Shown: positions 1-64,000, counted from the first letter of the stretch. The stretch is 64,000 bases of DNA from Verrucomicrobia bacterium S94 (GCA_004299845.1 CP036201.1:248001-312000); one strand, 5' to 3'. A program made the numbers and translations. The notes: generated by a model from the sequence alone, not told the origin.

Positions 1-2
1 TC

Positions 3-260
3 CATGCCTGTCAGGTGATGCGGTCGGCCACGGCCAATGCTTTCTCTTTCTCCAGCGGTGACAAGAAGGTCGACAAATCCAAACAGCCGGAACACTGGGC
101 CAAGTTGGAACTAGATCTACAAGCTGAATATGACCGTCGACTGGAAGCTTTAAATCCTGATATTCAGATTAATGACGATAACTACATGATCACGCCGGGA
201 CTACAACCTGTCATTTACGAACAAGGCATCTGCGTGGATGAGGGCTGTGAATGCTGCTGA
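3..260 (+). CDS. Phage neck-region protein, 5' end outside window
   Basis: The frame is open to the left edge of the window, so this is probably the C-terminal part of a longer protein. A GTG at 15 and an ATG at 18 could be starts, but no ribosome binding site sits at a proper distance from them. The visible part is polar and helical, with a KLELDLQAEYDRRLEALNPDI stretch, and ends in a cysteine-rich tail (CVDEGCECC). It overlaps the next gene by 10 bases, as is usual in phage structural operons. I do not recognise the family. Its place just before a connector-like gene and a tail-completion gene suggests a head or neck component. Confidence 0.5.
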   Translation, partial: HACQVMRSATANAFSFSSGDKKVDKSKQPEHWAKLELDLQAEYDRRLEALNPDIQINDDNYMITPGLQPVIYEQGICVDEGCECC

Positions 261-610
261 GCGAGCAGGAAAAGGCGCAGGCCGTCCGTGATGTCCGCGA
301 GTTGATCGTTTCTTCCGGCGTTACCGCCGCTGTGTTGCGCGTGGAGCCCTCAGAAAACCTGTATGGAAGCGATGACCAATCCTACAGCGAAAACGCCACC
401 ATCCCCGTGGAAATTGTCCACACGCCGCCCGAGGAACTGAGCGGTAAAATCGACGCGACCCTTTCCGTCCTTCCGGATGCCGATGTTTTGGCTGAAGATC
501 GTCTTCGAATCGAGGATGTTGTTTATCGGATCCAAACCATTGCCGAAGAACATTTTTTCGGCACGACCACCCATCAATCCATTGAACTGGTAAAGCTTCA
601 TGGGCGTTAA
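251..610 (+). CDS. Putative head-tail connector / neck protein
   Basis: This 119-residue protein starts at an ATG overlapping the previous gene, and it overlaps the next gene by 11 bases. It has a helical N-terminus (EQEKAQAVRDVRELI) followed by a beta-rich body. Size and order match the small neck proteins that precede the gpG-like tail-completion protein in Mu-like phages. No motif is diagnostic. The assignment rests on position: the next gene is a recognisable virion-morphogenesis protein and the tail cluster follows. Confidence 0.55.
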   Translation: MLLSEQEKAQAVRDVRELIVSSGVTAAVLRVEPSENLYGSDDQSYSENATIPVEIVHTPPEELSGKIDATLSVLPDADVLAEDRLRIEDVVYRIQTIAEEHFFGTTTHQSIELVKLHGR

Positions 611-1085
611 ACGAACCGGCGACTGGAATAAGGCAAAGGCCAAACTCAATGGTACGCTCGGTGCCCGTATCGCGGCGGCCCTGCAGCAGGCCACCATTCG
701 CAACACCCTTTTCCTTGTTCGCGAAATCCAGCGCGGTATCCGTAGTCAGGCTCCTGGCGGCAAACCCTTCGCCAAACTGGCCGACAGCACCATTGACCGC
801 AAAGGTTCCAGCAAAGCCCTCATCGACACCGGCTTTCTGATCAATTCCATCACCCAGAAAATCATGGCCGACAAAGCTTTTGTCGGCCTGCTCCGAGGCA
901 CCGTCAACAAAGACGGCGAGGATATGGTCAACATCGGCGCGGTAATGGAATACGGCGCGACCATCAACCATCCCAACGGCGCGACCATTATTATCCCCGC
1001 CCGCCCATTTTTGCACCCGGTTATGCAGAAGCACCGCAAGGCGATTGAGCAGAATTATCGGGAGGCTCTGCAGTCCCTTCTCTAA
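600..1085 (+). CDS. Phage virion morphogenesis / tail completion protein (Mu gpG-like)
   Basis: This 161-residue protein has a helical N-terminal half and the typical C-terminal signature of phage tail-completion proteins: GAVMEYGATINHP followed by IPARPFLHPVM and a final basic helix. In Mu-like phages this family joins head and tail or completes the tail. It is the last neck gene before the tail operon, and a metal-resistance cassette has been inserted directly after its stop codon. Family assignment is fairly firm; the exact morphogenetic step is inferred. Confidence 0.8.
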   Translation: MGVKRTGDWNKAKAKLNGTLGARIAAALQQATIRNTLFLVREIQRGIRSQAPGGKPFAKLADSTIDRKGSSKALIDTGFLINSITQKIMADKAFVGLLRGTVNKDGEDMVNIGAVMEYGATINHPNGATIIIPARPFLHPVMQKHRKAIEQNYREALQSLL

Positions 1086-1098
1086 AGGAAATACTGGA

Positions 1099-1137
1099 TT
1101 GACATTTGCTTAGCTCAATATAGGGTATACCCCTATA
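1099..1137 (+). promoter_or_regulatory. Promoter and CsoR-type operator of the metal cassette
   Basis: A consensus -35 box TTGACA lies at 1099-1104. It is followed at 1119-1137 by TATAGGGTATACCCCTATA, an inverted repeat with 7-base arms (TATAGGG/CCCTATA) around TATAC. G/C-tract palindromes of this kind are typical operators of CsoR/RcnR-family repressors, and the gene 28 bases downstream encodes one. The operator overlaps the expected -10 region, so repression by occlusion and autoregulation are likely. This short promoter lies between two phage structural genes and would let the cassette be expressed independently of them. Confidence 0.7.
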
Positions 1138-1164
1138 CACTATTAAATTTGGAAAGGTATTCAG

Positions 1165-1443
1165 ATGGCTCTCTGTGGAACAGATCAAAATAAAGAACGA
1201 CTTATCAAGCGGCTCAATCGCATTGAAGGTCAAATTCGCGGTCTCAGTGGAATGATTGAAAATGATCGAGATTGCATCGATGTTCTCCGTCAAGTGGTTT
1301 CCGTATCAGGAGCCATTAAAGGTGTTTGGACTCAAATTGTTGGAGACCACCTGAAAGGGTGCATAAAAAACGCAACGCTTCAAGATGACAGTAGCGATCA
1401 GCTTATAGATGAGTTAGTCGATCATCTCAGCAAAATCAAATAA
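1165..1443 (+). CDS. CsoR/RcnR-family metal-sensing repressor
   Basis: This 92-residue all-helical repressor of the FrmR/CsoR/RcnR family has the signature RLNRIEGQIRGLSGMIE. The probable metal ligands are C37, H62 and C66, the C-x24-H-x3-C spacing of Cu(I)-type CsoR rather than the His-rich set of Ni/Co-sensing RcnR/DmeR. It probably binds the palindrome at 1119-1137 and is released by metal. It is followed 20 bases later by a DmeF-like cation exporter, so the pair resembles a dmeRF-type operon. The metal actually sensed is uncertain because the ligand set and the transporter type do not agree. Base composition is more AT-rich than the phage genes around it. Confidence 0.85.
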   Translation: MALCGTDQNKERLIKRLNRIEGQIRGLSGMIENDRDCIDVLRQVVSVSGAIKGVWTQIVGDHLKGCIKNATLQDDSSDQLIDELVDHLSKIK

Positions 1444-1463
1444 TTGCCTCAAGGACATAAATC

Positions 1464-2420
1464 ATGCACGAAAACGTATTAAAGCAGCTTCATCATGAGC
1501 ACAATTTCGAAGGTGATGCTCAGGAAAATGAAAAAAAGACACTACAAGTAATTATCCTGACCGGGATAACGATGTGTGTAGAAATTGTTGCTGGAATCTT
1601 TACCGGTTCAATGGCTTTGCTGGCAGACGGCTGGCATATGGGAACTCATGCTTTTGCGCTGGGAATCACCTATTTTGCTTATGTCATGGCCAGAAAGTAT
1701 TCCGGCTCTTCAAAGTTTGGTTTTGGCACCGGAAAATTCGGGATTCTATCCGCTTACACAAGCGCTCTGTTTTTGGGCGGAACAGCAATTTATATGATGG
1801 TTGAGTCGGTTGAGCGTTTTTTTCACCCCGTAAATATTGCATTTAATGAAGCTATTGGAGTCGCTCTTGTCGGGCTTATTGTCAACGTAGTAAGCGTATG
1901 GATGCTCCATGGTCAAGAAGGTCACCATCACCACCATGAACATGACCACCATCATGAGCATGATCATCACCATGATCACAACCTTCGAGCGGCATATTTG
2001 CATGTGATTGCAGATGCGTTGACTTCTGTTCTGGCGATTATCGCTCTGATTACAGGAAAGTATTTGGGATGGGTTTTCCTCGATCCCGTTATGGGTATCG
2101 TTGGAGGAGTCCTCATTGCCAAGTGGGCGTGGGGTTTGCTTCGGAGCAGCGCACTCATCCTGCTTGATGGAAACACTCAAAAAAACCTTCATAATGAAGT
2201 GGTCGAGGCGATTCAGTCTGATGGAGACAGTATTATTGGAGACCTCCATATTTGGCCGGTTAGCTCAAACGCTCTTGCCGCCACAATGACTATTGTCACA
2301 AAAGAAAAGCGTAGTCCCCAAGACTACCATTCGCGCCTATCAGAATTTTCAAAACTGAAACATACAACAATAGAGATTCATGACTGCACTGATGATTCAT
2401 GCCGGTGCAGACAAATCTAA
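1464..2420 (+). CDS. Cation diffusion facilitator, DmeF-like (Co/Ni efflux)
   Basis: This 318-residue inner-membrane CDF antiporter exports divalent cations from the cytoplasm. It has six predicted membrane segments. The metal-site motifs are LLADGWHMGTH in helix 2, with His where most CDFs have Asp as in DmeF proteins, and HVIADAL in helix 5. A loop near residues 153-172 is a dense His/Asp/Glu tract. The cytoplasmic C-terminal domain carries GDLHIWPVS and ends in a CxxxxCxC tail. It is co-transcribed with the upstream repressor and followed by a strong terminator. The cassette sits inside a phage tail operon and is clearly cargo. DmeF fits best; the Cu-type regulator leaves the substrate open. 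Confidence 0.85.
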   Translation: MHENVLKQLHHEHNFEGDAQENEKKTLQVIILTGITMCVEIVAGIFTGSMALLADGWHMGTHAFALGITYFAYVMARKYSGSSKFGFGTGKFGILSAYTSALFLGGTAIYMMVESVERFFHPVNIAFNEAIGVALVGLIVNVVSVWMLHGQEGHHHHHEHDHHHEHDHHHDHNLRAAYLHVIADALTSVLAIIALITGKYLGWVFLDPVMGIVGGVLIAKWAWGLLRSSALILLDGNTQKNLHNEVVEAIQSDGDSIIGDLHIWPVSSNALAATMTIVTKEKRSPQDYHSRLSEFSKLKHTTIEIHDCTDDSCRCRQI

Positions 2421-2449
2421 TATTCAGATTTACAGTGTAGATCTTTGAT

Positions 2450-2492
2450 AAGGAGAACGGTTCCCCTCAACAGGAAACCGTTCTCCTTTTTT
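2450..2492 (+). terminator. Intrinsic terminator closing the metal cassette
   Basis: A perfect 13-bp stem (2450-2462 with 2476-2488) with a 13-base loop is followed by a T run. It lies 30 bases after the CDF stop codon and would isolate the cassette from the downstream tail genes. It also stops any read-through from the neck genes, so the tail genes need their own promoter. Confidence 0.9.
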
Positions 2493-2501
2493 GCATCAAC
2501 T

Positions 2502-2534
2502 CTCCGACACATTCACGGCGTTTCCGGTAAGTAA
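2502..2534 (+). promoter_or_regulatory. Recurrent phage promoter-like element, copy A
   Basis: This is the first of three near-identical elements. It begins with CTCCGACACA and ends with the invariant 16-mer CGTTTCCGGTAAGTAA. Reading CCGACA (2504-2509) as a -35-like box and TAAGTA (2528-2533) as a -10-like box gives an 18-base spacer, identical in all three copies. It lies 27 bases before the GTG of the next tail gene and just after a strong terminator. Promoter function is inferred from position and conservation. Confidence 0.6.
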
Positions 2535-2560
2535 CCCTCCAGAAGCAACTGGAGAGCGCC

Positions 2561-3124
2561 GTGGGCACCATTCGAACCGTTACCGAAACCTTAATCAGAA
2601 AGATCAAAGCCGACATCCATCCGGGTGCGGTTTTGGTTTTGCCTGATGATCTGTTTGAGGTGCAGCGAACGCCATGCGTGATTCTTCAAGGCCCGAAGCT
2701 GACCGAAAATCGCCAACGGCGGAGCCTGAGCCGCCTGATAGATAAGGATATCGAAAACCTCTCCTATGAGGAGTGTGCTTTCCCGCGCCTCTACCACCTG
2801 GACTTCGACCTCATCATCACTGTGGACCGTGAATCCGAACTGCTGGATTTTCACGAAGCGGTTTCCCGATTTATTCAATGCACCCCGGTTTTGTCGATTG
2901 ATGACAAGGGTGCCCTCAACCTGACCGAACTCGCGCCGCTTGGCGGCCTGATCCGGGTCAATCTTTCCAATCTTAAACAGAGCGCCGGGCGCATCCGCAT
3001 CGAGGACTGCCCGGTATATGACGGCCAGATCCTCAACGGCCAGCTCATCAAAGACCGCACTTTCGAGTTTCACGGCAGCGTGAACGAAAAACGAACCTAT
3101 AACCCTCAAGGAGATGTATTGTGA
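2561..3124 (+). CDS. Phage tail terminator-like protein (Mu gp37 position)
   Basis: This 187-residue protein starts with GTG behind a GGAGAG ribosome binding site. It begins a new transcription block after the promoter-like element and overlaps the next gene (GTGA). The protein is mixed alpha/beta with YHLDFDLIITVDRESELLDFHEAV in the middle. Size and place immediately before the small pre-sheath gene and the sheath match the Mu gp37/tail-terminator slot. No family signature is certain, so this is an assignment by synteny. Confidence 0.55.
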   Translation: MGTIRTVTETLIRKIKADIHPGAVLVLPDDLFEVQRTPCVILQGPKLTENRQRRSLSRLIDKDIENLSYEECAFPRLYHLDFDLIITVDRESELLDFHEAVSRFIQCTPVLSIDDKGALNLTELAPLGGLIRVNLSNLKQSAGRIRIEDCPVYDGQILNGQLIKDRTFEFHGSVNEKRTYNPQGDVL

Positions 3125-3363
3125 TTGAAATCCATAACCTTCAGTTCCAACCGCTCACCTTCAATATGGCCGGGGAGAAAACCCTGCATCTCGGCTCGCG
3201 TGAGCGTACTGCGATTCCCGACAAGGAGGTGTCGCATGAAATCAGGCTGGCTGAAAAGCATGGCCTAATCCGCCTGCAGAAGCAGCCAGCCAAAAAACCG
3301 GCCCTCACTACAGAAAAGCCAAAAGCTGCTTCCACAGCAAAAACCACCAAGGGAGGAAAATAA
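3121..3363 (+). CDS. Small pre-sheath protein
   Basis: This 80-residue protein starts with GTG overlapping the previous stop. The N-terminal two thirds look folded, and the last 30 residues are a low-complexity Lys/Ala/Thr/Pro tail. Mu-like phages encode a comparably small protein (gp38) directly before the sheath gene, and this one occupies the same slot two bases before it. Its function is unknown. Confidence 0.55.
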   Translation: MIEIHNLQFQPLTFNMAGEKTLHLGSRERTAIPDKEVSHEIRLAEKHGLIRLQKQPAKKPALTTEKPKAASTAKTTKGGK

Positions 3364-3365
3364 TC

Positions 3366-4931
3366 ATGCCGAGCTATCTATCTCCGGGTGTTTATCCTCG
3401 CGAAACGGACTTCAGTTTTTATGTAAAGCAGATCTCCACCTCGTCTGCCGCCATGGTGGGCGTTGCTGAAAAAGGTCCGATCAATAAGCCGACACTGGTA
3501 ACGAGCTGGGAGCAATTCCTGAAAACCTTTGGCGGCTACATCAACGAAGGATACCTTGCCTATGCGGCACGGGCGTTTTTTGATAACGGCGGATCTGTCC
3601 TGTACGTCTGCCGGGTGGCACACTATGCCGATCCAACGGACCGCAATACCCTGAGCGGTCAGAAAGCCGCCGCAAAGCTGGTCAGCCAAATGGACATGTA
3701 TCTCTTGAATGGAGATCCGGACCCGCTCCCACCGCAGGAGGTGTATGATGTATTTGCAATCAATGAAGGCATCTGGGCCAATCGGCTGGAGGTCCAAATT
3801 GAAAACGTCGGCCTGTCCGGCGGTACGTTCCTCCTTTCGGTCATCTACAAAGGCGAGACCGTTGAGCGGTTTACTGATGTCAGCTCCGACGAAAACGCTA
3901 CGGATTTCGTGGAACTGCGCGTCAATGGCGTCTCCGATTACATCACCATTCATGATATTTGGGAGCCTGTCGGAGATACGGGAATGGGAACGCCTCGTGG
4001 AGGAACCTATGCGTTGAGCGGCGGAGAAAACGGTGTAGTGGATATGGCCGACTCCGACTATATCGGCGATCCGTCCCAGCATACCGGCCTTTTTGCGTTT
4101 GATGAAGTCGATGCGCTGAACCTGCTGATGGTTCCTGGAGTGACTACCGTTCCGGTTATTAATGCAGGGATTGGCTACGCCGAAAGCCGCAAGGATCTTC
4201 TATTCATTGCCGACGCACCACCCATGTTGGAGCCATTGGATGTGGTGAACTTCCGTAAAGGACAAGGAACCTACACGCATGCGGCGTTCAATTCGTCCTA
4301 TGCCGCGCTCTATTATCCATGGCTCGAAATCAGTGATCCGGTGACCGCTCAGAAAAAGAATATTCCTCCCAGCGGTGCGGTGGCCGGGTGTTGTGCGCGA
4401 AGCGATCAGAAGACGCATGTCTGGTGGGCACCTGCCGGAATCGACCGAGGCCGCATTTTCAACGCACTGACTGTTGCTTACAAAACCAGCCGGGGCGAAC
4501 GCGATGTGCTGTATCCGGAAGGCATCAATACGATTGCCGTCTTCCCCGACACCGGCATCAACATCTGGGGACAGAAGACGCTTCAGAGCCAGCCGTCGGC
4601 TGTGGATCGAGTTAATGTGCGTCGTCTGATGATGTATATCGAAGAGGCGATTTCTGAATCCTCCCGTTTCGTGGTTTTTGAACCAAACAACCCGCAGACG
4701 TGGCGGGCGTTGGGTCGTTTAATCAATCCGTTCCTGCAGGACATCAAGGAAAAAGGCGGCCTGTACGATTACGCCTTCCAGTGCGATGAGGAAACCAATA
4801 CACCCGTGGTGATCGACCGGAACGAAATGATGGCGCGGGTCTTCGTTAAGCCAACCAAGACGGCGGAATTCATCGAACTCAACTTTATCCTCTCCGGAAC
4901 CGGAGCGGTCTTCAGCGAACTTATCCCATAA
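3366..4931 (+). CDS. Contractile tail sheath protein
   Basis: This 521-residue sheath subunit forms the contractile outer tube. The N-terminus SPGVYPRETDFS is the classic sheath start. The C-terminal half carries the conserved domain with ARSDQKTHVWWAPAG, INTIAVFPDTGINIWGQKT, RRLMMYIEEAI and FVVFEPNNPQTWRAL, ending with the FIELNF strand that interlocks neighbouring subunits. Length is within the usual 450-700. It is followed 12 bases later by the tube gene, the invariant order in contractile tails. Confidence 0.95.
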   Translation: MPSYLSPGVYPRETDFSFYVKQISTSSAAMVGVAEKGPINKPTLVTSWEQFLKTFGGYINEGYLAYAARAFFDNGGSVLYVCRVAHYADPTDRNTLSGQKAAAKLVSQMDMYLLNGDPDPLPPQEVYDVFAINEGIWANRLEVQIENVGLSGGTFLLSVIYKGETVERFTDVSSDENATDFVELRVNGVSDYITIHDIWEPVGDTGMGTPRGGTYALSGGENGVVDMADSDYIGDPSQHTGLFAFDEVDALNLLMVPGVTTVPVINAGIGYAESRKDLLFIADAPPMLEPLDVVNFRKGQGTYTHAAFNSSYAALYYPWLEISDPVTAQKKNIPPSGAVAGCCARSDQKTHVWWAPAGIDRGRIFNALTVAYKTSRGERDVLYPEGINTIAVFPDTGINIWGQKTLQSQPSAVDRVNVRRLMMYIEEAISESSRFVVFEPNNPQTWRALGRLINPFLQDIKEKGGLYDYAFQCDEETNTPVVIDRNEMMARVFVKPTKTAEFIELNFILSGTGAVFSELIP

Positions 4932-4943
4932 GGAGAACCGATT

Positions 4944-5405
4944 ATGAATAGCGGAAATATGCCCAAGAGCCTCTATCAAAACTGGCAATTTGCCATCGAG
5001 GTAAACGGCTTTGACGTGGCCCTGTTCCACAAGGGACAGGAGCCGAAAACTGAATTTGAGGAGGTGGCCTTCGCCCCCGCCGGATCGATGTTCGATCAAA
5101 AAGTCGCCGGTCGGGTGAAGTTTGAGGATATCAGTCTCGAGAAAGGGATTCTCCAGGACGGCTCCGATGAAGCGGCCCGCGAATGGGTCAAAAAGCAGGT
5201 CGACGTGAACGCCGTCACCGGCGGACTGCCTGCCGACTATATGCGCGATGTCGATCTGGTGCGTTATGACCGGAGCGGTAACGAAACCCGCCGCTGGACA
5301 CTGCACGGCGCATGGATCAAAGGCTTGGAATATGACGAGCTCGAAGGTGGCAACACGGAAAATACCTTCGAAAAACTCACCCTCTGCTACCAGTACTGGA
5401 CTTAA
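4944..5405 (+). CDS. Phage tail tube protein (gp19-like)
   Basis: This 153-residue inner tube protein of the T4 gp19-like/conserved tail-region family has an N-terminal NWQFAIEVNGFDVALF strand pair. It also has FEEVAFAPAGSMFDQKVAGR, and WTLHGAWIKGLEYDELEGG before the last strands, all typical of contractile-tail tubes. It lies directly behind the sheath gene with its own AAGGAG site. Hexamers should stack to form the tube that the sheath drives through the target membrane. Confidence 0.88.
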   Translation: MNSGNMPKSLYQNWQFAIEVNGFDVALFHKGQEPKTEFEEVAFAPAGSMFDQKVAGRVKFEDISLEKGILQDGSDEAAREWVKKQVDVNAVTGGLPADYMRDVDLVRYDRSGNETRRWTLHGAWIKGLEYDELEGGNTENTFEKLTLCYQYWT

Positions 5406-5419
5406 TCAGGAGTAAACCC

Positions 5420-6097
5420 ATGTACACATTTGAATTACCCAGCGGCACCGAGATCGAACTCAAAGAGATGACCGGTGTTGAAGAAGAACTGCTGACCAAT
5501 CAGCGCCTCATCCGAAATGGCGAGGCCATCAATCAGGTGCTGAAAAATTGCACCGTTCGGCTTGGTGATAACGACAAACCGAGCGTAAGCGATATGCTGG
5601 AACTACTGTCCGGTGACCGGCTTTTCGCTCTGGTCAAGCTGCGCCAGATTTCTCTCGGCGACGAGGTAGAACTGGAACTGGCCTGTCCGAACACCGGGTG
5701 TCGAATGAATAACTTTGTGACCGTCAATCTGGACGACTCGAAGGTTACGCCATACACCGATGAACGTGAGTTTTCATTCACGTTACCCGGGGCCAATAAA
5801 ACGGTGCGGTTTGGACTCCTTGATGGTCACAAGGAAAAACGGCTGGCGGCGCTGCGTGAGCCGAATATTTCTTCGGCCATGCTGATTCGAATCCTTGAGA
5901 TCGATGATAAAGCCCCGAGTAAAAAATCCCTTGCTGAAATGTCGATGCGTGACCGCAGTGCCCTGCGTCAGGAGATGGCGCGGGTGGATGCGGGGATTGA
6001 TACGGCAGTGGAAGTCGAGTGCGACGGATGCGGTACCCGAATCCGTACCAGACTGGAATCCGAAGCGGCTTTTTTATTTCCCGGAGTTCGCTTGTAA
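5420..6097 (+). CDS. Tail assembly chaperone, zero-frame product
   Basis: This 225-residue protein between tube and tape measure has two cysteine pairs, CPNTGC near residue 93 and CDGC near residue 200. These could form a zinc knuckle, as in chaperone/baseplate-hub assembly proteins of contractile tails. The gene ends at 6097, but a canonical -1 slippery heptamer at 6070-6076 lies nine codons before its stop. Most ribosomes should make this short form, and a fraction should make the extended form listed separately. It is analogous to lambda G or the Mu gp41 slot. The function is assigned from position and the frameshift. Confidence 0.75.
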   Translation: MYTFELPSGTEIELKEMTGVEEELLTNQRLIRNGEAINQVLKNCTVRLGDNDKPSVSDMLELLSGDRLFALVKLRQISLGDEVELELACPNTGCRMNNFVTVNLDDSKVTPYTDEREFSFTLPGANKTVRFGLLDGHKEKRLAALREPNISSAMLIRILEIDDKAPSKKSLAEMSMRDRSALRQEMARVDAGIDTAVEVECDGCGTRIRTRLESEAAFLFPGVRL

Positions 6098-6240
6098 GCG
6101 ACAGCTTTTTTCTCGCTTACGGCGGACTCCACTGGAGCTATCAGGAAATAAGAGTGCTGCCGCTCCAGCTTCGGCAACAGTTTGTTGAAGCTTTGGAGCG
6201 GCAGCTTGATTTTGAACGGGAGCAAATGGATAAATCATGA
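5420..6240 (+). CDS. Frameshifted tail chaperone fusion (G-GT type)
   Basis: Slippage of -1 on TTTTTTA (zero-frame codons TTT TTA) would fuse about 218 residues of the upstream chaperone to about 54 residues of the overlapping frame, ending at the TGA at 6238-6240. The extension contains FFLAYGGLHWSYQEIRVLP and QLRQQFVEALERQLDFE, the kind of short helical domain found after the chaperone in many contractile-tail clusters. It overlaps the tape measure start by four bases. The second frame has no start with a ribosome binding site, so fusion is the natural way to express it. Confidence 0.7.
6070..6076 (+). promoter_or_regulatory. -1 ribosomal frameshift slippery heptamer
   Basis: The heptamer T TTT TTA is in the correct X XXY YYZ register relative to the upstream ORF, so both tRNAs can re-pair in the -1 frame. 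The overlapping -1 ORF remains open to 6240. Placement between tail tube and tape measure is the universal location of programmed frameshifts in tail chaperones. Confidence 0.75.
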
Positions 6241-9200
6241 TGGGCAACGACCTCGGGCTGGGCTTGGTGGTATCCATGACGGATGCCTTTTCGCAAAACG
6301 CCCAGCGCATTGAAAATTCCATGGAAAGCCTCGACGGATCGGTCGCGGCGGCCAGCGAGCGCATGACCAAAAATCTGGATCGCATTCAAAAAGGTATGAT
6401 AATGACCGGAGCCGGTCTTGCGCTTCTGGCCGCCCCCGCCGCGTTGGCTGCATCAACTGCTGCTTCCCAGAAAGCATTGGGCGAGCTTTCCTCGTTGGGA
6501 GTGAAAGACCTTGGAGCCATCGAGACCGCCGCCGAATCATTCACGAACAAATGGGCCGGATCCAATAAGGCGGAATTCATTACCGCTACCTACGATGTAA
6601 AGTCGGCTCTCTCCAGCCTCAGCGATGAGGCAGTCGGCGTTTTTACCGACATGGCCGGTCTCACCGCCAAGGCCACCAAGGCGACTACGCAGGAGATGGT
6701 CGGCACCTTCACCTCTGCCTACGGTATCTTCAAACCCATCATGACTGACATGACCGATATGGAATGGGCCACTGCCTTTTCCGGTGCCATGGCGCAGACC
6801 GTTGCCTCGTTCAAAACCAATGGCGGCCAGATGGCCGATGCCATCAAGAACATTGGTGCGGTCGCGGCGGCGAGCAAAGTCCCGTTGCAGGAACAGTTGG
6901 CAGTGCTCGGCCAGCTTCAAACCACCATGCCCGGTTCCGAGGCCGGAACGCTTTATAAAGCATTCGTCATGAAAGCTGCAGAGGCCGGTGATGAGCTGGG
7001 GCTGTCTTTCACCGGTGCATCCGGTCAGCTCAAAGGCGTGGTGCCGATTTTGCAGGAAATCAAAAAGCAGTTCCCCGACTTGTCGCAGGCCGCCGCACAG
7101 GTGAAACTAAAGAAAGCGTTTGGCTCCGATGAGGCTGTTAAGTTTGTGCTGCAGATGTCGGCGGGCATGGATTCGCTTGAAGGCAATATTCAGGCGGTTG
7201 GCAATGCTATGAAAACCGGAACGGTTGTCACCGAAAAGATGGCCTCCGCGATGAATCAGGACATCGGAGCGCAGTTTGGTTTGATCCGGCAACAGCTGTC
7301 CAACCTGCTGGAAATATTGGGAGCAACGCTGCTTCCCATTGTCTCACCGATCATGAACGGCATCTCGCGCATCATTCTACATTTTCAGAAAATGGCTAAA
7401 TCAATGCCTGGAGTCACACGGGCCATACTCGCACTCTCCATGGCACTCGGTGCGGTGCTGGTCGTTGCTGGGCTGGTAACGTCGGCGGTCGGGCTGGTTG
7501 GACTCATGCTTCCGGCGGTGAAAGCGGGATTCCTCGCCATCAGTACCGCCGCCGCAGGAATGGGATCAACCATTGCCGCCAGCTTTTTTCCCGTTACCGC
7601 CGTGATCGCCGGAGTGGTGCTGGCGGTTTATCTGCTGAAAAAAGCGTGGCAGACCAACTTCGGAGGTATCCGCGATACGGTCTCCGGGGCATGGAACAAA
7701 ATCAAACTGGTGTTTACGGGCATCAGATCCTTAATGTCCTCCCTCAGCGGTGGCACGGGCCAAATGTCGGCGGAGCTGGCTGAAAAGCTGCGCTCGGTTG
7801 GATTGCTCGGGTTCGTGGTGACGGTATTCAAAGTGTTCTACCGGGTGCGCGAAGGTCTCGCCGGACTCTGGGGAGCATTTGCTCATGCCTTCAGCCGAAT
7901 CCGTTCGATCCTTGAGCCGGTTGCCAAGTCGCTGGGTTCGGCATTTGGCTCGCTCTTTAAGGCGATCTTTTCCGTCGGCGAAATTCTGGGTATCACCGCG
8001 AATGCTGCGGACGGATCAGGTTGGCGCAAATTCGGCGCGGTTATTGGTACCGTTGTCGGTGTGTTAATGCAGGGGCTGGCTTATGCACTTCGTATCGTCG
8101 CGTGGAATATCGGGATGATCGTCAAGGCGCTGACCATTGTCGTGCGGAGCGTCGTATGGGTTGGCAAAGTAATCGTCGGTTCACTGATTTACGCGATCAA
8201 ATTTATCGGCAAATTCCTGCTGCCCGTTCGCATGATCGGGCAGGCATTTGTGGCTGCCGGAAAGATTATCTATTCGGTCTGGCAGATTCTGACCGGTGAT
8301 GTCTCCCTGCTGGAAGGATTGAAGGCCATTGGTGGTGCGGTGTTTGGTTTTCTGGCGACACCGTTCCGTTGGGCCTTCGATGTGATTAAAGGTATCTGGA
8401 GCGGTATTGCCGGATTATTTCGGGGCATTGGACGATTTTTTAGCGCAATCGGATCCAGCATTCTGAGCACCTTTATGAACCTCCCGCTGGTCAGTACGAT
8501 TCGGAATCTCTTTGCAACCGTGAAGGCGTTCTTTTCCGGTGATCTAACCTTTTTCGAGGCGGGTAAAAAATTGCTCGTCACGCTCGGAAAAGGGATCTGG
8601 TCGACTGTTACCTATCCGTTCAATATGCTCAAAAACGCACTCGGCAAACTGCGAAAGCTTCTCCCATTTTCTGATGCCAAAGAAGGACCGCTTTCCACGT
8701 TGACTACGTCAGGAAAAGCATTACTCGAAACATTGGCTGGCGGCATGGCCGCCGCGCAGAACGCGCCCACCAGTATATTCAAAACCGCGACCCAAGGGAT
8801 TCTTGCATCGCTTTCCGGAGCGTGGAATGGGATACGGAATGTGGGTAAGGCTGCGATGATGCATCTAGCAGTTCCGATGAAAAACGGAAACTGGGGAGCA
8901 TTAGCCGAAGGTGCGGTTCAGGCCGGAAGCCGAATCAAGGCCGCACTGAGTAATGTCATGCCGAAGTTGCCCATTCCTGACTTTGTGCGAAATATGCTCC
9001 CGCGCCCGGCACAACCTGCGATGCCGTCGACAAAGAATATTCAACCAGCCATGCCAATGGTCGCAACGCAAACGCCATCAATCATTCCTGCGACGCTTTC
9101 GGCAGTGCTGATGCTGACTCCGGTGTTGGCTTCCGCGATTCCGGATACGATGACCACCACGCTCTCATCCTCGGCTATTCAGTTGCCATCGCCGGATCCA

Positions 9201-9566
9201 ATTGCCGTAGCCGCACAGGTAGACCCGCAGATCGGAGCCATTCCCTCCATCGAAACCCCGGGCGACAAACCGGCCACCGTGGGCAATGAAGTATTCCAGC
9301 CCATCCGTTTGCCGGAAGTCGAATCAAGGCAGCACAACCCCGAAAAGCTGGCCACCGTTCGGCAAAGCAGCAATACCCCACAAGCACAGGAAGGGAGCCG
9401 CCCGGATGTCGCGCAACTGCTCGAAGCTCTGCTGGGTAAAATCGATGCGCTGGCTGAACGCCCGATTGACGTATCGGTCGCCACCCATATCGATGGCCGT
9501 CAGGTCGCCGAGGCGGTTTACAAGAACCAGCGAGAACAGAAAATCAGAAATTATGGAACGTTGTGA
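6237..9566 (+). CDS. Phage tail tape measure protein
   Basis: This 1109-residue protein sets tail length. Residues from about 60 to 400 look like a TP901-type tape measure core (helical, GSEAGTLYKAFVMKAAEAG). They are followed by several hydrophobic, glycine-rich segments between about 390 and 690 and an Ala/Pro/Thr-rich linker near 910-1060. The end, THIDGRQVAEAVYKNQ, is a common tape-measure ending. Its ATG overlaps the frameshifted chaperone stop, as expected. At about 1.5 angstrom per residue the tail would be about 160-170 nm. Confidence 0.92.
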   Translation: MMGNDLGLGLVVSMTDAFSQNAQRIENSMESLDGSVAAASERMTKNLDRIQKGMIMTGAGLALLAAPAALAASTAASQKALGELSSLGVKDLGAIETAAESFTNKWAGSNKAEFITATYDVKSALSSLSDEAVGVFTDMAGLTAKATKATTQEMVGTFTSAYGIFKPIMTDMTDMEWATAFSGAMAQTVASFKTNGGQMADAIKNIGAVAAASKVPLQEQLAVLGQLQTTMPGSEAGTLYKAFVMKAAEAGDELGLSFTGASGQLKGVVPILQEIKKQFPDLSQAAAQVKLKKAFGSDEAVKFVLQMSAGMDSLEGNIQAVGNAMKTGTVVTEKMASAMNQDIGAQFGLIRQQLSNLLEILGATLLPIVSPIMNGISRIILHFQKMAKSMPGVTRAILALSMALGAVLVVAGLVTSAVGLVGLMLPAVKAGFLAISTAAAGMGSTIAASFFPVTAVIAGVVLAVYLLKKAWQTNFGGIRDTVSGAWNKIKLVFTGIRSLMSSLSGGTGQMSAELAEKLRSVGLLGFVVTVFKVFYRVREGLAGLWGAFAHAFSRIRSILEPVAKSLGSAFGSLFKAIFSVGEILGITANAADGSGWRKFGAVIGTVVGVLMQGLAYALRIVAWNIGMIVKALTIVVRSVVWVGKVIVGSLIYAIKFIGKFLLPVRMIGQAFVAAGKIIYSVWQILTGDVSLLEGLKAIGGAVFGFLATPFRWAFDVIKGIWSGIAGLFRGIGRFFSAIGSSILSTFMNLPLVSTIRNLFATVKAFFSGDLTFFEAGKKLLVTLGKGIWSTVTYPFNMLKNALGKLRKLLPFSDAKEGPLSTLTTSGKALLETLAGGMAAAQNAPTSIFKTATQGILASLSGAWNGIRNVGKAAMMHLAVPMKNGNWGALAEGAVQAGSRIKAALSNVMPKLPIPDFVRNMLPRPAQPAMPSTKNIQPAMPMVATQTPSIIPATLSAVLMLTPVLASAIPDTMTTTLSSSAIQLPSPDPIAVAAQVDPQIGAIPSIETPGDKPATVGNEVFQPIRLPEVESRQHNPEKLATVRQSSNTPQAQEGSRPDVAQLLEALLGKIDALAERPIDVSVATHIDGRQVAEAVYKNQREQKIRNYGTL

Positions 9567-9574
9567 GGTGATGT

Positions 9575-10045
9575 GTGAGTTGGGATAAACAACCGATCAA
9601 GGGCTATCTGGTCGATGCCGACACGGGTGAGCGACTGGAGTTTCAGTATAACCCGAATAATATCAGCGACGAAAAGTCGACCAGCTATGCCGCTGTCAAA
9701 ATTCCGGGCATGAGCCATCCACGCTATCAGTATGTCGCCGGAGAGCCGCGTCGGATCGTTTTCAAGATCGAGCTATTCAAAGATTCGGTAAAGCAGAAGG
9801 TCGACTGGCTTCGCTCCCTGCAATATCCGGAGCACGCCGGAAGCATGCTTAAAAATGCCCCGCACCGTGTGATTCTCATTTTCGGCGATCTTTATCCCGG
9901 CGTGACCTGTATCGTTCGATCCGTAAAGGCCCGCTATTTCGGGTTATTCGATCAGACCAATCTTGCTCCGCAACGGGCCGAGGTGGATATCACGCTTGAA
10001 GAATACGTTGATCAATCCGTCAACGGATCGGAGGTGCGCTCATGA
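9575..10045 (+). CDS. Contractile tail tube-initiator / hub-adjacent protein (CIS tube N-domain type)
   Basis: This 156-residue protein starts with GTG. It opens with beta strands and FQYNPNNISDEKSTSY, the conserved beginning of the contractile-injection-system tube/LysM-linked family. It continues with HRVILIFGDLYPGVTCIVRSV and EVDITLEEYVD. In related systems this protein sits between hub and tube and is paired with a LysM or gpX domain, which here is the next gene, overlapping by four bases. The peptidoglycan-binding module is therefore separate rather than fused. Confidence 0.75.
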   Translation: MSWDKQPIKGYLVDADTGERLEFQYNPNNISDEKSTSYAAVKIPGMSHPRYQYVAGEPRRIVFKIELFKDSVKQKVDWLRSLQYPEHAGSMLKNAPHRVILIFGDLYPGVTCIVRSVKARYFGLFDQTNLAPQRAEVDITLEEYVDQSVNGSEVRS

Positions 10046-10332
10046 TTCGCAAAGATTCCCGTTACGCCCAATCGATTCTCTATAAAAGCAGTGACGGCGA
10101 TTCGCTCGGAATGCGTCGACGAATCGATACCACGCCCCGTTTCGACGACTGTTTTCATACCGTCATTGATGGTGATCGGATCGACCTTCTGGCCCACCGA
10201 TACCTCGGCAATGCCAAGCTCTGGTGGATCATCTGCGATTACAACGATCTGTTTTTCCCGCTGGAGTTGGCGCTCGGGCAGGTTCTCCGTTGCCCCTCGA
10301 AAGATCACGTCAATATGCATATTCTGGACTGA
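10042..10332 (+). CDS. Tail protein X / gp53-like LysM-type baseplate protein
   Basis: This 96-residue protein contains DRIDLLAHRYLGNAKLWWII, the hallmark of phage tail protein X and gp53-like small baseplate proteins with a LysM-like fold. It overlaps the previous gene. A leftward unrelated gene ends five bases after its stop, so this marks the end of the first tail transcription block. Confidence 0.85.
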   Translation: MIRKDSRYAQSILYKSSDGDSLGMRRRIDTTPRFDDCFHTVIDGDRIDLLAHRYLGNAKLWWIICDYNDLFFPLELALGQVLRCPSKDHVNMHILD

Positions 10333-10336
10333 GCAC

Positions 10337-10759
10337 TTAATGGAGCGCTTCTCCCGCTCGCATATCAGCAGGAGACAACCGCTTCTTTTGATCGAACCGT
10401 CGTTTGTATTCCTCAACATCCCAGAGCCACGCTTCTTCAATCTCGTATTGGGTGTTGTAAAGAACCCAGATCAGGTAATCCCATTCGTAGTTGCTGGCTT
10501 TGCCTACCAATGTCACCTTTGATCCCGGTTTGCCACTGGGACGATTCGCTTTCACCTGATATCTCTTCCCGTCATGCACAAAATCACTTCCTCTAGAAAC
10601 AGCGGTTTTGTCCTGCATATAAGCGGAATAATCTGCATCTGAGCATCCAACCAGCATCGCCGCATCATATTCAGACACGGTTGAAGTGATTGCTGGCGCG
10701 ACCCCGTAGCGTTTTTGCCATTCCAAAGCAGTTGCAACTAATTGTTCGCGAAGTTCCAT
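10337..10759 (-). CDS. Leftward accessory protein, possibly nuclease-like
   Basis: This 140-residue protein on the opposite strand interrupts the tail operon. I chose the ATG at 10759 because GGAG lies eight bases upstream; the frame is open further upstream without such a site. The centre reads DFVHDGKRYQVKANRPSGKPG, which could be the D...(E/Q)xK strand of a PD-(D/E)xK nuclease fold. It is followed by WDYLIWVLYN and EEAWLWDVEEYK. Similar short proteins occur as phage or plasmid cargo. No family is named with certainty. It ends convergent with the gpX gene, and the next tail block starts behind it with its own promoter-like element. Confidence 0.6.
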   Translation of the reverse strand: MELREQLVATALEWQKRYGVAPAITSTVSEYDAAMLVGCSDADYSAYMQDKTAVSRGSDFVHDGKRYQVKANRPSGKPGSKVTLVGKASNYEWDYLIWVLYNTQYEIEEAWLWDVEEYKRRFDQKKRLSPADMRAGEALH

Positions 10760-10842
10760 CCCTACATCTCCGTTTGTTGAAAGCAAAGCGGAGCTTATGA
10801 AATAACGCATTTCTTTTCAATGTTCACCAGCCCGAGATTGTA

Positions 10843-10875
10843 TTCAGACACATCTCTTCCGTTTCCGGTAAGTAA
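10843..10875 (+). promoter_or_regulatory. Recurrent phage promoter-like element, copy B
   Basis: Second copy of the element: TTCAGACACAT at the left and the invariant CGTTTCCGGTAAGTAA at 10860-10875. CAGACA (10845-10850) and TAAGTA (10869-10874) are again 18 bases apart. It lies 23 bases before the hub gene ATG and immediately behind the leftward accessory gene. Confidence 0.6.
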
Positions 10876-10898
10876 GCAGAGAACGACCGGAGACGTGC

Positions 10899-12164
10899 AT
10901 GGAACTCGATACTTTTAAACCAACCTATTTGATTCAGATTGAAGGGCAATCGCTCTCCAAAGACATCACGCAGGAAATCACCTCGTTTGTTTTTACCGAC
11001 AACGAGGAGGAGCTGGATGTGCTGGAGTTGTCGATCAGCAACCGCAACCTGCAGTTTGTCGATGACCCGCTCTTTCAGGAAGGAAACGAGATCATTGCCC
11101 GTTTCGGTTATGTCGGGAACCTGTCTCCCCGCAAAAAGGCGGTCATCAAAGATATCGACTACGATTTCCCCGAAGGCGGTGCGCCCACCATTCGCATAAA
11201 AGCCTATGACAAAGGGTTCAAACTCGCAGGGAAAGAAAATCAAAAGGTCTGGCAAAAACCAGCTCCAGGCATTCTCTACTCCGAAATTGCCGAACAGATC
11301 GCCGCCGCGAACGCACTCAGCCCCGTCGTTACACCGACCGTTGGATATCACTTGCGTGTCATACAGAGCAATCAATCCGACGCCATTTTCCTGAAGGAGC
11401 TGGCGAGTAAAGCCCGCGATCAGAACGGTCAGGGAATTACGGGATACAGCTTTTTTGTGCAGGATGATGAATTGCACTTCCACCCCCGGGAGCTGGATAA
11501 AACTCCGTCTCTGACTCTGGAATACTTCACGGATCAAAAAGGCGTCCTGCGCTCATTTCGTCCGGAGACGCAGTCGCAGGGAGCCAAGGGCGCGGGCGTC
11601 GAAATAAAAACAGTCGGCGTGGATCCCCGCAAAAAAGAAGCGGTGGAGCATAAAGCCAACAATGAAACCACTCCTGAGCGAACATCGCTGGGCAAGCAGA
11701 CCTATCTGGTGGACGGCAATACGGGCGAAGGCCGATTCAAAGAGCAGGAGACCGGTGCTGTTGTGCCGAGTTTTGAGCGTTCCGAGGGCTTTCATGAAGA
11801 ACCGGCGCAGGAACCCGCACAGGACGTGGCCGAGGGGAAATTCAGGGAAGCCGAACTTAAGCAGGTGGAAGCGACTGCCGTGACCATCGGCATTCCCCGC
11901 TTACGGGCGAAAAATAACGTGGAGGTTAAGGGCGTAGGTCGGAAGTTTTCTGGTGTGTATTACTGCAACTCCGTCCGCCACAGCTTTGGTTCATCCGGCT
12001 ACTCCTGCGAACTCAAACTCAAGAAAAATGCTCTGGGTAAAGGGGCTGGCGATAAGTCGGTGCTGACCACGGGCAAAACCAACGATCAAGAAGGTTCCGC
12101 AACCCCACAACCCGATGCCCCGGCGATGGTCACGGTCAACGCGGATTCTGGCGCAATCACATAG
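10899..12164 (+). CDS. Baseplate hub protein (gpD / gp27-like)
   Basis: This 421-residue protein of the phage late-control D family forms the hub that joins tube to spike. The N-terminal half has the gpD order: LSISNRNLQFVDDPLFQEGNE, then an AYDKGFKLAG strand, and FLKELASKARDQNGQGITGYSFFVQDDELHF near residues 160-195. The C-terminal part has a long acidic/polar linker, then RLRAKNNVEVKGVGRKFSGVYY, the last hub domain. It starts the second tail transcription block. Confidence 0.85.
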   Translation: MELDTFKPTYLIQIEGQSLSKDITQEITSFVFTDNEEELDVLELSISNRNLQFVDDPLFQEGNEIIARFGYVGNLSPRKKAVIKDIDYDFPEGGAPTIRIKAYDKGFKLAGKENQKVWQKPAPGILYSEIAEQIAAANALSPVVTPTVGYHLRVIQSNQSDAIFLKELASKARDQNGQGITGYSFFVQDDELHFHPRELDKTPSLTLEYFTDQKGVLRSFRPETQSQGAKGAGVEIKTVGVDPRKKEAVEHKANNETTPERTSLGKQTYLVDGNTGEGRFKEQETGAVVPSFERSEGFHEEPAQEPAQDVAEGKFREAELKQVEATAVTIGIPRLRAKNNVEVKGVGRKFSGVYYCNSVRHSFGSSGYSCELKLKKNALGKGAGDKSVLTTGKTNDQEGSATPQPDAPAMVTVNADSGAIT

Positions 12165-12175
12165 GAGTATATGAC

Positions 12176-12586
12176 ATGGAGAATGTTCAACAAATTATAA
12201 CGACTGGCTCTCTTATTGGGTTTAATGATTCGCTGCAGGTGGAACTGTTGCCCGGTGGGCGGTGCGTCCGTCTAACGAATAACTTTAAGGTGACGTTGGC
12301 CGTTGGGCGAATGATCACAGTTCCCGCCGGATTCGAGACCGACTTTGCATCGGTTCCCCGCCTGTTCTGGCGAATCATTCCGCCATGGGGGCGCTATTCT
12401 GCTGCGGCGGTGGTACATGACTACCTTTATGCAACCGCATCGATCACCCGTTATGAGGCCGACCGTATATTCCTGGACTTGATGAAGCGGCTCGGGGTGC
12501 CGCTCTGGAAACGCCGTCTGATGTACCGAGCAGTTCGCCTCGGTGGCTGGGCTTCTTGGAAAAGGTTCCGGAGTCAAAACCGATGA
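12176..12586 (+). CDS. DUF1353-family phage protein
   Basis: This 136-residue protein has the DUF1353 signature: FETDFASVPRLFW, then YSAAAVVHDYLYA and EADRIFLDLMKRLGV. The conserved Asp, His and Asp could form an active or metal site, and the family occurs widely in tailed phages with no proven role. Its stop overlaps the ATG of the spike gene, so it is translationally coupled to the baseplate proteins. A role in cell-wall passage is possible but only inferred. Confidence 0.75.
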   Translation: MENVQQIITTGSLIGFNDSLQVELLPGGRCVRLTNNFKVTLAVGRMITVPAGFETDFASVPRLFWRIIPPWGRYSAAAVVHDYLYATASITRYEADRIFLDLMKRLGVPLWKRRLMYRAVRLGGWASWKRFRSQNR

Positions 12587-13602
12587 CTGCAACCAAGCCG
12601 TATTACGGCAAATATCGCGCGTTCGTGCGCGATAACCATGATCCTGAACGGTTGGGACGGGTACGGCTCGAAATCCCCGCTGTGTTGGGCACTGGCCGCG
12701 ACAATTGGTCAGACTGGGCCGCTCCCTGTTTCCCGTATGGTGGGAACGACGATTGCGGCATGTTCCTCGTACCGGAAGAAGGTGCGTCGGTCTGGGCAGA
12801 GTTTGAAGGCGGCATCGTTCAATACCCAATTTGGAGTGGTGTATGGCTGGCGGGAAGCAATCCCGGCGAGCAACCGGAGGAATCCAAGCGCACCTGCAGC
12901 AGTGCATTCTGTAAAGATTGCGAGGACCAGCAGGAACACCAAGCGCATCCGCACGATCACCTCGAACATAAAAAATATCATAACCATCCGGAATATTACT
13001 GTCCGCGCTTCCGGGTGCTTCTGAAAACGGAGACCGGCCACACCATTCTCGCCGATGACCGTGATGGTGATGAATTGATGCGCCTGATTGATCGCGCCGG
13101 TCAAATCCTCACGATGGAGGCCAAAGTAAAGTCGGAGATGCAGCAAGGCAATGCCCTCAAGCGCGGAACTAAAGATGCTGAACGCGGCGACCAGCTCGAC
13201 ATTTCATCCCAGATTGTCGATGCAAAGGCGCGAATTCAACTGACCGATCTCTGTCGCCAGAAGATAGTTTTAGAAGCGTGGCAGGATGAGGAAAAGGTCC
13301 ACATTCTTTCCTGCGACAAAGGCCGCTCCCGCTGGCAAAAGATTCTGATCGATACCACCAAGGGGCGCGAAAAGGTCCACATCTGGGGGCTTAACGGTAC
13401 TCAGGAAATCCTGATCGACTCCACTGCGGGCCGGGAAATGATCCGTCTGAGTGATAAAGCAAAACAAACCGTCACGCTCAACGCCGCCTCGGGCACGGAG
13501 AGCATCAGCGCAACCGACAAAGCGGGCAGCCTCATTTTTATGGATGGAGTCGGCGGCAACATCATCATCCAATCCACCAGCCAAGTTTTGATTAACCCAT
13601 AA
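12583..13602 (+). CDS. Baseplate spike protein (gpV / gp5-VgrG-like)
   Basis: This 339-residue central spike has an N-terminal OB-fold region: YRAFVRDNHDPERLGRVRLEIP, WAAPCFPYGG, and VWAEFEGGIVQYPIWSGVW. A Cys/His-rich insert near residues 105-140 (CKDC, then HPHDHLEHKKYHNH) could bind a metal. From about 175 onward the protein is a repetitive beta helix (QKILIDTTKGREKVHIW, EILIDSTAGREMIRL) ending in IIIQSTSQVLINP. I chose the ATG at 12583, which overlaps the preceding stop and has GGAG upstream, over the TTG at 12556. It should carry the PAAR tip encoded two genes later. Confidence 0.85.
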   Translation: MTATKPYYGKYRAFVRDNHDPERLGRVRLEIPAVLGTGRDNWSDWAAPCFPYGGNDDCGMFLVPEEGASVWAEFEGGIVQYPIWSGVWLAGSNPGEQPEESKRTCSSAFCKDCEDQQEHQAHPHDHLEHKKYHNHPEYYCPRFRVLLKTETGHTILADDRDGDELMRLIDRAGQILTMEAKVKSEMQQGNALKRGTKDAERGDQLDISSQIVDAKARIQLTDLCRQKIVLEAWQDEEKVHILSCDKGRSRWQKILIDTTKGREKVHIWGLNGTQEILIDSTAGREMIRLSDKAKQTVTLNAASGTESISATDKAGSLIFMDGVGGNIIIQSTSQVLINP

Positions 13603-13613
13603 GGAGTGTTTAA

Positions 13614-13982
13614 ATGAACGAAACTAAACCAAGCGGACTAAGCGCGTCAGAAGAACTACTGGCCCGCACTTTTGAAACATGGCGAACGGAATTTCGCGGT
13701 ATTCTCGAAACCCATCGTCAGGAAATTCAGGATCGTCTCGAAAAGATCGAACGCGAAATCGAGAAGAAATCCGATAAGGAAAATGTGGATGTACTGGTGC
13801 GCGGTATTCATTCGGACCTGCATCGCCATGCAGAAGAGATCGACCGTCTGCACAGCCGTATCAGCACAAAAGTGGGTGTGGATACCATGTGGAAAGTGCT
13901 CGGTCTCGCATTGGGGATCGGTACCGCTGTCGGCGGGCTGATTGGTTATCTCATCAATCTAATAATGAAGTTGAAATCATGA
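13614..13982 (+). CDS. Coiled-coil plus single membrane-helix protein, holin/XhlA-like
   Basis: This 122-residue protein has residues 15-85 forming a charged coiled coil and one hydrophobic helix at about 93-118, followed by a short basic tail. This layout resembles hemolysin XhlA-type phage membrane proteins. No endolysin is adjacent, so a lysis role is uncertain; it could instead help inject or anchor the baseplate. Its last four bases overlap the PAAR start. Confidence 0.5.
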   Translation: MNETKPSGLSASEELLARTFETWRTEFRGILETHRQEIQDRLEKIEREIEKKSDKENVDVLVRGIHSDLHRHAEEIDRLHSRISTKVGVDTMWKVLGLALGIGTAVGGLIGYLINLIMKLKS

Positions 13983-14245
13983 GCGCACCGCAGGCACGTC
14001 TAGGAGACAGCAGTAGTCACGGCGGTGTTATCATTTCAGCCGCCGTTCGCACCATGGTGAACGGCATCCCTGTTGCCCGCATGGGCGATCTACACGTTTG
14101 CCCAATTCCCGGTCACGGAGTTACGCCCATCGTAACCGGCAGCACAACTACGCTGACCGAAGGCAAACCCAATGCTCGACTCGGCGATCAATGTGGCTGT
14201 GGAGCTGTAATTGTCGCGGGTAGCCCAGACGATTTGCTTAGTTAA
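13979..14245 (+). CDS. PAAR-domain spike tip protein
   Basis: This 88-residue PAAR protein has QARLGDSSSHGG, MVNGIPVARMGDLHVCP and KPNARLGDQCGCGAVIVAGS. The HGG, H, C and C positions can hold the single metal ion that sharpens the spike. PAAR proteins cap the gp5/VgrG trimer and pierce the target membrane. The ATG at 13979 overlaps the preceding stop; an in-frame upstream extension to 13889 is only shadow. Confidence 0.92.
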   Translation: MSAPQARLGDSSSHGGVIISAAVRTMVNGIPVARMGDLHVCPIPGHGVTPIVTGSTTTLTEGKPNARLGDQCGCGAVIVAGSPDDLLS

Positions 14246-14263
14246 CATCAGGAGTCAGCAACC

Positions 14264-14560
14264 ATGAATCAACCGCCATCCATTGTTTACTGGGATGTTT
14301 TCCCGAAACTGATCCGTGTTTCCACATCCGATCTGCCTCAGTCCATTCCGCTTTCGTTACGGGGCGATGTGGAGGCGCCTCTGTTTTTTTCATCCAACCC
14401 CTTGATTGCCGATGTGGATGAATCCGGCGTTGTGATCTGTGGTATGCAGCCCGGTGCGGCGGTTCTGACGATCTGCCGCTCTGAGGAACTGGATAGCATC
14501 CGTTATGTGCAGGTGGAGGTCTACGGCGCACCGATCAGCAGTGGAGCGTTGCCAACATGA
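14264..14560 (+). CDS. Short BIG2-like Ig-domain protein
   Basis: This 98-residue single-domain protein has the pattern of bacterial Ig-like domain 2: SSNPLIADVDESGVVICGMQPGAAVLTI. It is an obvious paralogue of the N-terminus of the next gene, sharing YWD(V/I)FP, IPLS(L/M)RG and RY(V/L)QVEV. Its stop overlaps the ATG of that gene. It lies behind the spike tip, so it may be a baseplate decoration or carbohydrate-binding adaptor. Confidence 0.7.
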   Translation: MNQPPSIVYWDVFPKLIRVSTSDLPQSIPLSLRGDVEAPLFFSSNPLIADVDESGVVICGMQPGAAVLTICRSEELDSIRYVQVEVYGAPISSGALPT

Positions 14561-15546
14561 GTGAGTTGAATTACTGGGATATTTTCCCTCAGAGCATTCG
14601 TTTTTCAAAGAGCGATGAGATGCAGTTTATTCCGCTGTCGATGCGGGGTTCGGAGCGGTCGGTGGAGTTTGAATCCTCCAATCCTGCCGTGGCAGAGGTC
14701 TCTGAAGATGGTGTGCTGACCGCCGGAATGGAGGTCGGAAATGCAATGATCATGGTGCGGGACAGTGAAAATCGAAATACCCTGCGTTACCTGCAGGTGG
14801 AAGTGCGTGATTCGTCTTGGTTCGCCAATCATCCCGACTACGTTCTCGATCTTGGCGAAAATGTGACACTCCAAGGCTCTGTGATTGATGCCTTGAGCAC
14901 AAATGCAGTTGCCGGTGTTTTGATGACCATTCGCCGCAATTCAGGGGGATCGATTGTCGCTCAGCAAATCACGGACAGTCGGGGTGAATATGAGGTGGAA
15001 CTTTATGAAGGAGTCTATATTTACGAGGCAACCGCCCAGAATTATATCAGCTCCACCGGACTAATCAGTGTCGCGGCCAGTGGGAGTATTGGTCAGCACA
15101 TCGTGATGTCTCCCGAACTAAACGGTCAGGTGGCCCGTATTGTTTTGCAGTGGGGAGAAACTCCCCGAGATCTGGATTCCCACCTGCGAGGCCCCCGACC
15201 TGGAGGAGGAAGCTTTCATGTCTCCTATTCAGATGACTATGTGGAAGATTGCGGCGAGTTGGATGTCGACGACACGTCATCGTATGGACCGGAAACGATC
15301 ACGATGCTCCGGTTGGTAGCAGGGACGTATCTCTACAGCGTTCACGACTATACGAACAGGAATTCGTCAACCAGCACTGGGCTGGCGAATTCGAATGCGA
15401 CGGTGAAGCTCTTTTTTCACGATGGTCAGGAACTAACTTTCAATGTGCCCGATCAGCCCGGGACACTCTGGAACGTATTCGAAATTGACGGCGCAACCGG
15501 AGTCATCACGCCTCTGAATGAAATGGAATTTGAATCCAATATCTAA
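14557..15546 (+). CDS. BIG2 plus carboxypeptidase-regulatory-like plus DUF2135-like baseplate protein
   Basis: This 329-residue protein has three domains. Residues 1-85 repeat the BIG2-like domain of the previous gene. Residues 105-185 resemble a carboxypeptidase regulatory-like beta sandwich (GSVIDALSTNAVAGVLMTI, DSRGEYEVEL). Residues 190-325 have ARIVLQWGETPRDLDSHLRGP and YLYSVHDYTNR, as in DUF2135/YfaP-type domains. Such all-beta modules usually bind surfaces or sugars. I infer a receptor-contact or accessory baseplate role. Confidence 0.65.
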   Translation: MSELNYWDIFPQSIRFSKSDEMQFIPLSMRGSERSVEFESSNPAVAEVSEDGVLTAGMEVGNAMIMVRDSENRNTLRYLQVEVRDSSWFANHPDYVLDLGENVTLQGSVIDALSTNAVAGVLMTIRRNSGGSIVAQQITDSRGEYEVELYEGVYIYEATAQNYISSTGLISVAASGSIGQHIVMSPELNGQVARIVLQWGETPRDLDSHLRGPRPGGGSFHVSYSDDYVEDCGELDVDDTSSYGPETITMLRLVAGTYLYSVHDYTNRNSSTSTGLANSNATVKLFFHDGQELTFNVPDQPGTLWNVFEIDGATGVITPLNEMEFESNI

Positions 15547-15570
15547 TGATGTTGGGCTATAGGAGAACAC

Positions 15571-16434
15571 ATGATCTCAGAAGAAGAACCCACTGGGCCA
15601 TTGATTGAGCAGACCGATTCCGGCGAAAATCATTATATATTGAACACGCTGGCGGTTTGCCTGCACGGCATTCACACCGAAATTGCCGGAATAAGGACGC
15701 TGCTCGAGGCTTCATACAACGCGTCACAACTGCTGCAACAGCAGGCTCAGGAGGCGTTGGAAGCACACAAACAAAATACACAGGACTATCTGAGCCGGAT
15801 CACAACCGAGCCAGCGCCCGATTTTTATCCGTTCGTTGACATGCCAACCGGAACAAATATTCGCGATCTCCCCGACGGGAACCGGCTCTTCACGCTGTCG
15901 GACGGCGTGATCTTAAAAACCAATGCCGACCATACACTTGCTGTAATCGTGGACGGCGAAGCTCGGCAAGTGATCCCTGACAATGGGGCTTGGGTTGAGA
16001 TCACTCCCGGACAAGCCTTTGAGCTGCAGGGTGACTGGATAAAAACTACAGCAGCACAGGCGGGCATCGAAGGCTTGCCGTCAACCGCCCATGTTTCCCA
16101 GCTTGCTGAGAATCGTTTCAGCATTGAACTGCCGCCATACCGCCTCCTACTGGACCAATCGGCTCAAGCGCTTTCGGTTATCAATCCCTCCGGCACCATT
16201 GATCTGTTGGGGCTGGAGAGCATTTCGAGCGTGGGCGCGGAATCATCCATGCGCGTGTTGCCGGATGGATCAAAAGGCTTCACCTGTGCCGACAGTGGCC
16301 ACGGTGGGCTGATTGAAAACGACGGTACCATCCGTCTCTCACTGAAAAGCGGCATCGATCTGATCATTCGATTTCCGCACGGCGATGCTGAGGTATTACC
16401 TGATTCCGAAAAAGAGAGGTTCTGCGAGCGATGA
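15571..16434 (+). CDS. Baseplate-region protein of unknown family
   Basis: This 287-residue protein begins with a helical, Gln-rich segment at about residues 25-75 (NASQLLQQQAQEALEAHKQN). The rest is beta-rich repeats such as LPDGNRLFTLSDGVILKTNAD and RVLPDGSKGFTCADSG. The repeats hint at a beta-helix or trimeric fibre. It overlaps the gp25 gene by four bases and belongs to the baseplate operon. I do not recognise a named family. Confidence 0.55.
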   Translation: MISEEEPTGPLIEQTDSGENHYILNTLAVCLHGIHTEIAGIRTLLEASYNASQLLQQQAQEALEAHKQNTQDYLSRITTEPAPDFYPFVDMPTGTNIRDLPDGNRLFTLSDGVILKTNADHTLAVIVDGEARQVIPDNGAWVEITPGQAFELQGDWIKTTAAQAGIEGLPSTAHVSQLAENRFSIELPPYRLLLDQSAQALSVINPSGTIDLLGLESISSVGAESSMRVLPDGSKGFTCADSGHGGLIENDGTIRLSLKSGIDLIIRFPHGDAEVLPDSEKERFCER

Positions 16435-16856
16435 GTGACAACCATGATTTTCTAGGAACGGGGCTGAAATTTCCATTCAGCTTTAATACGCGCTCTGGCG
16501 GAGTAGATGTCTCATCCTCAACCGTGCGAGAACACGAACACATCCGCGAGAGCATCATTCAAATTCTCGGCACCCGACCCGGCGAACGGTTTATGAATCC
16601 GGAATTCGGATCAAAGCTGAAGGATCTGGTGTTTGAACAGAACGATTCCGTGCTGAAAGGTCTCATCCGCCACCACGTAAATGACGCGATCCGCCATTGG
16701 GAAAAGCGTGTCATCGTTACCGACGTTTCCTTTGATGACTCCAGCCAAAATACCGACAACCATCTGCTTCCAATCATTATCTCCTATCGAGTCATCCGCA
16801 CTCAAGTGGAGGGAAATTTGGTGTATCCCTTTGTTCGTGAAGAAGTGGAAATATAA
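16431..16856 (+). CDS. Baseplate wedge protein gp25-like (gpW)
   Basis: This 141-residue gp25/gpW-family wedge protein has HIRESIIQILGTRPGERFMNPEFGSKL, the defining IxxIL...RPGER...P(E/D)FG motif. FVREEVEI ends the protein. It caps the sheath at the baseplate and is needed to start sheath polymerisation. It is the last gene of the second tail block; an accessory small gene and a promoter-like element follow before gpJ. Confidence 0.92.
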   Translation: MSDNHDFLGTGLKFPFSFNTRSGGVDVSSSTVREHEHIRESIIQILGTRPGERFMNPEFGSKLKDLVFEQNDSVLKGLIRHHVNDAIRHWEKRVIVTDVSFDDSSQNTDNHLLPIIISYRVIRTQVEGNLVYPFVREEVEI

Positions 16857-16925
16857 CCCGACACTTAACTTGATGGTGTCCAACGTGTTGCTAATGTGTG
16901 AGTCGTAAAAACAAGGAGCTGCAAC

Positions 16926-17096
16926 ATGAAGAATACCAACGAATTACTCGAAAAGATTGCTCGCGACCACCTCGACATTGAAACCCTCGCCGAGCGCAAA
17001 TCTGACACCCTTGATTTCCACGATATCAGCGTTTGGAACCTCAAAAATGCATTACAGGCCGCTTACGAAGCGGGACAACAAACCAGCGCGTCATAG
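16926..17096 (+). CDS. DUF6900-like small protein
   Basis: This 56-residue protein has AAGGAG ten bases before its ATG. The sequence ELLEKIARDHLDIETLAERKS followed by DFHDISVWNLKNALQAAYEAG matches my memory of DUF6900, a short helical domain found on phages, plasmids and other mobile DNA. It is not a structural tail gene by appearance and sits alone between gp25 and the third promoter-like element. Function is unknown. Confidence 0.65.
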   Translation: MKNTNELLEKIARDHLDIETLAERKSDTLDFHDISVWNLKNALQAAYEAGQQTSAS

Positions 17097-17111
17097 AAAC
17101 CCACGTCCGCC

Positions 17112-17144
17112 CTCCGACACATCCATTCCGTTTCCGGTAAGTAA
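17112..17144 (+). promoter_or_regulatory. Recurrent phage promoter-like element, copy C
   Basis: Third copy: CTCCGACACAT at the left, identical over its first 11 bases to copy A, and CGTTTCCGGTAAGTAA at 17129-17144. CCGACA and TAAGTA are again 18 bases apart. It ends 17 bases before the ATG of the gpJ gene and lies behind the DUF6900-like gene. Confidence 0.6.
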
Positions 17145-17161
17145 CCCGAGACGGAGGAATG

Positions 17162-18571
17162 ATGAGTCGAGCAAGCATTGAATATAGCAATAAGGATTAT
17201 GAATCGATCCGGCAGGAACTGCTGGCCAAAGTGCCGCAGTTGACGAATCGGTGGACGGATTTCAATCCTTCCGATCTCGGCATTGTACTACTGGATCTCT
17301 TCTGCGGGGTCGGCGACATGCTGGCTTATTATCTGGACGCGCAGGCTGCCGAGGCTTTTTTGCCGACCGCCCGTCAGCGTCAGAGTGTGATCGACCTTTG
17401 CAAGCACATTGGTTATCGGCTGGACGGCCCGGCATCCTCCACCACAACCATTCTATTTTTCCTGCCGGACACGCTGGATTTTGATCTGACCATCCCGAGG
17501 GGAACGTCATGTCGTGCTTTGGTTGAGGACGGCCACATCGATTTTGAAACAGCCGACAGCGTATTCATCCCCCGGGGAGAACATTCGGTTGAGGCTTTCG
17601 CTCGACAAGGGATTCGGAAAGTCCAGGAGCTGGAAGCAACCGGGCAACCGTGGCAGCAGTTTGAGCTGACCGGCAAGGCCATTGCTCAGGGAACCATCCG
17701 TGTAGAAATTGATGGTAAGCCATGGATGGAAGTTCGCCATTTTCAGGAAAGCGACGCAGACAGCTTTCACTTTATCACCGACTGTACGGCACTCGATGTC
17801 ACCACGATTTCTTTCGGGGATGGGCAATTTGGAGCCGTCCCGCCCGCCGGGAAAACCATTTCTGTCAGCTGGCTTGAGAGTCTCGGCGCAGACGGAAACA
17901 TTGCTCCCAAGCGGATCACACAACTGCTAACGCCGATCTACCATGAAAGCGTGCAGGTTCCCCTGAACATTTCCAATCCGGTGGCGGCAACAGGCGGTTC
18001 ATCGCGGGAAACCATCCAGCATGCCAAAGTCCAAGCTCCCGCCGAGCTCAGTACGCTGTGGAAGGCCATCACGCTTCAGGATTACAAGGCATTGGCAGAA
18101 GGCTTCCCCGGTGTGGCCAAAGCCAAGGTGCTCGACACCAACGATTGCCAGAATATTCGTTATTACACCGTGCATCTGGCTGTTGCCCCCAATGGTGGCG
18201 GGCTGCCTTCCGGATTGTTAAAACTCGATCTGGCCGAGTTTCTGGAACGCCGGAAAGTGGCAACGGTTGAAGTTAAGTTGTTTGATCCGGTCTATCTTCC
18301 CATTCCCATTGATTGCACCGTTTATGTGTGGCCGGGCGAAGATCTCGCAGCCATTCAACGTCGAATCGAAACCGCGCTGGCTGACTTCTTTTCCTTTGAC
18401 CGAGTCAATTTTGAGCAGGCTATCCACACCTCGGATCTGGTTGCCCTGATTGATGGCGTTCCAGGAGTCAGCCACCTTCATCTGCACACGCCTCCGACTG
18501 ACATGGAACTGAAACGCGGTGAAATCCCTGTGCTTGGCACCGTGACGCTCGATATCCGGAGGGCGGAATAA
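17162..18571 (+). CDS. Baseplate assembly protein J
   Basis: This 469-residue gpJ/gp47-like wedge protein has an N-terminus with WTDFNPSDLGIVLLDLFCGVGDMLAYYLDAQAAEAFLPTAR, the typical baseplate-J opening. It continues with GVAKAKVLDTNDCQN and an end domain with LHTPPTDMELKRGEIPVLGTV. There are two adjacent ATGs at 17159 and 17162, and GGAGG just upstream fits the second slightly better. It overlaps the gpI gene by one base. Confidence 0.88.
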   Translation: MSRASIEYSNKDYESIRQELLAKVPQLTNRWTDFNPSDLGIVLLDLFCGVGDMLAYYLDAQAAEAFLPTARQRQSVIDLCKHIGYRLDGPASSTTTILFFLPDTLDFDLTIPRGTSCRALVEDGHIDFETADSVFIPRGEHSVEAFARQGIRKVQELEATGQPWQQFELTGKAIAQGTIRVEIDGKPWMEVRHFQESDADSFHFITDCTALDVTTISFGDGQFGAVPPAGKTISVSWLESLGADGNIAPKRITQLLTPIYHESVQVPLNISNPVAATGGSSRETIQHAKVQAPAELSTLWKAITLQDYKALAEGFPGVAKAKVLDTNDCQNIRYYTVHLAVAPNGGGLPSGLLKLDLAEFLERRKVATVEVKLFDPVYLPIPIDCTVYVWPGEDLAAIQRRIETALADFFSFDRVNFEQAIHTSDLVALIDGVPGVSHLHLHTPPTDMELKRGEIPVLGTVTLDIRRAE

Positions 18572-20139
18572 TGACGGAATGGTTCCAGCGCAACCTGATT
18601 GATCTGCTTCCGCCGCTTTATGCAGATGCGGATGAAGACCGCGACCTGCAGACCTTTCTTTCGTTACCGGCAGAAACGCTTGATGAATTGAAGGCTTCCA
18701 TCGACCGTTTGCCCGGCATTTTTGATGTGGATCATTGCGATGAGCGGTTCCTTCCGCTACTGGCGTATTTGGTCGGCCACACTTACGATGGAACCGATGC
18801 GCCGAACAACCAGCGTCGCCTAATTCGTGAATCCATCGAAATTTATCGCCGAAAAGGAACGCTCCCGGCAATGGATCGAAGCCTTTCCGCTATTGGATGG
18901 GAAGGCAATATCGAGGAGACCTTCCGTCGGGCATTGCGCCTGAATGCCCGCTCCCGGTTAAACGCGGCCCGTTTGCCCGGTCAGGTATTCAGTCTGGGCG
19001 CTTACCGAGTCCACAGCTTTAATCTGGCAGAAGGTGTTCGTGAGGCGCTGAATTTTCATCACCCAGCAGGAACCCGAGCATTTTTCCTTCAATGGCTGGC
19101 TAGTTTTATTGAGCTGACCACCGATTTGAAATTTGAGAACGCAGCGCATATCCGCCGTGTGGCACTGGCCTTTCTGGATGACTCCTTTGTGTTGGGCCGC
19201 AGCCAACTTGGATCCTGCGACCACCTGACCAATAAGCAGCAGGTATTTAACGTGCTGCAGTTGACCAGCACGGTTGAAATGGCTCCGGAGATCGACCGGG
19301 CCGCCAATAAGGTATCTCGCTTCCATGGCCGTCAGGACAGACTCCGTCTGAATACTAAACGGTTGAACCGAGTAAAAACACCGAACCTTTCAGTCCGCGA
19401 GGATCGACTCTCGTTCTGCAATCCCATTTACACAGGGCGCAACTATTGGGCCGACATTGCCGAGGTAGGATTCCGCTTATCCGAAAACCATTTGAATCAA
19501 CGAAAGATTCCCTTTGCTGAGGCTGAGGTGCGTTATTGTTTTCGACAGAAAGATATCTTCTCCGTTTTGCAGGCCGAATCCTCGCTGGTACTGCCGAACC
19601 AACAGGTGCTTGGAATCCGTTGTGAAGCAAATGCTCAGCCCCGCTTTAAACTCGGGCAGTCTCCCCTCAATCGTGAGATTCTGATCAACAGCATGGTCAC
19701 CGGTACCGGAATCCACCTCATTGCATCCGTTGCCTGTCAGGCCGAAGTGACCGAGGCAACGGATCTGTTGAATCGGTGGTGCAGCCGCAAACCCTCCTTC
19801 GGTCTCAACGCAAACACACTGAACTCCCGTCGTTTGAGCAATGTGAATTTGACCGAAGAGCGGGCAACGCTGGAAGTTTACACGGACACGAATTTCGACC
19901 GCACCCGGGTCTCGCCCATGAGCCTGAACCAATGTGCTCTGAATACGACGGCTCTGCGTCTTTCCGTAGACCGTTCACGACCACTCAAGGTTGGGCGGGC
20001 AAAACTCAACCAATCGGGCTTCCGCCGCACGGAACCCGGATATCGCTGGCTGTTCCGTCAGCGGGATTTAAACGACGAACAAACCGCCTCTGTAGAGAGT
20101 GCAACGAATCAATACACCGTAACGAAATGGCCTGCTTAA
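18571..20139 (+). CDS. Tail protein I-like with long LN-repeat C-terminal region
   Basis: This 522-residue protein has residues 1-175 that fit gpI/gp48 tail proteins: FDVDHCDERFLPLLAYLVG, then RRLIRESIEIYRRKGTLPAM. The remaining about 350 residues are unusual. They contain many short segments with Leu-Asn pairs at similar spacing (RLNARSRLNAARL, LRLNTKRLNRV, LSENHLNQRKIPF, FGLNANTLNSRRL, LNQCALNTTALRLS). This suggests a repetitive beta structure. The fusion may link wedge and fibre. Family of the N-terminus is fairly sure; the C-terminal domain is unrecognised. Confidence 0.75.
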   Translation: MTEWFQRNLIDLLPPLYADADEDRDLQTFLSLPAETLDELKASIDRLPGIFDVDHCDERFLPLLAYLVGHTYDGTDAPNNQRRLIRESIEIYRRKGTLPAMDRSLSAIGWEGNIEETFRRALRLNARSRLNAARLPGQVFSLGAYRVHSFNLAEGVREALNFHHPAGTRAFFLQWLASFIELTTDLKFENAAHIRRVALAFLDDSFVLGRSQLGSCDHLTNKQQVFNVLQLTSTVEMAPEIDRAANKVSRFHGRQDRLRLNTKRLNRVKTPNLSVREDRLSFCNPIYTGRNYWADIAEVGFRLSENHLNQRKIPFAEAEVRYCFRQKDIFSVLQAESSLVLPNQQVLGIRCEANAQPRFKLGQSPLNREILINSMVTGTGIHLIASVACQAEVTEATDLLNRWCSRKPSFGLNANTLNSRRLSNVNLTEERATLEVYTDTNFDRTRVSPMSLNQCALNTTALRLSVDRSRPLKVGRAKLNQSGFRRTEPGYRWLFRQRDLNDEQTASVESATNQYTVTKWPA

Positions 20140-20148
20140 GGAGGCATC

Positions 20149-20742
20149 ATGGCAATTCACCTATATCTTGACGAACAACTGACTCAGCAGATTTCGGAAG
20201 GCGATTTCAGCAATCCGGACACCGATAATTATAACGGCACCGACGGTGAAATTAAAGACCGCCAGATCTTCGTGGCCAACGAACAATCCAAACTGGCCGC
20301 ACCGATTGACGATAGTCAGACGGTCATCGAACTGGAGGAACCTCGCTTTGTCGATGCGGAATTTATCATTATCGGAACCGAACAGATGCAGATCCTCTCT
20401 GGGGGAGCAACCACCTCGCTGACCGTGCGCCGTGCGGTTTCCAATACCGTAGCCGCCGCTCACGCTGACGAAGCCGTCGTCTATTCTGGCTACGATTACA
20501 CCGGGCTGGTCATGGACCCGATTGACGAATTCGAAACGGACGAATCGGTCTGGTACAAGCTCGCGCTGACACAAGCCGAACTCGATGCCGCCACGCAAAG
20601 CGCACCGCTCAACCTTGGAGCCAAAGCCCACGACCAAACGATTTCATTCTGGCGACGATGCACCGTGCTTCCCAACACCCCCGTCCAAAACAAAACCGAC
20701 ATCAAACTGCGTCTCACCGGAACCGAAAACCCCATTTTATAA
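20149..20742 (+). CDS. Tail-fibre-region protein, unknown family
   Basis: This 197-residue acidic, beta-rich protein follows gpI with an AAGGAGG site eight to nine bases before the ATG. It includes VIELEEPRFVDAEFIIIGTEQMQIL and a Thr/Ala-rich middle. The order suggests a fibre adaptor or a particle-exposed protein. No family recognised. Confidence 0.5.
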   Translation: MAIHLYLDEQLTQQISEGDFSNPDTDNYNGTDGEIKDRQIFVANEQSKLAAPIDDSQTVIELEEPRFVDAEFIIIGTEQMQILSGGATTSLTVRRAVSNTVAAAHADEAVVYSGYDYTGLVMDPIDEFETDESVWYKLALTQAELDAATQSAPLNLGAKAHDQTISFWRRCTVLPNTPVQNKTDIKLRLTGTENPIL

Positions 20743-20751
20743 GGAGCAACC

Positions 20752-21741
20752 ATGGCTTATTTCAGCACTCAAGGAACCGCCAGCGGACGGCTGGATCTAC
20801 TCAATCGAATCAAAGATTTTCTAGTCACTACGGTTGACTGGACATTGCACGATGATCAATCAGCCGACGCGAGGCCGTATTATGTGCTCAAGTCGGTCGG
20901 CGAATCCGGCGCAGAAGACATCTATCTAAGCTTTCGGATTGGAACCAGCTCTGGACGTATCGAAGTTTACGCATACCAGTATTGGGATAACACCACCCAG
21001 ACGGGGGTCAATGGAGGCTATTCCAGCAGCTACACCTATCTCCGGGCTTCTGATACCTCCGATTTTATCTATTGGTTCTATGCCGATCTCGATCATCTGT
21101 TTGTGGTCAGCAAGATCGTCTCCACCTATTACGGCCACTACAGCGGCTCCATTAAACGCTTTTGGTCATCGGCGGTTGCCATAACCCAGTCCGCAATCGT
21201 CAGCGGAAGCGCCGTGGTTATGCCCGTTAATGACGCATCCATTTTTACGCCTGATCTGCATTACATCATCAAAGATAATGCCAATATTGAACGGGTTAAG
21301 ATCACGGCAATTGATACCGCTTCTACCCCTAACACAGTCACCATTGAAGCACTCACGAAAGACTATGCAGCCGGATCAAAAATCGGAGAGGATCCGCAAC
21401 CCGTCATCACCGGCTATTACAATATGCCATCGACCTTTTATGCCGTGAACAAATTCGACGGCTGGGCTTCCGCCACCGGACAAAAAGGACGCTGCGGAGC
21501 GGCTCACGGAAACCTGCAAGCAGATGCCGATCCGGAGCGCCGATATAACACCACGATTCTCTTTCCATGGCTGGTCAGCATGTACGGTTCCACCAGTTAT
21601 CATGAACTACGAGGGGAACTCATTGAAATCTATTCCACCGGCGGCGGTAACGTAGCCTCCGAGGATACCATTGAAATCGGGCTGGATACCTATCGGGTGT
21701 TCAGCCTGTCCGGCGGTGGCTGGTGCGCAATTAAGGAGTAA
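20752..21741 (+). CDS. Tail/particle surface protein, unknown family
   Basis: This 329-residue protein is rich in Tyr, Ser and Thr and predicted all-beta (WTLHDDQSADARPYYVLKSVG, DIYLSFRIGTSSGRIEVYAYQ). It has a middle segment IKDNANIERVKITAIDT resembling proteins that present values on phage particles. It is in the fibre operon. Binding of host surface is possible; nothing diagnostic is seen. Confidence 0.5.
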   Translation: MAYFSTQGTASGRLDLLNRIKDFLVTTVDWTLHDDQSADARPYYVLKSVGESGAEDIYLSFRIGTSSGRIEVYAYQYWDNTTQTGVNGGYSSSYTYLRASDTSDFIYWFYADLDHLFVVSKIVSTYYGHYSGSIKRFWSSAVAITQSAIVSGSAVVMPVNDASIFTPDLHYIIKDNANIERVKITAIDTASTPNTVTIEALTKDYAAGSKIGEDPQPVITGYYNMPSTFYAVNKFDGWASATGQKGRCGAAHGNLQADADPERRYNTTILFPWLVSMYGSTSYHELRGELIEIYSTGGGNVASEDTIEIGLDTYRVFSLSGGGWCAIKE

Positions 21742-21746
21742 CTGCG

Positions 21747-21878
21747 ATGGCAACCGCCCAAGGAAAAATCAAACGAACACTGACTGTAAGAGGCAGACGG
21801 ATTCCTCGCTTTCAAATAACGCTTCCAAGAGGAAAAGCATTCAAGACAGGTGGGAGGATTCGCCGTGGCCGTGCATAA
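21747..21878 (+). CDS. Very basic 43-residue protein
   Basis: This short gene has GGAG about nine bases before the ATG. The product is rich in Arg and Lys (14 of 43 residues) with TLTVRGRRIPRFQITLPRGKAF and RIRRGRA at the end. It overlaps the next gene by 14 bases in another frame, a layout consistent with coupled translation. It could be a small adaptor peptide or bind nucleic acid. Confidence that it is translated is moderate. Confidence 0.5.
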   Translation: MATAQGKIKRTLTVRGRRIPRFQITLPRGKAFKTGGRIRRGRA

Positions 21879-22329
21879 GGGAAAAATAATCCGGCCAGCT
21901 CCTGTAGGCGGCGGCATTCGACGGCCTCACTTCCTAGTGTCGCGACCGACGCTACAGGGAGCCTACTTTGACCTACTGGCCCCTCGGGATTCAAGGCGCT
22001 CGATTATGGTTCAAACCCAGACCTCCATCCGGGTCTCAAATCAGCGTAATTTGAAGGGCGGTGTGCAAAGCATCGTGATCAATCAGCTGAATCAGAATTC
22101 CGACGCATGGCAGGTTCTGGCGCAGGCGTTTCAGCAGTCATCTTCCGCAGCAGTGCGGATAACGCATCCCCGGCAACACTCATTGGACACCGCATTCCGG
22201 ATCAGCTCTCCCCGGTCATTGGTTGCCGATTCCGCCCAGAACCTTAAGCAGACCGCCTCCTGTAAAGCAGAAGCCGGACTGACCGTTTTCAATGTGATTA
22301 TTAACGAGCAACACGAGATTCAGACATAA
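21865..22329 (+). CDS. Tail-fibre-region protein with basic N-terminus
   Basis: This 154-residue protein starts at GTG 21865, chosen because GGGAGG lies at proper distance inside the preceding gene; an alternative GTG is at 21850. The N-terminus is basic (HKGKIIRPAP, RRPHFLVSRP) and reminiscent of the 43-residue protein before it. The body is Ser/Gln-rich (VQTQTSIRVSNQRN, QVLAQAFQQSSSAAVRI). Function is unknown. Confidence 0.5.
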   Translation: MAVHKGKIIRPAPVGGGIRRPHFLVSRPTLQGAYFDLLAPRDSRRSIMVQTQTSIRVSNQRNLKGGVQSIVINQLNQNSDAWQVLAQAFQQSSSAAVRITHPRQHSLDTAFRISSPRSLVADSAQNLKQTASCKAEAGLTVFNVIINEQHEIQT

Positions 22330-22339
22330 GGAGAAAACC

Positions 22340-22873
22340 ATGGCATTGGGACTCATTGTAAAATCAGGCCGCGTACTCACGGCCAAACTATTAATCGGAC
22401 AGGTGGTGGAAGGCATTACCCACTGCGCAATCGGTGACGGAGATGAAACCTTCGTTGATCCGCAGAATCCGCCCGCACCAACTATCGAACAAACGGCCCT
22501 CAAAAATGAGCAGGTCCGTAAGCGGTACTACAAACGAACCTTCCTCAAGGAAGATGCAGAAGGCACATTGGTGGTTAATGGCGTTCGCTACCTGGAGACG
22601 GCGGAAGAGACCAATACCATCGGGATTTTCTTCCGTTTTGAGGAGGCCGAAGCCAATGGAATCACCATTCGTGAATACGGTTTTTTTGGCGGCGACGTGG
22701 AATATGTGGGCGGTGTAAGCGGTGATCTTGCCACGGGCGGCCCCTTTGATCAGGACTCCAACCCAATCGGCGAAGTGCTGCACCCGGGCTACCTCTATGA
22801 AGTGAAGAATATCCCTGATTTTAACAAAATTTCCGACACCCGCGTCGAGCTGGTCGGAATCATAAAAATCTAG
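22340..22873 (+). CDS. Tail fibre N-terminal-domain-like protein
   Basis: This 177-residue protein has ITHCAIGDGDETFVDP near the start, KRYYKRTFLKEDAEG, and ANGITIREYGFFGG. This is the pattern of phage tail-collar/fibre attachment domains in which a beta domain ends with an IxExGxF motif. It probably attaches receptor-binding proteins to the baseplate. It precedes the giant fibre gene. Confidence 0.65.
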   Translation: MALGLIVKSGRVLTAKLLIGQVVEGITHCAIGDGDETFVDPQNPPAPTIEQTALKNEQVRKRYYKRTFLKEDAEGTLVVNGVRYLETAEETNTIGIFFRFEEAEANGITIREYGFFGGDVEYVGGVSGDLATGGPFDQDSNPIGEVLHPGYLYEVKNIPDFNKISDTRVELVGIIKI

Positions 22874-22953
22874 GGCCATAGGCCCGTTTAAATTCGATCT
22901 GAGAACAGGCCTAACAACCAACAACTATTAACGATTAACTGGAGCAACGCGAC

Positions 22954-25900
22954 ATGAGTATCTCAAGAGAAACTTTCGACCCCACTAAAAATTATAAGCG
23001 AATTCGCTACCATCAGGACCGGGATCTGCTCGATTCGGAACTGAATGAACAACAAGAGCTGATCAACCTCGAGCGCCGCAAGATTGCCGACATCCTCTTT
23101 AAGGAGGGGTCGATTCTGAGCGGGCTAAATGTGACTGTGCAGGCCAACGAGCTGATTCTCACTCAGGGCATGATCTATATCGACGGCCATGTGGAAGCAA
23201 TCAATGGAGGCACACTGACCTTTGATCCGGGTACCATAGACGGATCAGATTACGTTTATGCCGAACTGCTCAAGTATAACTATGGCTACACACAGGATGC
23301 CGCTCTGATTAATCCGGCGACCGGCGAACCGACAGCAGAGCGCGAAAAATGGGTGCTGGCCCTGAAGGCAACCGACACGTCCGGCCAGACGCTGCCCAAC
23401 AATGTGACCGAGCGGAAGGTGGTGCCAATCTATAAGTTTGACCGCGCCAAGGGCGATGTAACAGCCACAGTGCAGGAAAAATCCAATCTCTTCCTGCAGG
23501 ATCTGCTGGGCACGCTGCCCGGCAGCCGGATTACCGTTTCTTCCATCACCGAAGACCAGCTCTCTTTTGCCGCTGCAGAAGGATTGAACTCGCTCCTGCA
23601 AAACCTGGCGGAGCGTACCTTCGATCAGGCCGGGAGCTATCTGGTCGACGGCTTCGACAGTTTCCTCGGTGCATTGGATGAAAACGATGTGGAGGTAATT
23701 ACCAACGCGGGCCGCGCCTATATTCAGGGTTTTCGGCATCAGCGAGATCTGCCGACCTCCACGCCGGTTCCGAAATCGGTCGCCATCAAATCGGTGCGCG
23801 GTGAACAAAAAACCTACAACATCAGCCAGCGGCAGTATCCGGTAAACTCCACCCCGCTCAAAGAGACGACGCAGGTGGAAGCCATCGTGGAGATGACCGC
23901 CAATGTGACCCGTGGTTCGGTTGGCGGAGGTGAAGACCTGCTCGATCCCAATCCGGTGGTTGATATTCTGGAAGTCAGCCAAGGTGCATCCATCTTTCAG
24001 GAAGGTGTGGATTGGCAGCAGTCCGGCAATCAGGTCGACTGGATCGGCTCTGGCAATGAACCAGCCATCGGCACCACCTATACCGTGCGCTGGACCTACA
24101 CCAAGCAGATGATCAAAGGCGAAGATTATGTGGACGGGGGCTGGTTCGGCCTGAATGCTCATCCGGCGGCGGGAACGTATCATTACATTGTGACTGTATT
24201 CGATGGCTCCGGCGAAACGGCCTTTGATGCCGGGCGCGTACTTTCCCGGATGACGGAGGCCGGTGAGCTGAACAGCCTGTCATGGCTTCCGGTGAATGGA
24301 GCCAGCGGCTACAGAGTCTATCGGGCCACGATCAATGGTTCGCGTACTAGCTTTGAACGGATTAAAGAACTGGGAAGCGAAGCGGTTACCTACATCGATG
24401 ACGGTGTGGATGAAGCTTCCGGCGTTAATCCTCCGTCGGCCAATACGGCGGCGGTTTCCATGTCTTCCTCTCAGATTGAACTGGGTAACCTCAACGTCGT
24501 CAACTTTGGGCGCGGCGCTTTAGGCGAGCAGCCGGTCAACGGATCGAACTGCAGTGTTGATTACGACTACTACCTCGGGCGCAAAGACATCATCTACGCC
24601 ACCAGCCGTGAAATCAAACGCCTCGAAGGCGCACCGGCGGACTTCCCGAAACTGCCGATTGTCCCGGAGAACACGCTCGGATTGTGCAGCATCGACTGCC
24701 CGCCGAATTCGACAATCATGACCATTCGCAACTTCGGCCTGACCCGTATCACCATGGATCAGATCCACGAAATCATCAAAGATGTGGAGGATCTGAAATA
24801 CAACGATGCGCAGTATCAGATGAATAACGAGCTGCAGAACCGCGATGCGCAGTCGAAAAAGGGAATCTACTCGGACGACTTTTCCAATACCGCGCAGTCG
24901 GATATTTATCACGCCGACTGGGATGCCCGGGTGAATGGCCTTGAAAAGTTCGCCTCTCCGGATCGAACGGCGGTTTCCGTCCCGCTTGAAGTGGATGAAG
25001 GCAACAGCGATGCCGAATTCTTCGGCAGCCTCGCGCTCCTGCCCGGAACGGAAGAAGTGCTGCTGGATCAGAGCGATTGGTCGGAGGAGCGCAACATTAA
25101 CCCGTATGCGGTATTCGACAAACCGCCCGCCATGCTGCAGGTCACGCCGAACCTCGGTCGTCGCGGCCAGACCGGCGTTGCGGTGACCGGCATCAACTTC
25201 ACGCCAAGCGGAACCGGCATTGTACTGCGGTGTGACGGACGGATCGTCGCCAGCAACCTGACCAGCGATGATGCCGGGCGCGTATCCGCATCCTTCACGA
25301 TTCCGACGGAAACCCGCAACGGGAACCGGATCGTGGAAATGACGGACGGCCAGTACACCGCCCGCACCAGCCTGCAGGTGAACGATCCGCTGGTGATCAC
25401 CCGTATTCAGCGTTTCATTCAAACCAACATCATCACCCGTATTGTCCGTGTTCCGGTGGTGCGGACGGTCTGGCGAACCCGCACGATCTTTGTGCGGCGC
25501 GATCCGTTGGCGCAGACCTTCAGCTTCACGGAAAACCGGGTGTTGTCGGCGATAGGCATTCAGTTCACGGAGCGTGACCCGTCTATTCCGGTTACGGTAC
25601 AGATTCGCGGCGTTACCACGGGATTGCCGAACGACACCATCTTTGCCGAAAAGGTGATAGCTCCGGTGGAAATCAATCTCGGTGGCGAAACCAAAATCGC
25701 CTTCGATGATCCGTTCTATGCGGAAGCCAATACCAGCTATGCGGTCGTCCTGCTGACCAACAGCACGAACTACAAGGTGCGTACCGCCACTCTCGGAAAA
25801 ACCGGTCGCTCGGGCATCATTACTCGTCAGAGCTATGCGGAAGGTGTGCTGTTGGAAAGCTCTAATGCCGAAACCTGGACTCCACTCAATGGTTCCGACC

Positions 25901-26514
25901 TCACGCTGAAGCTCTATGGTTATGAGTTCGAGAATGACGGCACAATTCAGTTTCAGCCGATCAACGGTGTGCAGTTCTCCGATCTGAATATTGATGAATA
26001 TTCCGCCATCCCGGAAGGCACCAACCTTGTGTGGGAATATTCCACCGATGGCGGCCAGACGTGGGACGCGGTTGTTCCGGCAGAAGAGGAACGGTTGCCC
26101 AACCTGACGGACAGCGTATTGGTTCGGATTCGGTTCAGTTCCGGTATGAACAACGATACGCCAGCGCTCAACTTCCGCGATGTTAACCTGATCGGTTATC
26201 TCAACAAAACGACCGGCGTTTACCTGACCCGCGAGAACGAACTGACGCAGGGAGTGGAGTCGACGAAGGTGTATGCCCAAATGGATATCCCAAGCGGCAC
26301 CAGTGTTCTGTGGTTCACCTCCAATGATGGCGGCGAAACATGGGAAGCTATGGCCATCGACGATACCCGGCCTATCGATGAAAACTGGACGGAATACACG
26401 CTGATCAGAACCTTCACCGATCCAGCGGGAACTAAAGTTCGCTATAAGGCAGAGCTAACTGGATCCGCGTTGGCTTATCCGAGGATTCACACCCTCGGCG
26501 CAACATTGAGCTAA
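22954..26514 (+). CDS. Large DUF4815-type tail fibre / host-specificity protein
   Basis: This 1186-residue protein opens with ETFDPTKNYKRIRYHQDRDLLDSELNEQQ, typical of DUF4815 fibre proteins. Next comes a beta-rich body with a fibronectin-like part around residues 400-510 (AAGTYHYIVTVFDGSG, SGYRVYRATING). An IPT/TIG-like domain follows at about 725-805 (PNLGRRGQTGVAVTGINFTP). Then comes a strange Arg/Ile/Val segment near 815-845, a DPLAQTFSF module, and paired C-terminal repeats with STDGGQTWDAV and SNDGGETWEAM. It is the likely receptor-binding fibre. Confidence 0.75.
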   Translation: MSISRETFDPTKNYKRIRYHQDRDLLDSELNEQQELINLERRKIADILFKEGSILSGLNVTVQANELILTQGMIYIDGHVEAINGGTLTFDPGTIDGSDYVYAELLKYNYGYTQDAALINPATGEPTAEREKWVLALKATDTSGQTLPNNVTERKVVPIYKFDRAKGDVTATVQEKSNLFLQDLLGTLPGSRITVSSITEDQLSFAAAEGLNSLLQNLAERTFDQAGSYLVDGFDSFLGALDENDVEVITNAGRAYIQGFRHQRDLPTSTPVPKSVAIKSVRGEQKTYNISQRQYPVNSTPLKETTQVEAIVEMTANVTRGSVGGGEDLLDPNPVVDILEVSQGASIFQEGVDWQQSGNQVDWIGSGNEPAIGTTYTVRWTYTKQMIKGEDYVDGGWFGLNAHPAAGTYHYIVTVFDGSGETAFDAGRVLSRMTEAGELNSLSWLPVNGASGYRVYRATINGSRTSFERIKELGSEAVTYIDDGVDEASGVNPPSANTAAVSMSSSQIELGNLNVVNFGRGALGEQPVNGSNCSVDYDYYLGRKDIIYATSREIKRLEGAPADFPKLPIVPENTLGLCSIDCPPNSTIMTIRNFGLTRITMDQIHEIIKDVEDLKYNDAQYQMNNELQNRDAQSKKGIYSDDFSNTAQSDIYHADWDARVNGLEKFASPDRTAVSVPLEVDEGNSDAEFFGSLALLPGTEEVLLDQSDWSEERNINPYAVFDKPPAMLQVTPNLGRRGQTGVAVTGINFTPSGTGIVLRCDGRIVASNLTSDDAGRVSASFTIPTETRNGNRIVEMTDGQYTARTSLQVNDPLVITRIQRFIQTNIITRIVRVPVVRTVWRTRTIFVRRDPLAQTFSFTENRVLSAIGIQFTERDPSIPVTVQIRGVTTGLPNDTIFAEKVIAPVEINLGGETKIAFDDPFYAEANTSYAVVLLTNSTNYKVRTATLGKTGRSGIITRQSYAEGVLLESSNAETWTPLNGSDLTLKLYGYEFENDGTIQFQPINGVQFSDLNIDEYSAIPEGTNLVWEYSTDGGQTWDAVVPAEEERLPNLTDSVLVRIRFSSGMNNDTPALNFRDVNLIGYLNKTTGVYLTRENELTQGVESTKVYAQMDIPSGTSVLWFTSNDGGETWEAMAIDDTRPIDENWTEYTLIRTFTDPAGTKVRYKAELTGSALAYPRIHTLGATLS

Positions 26515-26527
26515 TGGAGGGCGCGAG

Positions 26528-26773
26528 ATGATTGTTCAACGCCGGGGCGGGATGACCGAGTTCATCCCGTCTCCACAGGAAAAACGGGAAGGTTTGGTCC
26601 GAGATCACTCCTTCAATCTGATCGAGAACCTGCACAATCGGCTGCAGCGATTAGAAGCTGAACTGGACTTTCCGTTTGAAGAAGCCGAAGCCTGCTCCGC
26701 CTTTCTCGAAAAGCTGAAGCAGGATGAATCCCGCAACATCGCCATCCATAACGAGCTGCTATCGAAAGAGTAG
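26528..26773 (+). CDS. Small coiled-coil protein at the end of the fibre operon
   Basis: This 81-residue acidic helical protein (LIENLHNRLQRLEAELDFPFEEAEACSAFLEKL) is encoded with GGAGG upstream. It is the last tail-operon gene, ending eight bases before a terminator hairpin. The place suggests a fibre chaperone or trimerisation helper. No family recognised. Confidence 0.5.
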   Translation: MIVQRRGGMTEFIPSPQEKREGLVRDHSFNLIENLHNRLQRLEAELDFPFEEAEACSAFLEKLKQDESRNIAIHNELLSKE

Positions 26774-26781
26774 CCATGCTT

Positions 26782-26824
26782 ACCCGCTAACATATTTAAT
26801 CCCAATGTGTTAGCGGGTTCTTTT
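26782..26824 (+). terminator. Intrinsic terminator ending the tail module
   Basis: An 11-bp perfect stem (26782-26792 with 26808-26818) with a 15-base loop is followed by TCTTTT. It separates the structural operon from the amidoligase block. Confidence 0.85.
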
Positions 26825-26933
26825 CTGTGTTCTTTCACTTGCTATACCTCCGACACAGAGCGTGCATGCACACCACAAAGAGCGGGGTAACAGATTGCCC
26901 CGCAACGAGAAGAAACACGAGCGGAGGCACAGT

Positions 26934-27875
26934 ATGGATTTGAGAGACCTTAGATTCGGGATTGAGATTGAAACCGTAAAACGAACCCGCGAGCAGATCG
27001 CTCGGGCAGTACACTCGGTGGTCGGCGGCACCGTCCGACACGTCGGTTATCCATCCTGCTACGACCCATGGGAAGTGAAAGACCTGCGGGGCCGTAAATG
27101 GAAAATCGTCAACGATGCATCCCTTTCCGGTGTTCCCAGCCACCTGCGGGCGGAGCTGGTCAGTCCGGTTCTGACCTACGACGACATTCCCCAGTTTCAG
27201 GAGGTGGTTCGGGCCGTCCGCCGAGCTGGCGGTCGGGTGAATACGCAGTGCGGCATCCACATCCATATCGATGCGGAACCGTTTGATGGCCGAAAACTGG
27301 GCAACCTCGCCAAGATGGTCTACAAGCAAGAACCGCTGATTCTTCACGCGCTCGGCATCAGCTCCAATCGCCTTAGCCAATATACCCGTCCGGTCTGCGA
27401 CGACCTGATCCGCAGTATTGAACAGCACCGGCCAACCACCAAAGAGGAACTAAACCGCATCTGGTACGGCTACCACAACAGCCAGCCGCAACACTATGAC
27501 CGAACCCGCTATCGAGGCCTCAATCTCCACAATGTTTGGTATCGCGGCACAGTTGAATTCCGCTGGTTCGAGTCCACGCTCCACGCCGGAAAGATCAAAG
27601 CCTACCTGCAGTTTTGCTTGGGCATCGCTGCCAAGGCCCTCAACGCCCGATCAGCATCCAGCCGAAAACGGGACTTCAATATTCAGAGTGCGAAATATGA
27701 CTTTCGCGTCTTCCTGCTCCACCTCGGCCTGATCGGTGACGAATTTAAAACCGCCCGCCTGCACCTGATGAAAAACATGCCCGGCGATGCCGCTTTCAAA
27801 CGTGGGCGACCACAGCCCACAGAAACCACAACCCAACCCACAGAGGCCGGATCAACATCCGGCCTCTCTGTTTAA
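26934..27875 (+). CDS. Amidoligase (GCS-like COOH-NH2 ligase)
   Basis: This 313-residue protein of the amidoligase family related to gamma-glutamylcysteine synthetases has three motifs. These are FGIEIETVK at the N-terminus (metal/ATP site), [12 protein letters not shown] near residue 105, and [17 protein letters not shown] near residue 205. Members make an amide bond between a carboxylate and an amine with ATP. The ATG at 26934 has GGAGG eight bases upstream, while the upstream extension to 26862 is not needed. It heads a four-gene block with an amidotransferase and a gamma-glutamylcyclotransferase. The last 30 residues are Thr/Pro/Gln-rich. Substrate unknown. Confidence 0.85.
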
Positions 27876-27889
27876 CAGGAGGAAACACC

Positions 27890-28411
27890 ATGAAGATAAA
27901 GATCCATTCCATGGCTTTCGACGGGAAGCCGATCATCGACGACGGCAGAACCGTGCAGGCTCCGACCTGCCTCGAGGTCGCCGAACAGATGCACCATCAA
28001 ACGCCGTTCACCACCGATCTGTCGCTGAGAGAATACCAGCTCAGGGTGCTTGCCAAAATCGAAGGCGACAACGCGAAGCCTCTACCGGACGATCCCGAGC
28101 AGGCCGCCGCTGAATTTTTCACCCGAATGGCGCAGCACGGCTGGGTGGAATTCCTGCCGGATGAGGACGCCATCGAGTCTCTGTATCCCGAGCTGTTTCA
28201 GGAGGCCGTGGAGACGGTGCGCGATTCCGGACGCACCAACATGTTCGACATTCCCGTGGCCATCGACCTGATCCGCGAGATGGGCTACCCCGAGGTGGCC
28301 CTCTGGATCACCGGCCACCTTGTGGAATATGTGGAGTTCATCATTGGGGAGCCGAAAATCTTCTTCCCTCAAACCGGCAACGGGAGCGACACACCATGTG
28401 CGGACAAGTAG
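27890..28411 (+). CDS. Unknown protein of the amidoligase block
   Basis: This 173-residue acidic protein is encoded 14 bases after the amidoligase and overlaps the amidotransferase by 16 bases, so it is part of the same unit. Visible segments include SLREYQLRVLAKIEGDNAKPLP, GWVEFLPDEDAIESLYPELF and LIREMGYPEVALWI. It is largely helical with no signal peptide or membrane helix. It could be a substrate carrier, adaptor or regulator of the ligase. I do not recognise it. Confidence 0.6.
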   Translation: MKIKIHSMAFDGKPIIDDGRTVQAPTCLEVAEQMHHQTPFTTDLSLREYQLRVLAKIEGDNAKPLPDDPEQAAAEFFTRMAQHGWVEFLPDEDAIESLYPELFQEAVETVRDSGRTNMFDIPVAIDLIREMGYPEVALWITGHLVEYVEFIIGEPKIFFPQTGNGSDTPCADK

Positions 28412-29193
28412 GCATCATCTTTGGGAAGAAGCGCCGCCGGATCGCCGAGCGCGAATATTTGAACGAGGTATTCCGACGCATGTTGCTCAGCTCCGAGCGG
28501 CGCGGTCCGCATGCCTCCGGTGTCGCACTGCTTCAGACCGACGGCGACTTCCGGCTCTTCAAACGGCCATGGCGAGCGCATCGGGCCGTTCATGATCCGG
28601 CCTTCGGCGAAGTGTTAGACGAGGTGAATAATCGCACCACCGTCCTGATGGGCCACACCCGCTGGCGCACTCGGGGCAGTGAGTCCAACAGCCGCAACAA
28701 TCACCCCATTCGGGCGGGAAGCATCATCGGAACCCACAACGGCACCATCTACAACGCCGACCAGCTGTTCTGCCGATTCCAACTGCCGCGTTATGCCGAG
28801 GTCGACAGCGAGCTGATTTTCCGATTGGCCGACTGCTTTGACTCAGAGCGTGGGTGGAACGATGTAGGCTTCCGCAAAGCCCTGCGCCGCTGTCGCGGGC
28901 AAATGAGCGCCGTGTTGGCCTCACGGTTCCGCCCCGGAACCATTACCGTACTCAAAGGGAACAAGCCGCTCACGTTGCGCTACAGCCGCAAGTGTCGGGC
29001 GGTGCTCTACGCCTCCGAGGCCGAGTTCATTGATTCTGCGCTCGATGACCGACGAGGCTGGCAGGATCTGGAAATTCCGCCGCTCACCATGCTGAGCTTC
29101 AATCATGAAAATCAGCAGGAGTGGGAGCGGCAGCCCTTCGAATTCATTTGTCAGGAACGAAAAGGAACATTACCTCAAGGAGTGATCGCATGA
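28396..29193 (+). CDS. Class II glutamine amidotransferase
   Basis: This 265-residue Ntn-type GATase has MCGQVGIIFG at the start, so Cys2 becomes the nucleophile after Met removal. Other landmarks are SSERRGPHASGVA, GHTRWRT (R89), GTHNGTIYN (N115, G116) and EVDSELIF (D137). It has no synthetase domain, so ammonia or the transferred group must be used by a partner, most simply the amidoligase two genes upstream. It overlaps genes on both sides, indicating tight co-expression. Confidence 0.88.
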   Translation: MCGQVGIIFGKKRRRIAEREYLNEVFRRMLLSSERRGPHASGVALLQTDGDFRLFKRPWRAHRAVHDPAFGEVLDEVNNRTTVLMGHTRWRTRGSESNSRNNHPIRAGSIIGTHNGTIYNADQLFCRFQLPRYAEVDSELIFRLADCFDSERGWNDVGFRKALRRCRGQMSAVLASRFRPGTITVLKGNKPLTLRYSRKCRAVLYASEAEFIDSALDDRRGWQDLEIPPLTMLSFNHENQQEWERQPFEFICQERKGTLPQGVIA

Positions 29194-29687
29194 ATACAAA
29201 CCAACAGCTACGCCTATTTGTTTACGGAACCCTCAAACGCGGATACTGGAACCATGATCGGTTCTGCTCGCAGGCCGTCAGCATAGAACCCGCCACCACT
29301 TGGGGAAGGCTGTATCATCTGCCAGCCGGATTTCCCGCTCTGAAAATTCCTGACGGTTGTATTCTTGCACACGGAACCACCGATCCATTGGCCGATACTC
29401 AAATACTGAACAACATCAAATTACCGGAAACCGCCATGCAACGTCCGGATGGCGATTGGGATCTCATCCATGGCGAACTGATGACCTTTAACGAACCCGG
29501 CATTAATTTGCCGCCCATTGACCGACTGGAAGGATTCAATCCCCATGGGCACAGCATGTATAGAAGAGTTTTGGTGGCGATTAAAGAAAGGGATCGAATT
29601 TGTGCTGTGTGGGGTTATCAATACGTTCTTGATCACAAAGGCGTACGACTGGTCTCAGGAGACTGGACAGGGTTAGACATCGGCTAA
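29190..29687 (+). CDS. Gamma-glutamylcyclotransferase (AIG2-like)
   Basis: This 165-residue GGCT/AIG2-like enzyme has LFVYGTLKRGYWNHD at residues 9-23, the substrate-cradle motif. Further on it has IHGELMTFN, whose Glu is the likely catalytic residue, and IDRLEGFNPHGHSMYRRVLV. It cleaves gamma-glutamyl amides to release 5-oxoproline and an amine. The ATG at 29190 overlaps the amidotransferase stop. Together with the ligase and GATase it suggests a build-and-trim cycle on gamma-glutamyl-type amides. Confidence 0.85.
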   Translation: MNTNQQLRLFVYGTLKRGYWNHDRFCSQAVSIEPATTWGRLYHLPAGFPALKIPDGCILAHGTTDPLADTQILNNIKLPETAMQRPDGDWDLIHGELMTFNEPGINLPPIDRLEGFNPHGHSMYRRVLVAIKERDRICAVWGYQYVLDHKGVRLVSGDWTGLDIG

Positions 29688-29811
29688 ACTCGGTCAAACT
29701 AGCAAAGATGAGTTGATTTTAGAGGCGCAATGCGTATCATCTATTCTTTTTAATAATTATTGAGTCGTGTTCTGGGTGGCCAGATCATGCCTGCTGGTAA
29801 TGGAGCATATA

Positions 29812-29994
29812 ATGGAAGACCGATGGTTATCTGTGGATGAGATTGGAGACTATCTCGGGGTTAAACGAGATACGGTTTATAAATGGATTGCGGACAAAAG
29901 TATGCCCGCCCACCGGATCGGTCGCCTGTGGAAGTTTAAAAAAGATGAAGTGGATGATTGGATTCGATCAGGTGGTGCAGGCACCGATCAATAA
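29812..29994 (+). CDS. Excisionase-family helix-turn-helix protein
   Basis: This 60-residue protein has WLSVDEIGDYLGVKRDTVYKWI and MPAHRIGRLWKFKKDEVDDWI, the standard MerR-like/excisionase HTH_17 domain. The ATG at 29812 has GGAG six bases upstream. Such proteins act as recombination directionality factors, or as DNA-binding parts of defence or toxin-antitoxin genes. It may have belonged to the prophage end or to the truncated gene that follows. Confidence 0.85.
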   Translation: MEDRWLSVDEIGDYLGVKRDTVYKWIADKSMPAHRIGRLWKFKKDEVDDWIRSGGAGTDQ

Positions 29995-30037
29995 GATTAG
30001 TTCAAATCGCAAAAGTAATTCCATTTAAGGATGCTGA

Positions 30038-30076
30038 ATGAAACAAAAACAACGAGCAATAGAAGTAATAGTATGA
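30038..30076 (+). CDS. 12-codon leader or remnant ORF
   Basis: ATG at 30038 has AAGG seven bases upstream and encodes MKQKQRAIEVIV before a TGA that overlaps the ATG of the next gene (ATGA). It may serve translational coupling or be a remnant of a longer gene. Support is limited to spacing. Confidence 0.3.
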   Translation: MKQKQRAIEVIV

Positions 30077-31107
30077 GTATTGCATCAGGAACGATTCAAT
30101 ACGAATTAGGGACGGAACCAGTGACTGGTTGCGGCCTGACCTATACTTCCGCCGAATTAGACACGGCTCTTTTAGGCCCCGTGTCAGAAGTTGTTTTTGA
30201 TGATTCAGGGTTCGCAGAGATCTCGACTCTTTTGGCAGGCCTTGCTGAAACTGATTTTCACAAGAGTGAAGTTGAACGTATTTTATCGAACACCAAGCCT
30301 CCAGAAGACTGGCGCGTCGGCGAGGCATTGGCAGAATCTTATTTGACCCACCAAAAAAACTGCTTTTTTCCATGGCCGGATGGACGAGATGAACGAAAGA
30401 CTGGTTCTAGTCTGCCTGGAGCTGATTTAGTTGGATTCCAATCAAACGGCACCGATGATTTTTTTGCATTTGGAGAAGTGAAAACCTCAACCGAGAATAA
30501 ATATCCCCCTGGAGCCATGCATGGTCGTACTGGCTTAAAGCAGCAACTTGAAGACCTGAAGGATGATGTAAAAATCAGAGATGACCTTTTCAGATATCTT
30601 GGGTTCCGAGCGCAAAAATCGTCATGGGAAGATCGTTTTATTTCCCATGCCATTCAATCCGGCTGCGACCGAAAGGAGCTATACCGAAGCATCCGGCAAT
30701 GGGCGGTCGACATAACCGTTGAACCTGCCTTGCTGGAAACCATTGACAAGGCTGCCTCCGAACCGCCTGCAGATTATGTCAACCAGCAGGGATGGGTGTT
30801 GATCGCTTTTCAAAACGCCCTGTACCAACTGCTTCATGCACCAAGCCTTGAGGCCGGAGTGGTCGATACCGTCATGGGCGGAGGCGACACCGATACGAAT
30901 GCCGCCATTTGCGGGGCGCTATTAGGCGCTGTGTGCGGTCGGGAGGAGATTCCAGCCCAATGGCTCGATTGCCTGCAAAACTGCCGCCCAGAGGCCGGAA
31001 AGCCAAACGTCCGGCATCCCCGCCCGAAATGCTTCTGGCCCGTGGATGCGCTTGAGCTGGCTCAGGGCTTAATTGACTGCGCCAGACTTGCTCCCCGCAA
31101 TAGCTGA
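30073..31107 (+). pseudogene. Chimeric ORF: nuclease-like N-terminus fused to ADP-ribosylglycohydrolase C-terminus
   Basis: This 344-residue ORF seems to join two genes. Residues 1-190 contain GADLVGF and then FAFGEVKTS, the D...ExK arrangement of a PD-(D/E)xK nuclease. The last 130 residues are the C-terminal part of an ADP-ribosylglycohydrolase: GWVLIAFQNALYQLLHA and VMGGGDTDTNAAICGALLGA. The N-terminal half of the hydrolase, with its first metal-binding motif, is missing. The join lies near 30,630-30,670, where GC content also rises. Start at 30073 is supported only by overlap with the short upstream ORF; 30031 is possible. Probably a recombination product and possibly non-functional, but the frame is intact. 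Confidence 0.65.
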
Positions 31108-31132
31108 TCGTATTTATCGTTTTTTACTGAGT

Positions 31133-31151
31133 TATACCCTAAAGGGGTATA
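31133..31151 (+). promoter_or_regulatory. CsoR operator of the metal island
   Basis: TATACCC and GGGTATA, perfect 7-base arms around a 5-base spacer, lie 26 bases before the csoR-like ATG. This is the classic ATACCC-N-GGGTAT operator of copper-sensing CsoR proteins and predicts autoregulation. Confidence 0.75.
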
Positions 31152-31177
31152 TGGTGCGGACAGATAAGGAGATCGAT

Positions 31178-31453
31178 ATGGATGCACCTAAAACGACTCA
31201 TCATGAAAATATGTCTCGCTTAGCTCGTGTTGAAGGGCAGGTAAAGGGCGTGTGCCGCATGATTGAAGCTGAAGAGTATTGCATTGATATAATTACGCAA
31301 ATTGAAGCGGCGAGGTCGGCCTTGCATTCGGTGAGCAGGCTTATTCTTGAAAAGCATATTCGACATTGTGTCATGGATGCTCGTAATACACCGGAGCTGT
31401 TGGATCAACATATTGATGAGATTATGACAGCGGTAAAACGATTGTCGAAGTAG
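31178..31453 (+). CDS. csoR: CsoR-family copper-sensing repressor
   Basis: This 91-residue CsoR-family protein has RLARVEGQVKGVCRMIEAEEYCIDIITQI. The ligand set C35, H60 and C64 has the Cu(I)-CsoR spacing. The start at 31178 has AAGGAG eight bases upstream; the longer in-frame extension overlaps the operator and is unlikely. It lies nine bases before the sensor kinase gene, so metal release of this repressor may raise the level of the two-component system. It is a distant paralogue of the regulator at 1165. Confidence 0.85.
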   Translation: MDAPKTTHHENMSRLARVEGQVKGVCRMIEAEEYCIDIITQIEAARSALHSVSRLILEKHIRHCVMDARNTPELLDQHIDEIMTAVKRLSK

Positions 31454-31462
31454 GAGATGGCC

Positions 31463-33217
31463 ATGAATAAAAATCGGAGCATTGCGGAGAGCGTTCGACT
31501 TTGGATGATTGCGGTGGCAATTGCTCCTTTGATTATCATGGCGCTACAGGGCTACCATTGTGCCCGAGAGGCCGTCTTGGAGTTGAAGCATGAACAGCTT
31601 CAGGTGGTGGCGCAGGCTAAAGAACAGCGTATTCTCGATTGGATCCAAGAGCGTAGCCGAGAGCTGACGATGCTCAGCCGATTCGTTGCTCTGGACTTGC
31701 ATGAAACCCCTTCCACAAACTGTCCTATCATTGAGGCCGCCATTGAATCCTCGATTCAATTAAATGATTCAGCATATGAAAGTATTGAGCTTTATTCCCG
31801 CGACTGGAAGCCGGTCTGGGGGCGCAGGAGTGAGTTGCATGATGAAAGCCTGCTTCTTCCTCCTTCATTTAGGGAAGAACTGGAAAAGTCGGAAGGAGCA
31901 GTTATTTCGAAGCCGCACATTCATGAGAACGGAATGATTGGCATTCATATCGGAGTGCCGCTGGATGTAGAACATGATTCTCTGGCTCAATATATTATCG
32001 CGGTACTTGAACTCTCCTCCACGGTTTACCCGGCGTTGGCTCCAGAGACCAGCAAGGCGACGGCGGTCCAATCATGTATTGTTTCTGAGGCCGGACTTTT
32101 ATTAACGGGTGTTCCAGATGGAGTTGCTTCTGATGAAAGAGTGGTGAAACTACCTGAAGCGCTTATGAAGGCAGGAGATGAACCTACCATCTATCGAAAT
32201 TTTGATCAGGAAACAGTAGTCGGAGTGGCAACCCAACTTGATGAATTAGGTTGGATACTGGTTACAGAAGCAAAGGCTAAGCATGCTTTCATGTGGTTGC
32301 ACCACCTGAAAATCCGAGCCGTTCTTACCGGCATCATTGCATTAGCACTCGTGCTGGTATTGGCCGCAAAATCCGCTAGAAGAATCAGTAATCCGTTACG
32401 CCATATGGCAGACGTGGCACAATCTGTTTCTTTGGGGCAGCTTGATGCGCGAATGAAATATTTCCCGGGGCGGGAACATGTTCAGGTGGCAGATGCGTTT
32501 AATCAGATGTTGGATGAAATCGAGAAGGCCAAAGAGGCGCTGGCACATGCTGCCGCTCTGTCAGCTATTGGTAAACTGAGTGCGAGCATTGTGCATGAGA
32601 TGCGGAATCCGCTATCCGCCGTAATGATGAACCTCAGTGTATTAAGAGGCGCGGTGCAGGATGATCCAGTTCACGCCGAACTGGCGGAAATCGCGGCAGA
32701 TCAGGCGCAACGGCTGGAAACCATGCTGAATGACTTGCTGTTATTCGGAAAAAAAGTCGAACTCAATAAGCAGGCTGTTTCCGTCGATGATTTCTGCAAG
32801 GAGGTATCCGCATGTATTCGATCAGAAGAGGCCGATCACATTTCGTTTGAGGTCGTAAATAAACATGCCTGTCCGTTGTTTGTTGATAAGGAGCAGATGC
32901 TTCGGGCGGTGACCAATTTGGTCGACAACGCGCTGCAAGCGAGTCCAGTGAATGGCTCGGTGACCTTAACCGTGCGAGAGTCGGACACTGCTGAAATCCT
33001 TTTTGAAGTTCGCGATCAGGGCGAAGGAATTTCTGAGCGCGTTGGGGAAAAGCTGTTTGAACCCTTCTTCACCACGAAGAAACGGGGAACGGGGCTGGGC
33101 TTGCCCAACGTGAAAAAGATTGTGGAACTGCATGGAGGCGATATTTCATTTGTCTCTTCGCAGGAAGGATCTGTTTTTACAATACGTCTTCCCATGGGAG
33201 GTTCAGCGGATGAATAA
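31463..33217 (+). CDS. Membrane sensor histidine kinase of the metal island
   Basis: This 584-residue kinase has a membrane helix at about 14-34, a periplasmic double-Cache-like sensor at about 35-275, a second helix near 290-310 and a HAMP domain. It has H378 in SIVHEMRNPLS and an ATPase domain with NLVDNALQAS, DQGEGIS, EPFFTTKKRGTGLGLPNVKKI. The architecture is that of NtrB/ZraS-type kinases pairing with sigma-54 activators. The start at 31463 is preferred to 31457 because GGAG touches the first ATG. It overlaps the response regulator gene. The signal is likely periplasmic metal, inferred from context. Confidence 0.88.
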   Translation: MNKNRSIAESVRLWMIAVAIAPLIIMALQGYHCAREAVLELKHEQLQVVAQAKEQRILDWIQERSRELTMLSRFVALDLHETPSTNCPIIEAAIESSIQLNDSAYESIELYSRDWKPVWGRRSELHDESLLLPPSFREELEKSEGAVISKPHIHENGMIGIHIGVPLDVEHDSLAQYIIAVLELSSTVYPALAPETSKATAVQSCIVSEAGLLLTGVPDGVASDERVVKLPEALMKAGDEPTIYRNFDQETVVGVATQLDELGWILVTEAKAKHAFMWLHHLKIRAVLTGIIALALVLVLAAKSARRISNPLRHMADVAQSVSLGQLDARMKYFPGREHVQVADAFNQMLDEIEKAKEALAHAAALSAIGKLSASIVHEMRNPLSAVMMNLSVLRGAVQDDPVHAELAEIAADQAQRLETMLNDLLLFGKKVELNKQAVSVDDFCKEVSACIRSEEADHISFEVVNKHACPLFVDKEQMLRAVTNLVDNALQASPVNGSVTLTVRESDTAEILFEVRDQGEGISERVGEKLFEPFFTTKKRGTGLGLPNVKKIVELHGGDISFVSSQEGSVFTIRLPMGGSADE

Positions 33218-34568
33218 GTTACTGATTATCGATGATGACGTGGCGTTGTGCCGTTCAATACAGCTCATTATGGGAGGCAAAGGGTACTGCGTTGAAGTGT
33301 GCTCTTCTGCAGAAGAAGGTCTGGCAACCATAAAGGAATTATGCCCAGACCTCGTTCTGCTGGACCTTGTACTGCCGGACGGAGACGGGCTTGAGGTGCT
33401 GGATCAAATCTCCAGCTCAAACCCGAATCTTCCAGTCGTGATTATCTCCGGACGACAGGACATGGCGGCGACCATCGAAGCGATGCGAAAAGGAGCGCAT
33501 GATTATCTCCGCAAGCCATTCGACGTAAATGACGTGGAACTGGTTCTGGAAAAGGTAAAACGGGAATTCAGTCGTTCTCCAGAGGGAGAACAGACTGCAC
33601 CCATCGAAACCAGAATCACGCAACCCGATGAAATCATTGGTAATGACCCCAAAGTTTTAGAGATCCTTAAGCAGGTCGGTCGTTTTTCGCGCAGTCAGGT
33701 AAACGTATTGATCCATGGAGAAAGCGGGACCGGTAAAGAGCTGGTGGCGCGGGCTATTCATGGAGCGTCCGCACCCGGAAAACCTTTTGTGGCGATTAAT
33801 TGTTCCGCCATCGTGTCGACTCTGTTGGAAAGCGAACTGTTTGGGCATGAAAAAGGGGCGTTTACAGGAGCAGATCGGCAAAAACCCGGTAAGCTTGAGC
33901 AAGCGCAAAACGGCACCGTTTTCTTTGATGAAATTGGGGATATGGATCTAGACCTGCAGGCTAAGATCCTACGAGTACTCCAAGAAAAGCAATATGAACG
34001 GGTTGGAGGCAATCAGCCTTTATATTTTAAAGGGCGTGCTGTTTTTGCTACGCACCGTAATCTGGCCGAGATGGTTAAAGAAGGGACCTTCCGCGAAGAC
34101 CTCTACTATCGCGTAGTCGTCGGAGAAATCCTTATTCCTCCGTTGCGTGAACGACAGGCTGATATCCCATTGCTGGCTCATCATTTTTTAAATCGGATCG
34201 GTCAAAACATGAACCGAACCATCGAGTGCTTTTCCGATCAAGCTCTTCAATTACTTTCGCAACATCCATGGCCCGGAAATGTACGAGAGTTGCAAAATGT
34301 CATTACGCGCGCTATTGCCTTGAGCGAGTCGCCTCAGATTCTTCCTGAGCATATTCATTTTTTAGGGGATTCTGCGTCTGAGACACCGTCTTCTGTAATC
34401 CAAAAACGTCCACTTCATTCATTGGCGGAAGAAGAGAAAGGGTACATCCAATATGTACTTGAAACCAAGGATTGGAACATCTCGCAGACGGCCAGAATTT
34501 TGGACATTTCCCCGACGACCTTGCGTAAGAAAATTAACGACTACAATCTAACGCGCCCCTCCAAATAA
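33210..34568 (+). CDS. NtrC-family sigma-54 response regulator
   Basis: This 452-residue activator has a receiver domain with D52 (LVLLDLVLPDGDG) and an AAA+ domain with Walker A GESGTGKE near 168, the sigma-54 contact motif GAFTGA near 215 and FFDEIGDMDLDLQAKILRVLQ. It ends in a Fis-type helix-turn-helix (DWNISQTARILDISPTTLRKKI). The ATG at 33210 overlaps the kinase stop by eight bases. Its most likely target is the sigma-54 promoter at 34674, about 100 bases downstream of this gene. Confidence 0.93.
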   Translation: MNKLLIIDDDVALCRSIQLIMGGKGYCVEVCSSAEEGLATIKELCPDLVLLDLVLPDGDGLEVLDQISSSNPNLPVVIISGRQDMAATIEAMRKGAHDYLRKPFDVNDVELVLEKVKREFSRSPEGEQTAPIETRITQPDEIIGNDPKVLEILKQVGRFSRSQVNVLIHGESGTGKELVARAIHGASAPGKPFVAINCSAIVSTLLESELFGHEKGAFTGADRQKPGKLEQAQNGTVFFDEIGDMDLDLQAKILRVLQEKQYERVGGNQPLYFKGRAVFATHRNLAEMVKEGTFREDLYYRVVVGEILIPPLRERQADIPLLAHHFLNRIGQNMNRTIECFSDQALQLLSQHPWPGNVRELQNVITRAIALSESPQILPEHIHFLGDSASETPSSVIQKRPLHSLAEEEKGYIQYVLETKDWNISQTARILDISPTTLRKKINDYNLTRPSK

Positions 34569-34580
34569 AAAGTAACCAGT

Positions 34581-34609
34581 TTCTGACGAGCTACTCCCCA
34601 GATTCTGAC
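34581..34609 (+). promoter_or_regulatory. Putative enhancer sites for the NtrC-type regulator
   Basis: Two direct TTCTGAC repeats start at 34581 and 34603, 22 bases (about two helical turns) apart. They lie roughly 70-95 bases upstream of the sigma-54 promoter, the usual location of upstream activating sequences. Assignment is inferred from spacing and context only. Confidence 0.4.
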
Positions 34610-34673
34610 TACTTGGCCTATCCTGCTCGGGACTCTTTACGTGAAAAAACGTGGTTTTTCGAGCGTTTTACGC

Positions 34674-34689
34674 TGGCACACCTAGTGCT
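34674..34689 (+). promoter_or_regulatory. Sigma-54 promoter of the copper efflux operon
   Basis: TGGCAC at 34674-34679 and GTGCT at 34685-34689 give the -24/-12 pattern, with the essential GG and GC dinucleotides in exact register relative to the consensus TGGCAC-N5-TTGCA. It lies 24 bases before the receiver-protein gene and behind a sigma-54 activator gene. Confidence 0.7.
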
Positions 34690-34712
34690 TAAGAGCTGGC
34701 AGGAGAAAGCTG

Positions 34713-35063
34713 ATGAAAATAGTAATCATTGATAACGATACATCGATCCTGCGGAGCCTCGAGCTCGTGCTACGGGCCGACGGACATGAAGTGGTCACCT
34801 TTTCTAATCCAAAAGAGATGTTGTTTCATGTGATTAGAAAAGAGCGGGTCGATGTGTTGCTCACGGATTACTCAATGCCTGAAATGAATGGAGATGAGCT
34901 GATTTGCCGGTTGGAAAAAGATCCTTCATTCAGGTGCAAGATTATTCTGATGAGCGCCCATACCGATCTGGTCAATCAGATTGATTCCGAGGCGTTGCAC
35001 ATTGACCGGATTCTAGCCAAACCTATCGACATTCATCAGCTTAAAGATGCGATCTACAATTAG
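34713..35063 (+). CDS. Stand-alone receiver-domain protein
   Basis: This 116-residue CheY-like receiver has no output domain. The acidic site is DND at the N-terminus, the phospho-acceptor is in VLLTDYSMPEMNGDEL, and the Lys is in ILAKPI. It is the first gene behind the sigma-54 promoter, so it may act as a phosphate sink or feedback element for the kinase at 31463. That link is inferred. Confidence 0.85.
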   Translation: MKIVIIDNDTSILRSLELVLRADGHEVVTFSNPKEMLFHVIRKERVDVLLTDYSMPEMNGDELICRLEKDPSFRCKIILMSAHTDLVNQIDSEALHIDRILAKPIDIHQLKDAIYN

Positions 35064-35087
35064 TCTAAAATAACCAAGGAGCAATCA

Positions 35088-35390
35088 ATGAACCGTAACA
35101 AAGCAATCATCACGATCATGGCTATCGTCGTAACCGCAGGAGCAGGCGCATTCGCAGCCCCACAGACTGAATGCCCGGTAATGGGGGGCAAAATCAATAA
35201 ATCGCTGTATGCGGATGTGAACGGCAAACGGATCTATGTCTGCTGCAAAGGCTGCATCACCAAAGTCAAAGCGGCCCCGGCCAAGTATATAAAGCAGCTG
35301 GAAGGCAAAGGCGTGGAATTCGATAAAGCGGCCCCGAAAAAAGAAGCCGCCTCCAGCAAAGGTGGATGCGGCGGCTGCGGATCCCATTAG
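35088..35390 (+). CDS. Secreted CPVMGG/CCxxC metal-binding protein (YHS/TRASH-like), copy 1
   Basis: This 100-residue protein has a signal peptide (cleavage likely after GAFA) and a domain with ECPVMGGKINKSLYAD and RIYVCCKGC, a YHS/TRASH-like treble-clef with cysteines suited to Cu(I) or similar metals. It ends with GGCGGCGSH. Probably a periplasmic metal chaperone or buffer feeding the pump encoded downstream. Four domains of this type occur in this operon. Confidence 0.75.
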   Translation: MNRNKAIITIMAIVVTAGAGAFAAPQTECPVMGGKINKSLYADVNGKRIYVCCKGCITKVKAAPAKYIKQLEGKGVEFDKAAPKKEAASSKGGCGGCGSH

Positions 35391-35440
35391 AGAGTGTTTA
35401 ATAGATATAAGTAACCAGTGAAGACAACAGGAGCTAACAC

Positions 35441-35770
35441 ATGAAACGCAGAAAAATTATGGCCATTCTTATTTCCACGATATTGGGCATTGGATTGATC
35501 TCAGCACAGGCGGCTGAAAAGAAAACGGAGCCTAAAAAGCAAACGACCTGTCCGGTGATGGGTGGAAAAATCAATAAAGCTCAATATGCGGATGTTCAGG
35601 GTAAACGCATCTATGTCTGCTGTCCCGGATGTATCGGCAAGATCAAAGCCGCCCCCGATAAGTACATTAAGCTACTGGAAGATAAGGGAATCGTCCTCGA
35701 CGAAACTCCCAAGACGGGCAAGAATGAGAGCGAGAAAAAGAGCAATTCGCATGCTGGTCACCACCATTAA
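35441..35770 (+). CDS. Secreted CPVMGG/CCxxC metal-binding protein, copy 2
   Basis: This 109-residue paralogue of the previous gene has signal peptide MKRRKIMAILISTILGIGLI, core TCPVMGGKINKAQYAD and RIYVCCPGC, and a Lys/Ser-rich tail ending HAGHHH. The His tail differs from the Gly/Cys tail of copy 1, so the two may bind different oxidation states or metals. Tandem duplication followed by divergence is likely. Confidence 0.75.
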   Translation: MKRRKIMAILISTILGIGLISAQAAEKKTEPKKQTTCPVMGGKINKAQYADVQGKRIYVCCPGCIGKIKAAPDKYIKLLEDKGIVLDETPKTGKNESEKKSNSHAGHHH

Positions 35771-35839
35771 CCAAGTTGGTTAAATTTGAGGGGGTTCCGC
35801 GAAAGCAGTTCCCCTTCATGATTGAACACAAAGGATGCC

Positions 35840-37132
35840 ATGAAAACAAAAGCGATAGTCACATTCCTTCTTCTTTTCCCCCTGATTGTCCTCGCTGACA
35901 ATCTCGGCTCCAACTTGACCTTGAGAGCTGTGTTACAGATTGGCGAAATGCAGAATCCCGGGCTTCAGGCCTCGCATAACCAATGGAAAGCAACTGAAGA
36001 GCAGATCGCGGTTAAAAAGGCACTTCCTGACCCAAGTATTTCGTATGGATATTATTTTGAACCGGTGGAAACTCGAGTCGGTCCACAAAACCAACGATTT
36101 TCTGTTTCCCAGAAGTTTCCCGGTTTCGGAAAACTTTCCTTGAAGAAGTCTATTGCCCAGCAGGAATCAAATGCCGTTCAGCAAAAGGTTCAGCAAACAA
36201 GATTGCGGCTAAATCATCGAATCACTAAAGCATACGCTGATCTCTATTATCTAAAACGCAGCATTGACGTGACGGAAGACCGCATTCGTTTGGTCCGGGA
36301 TCTGGAGCAAATCGCCCGAACCCGTTATTCTGCCGGAGCACCACTGGGAGCCACTCTGCAGGCACAGGTAGAATTGGGGCGACTTGAAGATCAACTGGCA
36401 GCCTTAAATGACCAGCGAAAACCTCACTCAGCCCGACTTAACACATTACTTAACCGTCCCGAAAATGCGCCGTTGGCATGGCCTCAGAATGTTGACTACA
36501 TGCCGGTGCTTTCATCGCCGGAAGAACTAAGATCATCGATTGCACGCTTTAATCCCGAACTTGGGGAATGGGATCAGCGCATTGAGCAGAGCGAACAACA
36601 AATCAAACTGGCGAAGCGCGAACGGTATCCAGATTTTTTTGTGGGACTGCAATATATACAAACGGGAGAGGCCGAGATGGCCGTACCCGATTCCGGGCAG
36701 GATGCGATTATTGGTTCTGTTGGAATAACCCTCCCGATATGGGCGGGAAAAAACCGCGCCCGCATTCAGTCGGCCTCCTATCAGAAAACGGCTGCCATGT
36801 TCAATCGTGTCGACCGTCAGCAGGAGTTGGAGTCCGCATTGCAGGAAGTCCTTTTTCAACTTCGGGATGCAGACCGTAAAATTAACCTTTATAAAGCGAG
36901 CTTGATTCCTAAAGCCCGCCAATCGTTAGAGGTGAACCGAAAAGGATATGAATCCGGCACCATGGAGTTTATCAACCTGATTGATGCGGAGCGGATGCTG
37001 CTCGAGTTTGAATTGTCCTATGAACGGGCACGCGCCGACCACCTGATTGCCCGAGCCAGACTCAGCCAGCTGACCGGGACTGATTTTCTGATTAACCAAA
37101 AGGAGGATTCCAATGAAAGCGTATCTGATTAG
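35840..37132 (+). CDS. Outer-membrane efflux protein, TolC/CusC-like
   Basis: This 430-residue outer-membrane channel has a signal peptide up to LIVLAD. It has the two TolC-type helical repeats with QFSVSQKFPGFGK-like spacing (RFSVSQKFPGFGKLSLKK), then AEMAVPDSGQDAIIGSVGITLPIW, and a final LIDAERMLLEFELSYERAR helix. The ATG at 35840 follows AAAGGA and removes the in-frame extension from 35822. It is part of the pump with the adaptor at 37884 and RND protein at 40057, and overlaps the next gene by 20 bases. Confidence 0.88.
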   Translation: MKTKAIVTFLLLFPLIVLADNLGSNLTLRAVLQIGEMQNPGLQASHNQWKATEEQIAVKKALPDPSISYGYYFEPVETRVGPQNQRFSVSQKFPGFGKLSLKKSIAQQESNAVQQKVQQTRLRLNHRITKAYADLYYLKRSIDVTEDRIRLVRDLEQIARTRYSAGAPLGATLQAQVELGRLEDQLAALNDQRKPHSARLNTLLNRPENAPLAWPQNVDYMPVLSSPEELRSSIARFNPELGEWDQRIEQSEQQIKLAKRERYPDFFVGLQYIQTGEAEMAVPDSGQDAIIGSVGITLPIWAGKNRARIQSASYQKTAAMFNRVDRQQELESALQEVLFQLRDADRKINLYKASLIPKARQSLEVNRKGYESGTMEFINLIDAERMLLEFELSYERARADHLIARARLSQLTGTDFLINQKEDSNESVSD

Positions 37133-37862
37133 TGGTTTATTGGCTGCGGCACTCTTTATGGCCGGGTTGTCTTTGGCAGATCAGCCCACCCAGAGCACCT
37201 GCCCGGTGATGGAAGGGAATCCGATTGACCCTTCGTTTTTTGTTGATCATGAGGGTCAGCGTATCTATTTCTGCTGTAAAATGTGCGTCAACCTGTTTCA
37301 GGAAGCTCCTGAAAAATATCTTGCTAACCTCTCCGTGAATGAGGAGCTGCAGGAACAGCACTTAAGCGAAAAAGTTGAAGTGCATGACCACGCTACTGAT
37401 CATCAAGATCATTCATCCTCATCCCGCTTGATCACATTTATTGGAAAGTTTCATCCGGTAGCGGTTCACATACCTATCGGACTTATTTTAATGGCCGCCT
37501 TGGCAGAAAGCCTATTTCTGTGCTTCGGATCCCACCCCCTCTTTCGAGGCGCGGCCCGTTTCAATTTACATTTAGCCCTGCTGGGAGCCGTGGCGGCTAT
37601 CATCCTCGGCTTAGCTGCGGCTTCCGGGACCTCTTATCCTGCAGAATATGCTGAAGTACTGATGAAGCACAAAGTCGTGGCATTTATTACATTGGCAGCC
37701 TCCATCGTTGCCGCATGCTGCATGGAAATCGGCATTCGGAAAGAACGCCCGACATTCATTCTGGCCTATCGGGTATCATTAGTCTTAGCCGCTGTGCTAG
37801 TGGCGTTAACCGGCCATTTCGGAGGCATGCTGGTTTATGGACTCAATCATTTTTCGTGGTAG
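37113..37862 (+). CDS. CPVM/CCxxC metal-binding domain fused to a DUF2231-like membrane domain
   Basis: This 249-residue protein has a signal segment, then a YHS/TRASH-like domain with TCPVMEGNPIDPSFFVD and RIYFCCKMC. A His/Asp-rich linker (VHDHATDHQDHSSS) comes next, then a four-helix membrane part beginning FIGKFHPVAVHIPIGLILMA, as in DUF2231 proteins. The fusion places a metal site on an inner-membrane anchor, possibly presenting copper to the pump. An RND adaptor gene follows. Confidence 0.75.
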   Translation: MKAYLISGLLAAALFMAGLSLADQPTQSTCPVMEGNPIDPSFFVDHEGQRIYFCCKMCVNLFQEAPEKYLANLSVNEELQEQHLSEKVEVHDHATDHQDHSSSSRLITFIGKFHPVAVHIPIGLILMAALAESLFLCFGSHPLFRGAARFNLHLALLGAVAAIILGLAAASGTSYPAEYAEVLMKHKVVAFITLAASIVAACCMEIGIRKERPTFILAYRVSLVLAAVLVALTGHFGGMLVYGLNHFSW

Positions 37863-37883
37863 TTAATGGACAAAGGAATTCAT

Positions 37884-40067
37884 ATGAAACCAAATAAAAC
37901 ACAGATAAAGTTCGGATTGATTGCGGTCTTCGTTGTTCTGCTTACCTTTATGGTGGGTAGATGCAGCCGAGGGAAAGCGGTACACATAGAAGACGCTGGC
38001 GCTCATGAAGAGCATGTTTCGACTGAACCGGAAGTATGGACCTGCTCCATGCACCCCCAGATTCAACTGCCTAAATTTGGCAAATGCCCGATCTGTTTTA
38101 TGGATCTGATTCCGCTTGAAGGCGGCGATGACGGCGGAGGAGAACGAGAAGTCAGGGTCAGCGAATATGCTGCTAAGCTGATGGAGCTGGAAACAACGCC
38201 TGCTGTGCGTCGTTTTGGAGAGGCAGAAATTCGGATGATCGGCAAGGTGGACTATGATGAAACAGGAACCTCCTACATATCTTCATGGATCGCAGGGCGC
38301 ATAGACCGACTTTTTGTCGACTACACTGGTATCCCCGTTCAGAAAGGCGATCATCTCGCTGAAGTCTATAGTCCTGAATTATTCACTGCGCAGGAAGAAC
38401 TCCTTCAGGCAATTCGCACGTTGGAAAGCCTAAAAGAGAGTCAGAGCAGCACGCTGATAGAAACCGCCAAGAAAACCATTGATGCCGCTCGTGAAAAACT
38501 GCGCCTTTGGGGATTCTCCGCAGAACAGATCGCTGAAGTGGAGCAACGCGAAACGCCTAGCGAACACATGACCATCTACTCTCCTGGAGCGGGCATTGTA
38601 ATCCATAAAAATGCTCAGGAAGGAATGTATGTTCAAACAGGAACACGCATCTACACGATTGCTGACCTATCTACCGTATGGGTGCAGTTAGATGCGTATG
38701 AGAGTGATTTGAACTGGCTTAAATATGGCGGAAAAGTCGAATTTTCAACCGAAGCGTATCCGGGAGAAACATTCACCGGAACGATCTCATTTATTGATCC
38801 GGTTATTACTGCGTCTACCCGCACTGCCAAAGTTCGCGTGATCGTAGATAATCAAGAAGGTCGACTGAAGCCCGGAATGTTTGTTCGAGCACTGGCTCGG
38901 CCAAAAGTAGCAGCGGCTGGAAGAGTAATGGATGAAGGGCTCGCTGGTAAGTGGATCAGTCCAATGCATCCAGAAGTCATTAAAGATGAGCCCGGTCCCT
39001 GTGATGTCTGCGGGATGCCACTGGTGACGGCTGAATCCCTTGGATATGTTACCGAGAACGAAGGAAATGCTCCGCTACTCATCCCGGTGACTGCCGCCTT
39101 AAAAACCGGGAAACGAGCTGTAGTCTACGTAGAGATTCCGAATTCGGAAAAACCAAGCTACGAAGGGCGGGAAGTCGAATTAGGTGCGCGTCTGGGTGAT
39201 TACTACGTGGTTGAAAGCGGTCTCGAAGAAGGCGACCTTGTTGTAACACGTGGAGCCTTCAAGCTGGATGCGGAACTGCAAATTCGTGCCAAACCCAGTA
39301 TGATGAGCATGCCTAGTGAGAGCCAGAACGTTGATCATTCAACACATACCGATTCGCCTGTCGAAATCATCGTTCAGGAAACGCCTGAAGCCTTCACTCA
39401 ACAGCTACAGCAAATGATTCAAAGCTATTTCACGCTACAGCAGGCTTTAGCGGGAGATGATCCCCAAGCGGCAACCATTGCGGCGGCTGCCACCAAAGAA
39501 GCGCTGGATGCCATTGATATGGGATTGCTTTCGGGCGATGCTCACATGATCTGGATGGATCATCTGAAAAATTTCAATGCGGCATTCCGCCCATTAAAAG
39601 CAGCGACGGAAATAGAGGACCAACGCGCAGCGTTTCTCTCTCTTTCTCAACAGTTGATTAAAACGGTTCAAACCTTCCCGGTCCCTGAAACTATATATCA
39701 GGCGTATTGCCCAATGGCATTTGATAATGCAGGCGCACAGTGGCTGCAATCTTCAGAAGAGGTATTAAATCCCTATTTCGGTGATATGATGCTTCGCTGT
39801 GGAGAAATTCAACAAACGTTTAACGACTCTACTCATAAATCTATGGAACAAGGCGCAACTGAGCCAGCGTCATCCGAACAGACACTTTGCCCCGTTATGG
39901 GCGGAGCCATCAATAAAGAGGTTTACGCCGACCATAACGGTTTGCGCGTATATTTTTGTTGCCCCGGTTGTGATACCACCTTCAAGGAAGATCCTGAGAA
40001 GTATATCAGCCAGATGCGAGCCGAAGGGGTAGAGCCAGCTAAAACAGAGGTTCCTCATGCTCACTAA
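37884..40067 (+). CDS. Multi-domain CusB-type periplasmic adaptor
   Basis: This 727-residue membrane-fusion protein, much longer than the usual 400, has five metal-related parts. They are: a heavy-metal binding domain (WTCSMHPQIQLPKFGKCPIC); the lipoyl/hairpin/barrel adaptor core at about 85-335 and 395-470; a second such domain inserted near 355-380 (SPMHPEVIKDEPGPCDVCGM); a DUF3347-like domain at about 500-660 (YCPMAF near 610); and a C-terminal CPVMGG...YFCCPGC domain. The ATG at 37884 is chosen for AAAGGA upstream. Its stop overlaps the pump gene. Confidence 0.85.
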   Translation: MKPNKTQIKFGLIAVFVVLLTFMVGRCSRGKAVHIEDAGAHEEHVSTEPEVWTCSMHPQIQLPKFGKCPICFMDLIPLEGGDDGGGEREVRVSEYAAKLMELETTPAVRRFGEAEIRMIGKVDYDETGTSYISSWIAGRIDRLFVDYTGIPVQKGDHLAEVYSPELFTAQEELLQAIRTLESLKESQSSTLIETAKKTIDAAREKLRLWGFSAEQIAEVEQRETPSEHMTIYSPGAGIVIHKNAQEGMYVQTGTRIYTIADLSTVWVQLDAYESDLNWLKYGGKVEFSTEAYPGETFTGTISFIDPVITASTRTAKVRVIVDNQEGRLKPGMFVRALARPKVAAAGRVMDEGLAGKWISPMHPEVIKDEPGPCDVCGMPLVTAESLGYVTENEGNAPLLIPVTAALKTGKRAVVYVEIPNSEKPSYEGREVELGARLGDYYVVESGLEEGDLVVTRGAFKLDAELQIRAKPSMMSMPSESQNVDHSTHTDSPVEIIVQETPEAFTQQLQQMIQSYFTLQQALAGDDPQAATIAAAATKEALDAIDMGLLSGDAHMIWMDHLKNFNAAFRPLKAATEIEDQRAAFLSLSQQLIKTVQTFPVPETIYQAYCPMAFDNAGAQWLQSSEEVLNPYFGDMMLRCGEIQQTFNDSTHKSMEQGATEPASSEQTLCPVMGGAINKEVYADHNGLRVYFCCPGCDTTFKEDPEKYISQMRAEGVEPAKTEVPHAH

Positions 40068-43000
40068 AAAAGAACAGACTCGCGAACAAAAATCACCAGT
40101 AGGCCGTCTGATTCGGTTTTGTTTGGAAAATAAACTGATCGTAACCCTCTTTACGATGGCCGTTATCTTTGGCGGTCTACTCGTTGCTCCATTTGATTGG
40201 AAGGTCGGAGATCTCCAGCGATACCCTGTTGCGGTAGACGCCATTCCTGATATTGGAGAAAACCAGCAAATCGTCTTTACCGAGTGGATGGGACGATCCC
40301 CCGAAGATGTAGAGGATCAGATCGGTTATCCATTAACCGTTCAACTGCTCGGGATTCCGGGCGTGAAAACGATTCGTTCGTATTCCATGTTCGGCTTTTC
40401 CTCGATCTACATCATCTTTAAGGAGGATGTGGAGTTCTACTGGTCACGAACCCGCGTACTGGAAAAGCTGAATTCGCTACCTTCGGGAACATTGCCGGAT
40501 GGTGTGCAACCGACGCTCGGCCCTGATGCTACAGCGTTGGGACAGGTCTATTGGTATACACTGGAAGGATTGGATCCAGACGGAAATCCAACGGGCGGAT
40601 GGGATCCCGAAGAGCTCCGCACCACCCAGGATTGGTATGCACGATATTGGCTGTTATCTGCGGATGGCGTGGCTGAAGTGGCTTCAGTCGGCGGTTTTGT
40701 GCGCGAATACCAAATTGATGTGGATCCCGATGCGATGCGTGCCTACGGCGTGAGCGTAGATGAAGTCTACAAAGCGGTCCAAGGGGCCAATATGGATGTG
40801 GGCGCGAAAAACCTGGAAGTGAACCGGGTTGAATATTTTATTCGCGGCATCGGCTTCATTAAGAAAGTGGAAGACATTGAAAACAGCGTTATCAAAGTTA
40901 ACGCCGATAATGTGCCTGTTTTAGTCAAACATGTGGCCAACGTGACGCTCGGCCCTGCCCAGCGTCGAGGTACGCTGGATAAAGGCGGTGCGCCAGCGGT
41001 CGGAGGGGTTGTTGTTGCACGCTATGGTGACAACCCGCTTCGAGTCATCGCCAATGTCAAAGAGAAGATTAAAGGCACTGCAGATGCACTCCCTTCCAAA
41101 GCCATCATCGATTTCAATAAGACAACCGATGAAGAGGTTATTGCATTTGGTATACAACAGGGATTTGACGCGTATAAGAACCATCAAATCAATCAACCGG
41201 AGTGGAAAGAGTATTTGCGCTCGGTTGAGCGTTCGGAATGGCCCGAATGGATAACACTCAGCAAAGTGACTGTGGTTCCATTCTATGATCGAACCGGACT
41301 GATTTATGAGACCCTCGGCACCCTGAATGAGGCAATCACGCAACAGGTATTGATCACTATTATTGTCGTATTGATGATGGTATTGCATCTACGTTCCGGG
41401 CTGGCTATCAGCACCATGCTTCCGCTAACCGTTCTATTTTGCTTCATTGGCATGAAGCTATTCAATGTCCAGGCCAATATTGTTGCCTTGTCAGGGATCG
41501 CCATCGCCATTGGAACCATTGTCGATATGGGGATCGTCATCTGCGAAAATATTCTTAAGCATCTCGATAAGGCCGATCCCGACGAATCCAAGCTTGAAGT
41601 CGTCCACCGAGCGGCTTCAGAAGTAGGAAGTGCTGTATTGACAGCTGTGCTGACTACGGTGATCAGCTTCCTGCCGGTCTTCACCATGATCGGCGCGGAA
41701 GGCAAGCTCTTCAAACCGTTAGCTTTTACGAAAACGGTGGCACTGGTCGCCTCCATTATTCTGGCATTAACTGTGTTGCCCGTGCTTTCACACACCCTGT
41801 TTTGCTGGAAACAGAAAAAGAAACAAAAACTCGTATCCCCCCGTGTTAAAAAACTCAAAAAAGGCATTCCTCTCATTGGGGTGATCACGGTCATTGCCTG
41901 TGTGGGTTTGTTGCTTACGCTAGAGTGGGAGCCACTGGGGCCAGAAAGAGGCACTTTCAGAAACCTGATTTTTGTCATCCTGCTCATCGGGGGCCTGCTT
42001 GGATTCTTCCAACTCTTCCAGCACTTTTATGCGCGCATCCTGCGGTGGTGCTTAGATCATAAGGCCTTATTCCTAATACTTCCTGTATTTCTATTTACCA
42101 TGGGTATGACCAGCTGGCTGGGCTTTAGTAAAACCTTTGGATGGCTCCCAAATACCATCGAAAAAACAGCTCCAATTCAAAAATTGGCGCATTGGTTCCC
42201 CGGGTTCGGCAAAGAATTCATGCCAACGCTGGATGAGGGTTCCTTCCTCTTCATGCCCACCACCATGACCCACGCATCCATTGGTGAAGCTATTGACATT
42301 CTGGCCAAACAGGATATGGCCTTTGAGTCGATTCCAGAAATTGAGTCGGCGGTCGGAAAGCTTGGTCGCGCTGAGACGCCTCTCGACCCTGCGCCCATAT
42401 CTATGATCGAAACGGTGATTAATTATATTCCCGAATATAGAACGGATAAAGATGGGCAGCGCATCAACTATAAATATTCAAAAGGAGAATTTGTCAGAGA
42501 TGCTGATGGAGAACTTATAGAAGATCCCCGAGGTCGACCGTTCCGCCAATGGCGTGATCATATTCGTTCGCCTGATGATATTTGGGATGAGATTACTAAG
42601 GCCGCCAAAATACCCGGCACAACCTCCGCTCCCAATCTGCAACCGATTGCCGCCCGAATTGTTATGCTGCAAAGCGGGATGCGCGCTCCAATGGGCGTAA
42701 AGGTGCAAGGGCCAGATCTCGAAACCATCGAGGAAGTAGGGCTTCAGATTGAGAAATATCTAAAAGAAGTGCCATCCGTTGAACCGGCAGCTGTCATTGC
42801 CGACCGCATTGTGGGTAAACCTTATCTGGAAATTCATCCAGATCGAGAAGCCTTGGCTCGCTACGGCATTCCAATTCACAAGTTCCAGAATGTGGTCGAA
42901 ATCGCCATTGGCGGAAAAAAGGTTACCGGGACTATCGAGGGAAGAGAGCGTTTCCCCGTTCGTGTTCGGTATGCACGTGAATTGCGTGATGATATTGAGT

Positions 43001-43878
43001 CTCTCGAGAAAGTACTCATTCCTGGCATGACCGGGCAGCAGATTCCGATTACTGAGTTGGCCGATATTCGTTATGTACGCGGCCCACAAAACATCAAGTC
43101 GGAAGACACCTTTCTCGTTGGCTACGTGGTCTTCGATAAAAAACCCGGCTACGCCGAAGTAGATGTGGTTGAACAGGCCCAAGCCTACCTTCAATCAAAG
43201 ATCGACAGTGGTGAGCTTGAAATCCCCCGAGGTGTTAGTTATCGATTTGCGGGATCCTATGAAAACCAGCAACGAGCTTCTAAAACACTCGCGATGGTTT
43301 TGCCGATTGCACTCTTTGCCATCTTCATGCTCATCTACTTTGAGTTTAAATCCACGGCCACCACCTTGCTGATCTTTACCGGCGTCTTCATTGCATGGTC
43401 CGGTGGATTTATTCTGCTGTGGTTCTATGGACAACCTTGGTTCTTAGATTTCAGCATCTTCGGGGTTGAAATGCGCAATCTCTTTCAGGTGCACACCATC
43501 AATATGAGCGTGGCTGTCTGGGTCGGCTTCCTCGCACTCTTCGGTATTGCCACTGATGATGGCGTCGTCATGGGCACCTACCTCACACAACTGTTCAGGG
43601 AGAAAACTTTGCATACGAAACAAGAGGTCCGCGCCTTAGTCATCGAAGCAGGTAACCGACGAGTTCGAGCCTGTCTAATGACCACCGCGACCACGATTCT
43701 CGCTCTGTTGCCCGTTCTGACTTCAACAGGGCGAGGCTCTGATATCATGGTTCCCATGGCCATTCCAAGTTTTGGAGGCATGTTGATTGAAGTAATCACC
43801 ATGTTGGTTGTTCCCGTGCTCTATTGCTGGATTCAGGAGCTTCGGGTTCGAAAAAACAAAAATGCATCGGAGGTATAA
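40057..43878 (+). CDS. CusA-type heavy-metal RND transporter with insertions
   Basis: This 1273-residue inner-membrane pump is about 230 longer than typical CusA. Helix 4 reads GIAIAIGTIVDMGIVICEN, as in Cu/Ag pumps, without the DFG of CzcA. LDEGSFLFMPTT and MLQSGMRAPMGVKV contain methionines equivalent to the CusA periplasmic ligands. Extra material lies near residues 365-410, 590-720 (with additional hydrophobic helices) and 790-850 (charged). It likely exports Cu(I) or Ag(I) through the preceding adaptor and channel. The gene overlaps the adaptor by 11 bases. Confidence 0.9.
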   Translation: MLTKKEQTREQKSPVGRLIRFCLENKLIVTLFTMAVIFGGLLVAPFDWKVGDLQRYPVAVDAIPDIGENQQIVFTEWMGRSPEDVEDQIGYPLTVQLLGIPGVKTIRSYSMFGFSSIYIIFKEDVEFYWSRTRVLEKLNSLPSGTLPDGVQPTLGPDATALGQVYWYTLEGLDPDGNPTGGWDPEELRTTQDWYARYWLLSADGVAEVASVGGFVREYQIDVDPDAMRAYGVSVDEVYKAVQGANMDVGAKNLEVNRVEYFIRGIGFIKKVEDIENSVIKVNADNVPVLVKHVANVTLGPAQRRGTLDKGGAPAVGGVVVARYGDNPLRVIANVKEKIKGTADALPSKAIIDFNKTTDEEVIAFGIQQGFDAYKNHQINQPEWKEYLRSVERSEWPEWITLSKVTVVPFYDRTGLIYETLGTLNEAITQQVLITIIVVLMMVLHLRSGLAISTMLPLTVLFCFIGMKLFNVQANIVALSGIAIAIGTIVDMGIVICENILKHLDKADPDESKLEVVHRAASEVGSAVLTAVLTTVISFLPVFTMIGAEGKLFKPLAFTKTVALVASIILALTVLPVLSHTLFCWKQKKKQKLVSPRVKKLKKGIPLIGVITVIACVGLLLTLEWEPLGPERGTFRNLIFVILLIGGLLGFFQLFQHFYARILRWCLDHKALFLILPVFLFTMGMTSWLGFSKTFGWLPNTIEKTAPIQKLAHWFPGFGKEFMPTLDEGSFLFMPTTMTHASIGEAIDILAKQDMAFESIPEIESAVGKLGRAETPLDPAPISMIETVINYIPEYRTDKDGQRINYKYSKGEFVRDADGELIEDPRGRPFRQWRDHIRSPDDIWDEITKAAKIPGTTSAPNLQPIAARIVMLQSGMRAPMGVKVQGPDLETIEEVGLQIEKYLKEVPSVEPAAVIADRIVGKPYLEIHPDREALARYGIPIHKFQNVVEIAIGGKKVTGTIEGRERFPVRVRYARELRDDIESLEKVLIPGMTGQQIPITELADIRYVRGPQNIKSEDTFLVGYVVFDKKPGYAEVDVVEQAQAYLQSKIDSGELEIPRGVSYRFAGSYENQQRASKTLAMVLPIALFAIFMLIYFEFKSTATTLLIFTGVFIAWSGGFILLWFYGQPWFLDFSIFGVEMRNLFQVHTINMSVAVWVGFLALFGIATDDGVVMGTYLTQLFREKTLHTKQEVRALVIEAGNRRVRACLMTTATTILALLPVLTSTGRGSDIMVPMAIPSFGGMLIEVITMLVVPVLYCWIQELRVRKNKNASEV

Positions 43879-43879
43879 A

Positions 43880-44182
43880 GTGAAAGCGATACTACAAACA
43901 ATAGCTCTATCTGCGTTTCTGATAGGCACACTTGGTTGCCAAACTTCAGGAGTTGTCCTGTCAGAAGAACAAAGCCCACACTGCCCGGACTGCAAATCAG
44001 TCACGACAACAGGCCCAATTAAAGGGACCCAAAAAACTGAAATGCACTGTCCGAGCTGCAAAACAAAATATATTGACAACAGCATTGGAGAATACGAGGA
44101 CTATACAATCATTCACAGCTGCTCTAAATGCGGGATCAACGTCAAAGCATGCGAGCAGTGCAGCAAGGCATCTGGAATATAG
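43880..44182 (+). CDS. Cys-rich zinc-ribbon lipoprotein
   Basis: This 100-residue protein starts at GTG 43880 with GGAGG seven bases upstream. The N-terminus ends in a lipobox (LIGTLGC). The mature part has three CxxC pairs (CPDC, CPSC, CSKC) and CEQC, forming two likely zinc-ribbon-type metal sites. It directly follows the RND gene and is probably the last member of that operon. Role: periplasmic metal buffering, inferred. Confidence 0.65.
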   Translation: MKAILQTIALSAFLIGTLGCQTSGVVLSEEQSPHCPDCKSVTTTGPIKGTQKTEMHCPSCKTKYIDNSIGEYEDYTIIHSCSKCGINVKACEQCSKASGI

Positions 44183-44309
44183 CTAGTAATGTGATGCCAT
44201 CTGCTACACTCCCGAATTGCGGAAGGTGGCAAATGGCTTTACAGAAACCGACAAGTAAAGAGCCAATAGCAATATATGAGCAATATGATCTTGTATTGCA
44301 CGGAATACG

Positions 44310-44723
44310 GTGATATTAGATATGCAGATTATGAGAAAGTTAAGGGCCAATGTAGAAAAGATCGCGAGCGTCATGGTTATGGCGCTGTTGCTCTGCGTTT
44401 TCTTATGCCCTGTAGCTGATGCCTATGAAATGAGCCATTGTTCTGACAGCAGTCAGGAAATTGGACATTTAGATTCGCATAATGACCACCATCACCACGG
44501 CGGCCATCACCATCATTGCGAACTCGACGTTGCTCATCCTCACGAATTCTTTTCCAATACGACCTCAATAATGGTTCAGCAGGTCGAAAAAGTCGTTTTC
44601 GACTATATCGTGCAATTGTTTGAAAAGTCGGACTATAAAAGGACGTACTTGGATTCAATCGCCCGTGACAGTAGGCATACGTTTACAGTACGCCGCCTCA
44701 ACAAAATTATACTCCGAGTGTGA
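44310..44723 (+). CDS. His-rich secreted small protein
   Basis: This ORF of up to 137 residues has possible starts at GTG 44310, ATG 44322 and ATG 44331, none with a good binding site. A signal peptide (VMALLLCVFLCPVADA) is followed by a His cluster (DHHHHGGHHHHCELD). The C-terminal half is helical and basic. Likely a periplasmic metal binder. No family recognised. Confidence 0.5.
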   Translation: MILDMQIMRKLRANVEKIASVMVMALLLCVFLCPVADAYEMSHCSDSSQEIGHLDSHNDHHHHGGHHHHCELDVAHPHEFFSNTTSIMVQQVEKVVFDYIVQLFEKSDYKRTYLDSIARDSRHTFTVRRLNKIILRV

Positions 44724-44961
44724 TACACATCGGCTGATTTTTTCCCATGGATTGAAGCTTTATGCTTTCAATCACCGAATGGGAATCAGTCCAGTAGTTG
44801 AAGAGTGAATAACAACTCTTCCTTCCCGCATCACACAATTTTACCGAAGACTCTGAACCTCAGCATTCAAGCAGAAATAAGCGCTGAGAATAACATCCGG
44901 TCAACCTGAACACCAGCTCCGGATCTAGAGTCGAAAATAATGAAACAAACGGAGTTTAATC

Positions 44962-45372
44962 ATGTACAAGAATTATTTAGTTATAGCATTCGCGTCTCTT
45001 CTCGCACTGAACACTGCAATTGCATCCAATCATCAAGATTCAGAAAAAATAAAGATCGACGTAAACATCAATCCCGACAGAACGGTTCGAATTACCAATG
45101 CCTCTGCAATTCAAGAAGCTGGTGCGATAAAGGTTTCAGGGATTCTGCGGCCTAAAAGCTGGACCGCCAGAACCGTTGGACATGTGCATGTCAGCCTACT
45201 TGGAGCTGACGGTACTGTGGTGAAAACGTTTATCGTTGAGCCAAACAAAAAAGTATTCATGAGAAAAAGTTCTCACCGACCAAGGTTTAAGCTTTCCATT
45301 CCCGCAACTGATTCGACTATTACGGAGGTTGTTATGAAGCATCATAAAGCGACTTCCAGCAAGTGTTCTTGA
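44962..45372 (+). CDS. Periplasmic protein of unknown family in metal island
   Basis: This 136-residue protein has a signal peptide (cleavage likely after NTAIA) and a single all-beta domain (GAIKVSGILRPKSW, HVHVSLLGADGTVVKTFIV). It ends with a short His/Lys/Cys tail (MKHHKATSSKCS). GGAG lies about 12 bases before the ATG. It precedes the P-type ATPase and may assist metal handling. Function not known. Confidence 0.6.
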   Translation: MYKNYLVIAFASLLALNTAIASNHQDSEKIKIDVNINPDRTVRITNASAIQEAGAIKVSGILRPKSWTARTVGHVHVSLLGADGTVVKTFIVEPNKKVFMRKSSHRPRFKLSIPATDSTITEVVMKHHKATSSKCS

Positions 45373-45403
45373 AGCATTACATAAAGATCAGAGGTCAATA
45401 GTG

Positions 45404-47587
45404 ATGAACGTGTTAACGCTGAAAATCACCGGCTTGGATTGTGCGGAGGAAGTAGGTGCGCTTAAAGCAACCGTTGGTAAGCTGGAGGGAGTCGATGAGC
45501 TTGCCTTTAACCTGCTAAATGGAACCATGACGGTTACCTACTCTGATGCCACCACCGCTGAAGAAGAGATCATCGCGGCGGTCTCTCAGGCCGGGATGAA
45601 GGTGCAACCATATCAACCTGGCATCGATCCAGATCAAAGCTTCTGGCAACAAGAGGGGCGCAAGATTATGTGCATCCTCAGTGGTGCTCTTGCTTTCTTT
45701 GGATTTGCCCTGCATGCGTTTCTTCACAAAAGCCTGCTCGACGCTTTGGCCGGAGGAGAAGGTGCTGAGCCTCACAGTATTCCGGTGGTCAGCATTTTCT
45801 CCTACCTTGGTGCGGTCATCGCCGGTGGATGGTATGTCTTGCCAAAGGCGATCAGTGCCGTGCGCAGGCACAGAGCGGATATGAATCTTTTGATGAGCAT
45901 TGCAGTTATTGGTGCTATGTTGATCGGTGAATGGTTTGAGGCTGCTGCTGTCGCGTTCCTGTTTTCATTTTCTCTGCTGTTAGAATCTTGGAGCGTAGGT
46001 CGTGCCCGCAGGGCTATTAGGGCTTTGATGGATCTTACGCCTGCAACCGCCCGCTATATCTGCCCTTGCGATGGAGACATCATGGAAAAACCCATTGCCG
46101 ATGTGCCCGTCGGTGTGACAGTGCTTGTGCGTCCGGGTGAAAAATTTCCGTTGGACGGGGTCATCAGTAAAGGAAGCACGACCGTCAATCAGGCTCCCAT
46201 CACCGGCGAATCCATGCCGGTGGAAAAACAGCTGGGAGACGAGGTTTATGCGGGAACGGTGAATGAAGATGGTTCCGTTGAGTTCCGCTCGTCTAAACCT
46301 GCCAGTGAGACAACCATATCACAAATCATTCGTATGGTTGAAGAAGCCCAATCCCGCCGTGCCCCATCGGAGCAATGGGTAGAAAAATTTGCCCGCTACT
46401 ACACTCCGGCGATGATTCTACTGGCCGTGCTCATTGCCCTCGTTCCCCCGGTCTTATTTGGTGGTGCATGGGGAGCGTGGTTCTATCAGGCACTGGTTAT
46501 CCTTGTGATTGCCTGTCCGTGTGCTCTAGTGATTTCCACACCCGTCAGTATCGTGGCAGCGTTGGCGTCATCTGCCCGTGCAGGTGTATTGATTAAGGGC
46601 GGTGCCTATCTGGAGGCAGCCGGACGTCTTAAAGCCATTGCGCTGGATAAAACCGGAACCATCACGCACGGTAAGCCCGAGGTCCAGGAGATCGTTCCGC
46701 TCAATACCCATACGTGCAACGAACTATTGGAACGGGCCGCCGCTATGGAAGCGCATAGCGACCATCCGCTGGCACGGGCCATATTGCGTTTGGCGAAGAA
46801 GGAGGGAATTAATGTTCCTCCGGCAGAAGATTTTCAGGCAATCAAAGGTAAAGGGGCATCAGCAATCATTCATGGACGCGCCTTCTGGCTAGGTAGCCAC
46901 CGCCTTCTACACGAAAAGAATATGGAAACCCCGGAGCTCCATCAGCAAATCGAGTCGATGGAAGATGCTGGTCATTCGATTGTGGTTATCGGTAACGATG
47001 AACATGTTTGTGGGCTCATTAGCGTCGCCGATTCGGTTCGTGAACATGCCGCCGAGGTCGTGAAAGGACTCAAAGCAGTCGGTCTTCAACATGTGGTGAT
47101 GCTTACCGGTGATAATCAAGGTACAGCCGATGCCATAGCCAAAACAGTGGGATTGGATGACGTTCAGGCCGAACTGCTGCCGGAAGACAAGTTAAGGACG
47201 GTCGAAGGACTGGTACAACAATATGGAGACGTGGCCATGGTCGGCGACGGTATCAACGATGCCCCGGCACTAGCTGCCGCCAGTCTTGGGATTGCCATGG
47301 GTGCTGCCGGAACGGATGCAGCGATTGAAACGGCAGACATTGCCCTGATGTCCGACGACCTCACCCGCATTCCTTGGCTCATCCGGCATGCCCAGAGAAC
47401 GCTGAATATCATTCGTCAGAATATCATATTTGCCCTCGGCCTGAAGTTAGTATTCATGGGGCTGGCCGTAGCTAATGTGGCGACCCTTTGGATGGCTATT
47501 GCGGCAGACATGGGAGCATCGTTGCTGGTAATCGGGAATAGCTTGCGATTACTCAGAATGAAAGCGGGGCATCAGAATGATCTCTAA
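45404..47587 (+). CDS. P1B-2 heavy-metal ATPase (ZntA/CadA-like)
   Basis: This 727-residue P-type ATPase has an N-terminal HMA-like domain with GLDCAEE instead of the usual CxxC. It has six to eight membrane helices and the transport motif C371-P-C373 (ACPCALVISTP). Phosphorylated D415 is in DKTGT and the hinge is GDGINDAPALAAA. The SLGIAMGAAGTDAAIETADIALM and CPC-SxP context fits Zn/Cd/Pb exporters rather than copper ATPases. The start is ATG 45404, just after a GTG. It overlaps the next small gene by 11 bases. Confidence 0.92.
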   Translation: MNVLTLKITGLDCAEEVGALKATVGKLEGVDELAFNLLNGTMTVTYSDATTAEEEIIAAVSQAGMKVQPYQPGIDPDQSFWQQEGRKIMCILSGALAFFGFALHAFLHKSLLDALAGGEGAEPHSIPVVSIFSYLGAVIAGGWYVLPKAISAVRRHRADMNLLMSIAVIGAMLIGEWFEAAAVAFLFSFSLLLESWSVGRARRAIRALMDLTPATARYICPCDGDIMEKPIADVPVGVTVLVRPGEKFPLDGVISKGSTTVNQAPITGESMPVEKQLGDEVYAGTVNEDGSVEFRSSKPASETTISQIIRMVEEAQSRRAPSEQWVEKFARYYTPAMILLAVLIALVPPVLFGGAWGAWFYQALVILVIACPCALVISTPVSIVAALASSARAGVLIKGGAYLEAAGRLKAIALDKTGTITHGKPEVQEIVPLNTHTCNELLERAAAMEAHSDHPLARAILRLAKKEGINVPPAEDFQAIKGKGASAIIHGRAFWLGSHRLLHEKNMETPELHQQIESMEDAGHSIVVIGNDEHVCGLISVADSVREHAAEVVKGLKAVGLQHVVMLTGDNQGTADAIAKTVGLDDVQAELLPEDKLRTVEGLVQQYGDVAMVGDGINDAPALAAASLGIAMGAAGTDAAIETADIALMSDDLTRIPWLIRHAQRTLNIIRQNIIFALGLKLVFMGLAVANVATLWMAIAADMGASLLVIGNSLRLLRMKAGHQNDL

Positions 47588-47960
47588 ACTAAACAAAGCC
47601 CTATCAGCAAAGAACATGGTCATGGTTCGATCTCTTGTGCTATTGATCGCTATGATGTTGGGGATGACTTCGCTGGGTCATTTTGAAAGCGATATCGATC
47701 ACTCTCTTCAAACTGAATTGGGGCATGCTCTTGACTCGCAACGCCCGATGTCCTGCGAGTGTCATGAATGTGACAACCTTCCTTGTGGAATGGATGTTGA
47801 AATAGAATCAACATCACGATGTTCTGCGAGAATGGTAGCTATTCCAGAATCCAAAGTAACAGAACTCAGTTATAGAGAAGTCCCTCGGATAGCAATTCAG
47901 CCAATGCTCAGGGTTTCGGATAATATAATAGCCCTTCGAACGGTTCAGATGCTGATTTGA
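47577..47960 (+). CDS. Small secreted/membrane protein coupled to the ATPase
   Basis: This 127-residue protein overlaps the ATPase end. It has one N-terminal hydrophobic segment (SLVLLIAMMLGM), then a Cys-rich patch (CECHECDNLPCGM) and a beta-rich remainder. Comparable small His/Cys proteins accompany many CBA pumps. No family recognised; the patch could bind zinc or cadmium. Confidence 0.5.
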   Translation: MISKLNKALSAKNMVMVRSLVLLIAMMLGMTSLGHFESDIDHSLQTELGHALDSQRPMSCECHECDNLPCGMDVEIESTSRCSARMVAIPESKVTELSYREVPRIAIQPMLRVSDNIIALRTVQMLI

Positions 47961-48044
47961 TATCAGCGAAAATTCCTCAACCCAATACGTAAATGCACCT
48001 AACTTTTTAACAAAAGTTAACCAATTTTGATCAGGAGATTATAT

Positions 48045-49250
48045 ATGAAACAAATATACTTACTATTTTTCAGCCTAGCTTTAGCCAGTGTGGCGGCAGC
48101 TGAAGAATTAACATTGGACCGAGCTCTGGAACTGGCCCGGGAAAATTCGCTGCAATTAAAAGCGGATCAGAAACAAATTGAAGCCAATGAAAAAGCAAAG
48201 CTGGCAACCGGATTGTGGGACAGTCCTGAGCTGGAATTTGAGGCTGAAGGCGTCGGAGGCGATAACAACGGTTTCAATGATGCCGAGTACACGGTGGGAC
48301 TGAAGCAGAGAATCCCGCTGGGAGGAAAAAACGACAAAGAACGTGCGGCTGCACAGGCGACGATTGATGTATCTACCCACGCATCGCGCCAAAACGTTCT
48401 GGAGCTGAATGAAAAAGTTCAGCGAACATTCATCGAGTTGATGAGCCAACAGGAAATCGGGAAAGTGCGCTCTGAACAGGAGCAGCTTGGGCGTGCATTT
48501 GTTGAGGTGGCTCAACGGAGGCTTCAGGCAGGAAGCGGTTCCGAACTGGAAGTAGTGCAGGCTCGGCTGGAGCTGAATAAGATCCGGCAGGCTCAATCGT
48601 GCTGTTTGGGAGATATAAAGGCGGCACAAGTAAAGTTGGCCTCGCTACTGAATGTTTCCACAAACGTGGTCTCGGAGGTAAGCATGCCTTACTACGAGCT
48701 GGAGTCCGTCGAGTCGCTCATGCTGGATAGGAACTTTCCGCTCCTCCGTCAGTATGAAGCTCAAGAAGAGAGAATTCGCGCTCAAGCCAGAAGGGCGGCG
48801 GCCAGCGATGTGCCTGATGTTACCTTTGGTGCCGGAGTCCGGTATGAAGCAGAGAGTGATATTAATTCATTTGTCTTCTCGGCTTCTATTCCGCTGACAT
48901 TTAATCGCCGAGGCCGAACCCAGTCTGCTGCAGCGCTTTTAGAAGCCGAAGCGGTATGGACTGAACGGGCAGAGGCTCAACGCGAGTTGAACAGCGAGCT
49001 GAGTAGCCTTAAAGCCCTCTATCAGGGAACTGAAATGCAGGTCGATATTAGTAAGAAGGAACTGATCCCGGCTGCAGAGAAAGCCTATGAGCTAAGCCTT
49101 AAGGGATACGAAATAGGACGCTTCTCTTGGATGGAGTTGATTGCCGCTCAACAAAATCTGGCCGACATCAAAATCGCCTATATTGAATACCTGCGCGAAG
49201 CACAGCTCATCCGCGCTGACTTATCTAAATTTATAAAAGAAGGAATTTAA
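48045..49250 (+). CDS. Outer-membrane efflux protein, CzcC/TolC family
   Basis: This 401-residue TolC-family protein has a signal peptide (LALASVAAA), ELTLDRALELARENS, YTVGLKQRIPLGGK and a second repeat with FVFSASIPLTFNRRGR. The final helix contains GYEIGRFSWMELIAAQQNL. The ATG at 48045 follows GGAG; the in-frame extension to 48027 is unnecessary. It starts the second CBA-type operon, with the adaptor gene two bases later. Confidence 0.88.
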   Translation: MKQIYLLFFSLALASVAAAEELTLDRALELARENSLQLKADQKQIEANEKAKLATGLWDSPELEFEAEGVGGDNNGFNDAEYTVGLKQRIPLGGKNDKERAAAQATIDVSTHASRQNVLELNEKVQRTFIELMSQQEIGKVRSEQEQLGRAFVEVAQRRLQAGSGSELEVVQARLELNKIRQAQSCCLGDIKAAQVKLASLLNVSTNVVSEVSMPYYELESVESLMLDRNFPLLRQYEAQEERIRAQARRAAASDVPDVTFGAGVRYEAESDINSFVFSASIPLTFNRRGRTQSAAALLEAEAVWTERAEAQRELNSELSSLKALYQGTEMQVDISKKELIPAAEKAYELSLKGYEIGRFSWMELIAAQQNLADIKIAYIEYLREAQLIRADLSKFIKEGI

Positions 49251-49252
49251 CC

Positions 49253-50638
49253 ATGAAAAAACTAACAATCATTACAAGCTCTCTTTTACTTGCCATGTCC
49301 GTTCTCGCTCAAAAACCCGCCTGTGACTGCGCCGACTGCAAAGAACAGGCTGCTGCGGCGGCGGCAGGAAAACAATTCACATTACCTGGCCTGCAAGGGC
49401 TAAACCAACCATCCACTGAAAATGTGAAGCTGCAGGAGCCTATATTGAGTAAAAATGCCGAACAGGAAAATGCAGAAGAAGCAACAGGTGCTGAGAAAAA
49501 AGGTGCCGAACCATGCGGAGACTCTTGTGATACTGACCATTCAGGTGTTGAGCATTCAGGCAATGAAGGCGAGCACGAGAACCATGAGCACGGAGCAGAA
49601 TGCAGTCATGGCTCCGTAGCCGAAGCAACTGTACCTCATGACCACGATGGCGATGGCGTGCCAGATCACGATTCTCATGACGATGATCATGACGGTCATG
49701 ACCATGGCGCGAACGATACGGATCATGATCCCCATGCAGGGCATGATCATGGCTCTAATGGCGATGCTGCTCATGATGACCACGCGGGGCATGATCATGG
49801 AGATCATGCTGACGGAGGCATTGAGCTTTCTGAAGACATGATCAAGAAAGTGGGCCTTAAACTTCTTGAGGCTGAAGGAGGAACCGTTGCGCTTTCATCC
49901 ATATTTCCCGCAGAGATCAAGCTGAACCGGGACCAGTCGGCCTCTGTATCTCCTCGCTTCCCTAGCATTGTTCGGCAGGTTTTTGCTGAAATTGGAGACG
50001 AGGTTAAAAAAGGCGATGTACTGGCTTCTTTGGAAAATCGGGAAACCATGGCCGTTTATACGGTCTCGGCTCCACAGGATGGAATCATCATAAGTAAAGA
50101 TCTTGCAGTTGGCGAAACTGCCGGGGTGGACTCGGTTCTATATAAAGTTGCTGATCTCTCATCGGTCTGGGCGGATATTAGTATTTTCCCGGAATATCAG
50201 CATTTAGTTCAAAAGAATACCGTCGCCACATTTGTTGCGCATGATGGCCACACAGCCAAAGGTAAGATTAAGTACGTCAGTCCGATTGTTTCGCACGAAA
50301 CTCGTACGCTCACTGCACGCTGTGTACTAGAAGGCGCTACTGAAGATTTCAAACCGGGGGCTTTTGTGCGGGCTGAAATTGTGGTGAAGCAGGTCGACGC
50401 GAATGTGGTGGTCCCGCGCGAAGCAATACAGCGTATTGAGGGCGAATCCGTAATCTTTACGCCGAGTGAACATGGCTTTGTTGCAACGCCCGTTCAAACA
50501 GGAGCGGAAGATGACTTAAGCATCGAAATTCGCAGCGGTCTAAAGCCGAATGATCGGTATGTCGCCGTCGGAGCATTTGCCCTAAAAGCGCAGATGGTTA
50601 CCAGCGGAATGGATCCCCATGCAGGTCATGGACATTAA
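49253..50638 (+). CDS. CzcB-like periplasmic adaptor with long His/Asp-rich region
   Basis: This 461-residue adaptor has a signal peptide, then CDCADC, and a low-complexity His/Asp/Gly tract of about 70 residues (for example HDSHDDDHDGHDHG) around residues 128-187. This is likely a metal-collecting antenna. The adaptor core follows: RQVFAEIGDEVKKGDVLASLENRE, a lipoyl half, VWADISIFPEYQHLVQKN and PGAFVRAEIVVKQ. It ends HAGHGH. The tract contains EF-hand-like D-x-D-x-D repeats, for example DHDGDGVPDHD. It pairs with the channel and pump genes on either side. Confidence 0.88.
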   Translation: MKKLTIITSSLLLAMSVLAQKPACDCADCKEQAAAAAAGKQFTLPGLQGLNQPSTENVKLQEPILSKNAEQENAEEATGAEKKGAEPCGDSCDTDHSGVEHSGNEGEHENHEHGAECSHGSVAEATVPHDHDGDGVPDHDSHDDDHDGHDHGANDTDHDPHAGHDHGSNGDAAHDDHAGHDHGDHADGGIELSEDMIKKVGLKLLEAEGGTVALSSIFPAEIKLNRDQSASVSPRFPSIVRQVFAEIGDEVKKGDVLASLENRETMAVYTVSAPQDGIIISKDLAVGETAGVDSVLYKVADLSSVWADISIFPEYQHLVQKNTVATFVAHDGHTAKGKIKYVSPIVSHETRTLTARCVLEGATEDFKPGAFVRAEIVVKQVDANVVVPREAIQRIEGESVIFTPSEHGFVATPVQTGAEDDLSIEIRSGLKPNDRYVAVGAFALKAQMVTSGMDPHAGHGH

Positions 50639-50670
50639 ATCATCTTTGACTGTTAACTGGAGATTTCCAA

Positions 50671-53600
50671 ATGATTGAAAAAATAATTAATAGTGTTCTC
50701 AACAATAGAGGCCTCGTGCTTATTGCGCTGCTCGGCGTGATCGCGCTTGGCGTGTTCGAATACCGAAAGCTCGATGTCGAAGCGTTTCCGGATATTTCAC
50801 CGATCATGGTGCCCGTTTTTGCTGAAGCCGAAGGTATGGCTCCGGAAGAAGTGGAGCAGTTAATCACGTATCCGATAGAAACCGCGATGAACGGCTTACC
50901 GGACGTGACCTTGATTAAGTCGACTTCGGCCTTTGGTATGGCTGTCGTGTACGTCTATTTCACCGACGATACCGACATCTATTTTGCCCGCCAGTTGGTT
51001 GCTGAACGGTTGGCATCTGCCGCTGCCGATCTGCCCGCCCTGCAGGAACCTCCCTCGCTGGGCCCGATCTCGACCGGGCTGGGTCAAATTTTCCTCTACT
51101 ATCTGGAATTGGAAGAAGGAGCAGATACCAAAGGTCTTGATAAACTGACCTATCTGCGCGATCTCAATGACTGGGTGGTAAAACGGCAATTACAAACCGT
51201 AAATGGTGTGACTGATATTCTGAGCGCTGGAGGTTTTGTTCTTCAATATCAAATCCAAATCGACCCCTTCCTGCTGCATCAGTATGAGTTGGCCATTGAA
51301 GATGTAATGACCGCTGTCCAGCAAAACAACAGAAATGTGGGCGGGCAGTATTTGCAGATCAATTCGGAAGAGCACCTCGTCCGAGGTGTAGGATTCCTTA
51401 ATGATTTGGATGATATCCGAGGGATTACACTCAAAACATTCGATGGAACTCCAGTCTCCATTGATGATGTGGCCGAAGTGGAATATGGCCACGAGTTGAG
51501 GCGGGGAATGGTTACTTTGGGAACGGGTGAAGAAGTCGTTTCCGGCATGGTGATGAAGCTTTTCGGAGCCAATGCCTCGAAAGTGATCACGGACCTGTAT
51601 TCCAAGGTTGAAGAGGTTCAGGCAAGTTTGCCGGAAGGCGTAAAGCTGGTTCCGTACTATGAGCAGGCTAATCTGGTAAATAATTCAACCCGCACCGTAA
51701 ATGTCGCCCTGCTTCAGGGAATGGTGCTGGTGCTGTTAGTGCTCTTTGCCTTCCTTGGCTGTTTCCGTGCGGCAACCATTGTTGCAATGGCCATGCCGTT
51801 CTGCGCCTTAGTCGCCATTATTGGCATGAACCATTTCGGCATTTCCGCGAACCTAATGTCTCTAGGCGGAATTGCCATCGCCTTAGGTATGTTGGTGGAT
51901 GGATCCATTGTCGTTACAGAAAACATTCACCGGTTCCTCGGATTGAATCATGGAAAGAAAGCGGACCGGCTGAAATTGATTCATGCCGCAACGAAAGAGG
52001 TCGGTCGACCCATTGCCTTTGCGATCATGATCGTAATCGTTGTCTTCCTTCCAATTCTGTCCTTGGAGGCTACGGAAGGAAAAATGTTCAAGCCTTTGGC
52101 TTACACCGTCATGCTTGCTCTCGGCGGGTCCATCGTGTTTGCATTGGCGATTGCTCCGGTACTGTGTAGCTGGCTTCTCAACGAGAAACCCTATAAAGAG
52201 TCTCGTTTTTTCAAAGGGCTTAAAAACGGCTATCGCATCATATTAAGCGGCGCGCTTAAAGCTAAGATTCTGGTCTTTATACTGTTGGCCATGTTGCTGG
52301 CAGCATCTGGGTTCTTCCTACAACGTATTGGAACGGAGTTTATTCCCGTACTTGATGAAGGGGCAATCAGTATTGATGTGAGCATGGCCCCATCTATCGC
52401 GTTGGAAGAGGCAGAGCGAACAGTCCAGCGGGTGAACGCGGAAATCATGCAGGTAGAAGGAATAAAGGAGGCCATCGCAATGATTGGTCGACCGGAGGCG
52501 GGTAGCCACCCTCATCCTGTTAACTTTGCAATGATTCATGTGGAACTGGATAATCCGGAGGAAAAGCCTCGGGTCGTTGACGAGTTGCGAGAGCGACTGA
52601 AAGACTATCCAGGAATGCAGGTCAACTTTTCGCAGCCTATTCAACACCTGTTCGATGAAATGCTGTCTGGGTCTAGAGCTCAGCTCGCCATCAAAGTATA
52701 TGGTGAAGGGTTAGATGAAATCCGAGAAACCGCTGAATCAATGCGCTCCGCACTTGAGGGTGTTGATGGACTTGTGGATTTATCTATCGAGCAAAGCTTC
52801 GGTCAGCCACAGTTTCAGGTGGTGTTGAATCACGACGAACTAGCTCGGCATAATGTGCCCGGCGAAAAGGTTCTGGAGCAGGTGGAAGCAGCAGTCGGAG
52901 GTGAGGTGATCAGCACCTTGTATCGTAATACTCGGCGCTACGGAATCCATGTTCGGCTTGCTCCGGAATTCAGGTCAACCCCTAAGCAACTAGCAGAGCT
53001 GTTCATTCGTTCTGATGACGGGGCGCTGCTTCGGCTGAATCAGCTGGCGGACATTCGGGAGGTCGATGGCCCATTGCAAATTAACCGGGAACAAAATCAG
53101 CGGCGCTGGATTGTGCAGGGAAATATTAGTGACCGCGCACTTAGTGCCGTACTCACAGATATTAAAGCAACCGTGGCAGAAAAAGTAGATGTCCCACCCG
53201 GTGTGTTCATTGAATACGGAGGTCAGTTCGAGCAACAGCAACGTGCCATGAAAAGGCTGATGATTATCGTTCCCGTCGTACTTGGGCTCATCTTCATCCT
53301 CCTGTGGATCACATTCCATTCCGTGCGACATGCCTCTATGATTATCCTGTGTGTTCCGATGGCTCTGATCGGAGGAGTCATTGGGCTATGGGTAACGGGA
53401 CAATATCTCTCCGTCCCGGCATCCATCGGTTTCATTGCCCTGTTCGGGATTGCGATGCAGGACGCCATGGTGCTGTTGACCGACTTCAATGATCTCCGGA
53501 AGGAAGGACAAAGCATACACGATGCGGTTATCAATGGAGGTTTAATCCGTTTCCGGCCAGTTATTATGACAACGCTGACAACGTTGCTTGGCCTGACCCC

Positions 53601-53757
53601 ATTGTTGATATCACAGGGATCTGGAGCAGAGGTTCAACGACCCTTGGCGGCTGTTGTTGTCTTTGGTTTGACCACTTCAACCTTTCTTACGCTATTCGTA
53701 TTACCGTCAATTTATGAATTAGTGGAAAGGCGCATAGAACGAAGGGCACAGGGCTAA
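50671..53757 (+). CDS. Second heavy-metal RND transporter (CzcA/CusA family)
   Basis: This 1028-residue RND pump is of normal length. Helix 4 has GGIAIALGMLVDGSIVVTEN, so the first Asp of the CzcA DFG motif is replaced (AIAL). The CusA-type methionine after NEGDLLY is also missing (DEGAISIDVSM), while EMLSGSRAQLAIKV keeps the other Met. It therefore fits neither classic CzcA nor CusA. Context (P1B-2 ATPase, His-rich adaptor) favours a divalent ion. It is the last large gene of the island. Confidence 0.85.
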   Translation: MIEKIINSVLNNRGLVLIALLGVIALGVFEYRKLDVEAFPDISPIMVPVFAEAEGMAPEEVEQLITYPIETAMNGLPDVTLIKSTSAFGMAVVYVYFTDDTDIYFARQLVAERLASAAADLPALQEPPSLGPISTGLGQIFLYYLELEEGADTKGLDKLTYLRDLNDWVVKRQLQTVNGVTDILSAGGFVLQYQIQIDPFLLHQYELAIEDVMTAVQQNNRNVGGQYLQINSEEHLVRGVGFLNDLDDIRGITLKTFDGTPVSIDDVAEVEYGHELRRGMVTLGTGEEVVSGMVMKLFGANASKVITDLYSKVEEVQASLPEGVKLVPYYEQANLVNNSTRTVNVALLQGMVLVLLVLFAFLGCFRAATIVAMAMPFCALVAIIGMNHFGISANLMSLGGIAIALGMLVDGSIVVTENIHRFLGLNHGKKADRLKLIHAATKEVGRPIAFAIMIVIVVFLPILSLEATEGKMFKPLAYTVMLALGGSIVFALAIAPVLCSWLLNEKPYKESRFFKGLKNGYRIILSGALKAKILVFILLAMLLAASGFFLQRIGTEFIPVLDEGAISIDVSMAPSIALEEAERTVQRVNAEIMQVEGIKEAIAMIGRPEAGSHPHPVNFAMIHVELDNPEEKPRVVDELRERLKDYPGMQVNFSQPIQHLFDEMLSGSRAQLAIKVYGEGLDEIRETAESMRSALEGVDGLVDLSIEQSFGQPQFQVVLNHDELARHNVPGEKVLEQVEAAVGGEVISTLYRNTRRYGIHVRLAPEFRSTPKQLAELFIRSDDGALLRLNQLADIREVDGPLQINREQNQRRWIVQGNISDRALSAVLTDIKATVAEKVDVPPGVFIEYGGQFEQQQRAMKRLMIIVPVVLGLIFILLWITFHSVRHASMIILCVPMALIGGVIGLWVTGQYLSVPASIGFIALFGIAMQDAMVLLTDFNDLRKEGQSIHDAVINGGLIRFRPVIMTTLTTLLGLTPLLISQGSGAEVQRPLAAVVVFGLTTSTFLTLFVLPSIYELVERRIERRAQG

Positions 53758-53764
53758 AAAAGAA

Positions 53765-53797
53765 GGAGGACAGGTAGGATTTCCTTATCTGTCTTTC
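53765..53797 (+). terminator. Weak hairpin after the second RND gene
   Basis: A stem of about 12 pairs including G-U wobbles (53765-53776 with 53786-53797) closes a 9-base loop a few bases behind the pump stop codon. There is no clean T run, so termination is only possible. Confidence 0.3.
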
Positions 53798-53873
53798 CTC
53801 ATTGTAATAATTATACCGTGATGGCAAGAGGGCCATTCGGTCTTTTGGTTAAAATAAAAATAAGGATAAGCAG

Positions 53874-54038
53874 ATGAATAAACTCAGATTATTGTTGGTT
53901 GCGATGTTGGCCGTTAGCGCAGTGGCGCTAACTGGATGTGGAAAAAAGAGCGAGCCTTCCGCACCAGCAACTGAACACTCCGATCATGATGGGCACGATC
54001 ACGGAGCGCATGATGATCACGCAGGACATGATCACTAA
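53874..54038 (+). CDS. His/Asp-rich small lipoprotein
   Basis: This 54-residue protein starts at ATG 53874 with AAGGA upstream. The signal peptide ends in a lipobox (VALTGC), so the mature form of about 33 residues is lipid-anchored. After a Ser/Pro linker it is almost entirely His, Asp, Gly and Ala (HSDHDGHDHGAHDDHAGHDH). It resembles the His tract of the adaptor at 49253 and is probably a periplasmic metal sponge. It closes the metal island. Confidence 0.7.
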   Translation: MNKLRLLLVAMLAVSAVALTGCGKKSEPSAPATEHSDHDGHDHGAHDDHAGHDH

Positions 54039-54098
54039 AAGTAGAGGTTGCTATATCGATTATCGATTCAAAGAGTAATCCGTATCATCAACGAACTA

Positions 54099-54141
54099 GG
54101 GGTAGAATCTAGGGCATCACTTGCCAGATTCTACCCCTTTT
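54099..54141 (+). terminator. Intrinsic terminator at the end of the metal island
   Basis: A perfect 12-bp stem (54099-54110 with 54126-54137), a 15-base loop, then TTTT. It lies 60 bases behind the small lipoprotein gene. Confidence 0.9.
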
Positions 54142-54258
54142 ATTCGGCTTAAAAATGCGAGATACATGCGCAGCTTCTTGAACAGCATCCTTTCCCGTTC
54201 CGTGAGGAGGGGGCGAGTTATAAACGCGTAATCTGGTCACCGGATGAAGCGCATAAAA

Positions 54259-54304
54259 CTTTCGGAGAAAACGGAGAAAGGAAATTTGGTTAAATGGCTT
54301 CCTG
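54259..54304 (+). repeat. Dispersed 42-bp repeat, copy 1
   Basis: This stretch shares the 19-mer AAAACGGAGAAAGGAAATT plus GTTAAAT and GCTTCCT, at the same spacing, with 56397-56440. About 39 of 42 bases agree. One copy lies outside and one inside the IS element, so it is not a simple target duplication. Between 54142 and 54390 no gene is convincing. Confidence 0.6.
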
Positions 54305-54393
54305 CGCCCTGAATTTCGGAGCCACGATCAAAAACTTGTAATCACATAATCTGGAACAATTTGCGAAAAGAGGTGGTTTATGGAGTGTTTCAT

Positions 54394-54417
54394 GTTCGAG
54401 TCTCGCGACCTCCACCA
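54394..54417 (+). other. tRNA 3'-end-like fragment
   Basis: GTTCGAGTCTCGCGACCTCCACCA looks like a T-loop followed by the 3' half of an acceptor stem and CCA; it is split here as GTTCGAG, TCTCGC and GACCTCC-A-CCA. No matching 5' half (GGAGGTC) occurs upstream, and the T-stem does not pair well, so this is a fragment or mimic. A palindromic repeat begins within the CCA. Confidence 0.45.
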
Positions 54418-54530
54418 TCCTTCGCCAAGGCTTCGGCTGGCAAGCCGGAGAATTGGCGAAGGATGTCCGCTGAAGCTTTAGCGAAAGAGGACCTGGCAAC
54501 CGTCTTCGCCAAGGCTGCCGCGGTCAAGAG
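54416..54530 (+). repeat. Nested palindromic repeat element
   Basis: A 13-bp perfect inverted repeat (54416-54428, CATCCTTCGCCAA; 54453-54465) encloses a smaller GGCTT/AAGCC stem. A partial second copy of the CTTCGCCAAGGCT core lies at 54513-54525. The composite lies between the tRNA-like fragment and a GIY-YIG gene. Translated, such elements give runs like SPFAKASAGKP, which I have seen dispersed in several bacterial genomes. Confidence 0.6.
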
Positions 54531-54545
54531 CTCAGAAAGGATGTC

Positions 54546-54788
54546 ATGCACTACGTTTATCTCATCCGAAGCATATCCAATCCCGATCAAACCTATATTG
54601 GCTTAACGGATGATCTCAAATCCCGCCTAAACAAGCACAATGAAGGCGGTTCGCCGCATACCTCAAAGTATAAACCATGGAACTTGGTGACCTATCTTGC
54701 ATTTTCCACTCGAGAACAGGCCGCTGAATTTGAAGCCTATCTCAAATCAGGGTCTGGCCGCGCCTTCGCTAAAAAGCGGCTCTGGTGA
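54546..54788 (+). CDS. GIY-YIG nuclease-domain protein
   Basis: This 80-residue single-domain GIY-YIG protein has HYVYLIRSISNPDQTYIGLTDDLKSRLNKHN, the two GIY-YIG strands with catalytic Tyr and Arg, and the C-terminal Glu in EFEAYLKSGSG. Short proteins of this type are often mobile or associated with repeats. AAAGG lies just before the ATG. The adjacent tRNA-like fragment and palindromes suggest a small mobile unit. Confidence 0.85.
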   Translation: MHYVYLIRSISNPDQTYIGLTDDLKSRLNKHNEGGSPHTSKYKPWNLVTYLAFSTREQAAEFEAYLKSGSGRAFAKKRLW

Positions 54789-54823
54789 TTCATCCCGAGG
54801 AATAGCGATTAGGTTCGATTTCT

Positions 54824-54838
54824 CCTGGAGGGTGCGGA
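54824..54838 (+). repeat. Left terminal inverted repeat of the IS
   Basis: CCTGGAGGGTGCGGA, perfect inverted partner of 56539-56553. Confidence 0.65.
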
Positions 54839-55039
54839 TATTCATCCGCGCCAAAAATGACTGAAAAATCAGGGTGAAATGAATGTTTTGATAGCGACCG
54901 AGTAGGTCAACGAAGAGAGTTGAGAACGAAATTTGACGATGAGAGGCACGAAAACAGGTGAAAATATGCGATCCGGGCGCGAGGGAACGACCGTTCGATT
55001 TGAACGAAAGGTTCGGTTTTGCAGATAATCGGGCAGAGT

Positions 55040-56209
55040 TTAAGCTGCTGCGCGTTCGTACCACGCGAGTACGCCGCCGAGAGCTTCGTGCCGTACGATT
55101 TTGCCTTCGCTTGTGGGCGTGAAATCGGGGCGCAGAATATTGTTCCCGATGTCCTTGCCCTGATGCGGTCGCTCGTTGTTGTAGTAGCTCACCCATTTTC
55201 GGTTGATGTAGTCGAGCTGATCAAGGCTCAGGCAAAAGACAACGGCTTGCGCCAGCAAACGGTGAGCGAGCCGAATGGCGAGTCCCGAAGGGACGCTACT
55301 GTAAAGCAGAGCGCAACCTGGAAGGCACTGATGTTTGTACGTCCCAATGTAGCACTCGCAGAAGGCATTGGCCTGCGGCGAGCGTGGCGGTATTTTCAAG
55401 CACCTTACGCCCTCTGTTCGCCAAAACTCCTTAAACATCTTCCCGAATTTCTTGTCCCCGTCATGGATCAGGCATGTGGGTTTAACTCCGATTCCATCGA
55501 GCCACATCGCCGCGCTACGGATCTGAATCTTAAGCCAGTCATCATTGGGATGAAACGTGGGCGGCGTCATGAAAACGCGCCGACTACCGAGATGGATAAA
55601 TACCAGCACGTAGGCGTCGAACTTGCCGAAAAGCGTGTAGATGGGCTTTGTGAAATAGTCGCAGGCAATCAACGTTTCCATGTGCGCCCCGATAAAGTCC
55701 GACCATGGAATCACGGGCTTGCTCTTTGTTTTCTGTGGCGAGGGTTCATGCCCCGCTCGCTTCAAAATATCGCGAATGGTCGTCAGCCCAATCTCAACAC
55801 CCAGCTTCTTCAGCTCGCCCAGAATGCGCTTGTAACCCCACGCAATGTTTTCTGTAGCCAACTGAATCACCAGCTTTACAATTTCATCAGGGGTTTCCGG
55901 TCGGCCAGTCCTCTTTCCCTTATCCGGTTTGCCCGCCTTTTTGTTCAGCCAGCGACGGTAGGTGCTCGGCTTCACCACGCGTATCACATCCGCAATATCG
56001 TGATCAATTTTGGATCCCAAACGCAGCAATTCCGCTCGTTCGTCCGAAGATGGGATAATTCGCGGGTCATCAATGCGATCTCGGAGCATCTTGACCTGAT
56101 ACAACAGCAACTGAATTTGACCATCATGTTTGGGCATAAAACGGTGTGCCAAGAGCGTGTAAACCGCCCAAAACACATTAAACCTACCGCCAAATCTCTT
56201 CTTACTCAT
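55040..56209 (-). CDS. DDE transposase (integrase core) with in-frame palindrome insertion
   Basis: This 389-residue transposase has an rve integrase core. A helical DNA-binding N-terminus is followed by ENIAWGYKRILGELKKLG. Catalytic residues are D184 (IACDYF), D250 (LIHDGDKKF) and E285 (NAFCECY), giving DD-34-E spacing. Near the end the family pattern of YKHQCL directly followed by LSLDQLDYINRKWVSYYNNERPHQG is split by about 30 foreign residues (297-326). Their DNA holds a GTCCC-GAA-GGGAC hairpin. The catalytic core is intact, so activity may or may not survive. Confidence 0.85.
   Translation of the reverse strand: MSKKRFGGRFNVFWAVYTLLAHRFMPKHDGQIQLLLYQVKMLRDRIDDPRIIPSSDERAELLRLGSKIDHDIADVIRVVKPSTYRRWLNKKAGKPDKGKRTGRPETPDEIVKLVIQLATENIAWGYKRILGELKKLGVEIGLTTIRDILKRAGHEPSPQKTKSKPVIPWSDFIGAHMETLIACDYFTKPIYTLFGKFDAYVLVFIHLGSRRVFMTPPTFHPNDDWLKIQIRSAAMWLDGIGVKPTCLIHDGDKKFGKMFKEFWRTEGVRCLKIPPRSPQANAFCECYIGTYKHQCLPGCALLYSSVPSGLAIRLAHRLLAQAVVFCLSLDQLDYINRKWVSYYNNERPHQGKDIGNNILRPDFTPTSEGKIVRHEALGGVLAWYERAAA
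55232..55321 (-). repeat. Palindromic element inserted within the transposase gene
   Basis: A 90-bp in-frame insert encodes PGCALLYSSVPSGLAIRLAH and ten more residues that break the conserved transposase end. The core hairpin GTCCCGAAGGGAC is at 55282-55294. It looks like a REP-like mobile palindrome. Boundaries are estimated from the protein alignment in my head to within a few codons. Confidence 0.5.
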
Positions 56210-56396
56210 ACCCAGCTAATCCCGCACAAATTCAACAACTTACGAGAGGTGCATACATTTCCGCACCCCTACGAATCCACAAAAACCGAAGATCATACGA
56301 GTTTTCGAGAAAGCGCACGACCAAAACATCCAACTTGCCCTATTCGGACTCGGTTTTTCAGCGTAAAAAATGGTGAGCGGAATGCGATCTACAACT

Positions 56397-56440
56397 CGTC
56401 CGAAAAAACGGAGAAAGGAAATTCCGTTAAATCGCTTCCT
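56397..56440 (+). repeat. Dispersed 42-bp repeat, copy 2
   Basis: Second copy of the repeat at 54259-54304, here inside the IS between the transposase start and the right inverted repeat. Confidence 0.6.
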
Positions 56441-56538
56441 TTTTTTCGTTTTTGAGAAGGCCAAAAAATGTACCACAAACAACGTTAAATCAATGAGATA
56501 CAAGGACGGTCAAAAACAGAGAACGGTTGTGTTTGGAC

Positions 56539-56553
56539 TCCGCACCCTCCAGG
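56539..56553 (-). repeat. Right terminal inverted repeat of the IS
   Basis: TCCGCACCCTCCAGG on the plus strand; exact complement of the left repeat. Immediately to its right begins an interrupted gene tail. Confidence 0.65.
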
Positions 56554-56638
56554 CAAGGAACACTTCAAAGCGCTGGGCAATGATGTTGAGTTCACTGTGA
56601 CCAATGCGTTCGAGGATTTTTCAGGGAAGTACGTTTAA
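56552..56638 (+). pseudogene. C-terminal fragment of an interrupted gene
   Basis: Starting at the right IS end, one frame reads GKEHFKALGNDVEFTVTN followed by AFEDFSGKYV and a stop. Composition and residue pattern look like a real protein end whose front has been removed by the IS. No matching N-terminal part is seen left of the IS. Family unknown. Confidence 0.35.
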
Positions 56639-57070
56639 TCAAGTAGGAACCACGAATTGAACACCCATAGACACGAGTGATTTAACCGCGAAAAGCGTGA
56701 AATACACAAAAGGGTTTAATTTGAGATAATCGAAACGGCTGTTCAGGAAATCCGCTTTATTTTTCCCTTCTGGGTCTTATTGCAGGATAGTCGGTTATAG
56801 TAAAATAACGACAGTTCTTATTAGGTTTGAGGCGGGCTGGAGTTTGGCGTTGTTCAGTGCTTAATCCGCGAAGGAAGTATCCGGGAAGCTGCAGGGGGCG
56901 TGTTTTTCCGGCGTTTGAGAATTGCGATCATTTAAAATCGAGTCACTGGAGAACGTCTGTTGTATTTCCGGATGGTTGGGAAAGATGTTTGTTTTTTGGG
57001 GCCCCGGTGGAGAAACGCTGGAGTTTATGCCGTATGTCTGCGGTGCGTCGCCGGAATCCTGATGGCGGAT
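56639..57070. other. Non-coding, degenerate intergenic stretch
   Basis: About 430 bases with no convincing gene. The first part (CACGAATTGAACACCC, then ACCGCGAAAAGCGTGAAATACAC) resembles the low-value filler repeats seen in some PVC genomes. A rightward 106-codon frame at 56827 is rich in Arg, Trp and Cys without a ribosome binding site and is judged spurious. Confidence 0.5.
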
Positions 57071-57316
57071 TCAGTGGTGGTGTCGGGTTGATTTTCGTTG
57101 AATGGTGCACATTCGGGCGGTGTCGCACTGCTGATGAATCCGGGTGATTTTCCGGACCTGTTCGTCGGTCAGGTTGTTGATGGTGTGGTTCATCTGATCG
57201 ACGGGCAGATGTCTAAGGGCATTGAGCGGGCAGTCGCTGAGTGCGCTGCCGAGCGGACATTCCAGGGTCAGTCCTTTGATCCAGATCCGCTTATCCAAGG
57301 GTGTAAATTTCATCAT
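57071..57316 (-). CDS. Small Cys-containing protein of unknown function
   Basis: This 81-residue protein begins at an ATGATG pair with AGGAG eight bases upstream. It contains LECPLGSALSDCPLNALRHLP and ITRIHQQC, giving a C-x-(P)...C...C pattern seen in short conserved proteins that often sit near ferredoxins. The His-rich end (STRHHH) is unremarkable. It is probably transcribed leftward like its neighbour at 57456. Role unknown; the cysteines may hold zinc. Confidence 0.65.
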   Translation of the reverse strand: MMKFTPLDKRIWIKGLTLECPLGSALSDCPLNALRHLPVDQMNHTINNLTDEQVRKITRIHQQCDTARMCTIQRKSTRHHH

Positions 57317-57455
57317 TCTGATCTCCTCTCCGACCTACAAGAGGAATTATAGATGGATTGTCGCGGCCGGCAAGAACGGAGTTTATGAAATGGAAAAGAA
57401 ATATTTTGTGTATAAAACAGCTTAATAAGCGTTTCTGTTTTTCAGACGGCTGGAA

Positions 57456-57752
57456 TCAGGCTTCCATAATCTCTTCGAGCATATTGAGAATTTCGGGGAT
57501 ATCGTCGCGGGTGACGGCAGAGAGCCAGATCTTCTGGGGATAGATCATAATATTGGGGCCGGCATCGCAGACGCCGAGGCATCCGGAATTGGAGACGCGG
57601 ACAAAGATTTTCCAGCCGCGTTCGCGGATGGCTTCTTTGAGAAGGGGTTTCAGATCGGAATCGACGTCGTGTCCGCAGGATTTGCGGCCGTCGCTGCGTG
57701 TTTTATTACAGATAAAGAGGTGGGCTTTGTAGCGGGATTTTTTGATCTGCAT
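57456..57752 (-). CDS. Thioredoxin-like [2Fe-2S] ferredoxin
   Basis: This 98-residue thioredoxin-fold [2Fe-2S] protein has LFICNKTR and KSCGHD in the first half and NSGCLGVCDAGPNIMIYPQ in the second. The four cysteines C15, C26, C58 and C62 are the cluster ligands. It likely shuttles electrons in the cytoplasm, but no partner dehydrogenase or hydrogenase is in the window. GGAG lies upstream of the ATG on the minus strand. Confidence 0.88.
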   Translation of the reverse strand: MQIKKSRYKAHLFICNKTRSDGRKSCGHDVDSDLKPLLKEAIRERGWKIFVRVSNSGCLGVCDAGPNIMIYPQKIWLSAVTRDDIPEILNMLEEIMEA

Positions 57753-57948
57753 GCTGTGTTTCTCCTGCTTGGTTTTAAATACCCGCTTATAATGATCACC
57801 ATTTGTTGAAATAAAAGGTTAATACGTGTTTTTTTGGGGTGCGGCATGCGCTGGGCGGTTGACGCTGGATGGTGGAGCGGGTAGTTTGGCGCAAAACATG
57901 CATTTATGTAAATGCGATGGAACGGGAGATCCAGTTTTTAAGGTGCGC

Positions 57949-59274
57949 ATGTTTGGTTGGAAAAAGACAGTGAGGGAGAATGCCATACCGCCGCCGATCG
58001 GGGTGGCGGAACTTGTTTTCTGTGTTTTTGACGAGAAAAAACGGATGAAGCACCGATTTTCTTCCTGTTCGGGGTCGGAGGCGGAACAGCGGTTCCGTTT
58101 TCTGAAGGATCCGGACGGTTCTATAGAGCATGCGTTACTGGTTGAGGCGGCGGAGAGCCGGCAGCCGGTGTCTATGCAGTTTGCGTATGATGCCGGGCGG
58201 AACAGTTATCTGCATATTCTTCCGTTTGAGCGGAAAACGGGAAAATGGTTTTTCGGCGCGGTTCAGGTCGGGATGGAGCGGCCGGATCCTGACCGGGGGG
58301 CATCGCAGTTTTCGGCGGCTCTGAGAGAACGCCGGGTCGGCCTGATTCTGGCGGATGGAAAACAGGCGGTTTTATCGGCGAGTTCGGTGCTGCCGGATGC
58401 CTTCGGGTATTCGGCCGAGGCGCTGAAGGGGAGGCCTCTTTCCGAGCTGTTCAGTGCATCGGATCTTCGGGAGCTGCAGCAGGGAGCAGCGAATACGAAC
58501 CGGTCGATATTGAACGGGGCGTTCTATGCTCTGGACGGATCGAAGCGCGATGTTGAGGTGCTGAAATATTCTGCTTCGGATGATTGCGTGCTTTATGCGG
58601 TTATTGATGTGACGCGGGCGCAGCTGAATGAGGAGATTACGGCGGTTACGACGCGCGAGCGCCGGCGTATCGGTCAGGATCTGCATGATTCGATCGGGCA
58701 GGTTCTTACGGGGATCAGCCTGTTGAGCCGGTCGCTGGCGAACAGTCTGAAGCGAGCGGGCTGTACGGGGCATGAGGACGCGGTTCAGATTTCCGAGCTG
58801 GCGGATGATGCGAGCAATCAGATCCGCGAAATTTCCCGGGGGCTGATGCCGATGGAGGTGGTGAGCCGCGGGCTGATTCCGTCGCTTCGGGAACTGGCCC
58901 GGACGGTTCAGGAGAGCTGCGGCGTGGAGTGTGTAGCGTTTATTGATGAAGAGATCAGTTTCGGCGACGGTGCGGTGGAGACGCATCTTTTCCGTATTGC
59001 ACAGGAAGCGGTGAATAATGCCGTGCGCCATTCCGGGGGAACCCGTATTGTGATCCATCTTTCCCGGGAGGACGGATATCCGCAGCTGGAGGTGCAGGAC
59101 AACGGGCGTTGGCGGAATATCATGGAATCCGGAGGGGGGATCGGGCTCAAAACAATGGAGTATCGCGCTTCGGTCATCAACGGTCAGTTGAATATCGGTC
59201 GGGTTGAAAACGGGGGAACGAGTGTGGTGTGCCGGCTCGATGCGGATGAAGTGCTGGAAACTAAGGTGATGTAA
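57949..59274 (+). CDS. NarL-type sensor histidine kinase with PAS-like domain
   Basis: This soluble kinase of about 441 residues has an N-terminal region of unknown fold, a PAS-like domain near residues 135-225 (SASSVLPDAFGYSAEALKGRPLSELF) and a HisKA_3 dimerisation domain. H246 is in RRRIGQDLHDSIGQ. The ATPase domain has FRIAQEAVNNAVRHSGG, DNGRW and GGGIGLKTMEYRA. No membrane helix is seen, so the signal is cytoplasmic. Start 57949 follows AAGGTG; the frame is open upstream to 57826. It is followed two bases later by its regulator. Confidence 0.85.
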   Translation: MFGWKKTVRENAIPPPIGVAELVFCVFDEKKRMKHRFSSCSGSEAEQRFRFLKDPDGSIEHALLVEAAESRQPVSMQFAYDAGRNSYLHILPFERKTGKWFFGAVQVGMERPDPDRGASQFSAALRERRVGLILADGKQAVLSASSVLPDAFGYSAEALKGRPLSELFSASDLRELQQGAANTNRSILNGAFYALDGSKRDVEVLKYSASDDCVLYAVIDVTRAQLNEEITAVTTRERRRIGQDLHDSIGQVLTGISLLSRSLANSLKRAGCTGHEDAVQISELADDASNQIREISRGLMPMEVVSRGLIPSLRELARTVQESCGVECVAFIDEEISFGDGAVETHLFRIAQEAVNNAVRHSGGTRIVIHLSREDGYPQLEVQDNGRWRNIMESGGGIGLKTMEYRASVINGQLNIGRVENGGTSVVCRLDADEVLETKVM

Positions 59275-59276
59275 GA

Positions 59277-59969
59277 ATGGCGGCGAAAAATAAAAATAAA
59301 CCGGGGCCGGGAAAACGTCAGGTATATCTGGTGGACGATCATCCGATCGTGCGGCAGGGACTGATTAAACTGATTGAGCAGGAGGATGCGCTGGAAGTGT
59401 GCGGTGAGGCCGGGAGTGTTTCAGCGGCGCTCGCTGCCATACAGGAACTTGAACCGGATGTGGTGCTGGTGGATATTTCATTGGAGGATTCCAACGGTCT
59501 GGAGCTGATTAAAACGATCGATGATCTCGGGCTGAAGATTCCGACGCTGGTGCTTTCGATGCACGATGAGTCGCTCTATGCCGAGCATGCACTGAAAGCG
59601 GGGGCCAGCGGATATGTCATGAAGCAGGCTGCGGCGACCACACTGGTGCAGGCGATTGAAAAAGTGCTCGACGGTGAAATTTATGTGAGTAAATCGATGT
59701 CGTCGCACATGCTGAAAATGGCCTTTCGCAGCGGCGGGGAAAAAAGCCGTGGGGGAACGGAGGCGCTGAGTCTGCGTGAACTGGAGGTGTTTGAGCTGAT
59801 CGGCCGCGGCAACTCCACGCGGGAGATTGCCGAGCAGTTGAACCTGAGCGTGAAAACCATTGAGACGTATCGTGCGCATATCAAGGAAAAGCTTCATCTG
59901 CGCAGTGGTACGGAACTGATGCAGAAAGCGATTCACTGGGTGGAGAATGAATCGCACCGGTTCAACTGA
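59277..59969 (+). CDS. NarL/LuxR-type response regulator
   Basis: This 230-residue regulator has a receiver with D20-D21 and phospho-acceptor D66 (VVLVDISLEDSNG), followed by a LuxR-type HTH. The HTH has LSLRELEVFELIGRGNSTREIAEQL and LSVKTIETYRAHIKEKLHL. The first 14 residues are a basic extension (KNKNKPGPGKR). It pairs with the kinase just upstream. The next genes rightward are secretion genes, possible targets, but no binding site was identified. Confidence 0.92.
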   Translation: MAAKNKNKPGPGKRQVYLVDDHPIVRQGLIKLIEQEDALEVCGEAGSVSAALAAIQELEPDVVLVDISLEDSNGLELIKTIDDLGLKIPTLVLSMHDESLYAEHALKAGASGYVMKQAAATTLVQAIEKVLDGEIYVSKSMSSHMLKMAFRSGGEKSRGGTEALSLRELEVFELIGRGNSTREIAEQLNLSVKTIETYRAHIKEKLHLRSGTELMQKAIHWVENESHRFN

Positions 59970-59979
59970 TTTGTTCGTG

Positions 59980-60001
59980 CTGCGCGGACCCGCGCGGTTT
60001 T
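59980..60001 (+). terminator. Short hairpin terminator after the response regulator
   Basis: A 7-bp stem (59980-59986 with 59991-59997, one G-U) with a 4-base loop is followed by TTTT. It lies ten bases after the stop codon. Confidence 0.55.
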
Positions 60002-60301
60002 CAATGCGGTATATTTTCGGGCTATCGGGGATTCCCCTATGGCCATACTTCCGTTTTCCCTAATTCATTTCTAGGGGTTTATACCATAGGCCTTTCAGCT
60101 GTCGCCTGTCTTGTGGAATTCTGCGGGTCAGGTAGCTTGAGAGACGTCAGCGGTTCCCGTAGTCCGGGACCGGCGGGGAGTTGGGCCTGATACGGGTTGC
60201 TGTCCGCATTCGATCGGGTGGCTTTGAGTGATTAAAGGACCGATGTGGCGCAAGTGACGGCCGGTCTGATGTGCTGCCTGCTCAACAAAAAGGAGAAAGT
60301 C
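60002..60301 (+). promoter_or_regulatory. 300-base leader upstream of the secretin gene
   Basis: No gene is seen here. The stretch holds overlapping inverted repeats: CCCCTATGG at 60034-60042, CTAGGGG at 60071-60077 and CCATAGG at 60084-60090. A GC-rich foldable segment lies around 60150-60200. It probably contains the promoter of the secretion operon. I could not recognise a known riboswitch. Confidence 0.35.
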
Positions 60302-62020
60302 ATGGTTAAGCAGTTGAATAGGGTCCGTGTGCGCCTGTTTCCGGCAGGGTTGCTCGCGGTTCTTGTGTCGGCGCAAACAGGGGCGGTGGCGCAGGTGACT
60401 TCCGGGACCGCGGAGAACCGTACGCAGATTATTCAGCCGGAGGCGGAGATCAGGGCCTCCGAATATGTTTCCATTAATGTGAAAAACGCCAACATTGCGG
60501 AGGTGCTGAAAGCGTATTCGCTGCAGACGGGCCAGAGTATTGTGGTCGGACCTGATGTGGTATCCGACAGCGTGAACGTACGGCTGAATCATATTCCATG
60601 GAAAGAGGCGCTTGATGTTATCCTGAAACCGTATGGATTCGGTTATCGCGTGGTCGGTGATACGATTGTGATCAGCAAACTGGAAAATATTATCAGCGTG
60701 GAAGGCATTGAACCGCTGGTTTCGCAGGTCTTCCGTCTGGGATATCGCGATGCCTACGACATTCAGTCGATCATTGAGGCCCAGTTGAGCCCGCGCGGAA
60801 AATATACGATTCTGGAAACGAAGAGTCTGCCGGGCTGGGAGTTCGGCGGAGAGGGATCTTCAAGCGGAGCGGCCACGGAAGCCGGAGTACGTGCGCGCCG
60901 GGAGCGTAAGGAGATTCGGAAAAGTAAAACGATCGTGGTAACTGATGTGCCTTCGGCCATCACCAAAATTGAACGCATTATTGAAGAAATTGATGTGATG
61001 CCGGCTCAGGTTCTGATTGAGGCTAAGTTTCTTGAAATCTCAACGGGCGCCGGATCGGATATCGGACTGGATTATATTCAGGGGCTGGAAAATGTGGATG
61101 ACTCGCTGCAGAGTTCCGGTTCTTCGCTTCAGCCGCAGGCGATCGATTCAGATGTGCTGAAAATGCTGAATGGTGTAACCGGGTATCCGAATCCGCTGAA
61201 CACGGCGGCGGCCGGGGGATACGGTATGGATGAAGGGCTGCGCCTTTCGCATGCCATTCTGGGCGATTGGGGGGCAGAGATGCTGTTCCGTTTTATTGCC
61301 CAGGACGATGATTCCAACATTCTTTCCGCGCCGCGTGTATTGACGCTGAATAATCAGGAGGCGGCGATTCTGGTCGGGGAAAAGTTTCCGATCATTGAAT
61401 CGCAGAACAATACCGGAAGCGGAAGTTCGATCACTTCCACCAGTCTGGATTATTATGAAAATATCGGGATCCAGCTGAATGTGATTCCGCAGGTTTGTGC
61501 GGATGATTATGTGAATATGATCGTGCATCCGGCCGTCAGCCAGATTCAGGGATATGAATCGGGACTGGTCACGGCCGGTTCGGGGGTGCAGTCCGGTACG
61601 CGTTATCCGATTCTGGATATTCGTGAAGCGGAGACGCAGATTATGATTAAAAGTGATCAGACGGCGATTATCGGCGGTCTGCAGGAGGAGCGCGATAAAG
61701 CGATCATCAGGAAGATTCCTTTCCTTGGCGATATACCGTTTCTGGGCCGTCTTTTCCGCCGCGAAACCCTTTCTAAAGAGAAAATCGATCTGCTTATTTT
61801 TATCAAGGCAACGGTGGTGGATAACGAATCCTACCAATTGAAATCGGAAGCGGAGCATGCCCGGCGGGTTAAGACGATGGACTTTGATCTGATGCAACCG
61901 GATGAGGCTGATTCCGTGGTGCCGGAACGCGTGACATCCGCACAGGACAGCGCGGATATTCTGGCGCTGGTTCAGGGTGGAAATTTTTCGGCGACCACCA
62001 ATACCCCGGCTTCCCGATGA
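60302..62020 (+). CDS. Secretin (GspD/PilQ-like)
   Basis: This 572-residue outer-membrane secretin has a signal peptide that probably ends near GAVAQ and an N0/STN-like domain at about 53-125 (YVSINVKNANIAEVLKAYSLQTG). It has an N1-type ring with VTDVPSAITKIERIIEEIDVMPAQVLIEAKFLEIS and a C-terminal secretin gate with LVGEKFPIIESQNNTGSG, RYPILDIREAETQIMIKSDQTAIIGGL and IPFLGDIPFLGRLFRRE. The ATG at 60302 follows AAGGAG. With the ATPase and platform gene downstream it forms the start of a type II secretion or type IV pilus-like operon. Confidence 0.9.
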   Translation: MVKQLNRVRVRLFPAGLLAVLVSAQTGAVAQVTSGTAENRTQIIQPEAEIRASEYVSINVKNANIAEVLKAYSLQTGQSIVVGPDVVSDSVNVRLNHIPWKEALDVILKPYGFGYRVVGDTIVISKLENIISVEGIEPLVSQVFRLGYRDAYDIQSIIEAQLSPRGKYTILETKSLPGWEFGGEGSSSGAATEAGVRARRERKEIRKSKTIVVTDVPSAITKIERIIEEIDVMPAQVLIEAKFLEISTGAGSDIGLDYIQGLENVDDSLQSSGSSLQPQAIDSDVLKMLNGVTGYPNPLNTAAAGGYGMDEGLRLSHAILGDWGAEMLFRFIAQDDDSNILSAPRVLTLNNQEAAILVGEKFPIIESQNNTGSGSSITSTSLDYYENIGIQLNVIPQVCADDYVNMIVHPAVSQIQGYESGLVTAGSGVQSGTRYPILDIREAETQIMIKSDQTAIIGGLQEERDKAIIRKIPFLGDIPFLGRLFRRETLSKEKIDLLIFIKATVVDNESYQLKSEAEHARRVKTMDFDLMQPDEADSVVPERVTSAQDSADILALVQGGNFSATTNTPASR

Positions 62021-62063
62021 CTGCACTGAAATCCTCTGAATTCACAGAAAAGGATTATACGGA

Positions 62064-63773
62064 ATGATTATCGATCAACTCAGCGAAATGATGATTCGGA
62101 GCGGACGGGTCGGTGCATCGGAACTGGAGAAGGCCCAGGCGATTCAGGAAGAGACCGGCGAGGTTCTGACCGATATTCTGATCCATGAAAAACTGGCATC
62201 GCCGGAAGATATTGCGCTGACCTTTTCCGATCTGCTTAATATTCCGTATCTGGAACTGGGCGAGGATTTTCACCTGCAGCGGGATGAATATGACATGATT
62301 CCCGAGTCGGTGGCCCGCCGCTTCTGTCTGATTCCTCTGGTGAAAGAAGAGGGCGTTGCCATTACGTTGGTGATGAAAAACCCGCTGGATATGGATGCGG
62401 TCGATACCGTGCGTTCGCTGACCTCGTTTGAAATTCATAAGGCCGTGAGTACAGAGGAAAAAATCAAAGCGGTTATTGATAAGTGTTATCGCGAGGAGGC
62501 CTATGTTGAGGCCGGACTGCAGGACATTGTTGATGTTGAAGCCGCAGAGAAAAAGACCGGCGCTGAAACGCAGCGCGGAGACGTGGACCAACTGCTGGTT
62601 CATGCCAATGATGCGCCGGTGGTCCGCTATGTTAATCTGCTGCTGATGGAGGCGGTCCGCGACGGGGCGTCCGATATTCACTTTGAACCGGGTGAGCACA
62701 ACTGCACGGTGCGTCTCCGGATTGATGGAACGCTGCATCCGGTTACTCCGCCGCCGCAATCGTTGTATCAGGCGATTATCACCCGCATCAAAATTCTTTC
62801 TGAGATGGATATTGCGGAACGCCGTCTGCCGATGGACGGGCGGTTCAAATTTAAATTTTCCGGACGTGTGGTTGATGTGCGTGTTTCTACTCTGCCGCTG
62901 GTTTTCGGCGAAAAAGTGGTGATGCGTATTCTGGATAAGCAGCGTCTGCTGCTCGATCTGGAGGACATCGGTTTTGAAGGTCAAAATCTCAAACGGTTCC
63001 GGGAGATTCTCGGCATGCCGAACGGGATTGTGCTGCTCACGGGACCGACCGGTTCAGGAAAAACAACGACCTTATACAGTGCGTTACAGATTCTCAAAAG
63101 CCCGGAGCGGAATGTCCAGACGGTGGAGGATCCTGTGGAATATCTGATTGAGGGTATCAACCAGATGCCGACGCGCCCCAAAATCGGTCTGACCTTTGCG
63201 GAATGTCTGCGGCATATTCTGCGGCAGGATCCGGATGCCGTGATGATCGGTGAGATCCGCGATGCGGAAACCGCCGAGATTGCCATGCGGGCATCGCTGA
63301 CCGGTCATCTTGTTTTGAGTACACTGCATACGAATGATGCCACATCGTCATTCAGCCGCCTGCGCGATATCGGCATTCCGTCCTATCTCACAGCGGCAAC
63401 GATGCGTCTGATTATTGCACAGCGGCTGGTGAAAACGATCTGTCCGAACTGTAAAACCGTCTATCAGCCTGATGATGCTGAGCTGGAGTGGGTGAAGCCG
63501 ATCTATCCTGATGCGACGGACTGGACCTACTATCATGGAGCGGGCTGCAGTCATTGCCGTAACAGCGGGCTGAGAGGCCGCCGTGCGGTTTTCGAGTTTC
63601 TTGAGGTTTCTTCGGCCATTCGGGAGATGGTGCATGATGAGGTGGACGATCTTACGTTGCGCCGCAAAGCGGTCGAAGAAGGCATGCAGACGCTGGCGGA
63701 AAACGGATTTCAGCGTGTGCGCGAAGGGGTGACCACGATCGGTGAAGCGATCAATGTCTGTGTGGTTGAATAA
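62064..63773 (+). CDS. GspE/PilB-type secretion ATPase
   Basis: This 569-residue cytoplasmic ATPase has an N-terminal MshEN-like region at about 1-150. The ATPase core has Walker A GPTGSGKTTTLY near 327, the Asp box and Walker B region GEIRDAETAEIAMRA near 395, and HLVLSTLHTNDATSSFSRL. A tetracysteine zinc module (CPNC near 459, CSHC near 495) is typical of GspE and PilB. It drives pseudopilus or pilus assembly. It lies 43 bases behind the secretin gene and 13 bases before the platform gene. Confidence 0.94.
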   Translation: MIIDQLSEMMIRSGRVGASELEKAQAIQEETGEVLTDILIHEKLASPEDIALTFSDLLNIPYLELGEDFHLQRDEYDMIPESVARRFCLIPLVKEEGVAITLVMKNPLDMDAVDTVRSLTSFEIHKAVSTEEKIKAVIDKCYREEAYVEAGLQDIVDVEAAEKKTGAETQRGDVDQLLVHANDAPVVRYVNLLLMEAVRDGASDIHFEPGEHNCTVRLRIDGTLHPVTPPPQSLYQAIITRIKILSEMDIAERRLPMDGRFKFKFSGRVVDVRVSTLPLVFGEKVVMRILDKQRLLLDLEDIGFEGQNLKRFREILGMPNGIVLLTGPTGSGKTTTLYSALQILKSPERNVQTVEDPVEYLIEGINQMPTRPKIGLTFAECLRHILRQDPDAVMIGEIRDAETAEIAMRASLTGHLVLSTLHTNDATSSFSRLRDIGIPSYLTAATMRLIIAQRLVKTICPNCKTVYQPDDAELEWVKPIYPDATDWTYYHGAGCSHCRNSGLRGRRAVFEFLEVSSAIREMVHDEVDDLTLRRKAVEEGMQTLAENGFQRVREGVTTIGEAINVCVVE

Positions 63774-63786
63774 TCAGAGTCAGCAT

Positions 63787-64000
63787 ATGCCGTTATTTAA
63801 TTATATTGCGAAAACGAAGGAGGGGCAGGAGGTCCGCTCCGCACTGGAGGCCGGAACACGCCTGGAGGCGTTGGAATCGCTTCGCAAAAAAGGACTGACG
63901 GTTATCGATTTATTTAATGCGGCGGAGGTTGAGTCTTCGGAGGCTGCTGCGGATGCGGGAACTGCGAGACGCCCGTTTGTCCTGCAGGGGAAACCGCACA
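63787..64000 (+). CDS. GspF/PilC platform protein, cut by the window end
   Basis: The first 71 codons are visible. MPLFNYIAKTKEGQEVRSALEAGTRLEALESLRKKGLTVIDL is the standard start of GspF/PilC inner-membrane platform proteins (shown here only as key features: FNYIAKTKEG, LRKKGLTVIDL). The rest, with the membrane helices, lies outside the window. Order secretin, ATPase, platform supports the assignment. Confidence 0.85.
   Translation, partial: MPLFNYIAKTKEGQEVRSALEAGTRLEALESLRKKGLTVIDLFNAAEVESSEAAADAGTARRPFVLQGKPH

Follow-up and report, generated by a model that had tools for sequence, protein, structure and literature searches.

A putative amide-forming and amide-editing cassette in a prophage of Verrucomicrobia bacterium S94 and its relatives on other mobile elements

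The comparative genomic study of Iyer et al. (2009), to which a preliminary description of the present locus had referred, is indeed cited for amidoligase modules of the phiEco32 type and for their predicted role in modifying the cell wall against superinfection (PMC10580990; PMC11253131; PMC11318856). In the LUZ24-like phages (UFV-P2, tf, PaP3, U17), an amidoligase (PF12224), a class II amidotransferase (PF13522) and an AIG2-type gamma-glutamylcyclotransferase (GGCT, PF06094) are found within one phage as well, and have been called, following Iyer et al. (2009), a putative peptidoglycan-modification module (PMC3890496, ORFs 21-29; PMC11945000), such modification by the LUZ24/phiEco32 module being a prediction of the literature only. 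The same combination of enzymes has been reported for Phage-ZRK32, where it has been argued to serve auxiliary nitrogen metabolism (PMC10945688). The enzyme set as such had therefore already been published (PMC3890496; PMC11945000; PMC10945688), and the locus is not the undescribed system that it was at first taken for. Annotated genes of Vibrio phage 1.293.O comprise the combination too, and those of Arthrobacter phage Kovu encode GGCT, amidoligase and amidotransferase consecutively; in Kovu, however, the cyclotransferase comes first and not last, the ligase is only about 27% identical to the one described here, and the N-terminal domain of the partner protein introduced below finds no match. 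A further relative is the Firmicutes phage cassette of Terrisporobacter TPDSL_ph1, 'Ca. Heliusvirales', C. clostridioforme prophages and C. difficile Tn6164, which has a homologous ligase (35-45% identical), a GGCT and in many cases a stand-alone DUF5049 gene, but differs in having two amidoligases and DUF4314, no amidotransferase, and DNA methyltransferases and a terminase alongside. In host pathways with known substrates, a ligase is paired with a gamma-glutamyl hydrolase or cyclotransferase or with a glutaminase, as in EgtA/EgtC, BtrJ/BtrG and MurT/GatD; the cassette resembles these at the level of fold or reaction only.

The locus lies in positions 248001-312000 of the chromosome of the 4.1 Mb genome, and this stretch of 64,000 nucleotides, analyzed as a whole, is termed the window in the following. 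The cassette has been located inside a contractile-tailed prophage, at the right end of its late region; the prophage genes include a serine recombinase near 217 kb, a RecD2-type helicase, a MuF-type head protein and tail genes. The features concerned are, in window coordinates:

22954-26514, + strand: DUF4815 tail fibre-like protein, directly upstream of orf81 and the cassette (PF16075, 1.2e-99)
26528-26773, + strand: orf81, a small gene that follows the fibre gene, syntenic in relatives; its end closes the tail operon
26782-26818, + strand: intrinsic terminator with a 15-bp stem, between tail operon and ligase (folding z -6.9)
26934-27875, + strand: Amidoligase_2 (PF12224) gene, 313 aa, predicted GS-fold carboxylate-amine ligase, YbdK/GCS2-like (Pfam 6.6e-65)
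27890-28411, + strand: partner protein, 173 aa, unnamed N-domain plus DUF5049
28396-29193, + strand: stand-alone class II (Ntn, Cys2) glutamine amidotransferase, 265 aa (GATase_6, 1e-20)
29190-29687, + strand: GGACT/AIG2-type gamma-glutamyl(amine) cyclotransferase, 165 aa (PF06094, 3.9e-16)
29812-29994, + strand: small HTH_17/excisionase-like gene, following the cassette in relatives also (PF12728, 7e-17)

An ATP-grasp ligase and, as a second carboxylate-amine ligase, a PF14395 protein also belong to the LUZ24/phiEco32 modules, whereas no ATP-grasp or COOH-NH2 ligase domain has been found in the four genes of the cassette or among the prophage genes scanned. A search of the whole genome for PF14395 gave no match either, although it did not register its controls. 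Those modules reside in the early regions of lytic phages, whereas the present cassette is prophage-borne, and it further differs from them by its single-domain amidotransferase and by the extra partner composed of N-domain and DUF5049. None of the four proteins matches a PADLOC model of a known or candidate anti-phage defence family, and NCBIfam together with PADLOC has yielded no closer assignment for them.

The four open reading frames between 26934 and 29687 overlap or nearly touch, as had been described: a gap of 14 nt separates ligase and partner, partner and amidotransferase overlap by 16 nt, and amidotransferase and GGACT share a 4-nt ATGA overlap. The ATG of the amidoligase is preceded by GGAGG, and a GTG start of a longer ORF from 26862 is the less likely alternative. 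All four genes are under purifying selection, with dN/dS values of 0.02-0.38 overall (ligase 0.02-0.10, partner 0.15-0.34, amidotransferase 0.11-0.20, cyclotransferase 0.07-0.38). Phage genes are mosaic, and this is all that speaks for four unrelated prophage genes having become neighbours by chance. The gene order has been recovered in many independent prophages; the identical order in such elements across phyla, the retained overlap of reading frames and the linkage of DUF5049 to the amidoligase in 9/9 cases refute chance adjacency. The combination is not confined to this genome and recurs in about nine phyla. Domain matches, intact motifs and the repeated order across prophages together uphold the view of a coherent amide-forming and -editing set that is kept as a unit.

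Regarding the enzymes, the Amidoligase_2 match of the ligase extends over positions 2-244 of the 245 of the profile and is thus full length. Its motifs ExE (E11/E13), HxH (H109/H111) and ExR (E208/R210) are intact and invariant in an alignment of 38 sequences, so that the loss of motifs that careful alignment might have revealed has not been seen. In the AF2 model of the ligase (pLDDT 94), the nearest folds are YbdK (1r8g, Z 13.8), 1tt4 (13.6) and plant glutamate-cysteine ligase (13.3), with Dop and glutamine synthetase below this group at Z about 11. By predicted fold, the protein may accordingly be placed as a GS-fold carboxylate-amine ligase in the YbdK/GCS2 branch, a fold being no proof of substrate; for members of this Amidoligase_2 branch, our literature search has found no demonstrated substrate. 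A fold resembling YbdK and gamma-glutamylcysteine ligases agrees with the gamma-glutamyl theme of GGACT, the constant partner of the ligase. The amidotransferase has the residues ascribed to it earlier, Cys2, R89, N115 (followed by G116) and D137, all of them conserved and together making up the class II glutamine site; the motifs MCGQVG, HTRWRT, HNGTI and EVDSE are conserved, and comparison with the GlmS N-domain (1xff) gives 4.8e-8. In GGACT, the YGTLK loop and the catalytic Glu of 'DRLEG' are conserved.

The partner protein had been considered uncharacterised. This holds insofar as it is unstudied and its N-domain (residues 1 to ~95) is unnamed; it is nevertheless known in part, its C-terminal portion (residues ~98-154) corresponding to DUF5049 (PF16468, 2.9e-12, matched over residues 105-152 only, 46.7 bits vs a cut-off of 28.7). 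No recognisable catalytic motif is present in the partner, and the literature searched contained no paper on DUF5049. Among 388 genomes of the phylum, the DUF5049 matches above the cut-off adjoin an amidoligase in 9 of 9 cases, the ninth being represented by the end of a ligase at a contig edge. DUF5049 is fused to the N-domain here and forms a separate 60-aa gene in Firmicutes, and therefore provides a link of the Rosetta-stone type; some cassettes that are the same in all other respects (L003, L004, L006) lack it. The unnamed N-domain has been seen only alongside these ligases, all loci having been reached by way of the ligase or of genes next to it.

A structural reading of the partner would make the system one of peptide or protein modification, in which the N-domain, as a winged helix of the PqqD/RRE type, presents a substrate to the ligase and DUF5049 acts as a second docking part. 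The division into two domains is seen in an alignment of 35 relatives and in the AF2 model (pLDDT 82), the N-domain of which consists of two strands, three helices and one strand, compatible with such a fold. For the N-domain, hhalign has given a probability of 78-82% against PqqD and of 20-22% against MarR, and 60 column shuffles never exceeded 0.9%; the PqqD match spans about 40 residues only, however, and PqqD against MarR itself reaches 47%. Structurally, the N-domain comes closest to the glutamylation domain of TbtB, a match that would suit this reading but is insignificant (Z 2.6), whereas Foldseek with the partner model has returned nothing at E<=0.001, neither a PqqD-like structure nor a significant PDB match, and no precursor peptide has been identified. 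We thus take the PqqD/RRE likeness as a hint and not as an assignment, and regard peptide or protein modification as unlikely. Quite unlikely, too, is the more specific proposal that the partner, with an RRE-like N-domain and DUF5049, is a modular recognition subunit steering a glutaminase-fed, GGACT-reversed amidoligase onto a specific peptide or protein, for reversible amide tagging that prophages and conjugative elements would use against other mobile elements. The C-terminal residues CADK have been rejected as a Pup-like tag, as the same bases encode the amidotransferase start MCGQ; the conservation of these last four residues is explained by the overlap and needs no other cause, and so lends nothing to a peptide-based reading. 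A resemblance of DUF5049 to the GatB tail (Z 2.8 only) has been disregarded.

The place of the cassette after the fibre genes had been read as a hint of a role in modifying the envelope, the virion or a small metabolite of phage-host conflict; for a virion role this is a weak argument, because the terminator separates the two units and because relatives carry the genes beside a terminase or inside conjugation operons. None of 200 shuffled sequences folds as well as the terminator at 26782-26818. Since it divides the tail genes from the ligase, the cassette is probably a transcription unit of its own, cargo-like rather than part of the virion; orf81, for its part, probably does not belong to the cassette. 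A comparable terminator at the same place has not been found in most of the relatives checked, with one strong case in L060, so that this argument rests mainly on the window itself. Downstream of the cassette and the HTH gene, a gene at 30076-31107 combines an N-terminal match to the PADLOC candidate family PDC-M23A (1e-72) with a C-terminal ADP-ribosylglycohydrolase (3.9e-18). The sister elements L003 and L053 have a C5-methyltransferase match in the corresponding slot, which therefore looks like a variable cargo site.

Several further observations concern the prophage at large. At 1165-2420 of the window, a CsoR/RcnR-like regulator and a transporter of the cation-diffusion-facilitator type stand amid tail genes as an apparent metal-resistance insertion, and a 157-aa ORF at 10337-10810 on the - strand, opposite tail genes, appears to be another insertion. 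A 1519-aa Mu F-like head protein with extra domains (L021:10344-14900, chromosome 238344-242903) includes a weak HipA-like kinase stretch (0.0095), and in a 776-aa ORF (L021:15851-18178, chromosome 243851-246181) a D12 adenine methylase is apparently fused to a prohead serine protease (weak, 0.0023). The serine recombinase frame (L020, chromosome 216365-217941, - strand) occupies two ORFs that overlap, which may reflect a frameshift or two natural genes. A comparison of the chromosome at 215-219 kb with that at 277.6-282 kb has revealed no attL/attR direct repeats of >=12 bp.

Among named relatives, the closest with this cassette belongs to the Pontiellaceae (Kiritimatiellota), and its amidoligase is 99% identical. 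The order of fibre gene, orf81, ligase, partner, amidotransferase and cyclotransferase has been found again in IMG/VR contigs, and the same fibre-to-cyclotransferase order in Desulfofustis, Desulfosarcina, Desulfobulbus, Desulfocarbo, Ectothiorhodospira, Opitutaceae and others; loci of Lentisphaerota, Armatimonadota and Myxococcota have the cassette outside the fibre context. Altogether, prophages from about nine bacterial phyla share the four-gene order. This number of phyla may include binning errors, because several of the records are MAGs; isolates alone represent Thermodesulfobacteriota and Pseudomonadota. Cultured carriers include Desulfosarcina, Desulfofustis and Ectothiorhodospira and, for a related set, Myxococcus. 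Amidoligases are near-identical in L054-L060, L069 and L072, the hosts of which belong to different phyla (Desulfofustis, Ectothiorhodospira, an Opitutaceae MAG), which suggests that this phage type has recently been transferred across a wide taxonomic distance. At L073:1405-12886, the cassette is flanked on one side by a BrxL (BREX) gene and on the other by a serine recombinase accompanied by two N6 methylase genes, suggestive of a defence-island setting. In Streptococcus phage Javan630 (L207:1614-5180), SAM synthetase, adenine methylase, a short amidoligase and DUF5049 are encoded consecutively, the amidoligase being annotated merely as 'virulence-related protein'.

Composition has been counted in the 73 loci whose sequence continues for at least 2.5 kb beyond the ligase, of which 70 encode GGACT, 35 the N-domain of the partner, 24 the amidotransferase and 20 DUF5049. 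The constant pair is thus amidoligase and GGCT, and the amidotransferase is optional. In Myxococcota, the set is mostly composed of ligase, GGACT and a stand-alone N-domain of 80 aa. Clostridia have the ligase-GGACT pair within transfer operons of conjugative elements, with a TraG/VirB4-type ATPase on one side and an NlpC/P60 wall hydrolase on the other (e.g., L096:4128-8741). Firmicutes phages have two ligases, DUF4314, GGCT and DUF5049 next to DNA methyltransferases and terminase. Since ligase and cyclotransferase are constant and the amidotransferase may be lacking, the range of likely chemistry is reduced to amides of the gamma-glutamyl type, and ammonia would not always be the amine, as most cassettes are devoid of the amidotransferase.

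The same constancy has to be weighed in favor of a soluble gamma-glutamyl metabolism, in which the ligase would add a gamma-glutamyl group to an amine or amino acid and GGACT would release 5-oxoproline, the product being a small metabolite and not the wall. In the protecting-group cycle of butirosin biosynthesis, gamma-glutamyl is put on by BtrJ and removed as 5-oxoproline by BtrG. The pair found in 70/73 loci and the proximity of the ligase fold to YbdK and gamma-glutamylcysteine ligases fit such a pathway, as does the nitrogen-metabolism claim for Phage-ZRK32 (PMC10945688). It leaves unexplained, however, why the pair persists on mobile elements and why the partner domains are retained, and no amine-producing or transport gene travels along in the loci examined; we consider it rather unlikely.

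The methyltransferase neighbours call for a comparison with DNA hypermodification, in which the ligase would amidate a base that bears a carboxyl group; in phage, CmoY, a ligase of the asparagine-synthetase type, acts in this way on 5-carboxymethylcytosine (PMC12783734). That phages are now known to amidate this base lends the idea some substance, and amidoligase genes adjoin C5-cytosine and N6/N4-methyltransferase genes in Firmicutes phages and SAM synthetase and adenine methyltransferase genes in a Streptococcus phage. Against this, the genome of the window contains no PF00145 C5-methyltransferase, and its sole CmoA-type gene is chromosomal and 2.7 Mb away. The Firmicutes C5-methyltransferases inspected retain the Asn of motif X and not the Arg of CmoX, CmoY belongs to a fold family different from the GS-fold of the ligase, and no methyltransferase has been seen beside the copies in conjugative elements. 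Hypermodification of DNA is accordingly very unlikely, and the features of its carboxymethylcytosine form (CmoA/CmoX/CmoY), namely a C5-methyltransferase carrying the Cx-SAM Arg, a phage-borne CmoA and a ligase of the AMP-forming kind, are missing from this genome, for which that form has been rejected.

With a probability of roughly 0.4, we favor reading the operon as a mobile and self-contained prophage cargo that forms and edits amides, as a variant of the phage module predicted by Iyer et al. (2009), and with a cell-wall peptide precursor as its likely target. Gene content, intact motifs, predicted folds, conservation, the transcription boundary ahead of the cassette and the link between DUF5049 and amidoligases have been shown; all catalytic steps, the role of the adaptor, the substrate and the biological purpose are those we infer as follows. 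Where the class II amidotransferase is present, its N-terminal Cys would hydrolyze glutamine to supply ammonia. The amidoligase would activate a carboxylate with ATP, most likely the gamma-carboxyl of glutamate or an equivalent carboxyl of a peptide, and couple it with this ammonia or with a different amine, giving an amide of the gamma-glutamyl type. The partner, with its N-domain and DUF5049, may act as an adaptor that binds ligase and substrate, and GGACT would remove or proofread gamma-glutamyl-amides via cyclisation. The most likely target would be a cytosolic precursor of the cell-wall peptide, the modification of which could render the envelope of the lysogen less accessible to competing elements. 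That the chemistry is one of amide formation and editing is likely, given the established biochemistry of the families; that the wall is the target and the exclusion of competitors the benefit is possible though doubtful. An envelope role would rest on the older prediction, which several papers express for related modules (PMC10580990; PMC11253131; PMC11318856; PMC11945000), and on gene neighbourhood, the Clostridia copies in conjugative elements adjoining the NlpC/P60 wall hydrolase. Against the wall speak the cassette genes beside DNA methyltransferases in Firmicutes phages, and a single wall target would need to be very general, as the hosts span Gram-negative phyla and Firmicutes.

As far as our tools show, what is new compared with the described modules is the reduced form, which lacks the ATP-grasp enzyme and has no second ligase, the partner protein, whose N-domain is unnamed, and the DUF5049-amidoligase linkage, the constant ligase-GGACT pair within conjugative elements, and the conservation of the cassette in prophages across about nine phyla. 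Amidoligase modules of phages have been predicted since 2009 to change cell walls, and we have found no paper that demonstrates their substrate. The present cassette is compact and conserved in cultured hosts of several phyla, and it gives DUF5049 a testable partner. If its role in the wall is true, it would represent a general device of superinfection or entry exclusion that is common to phages and conjugative elements.
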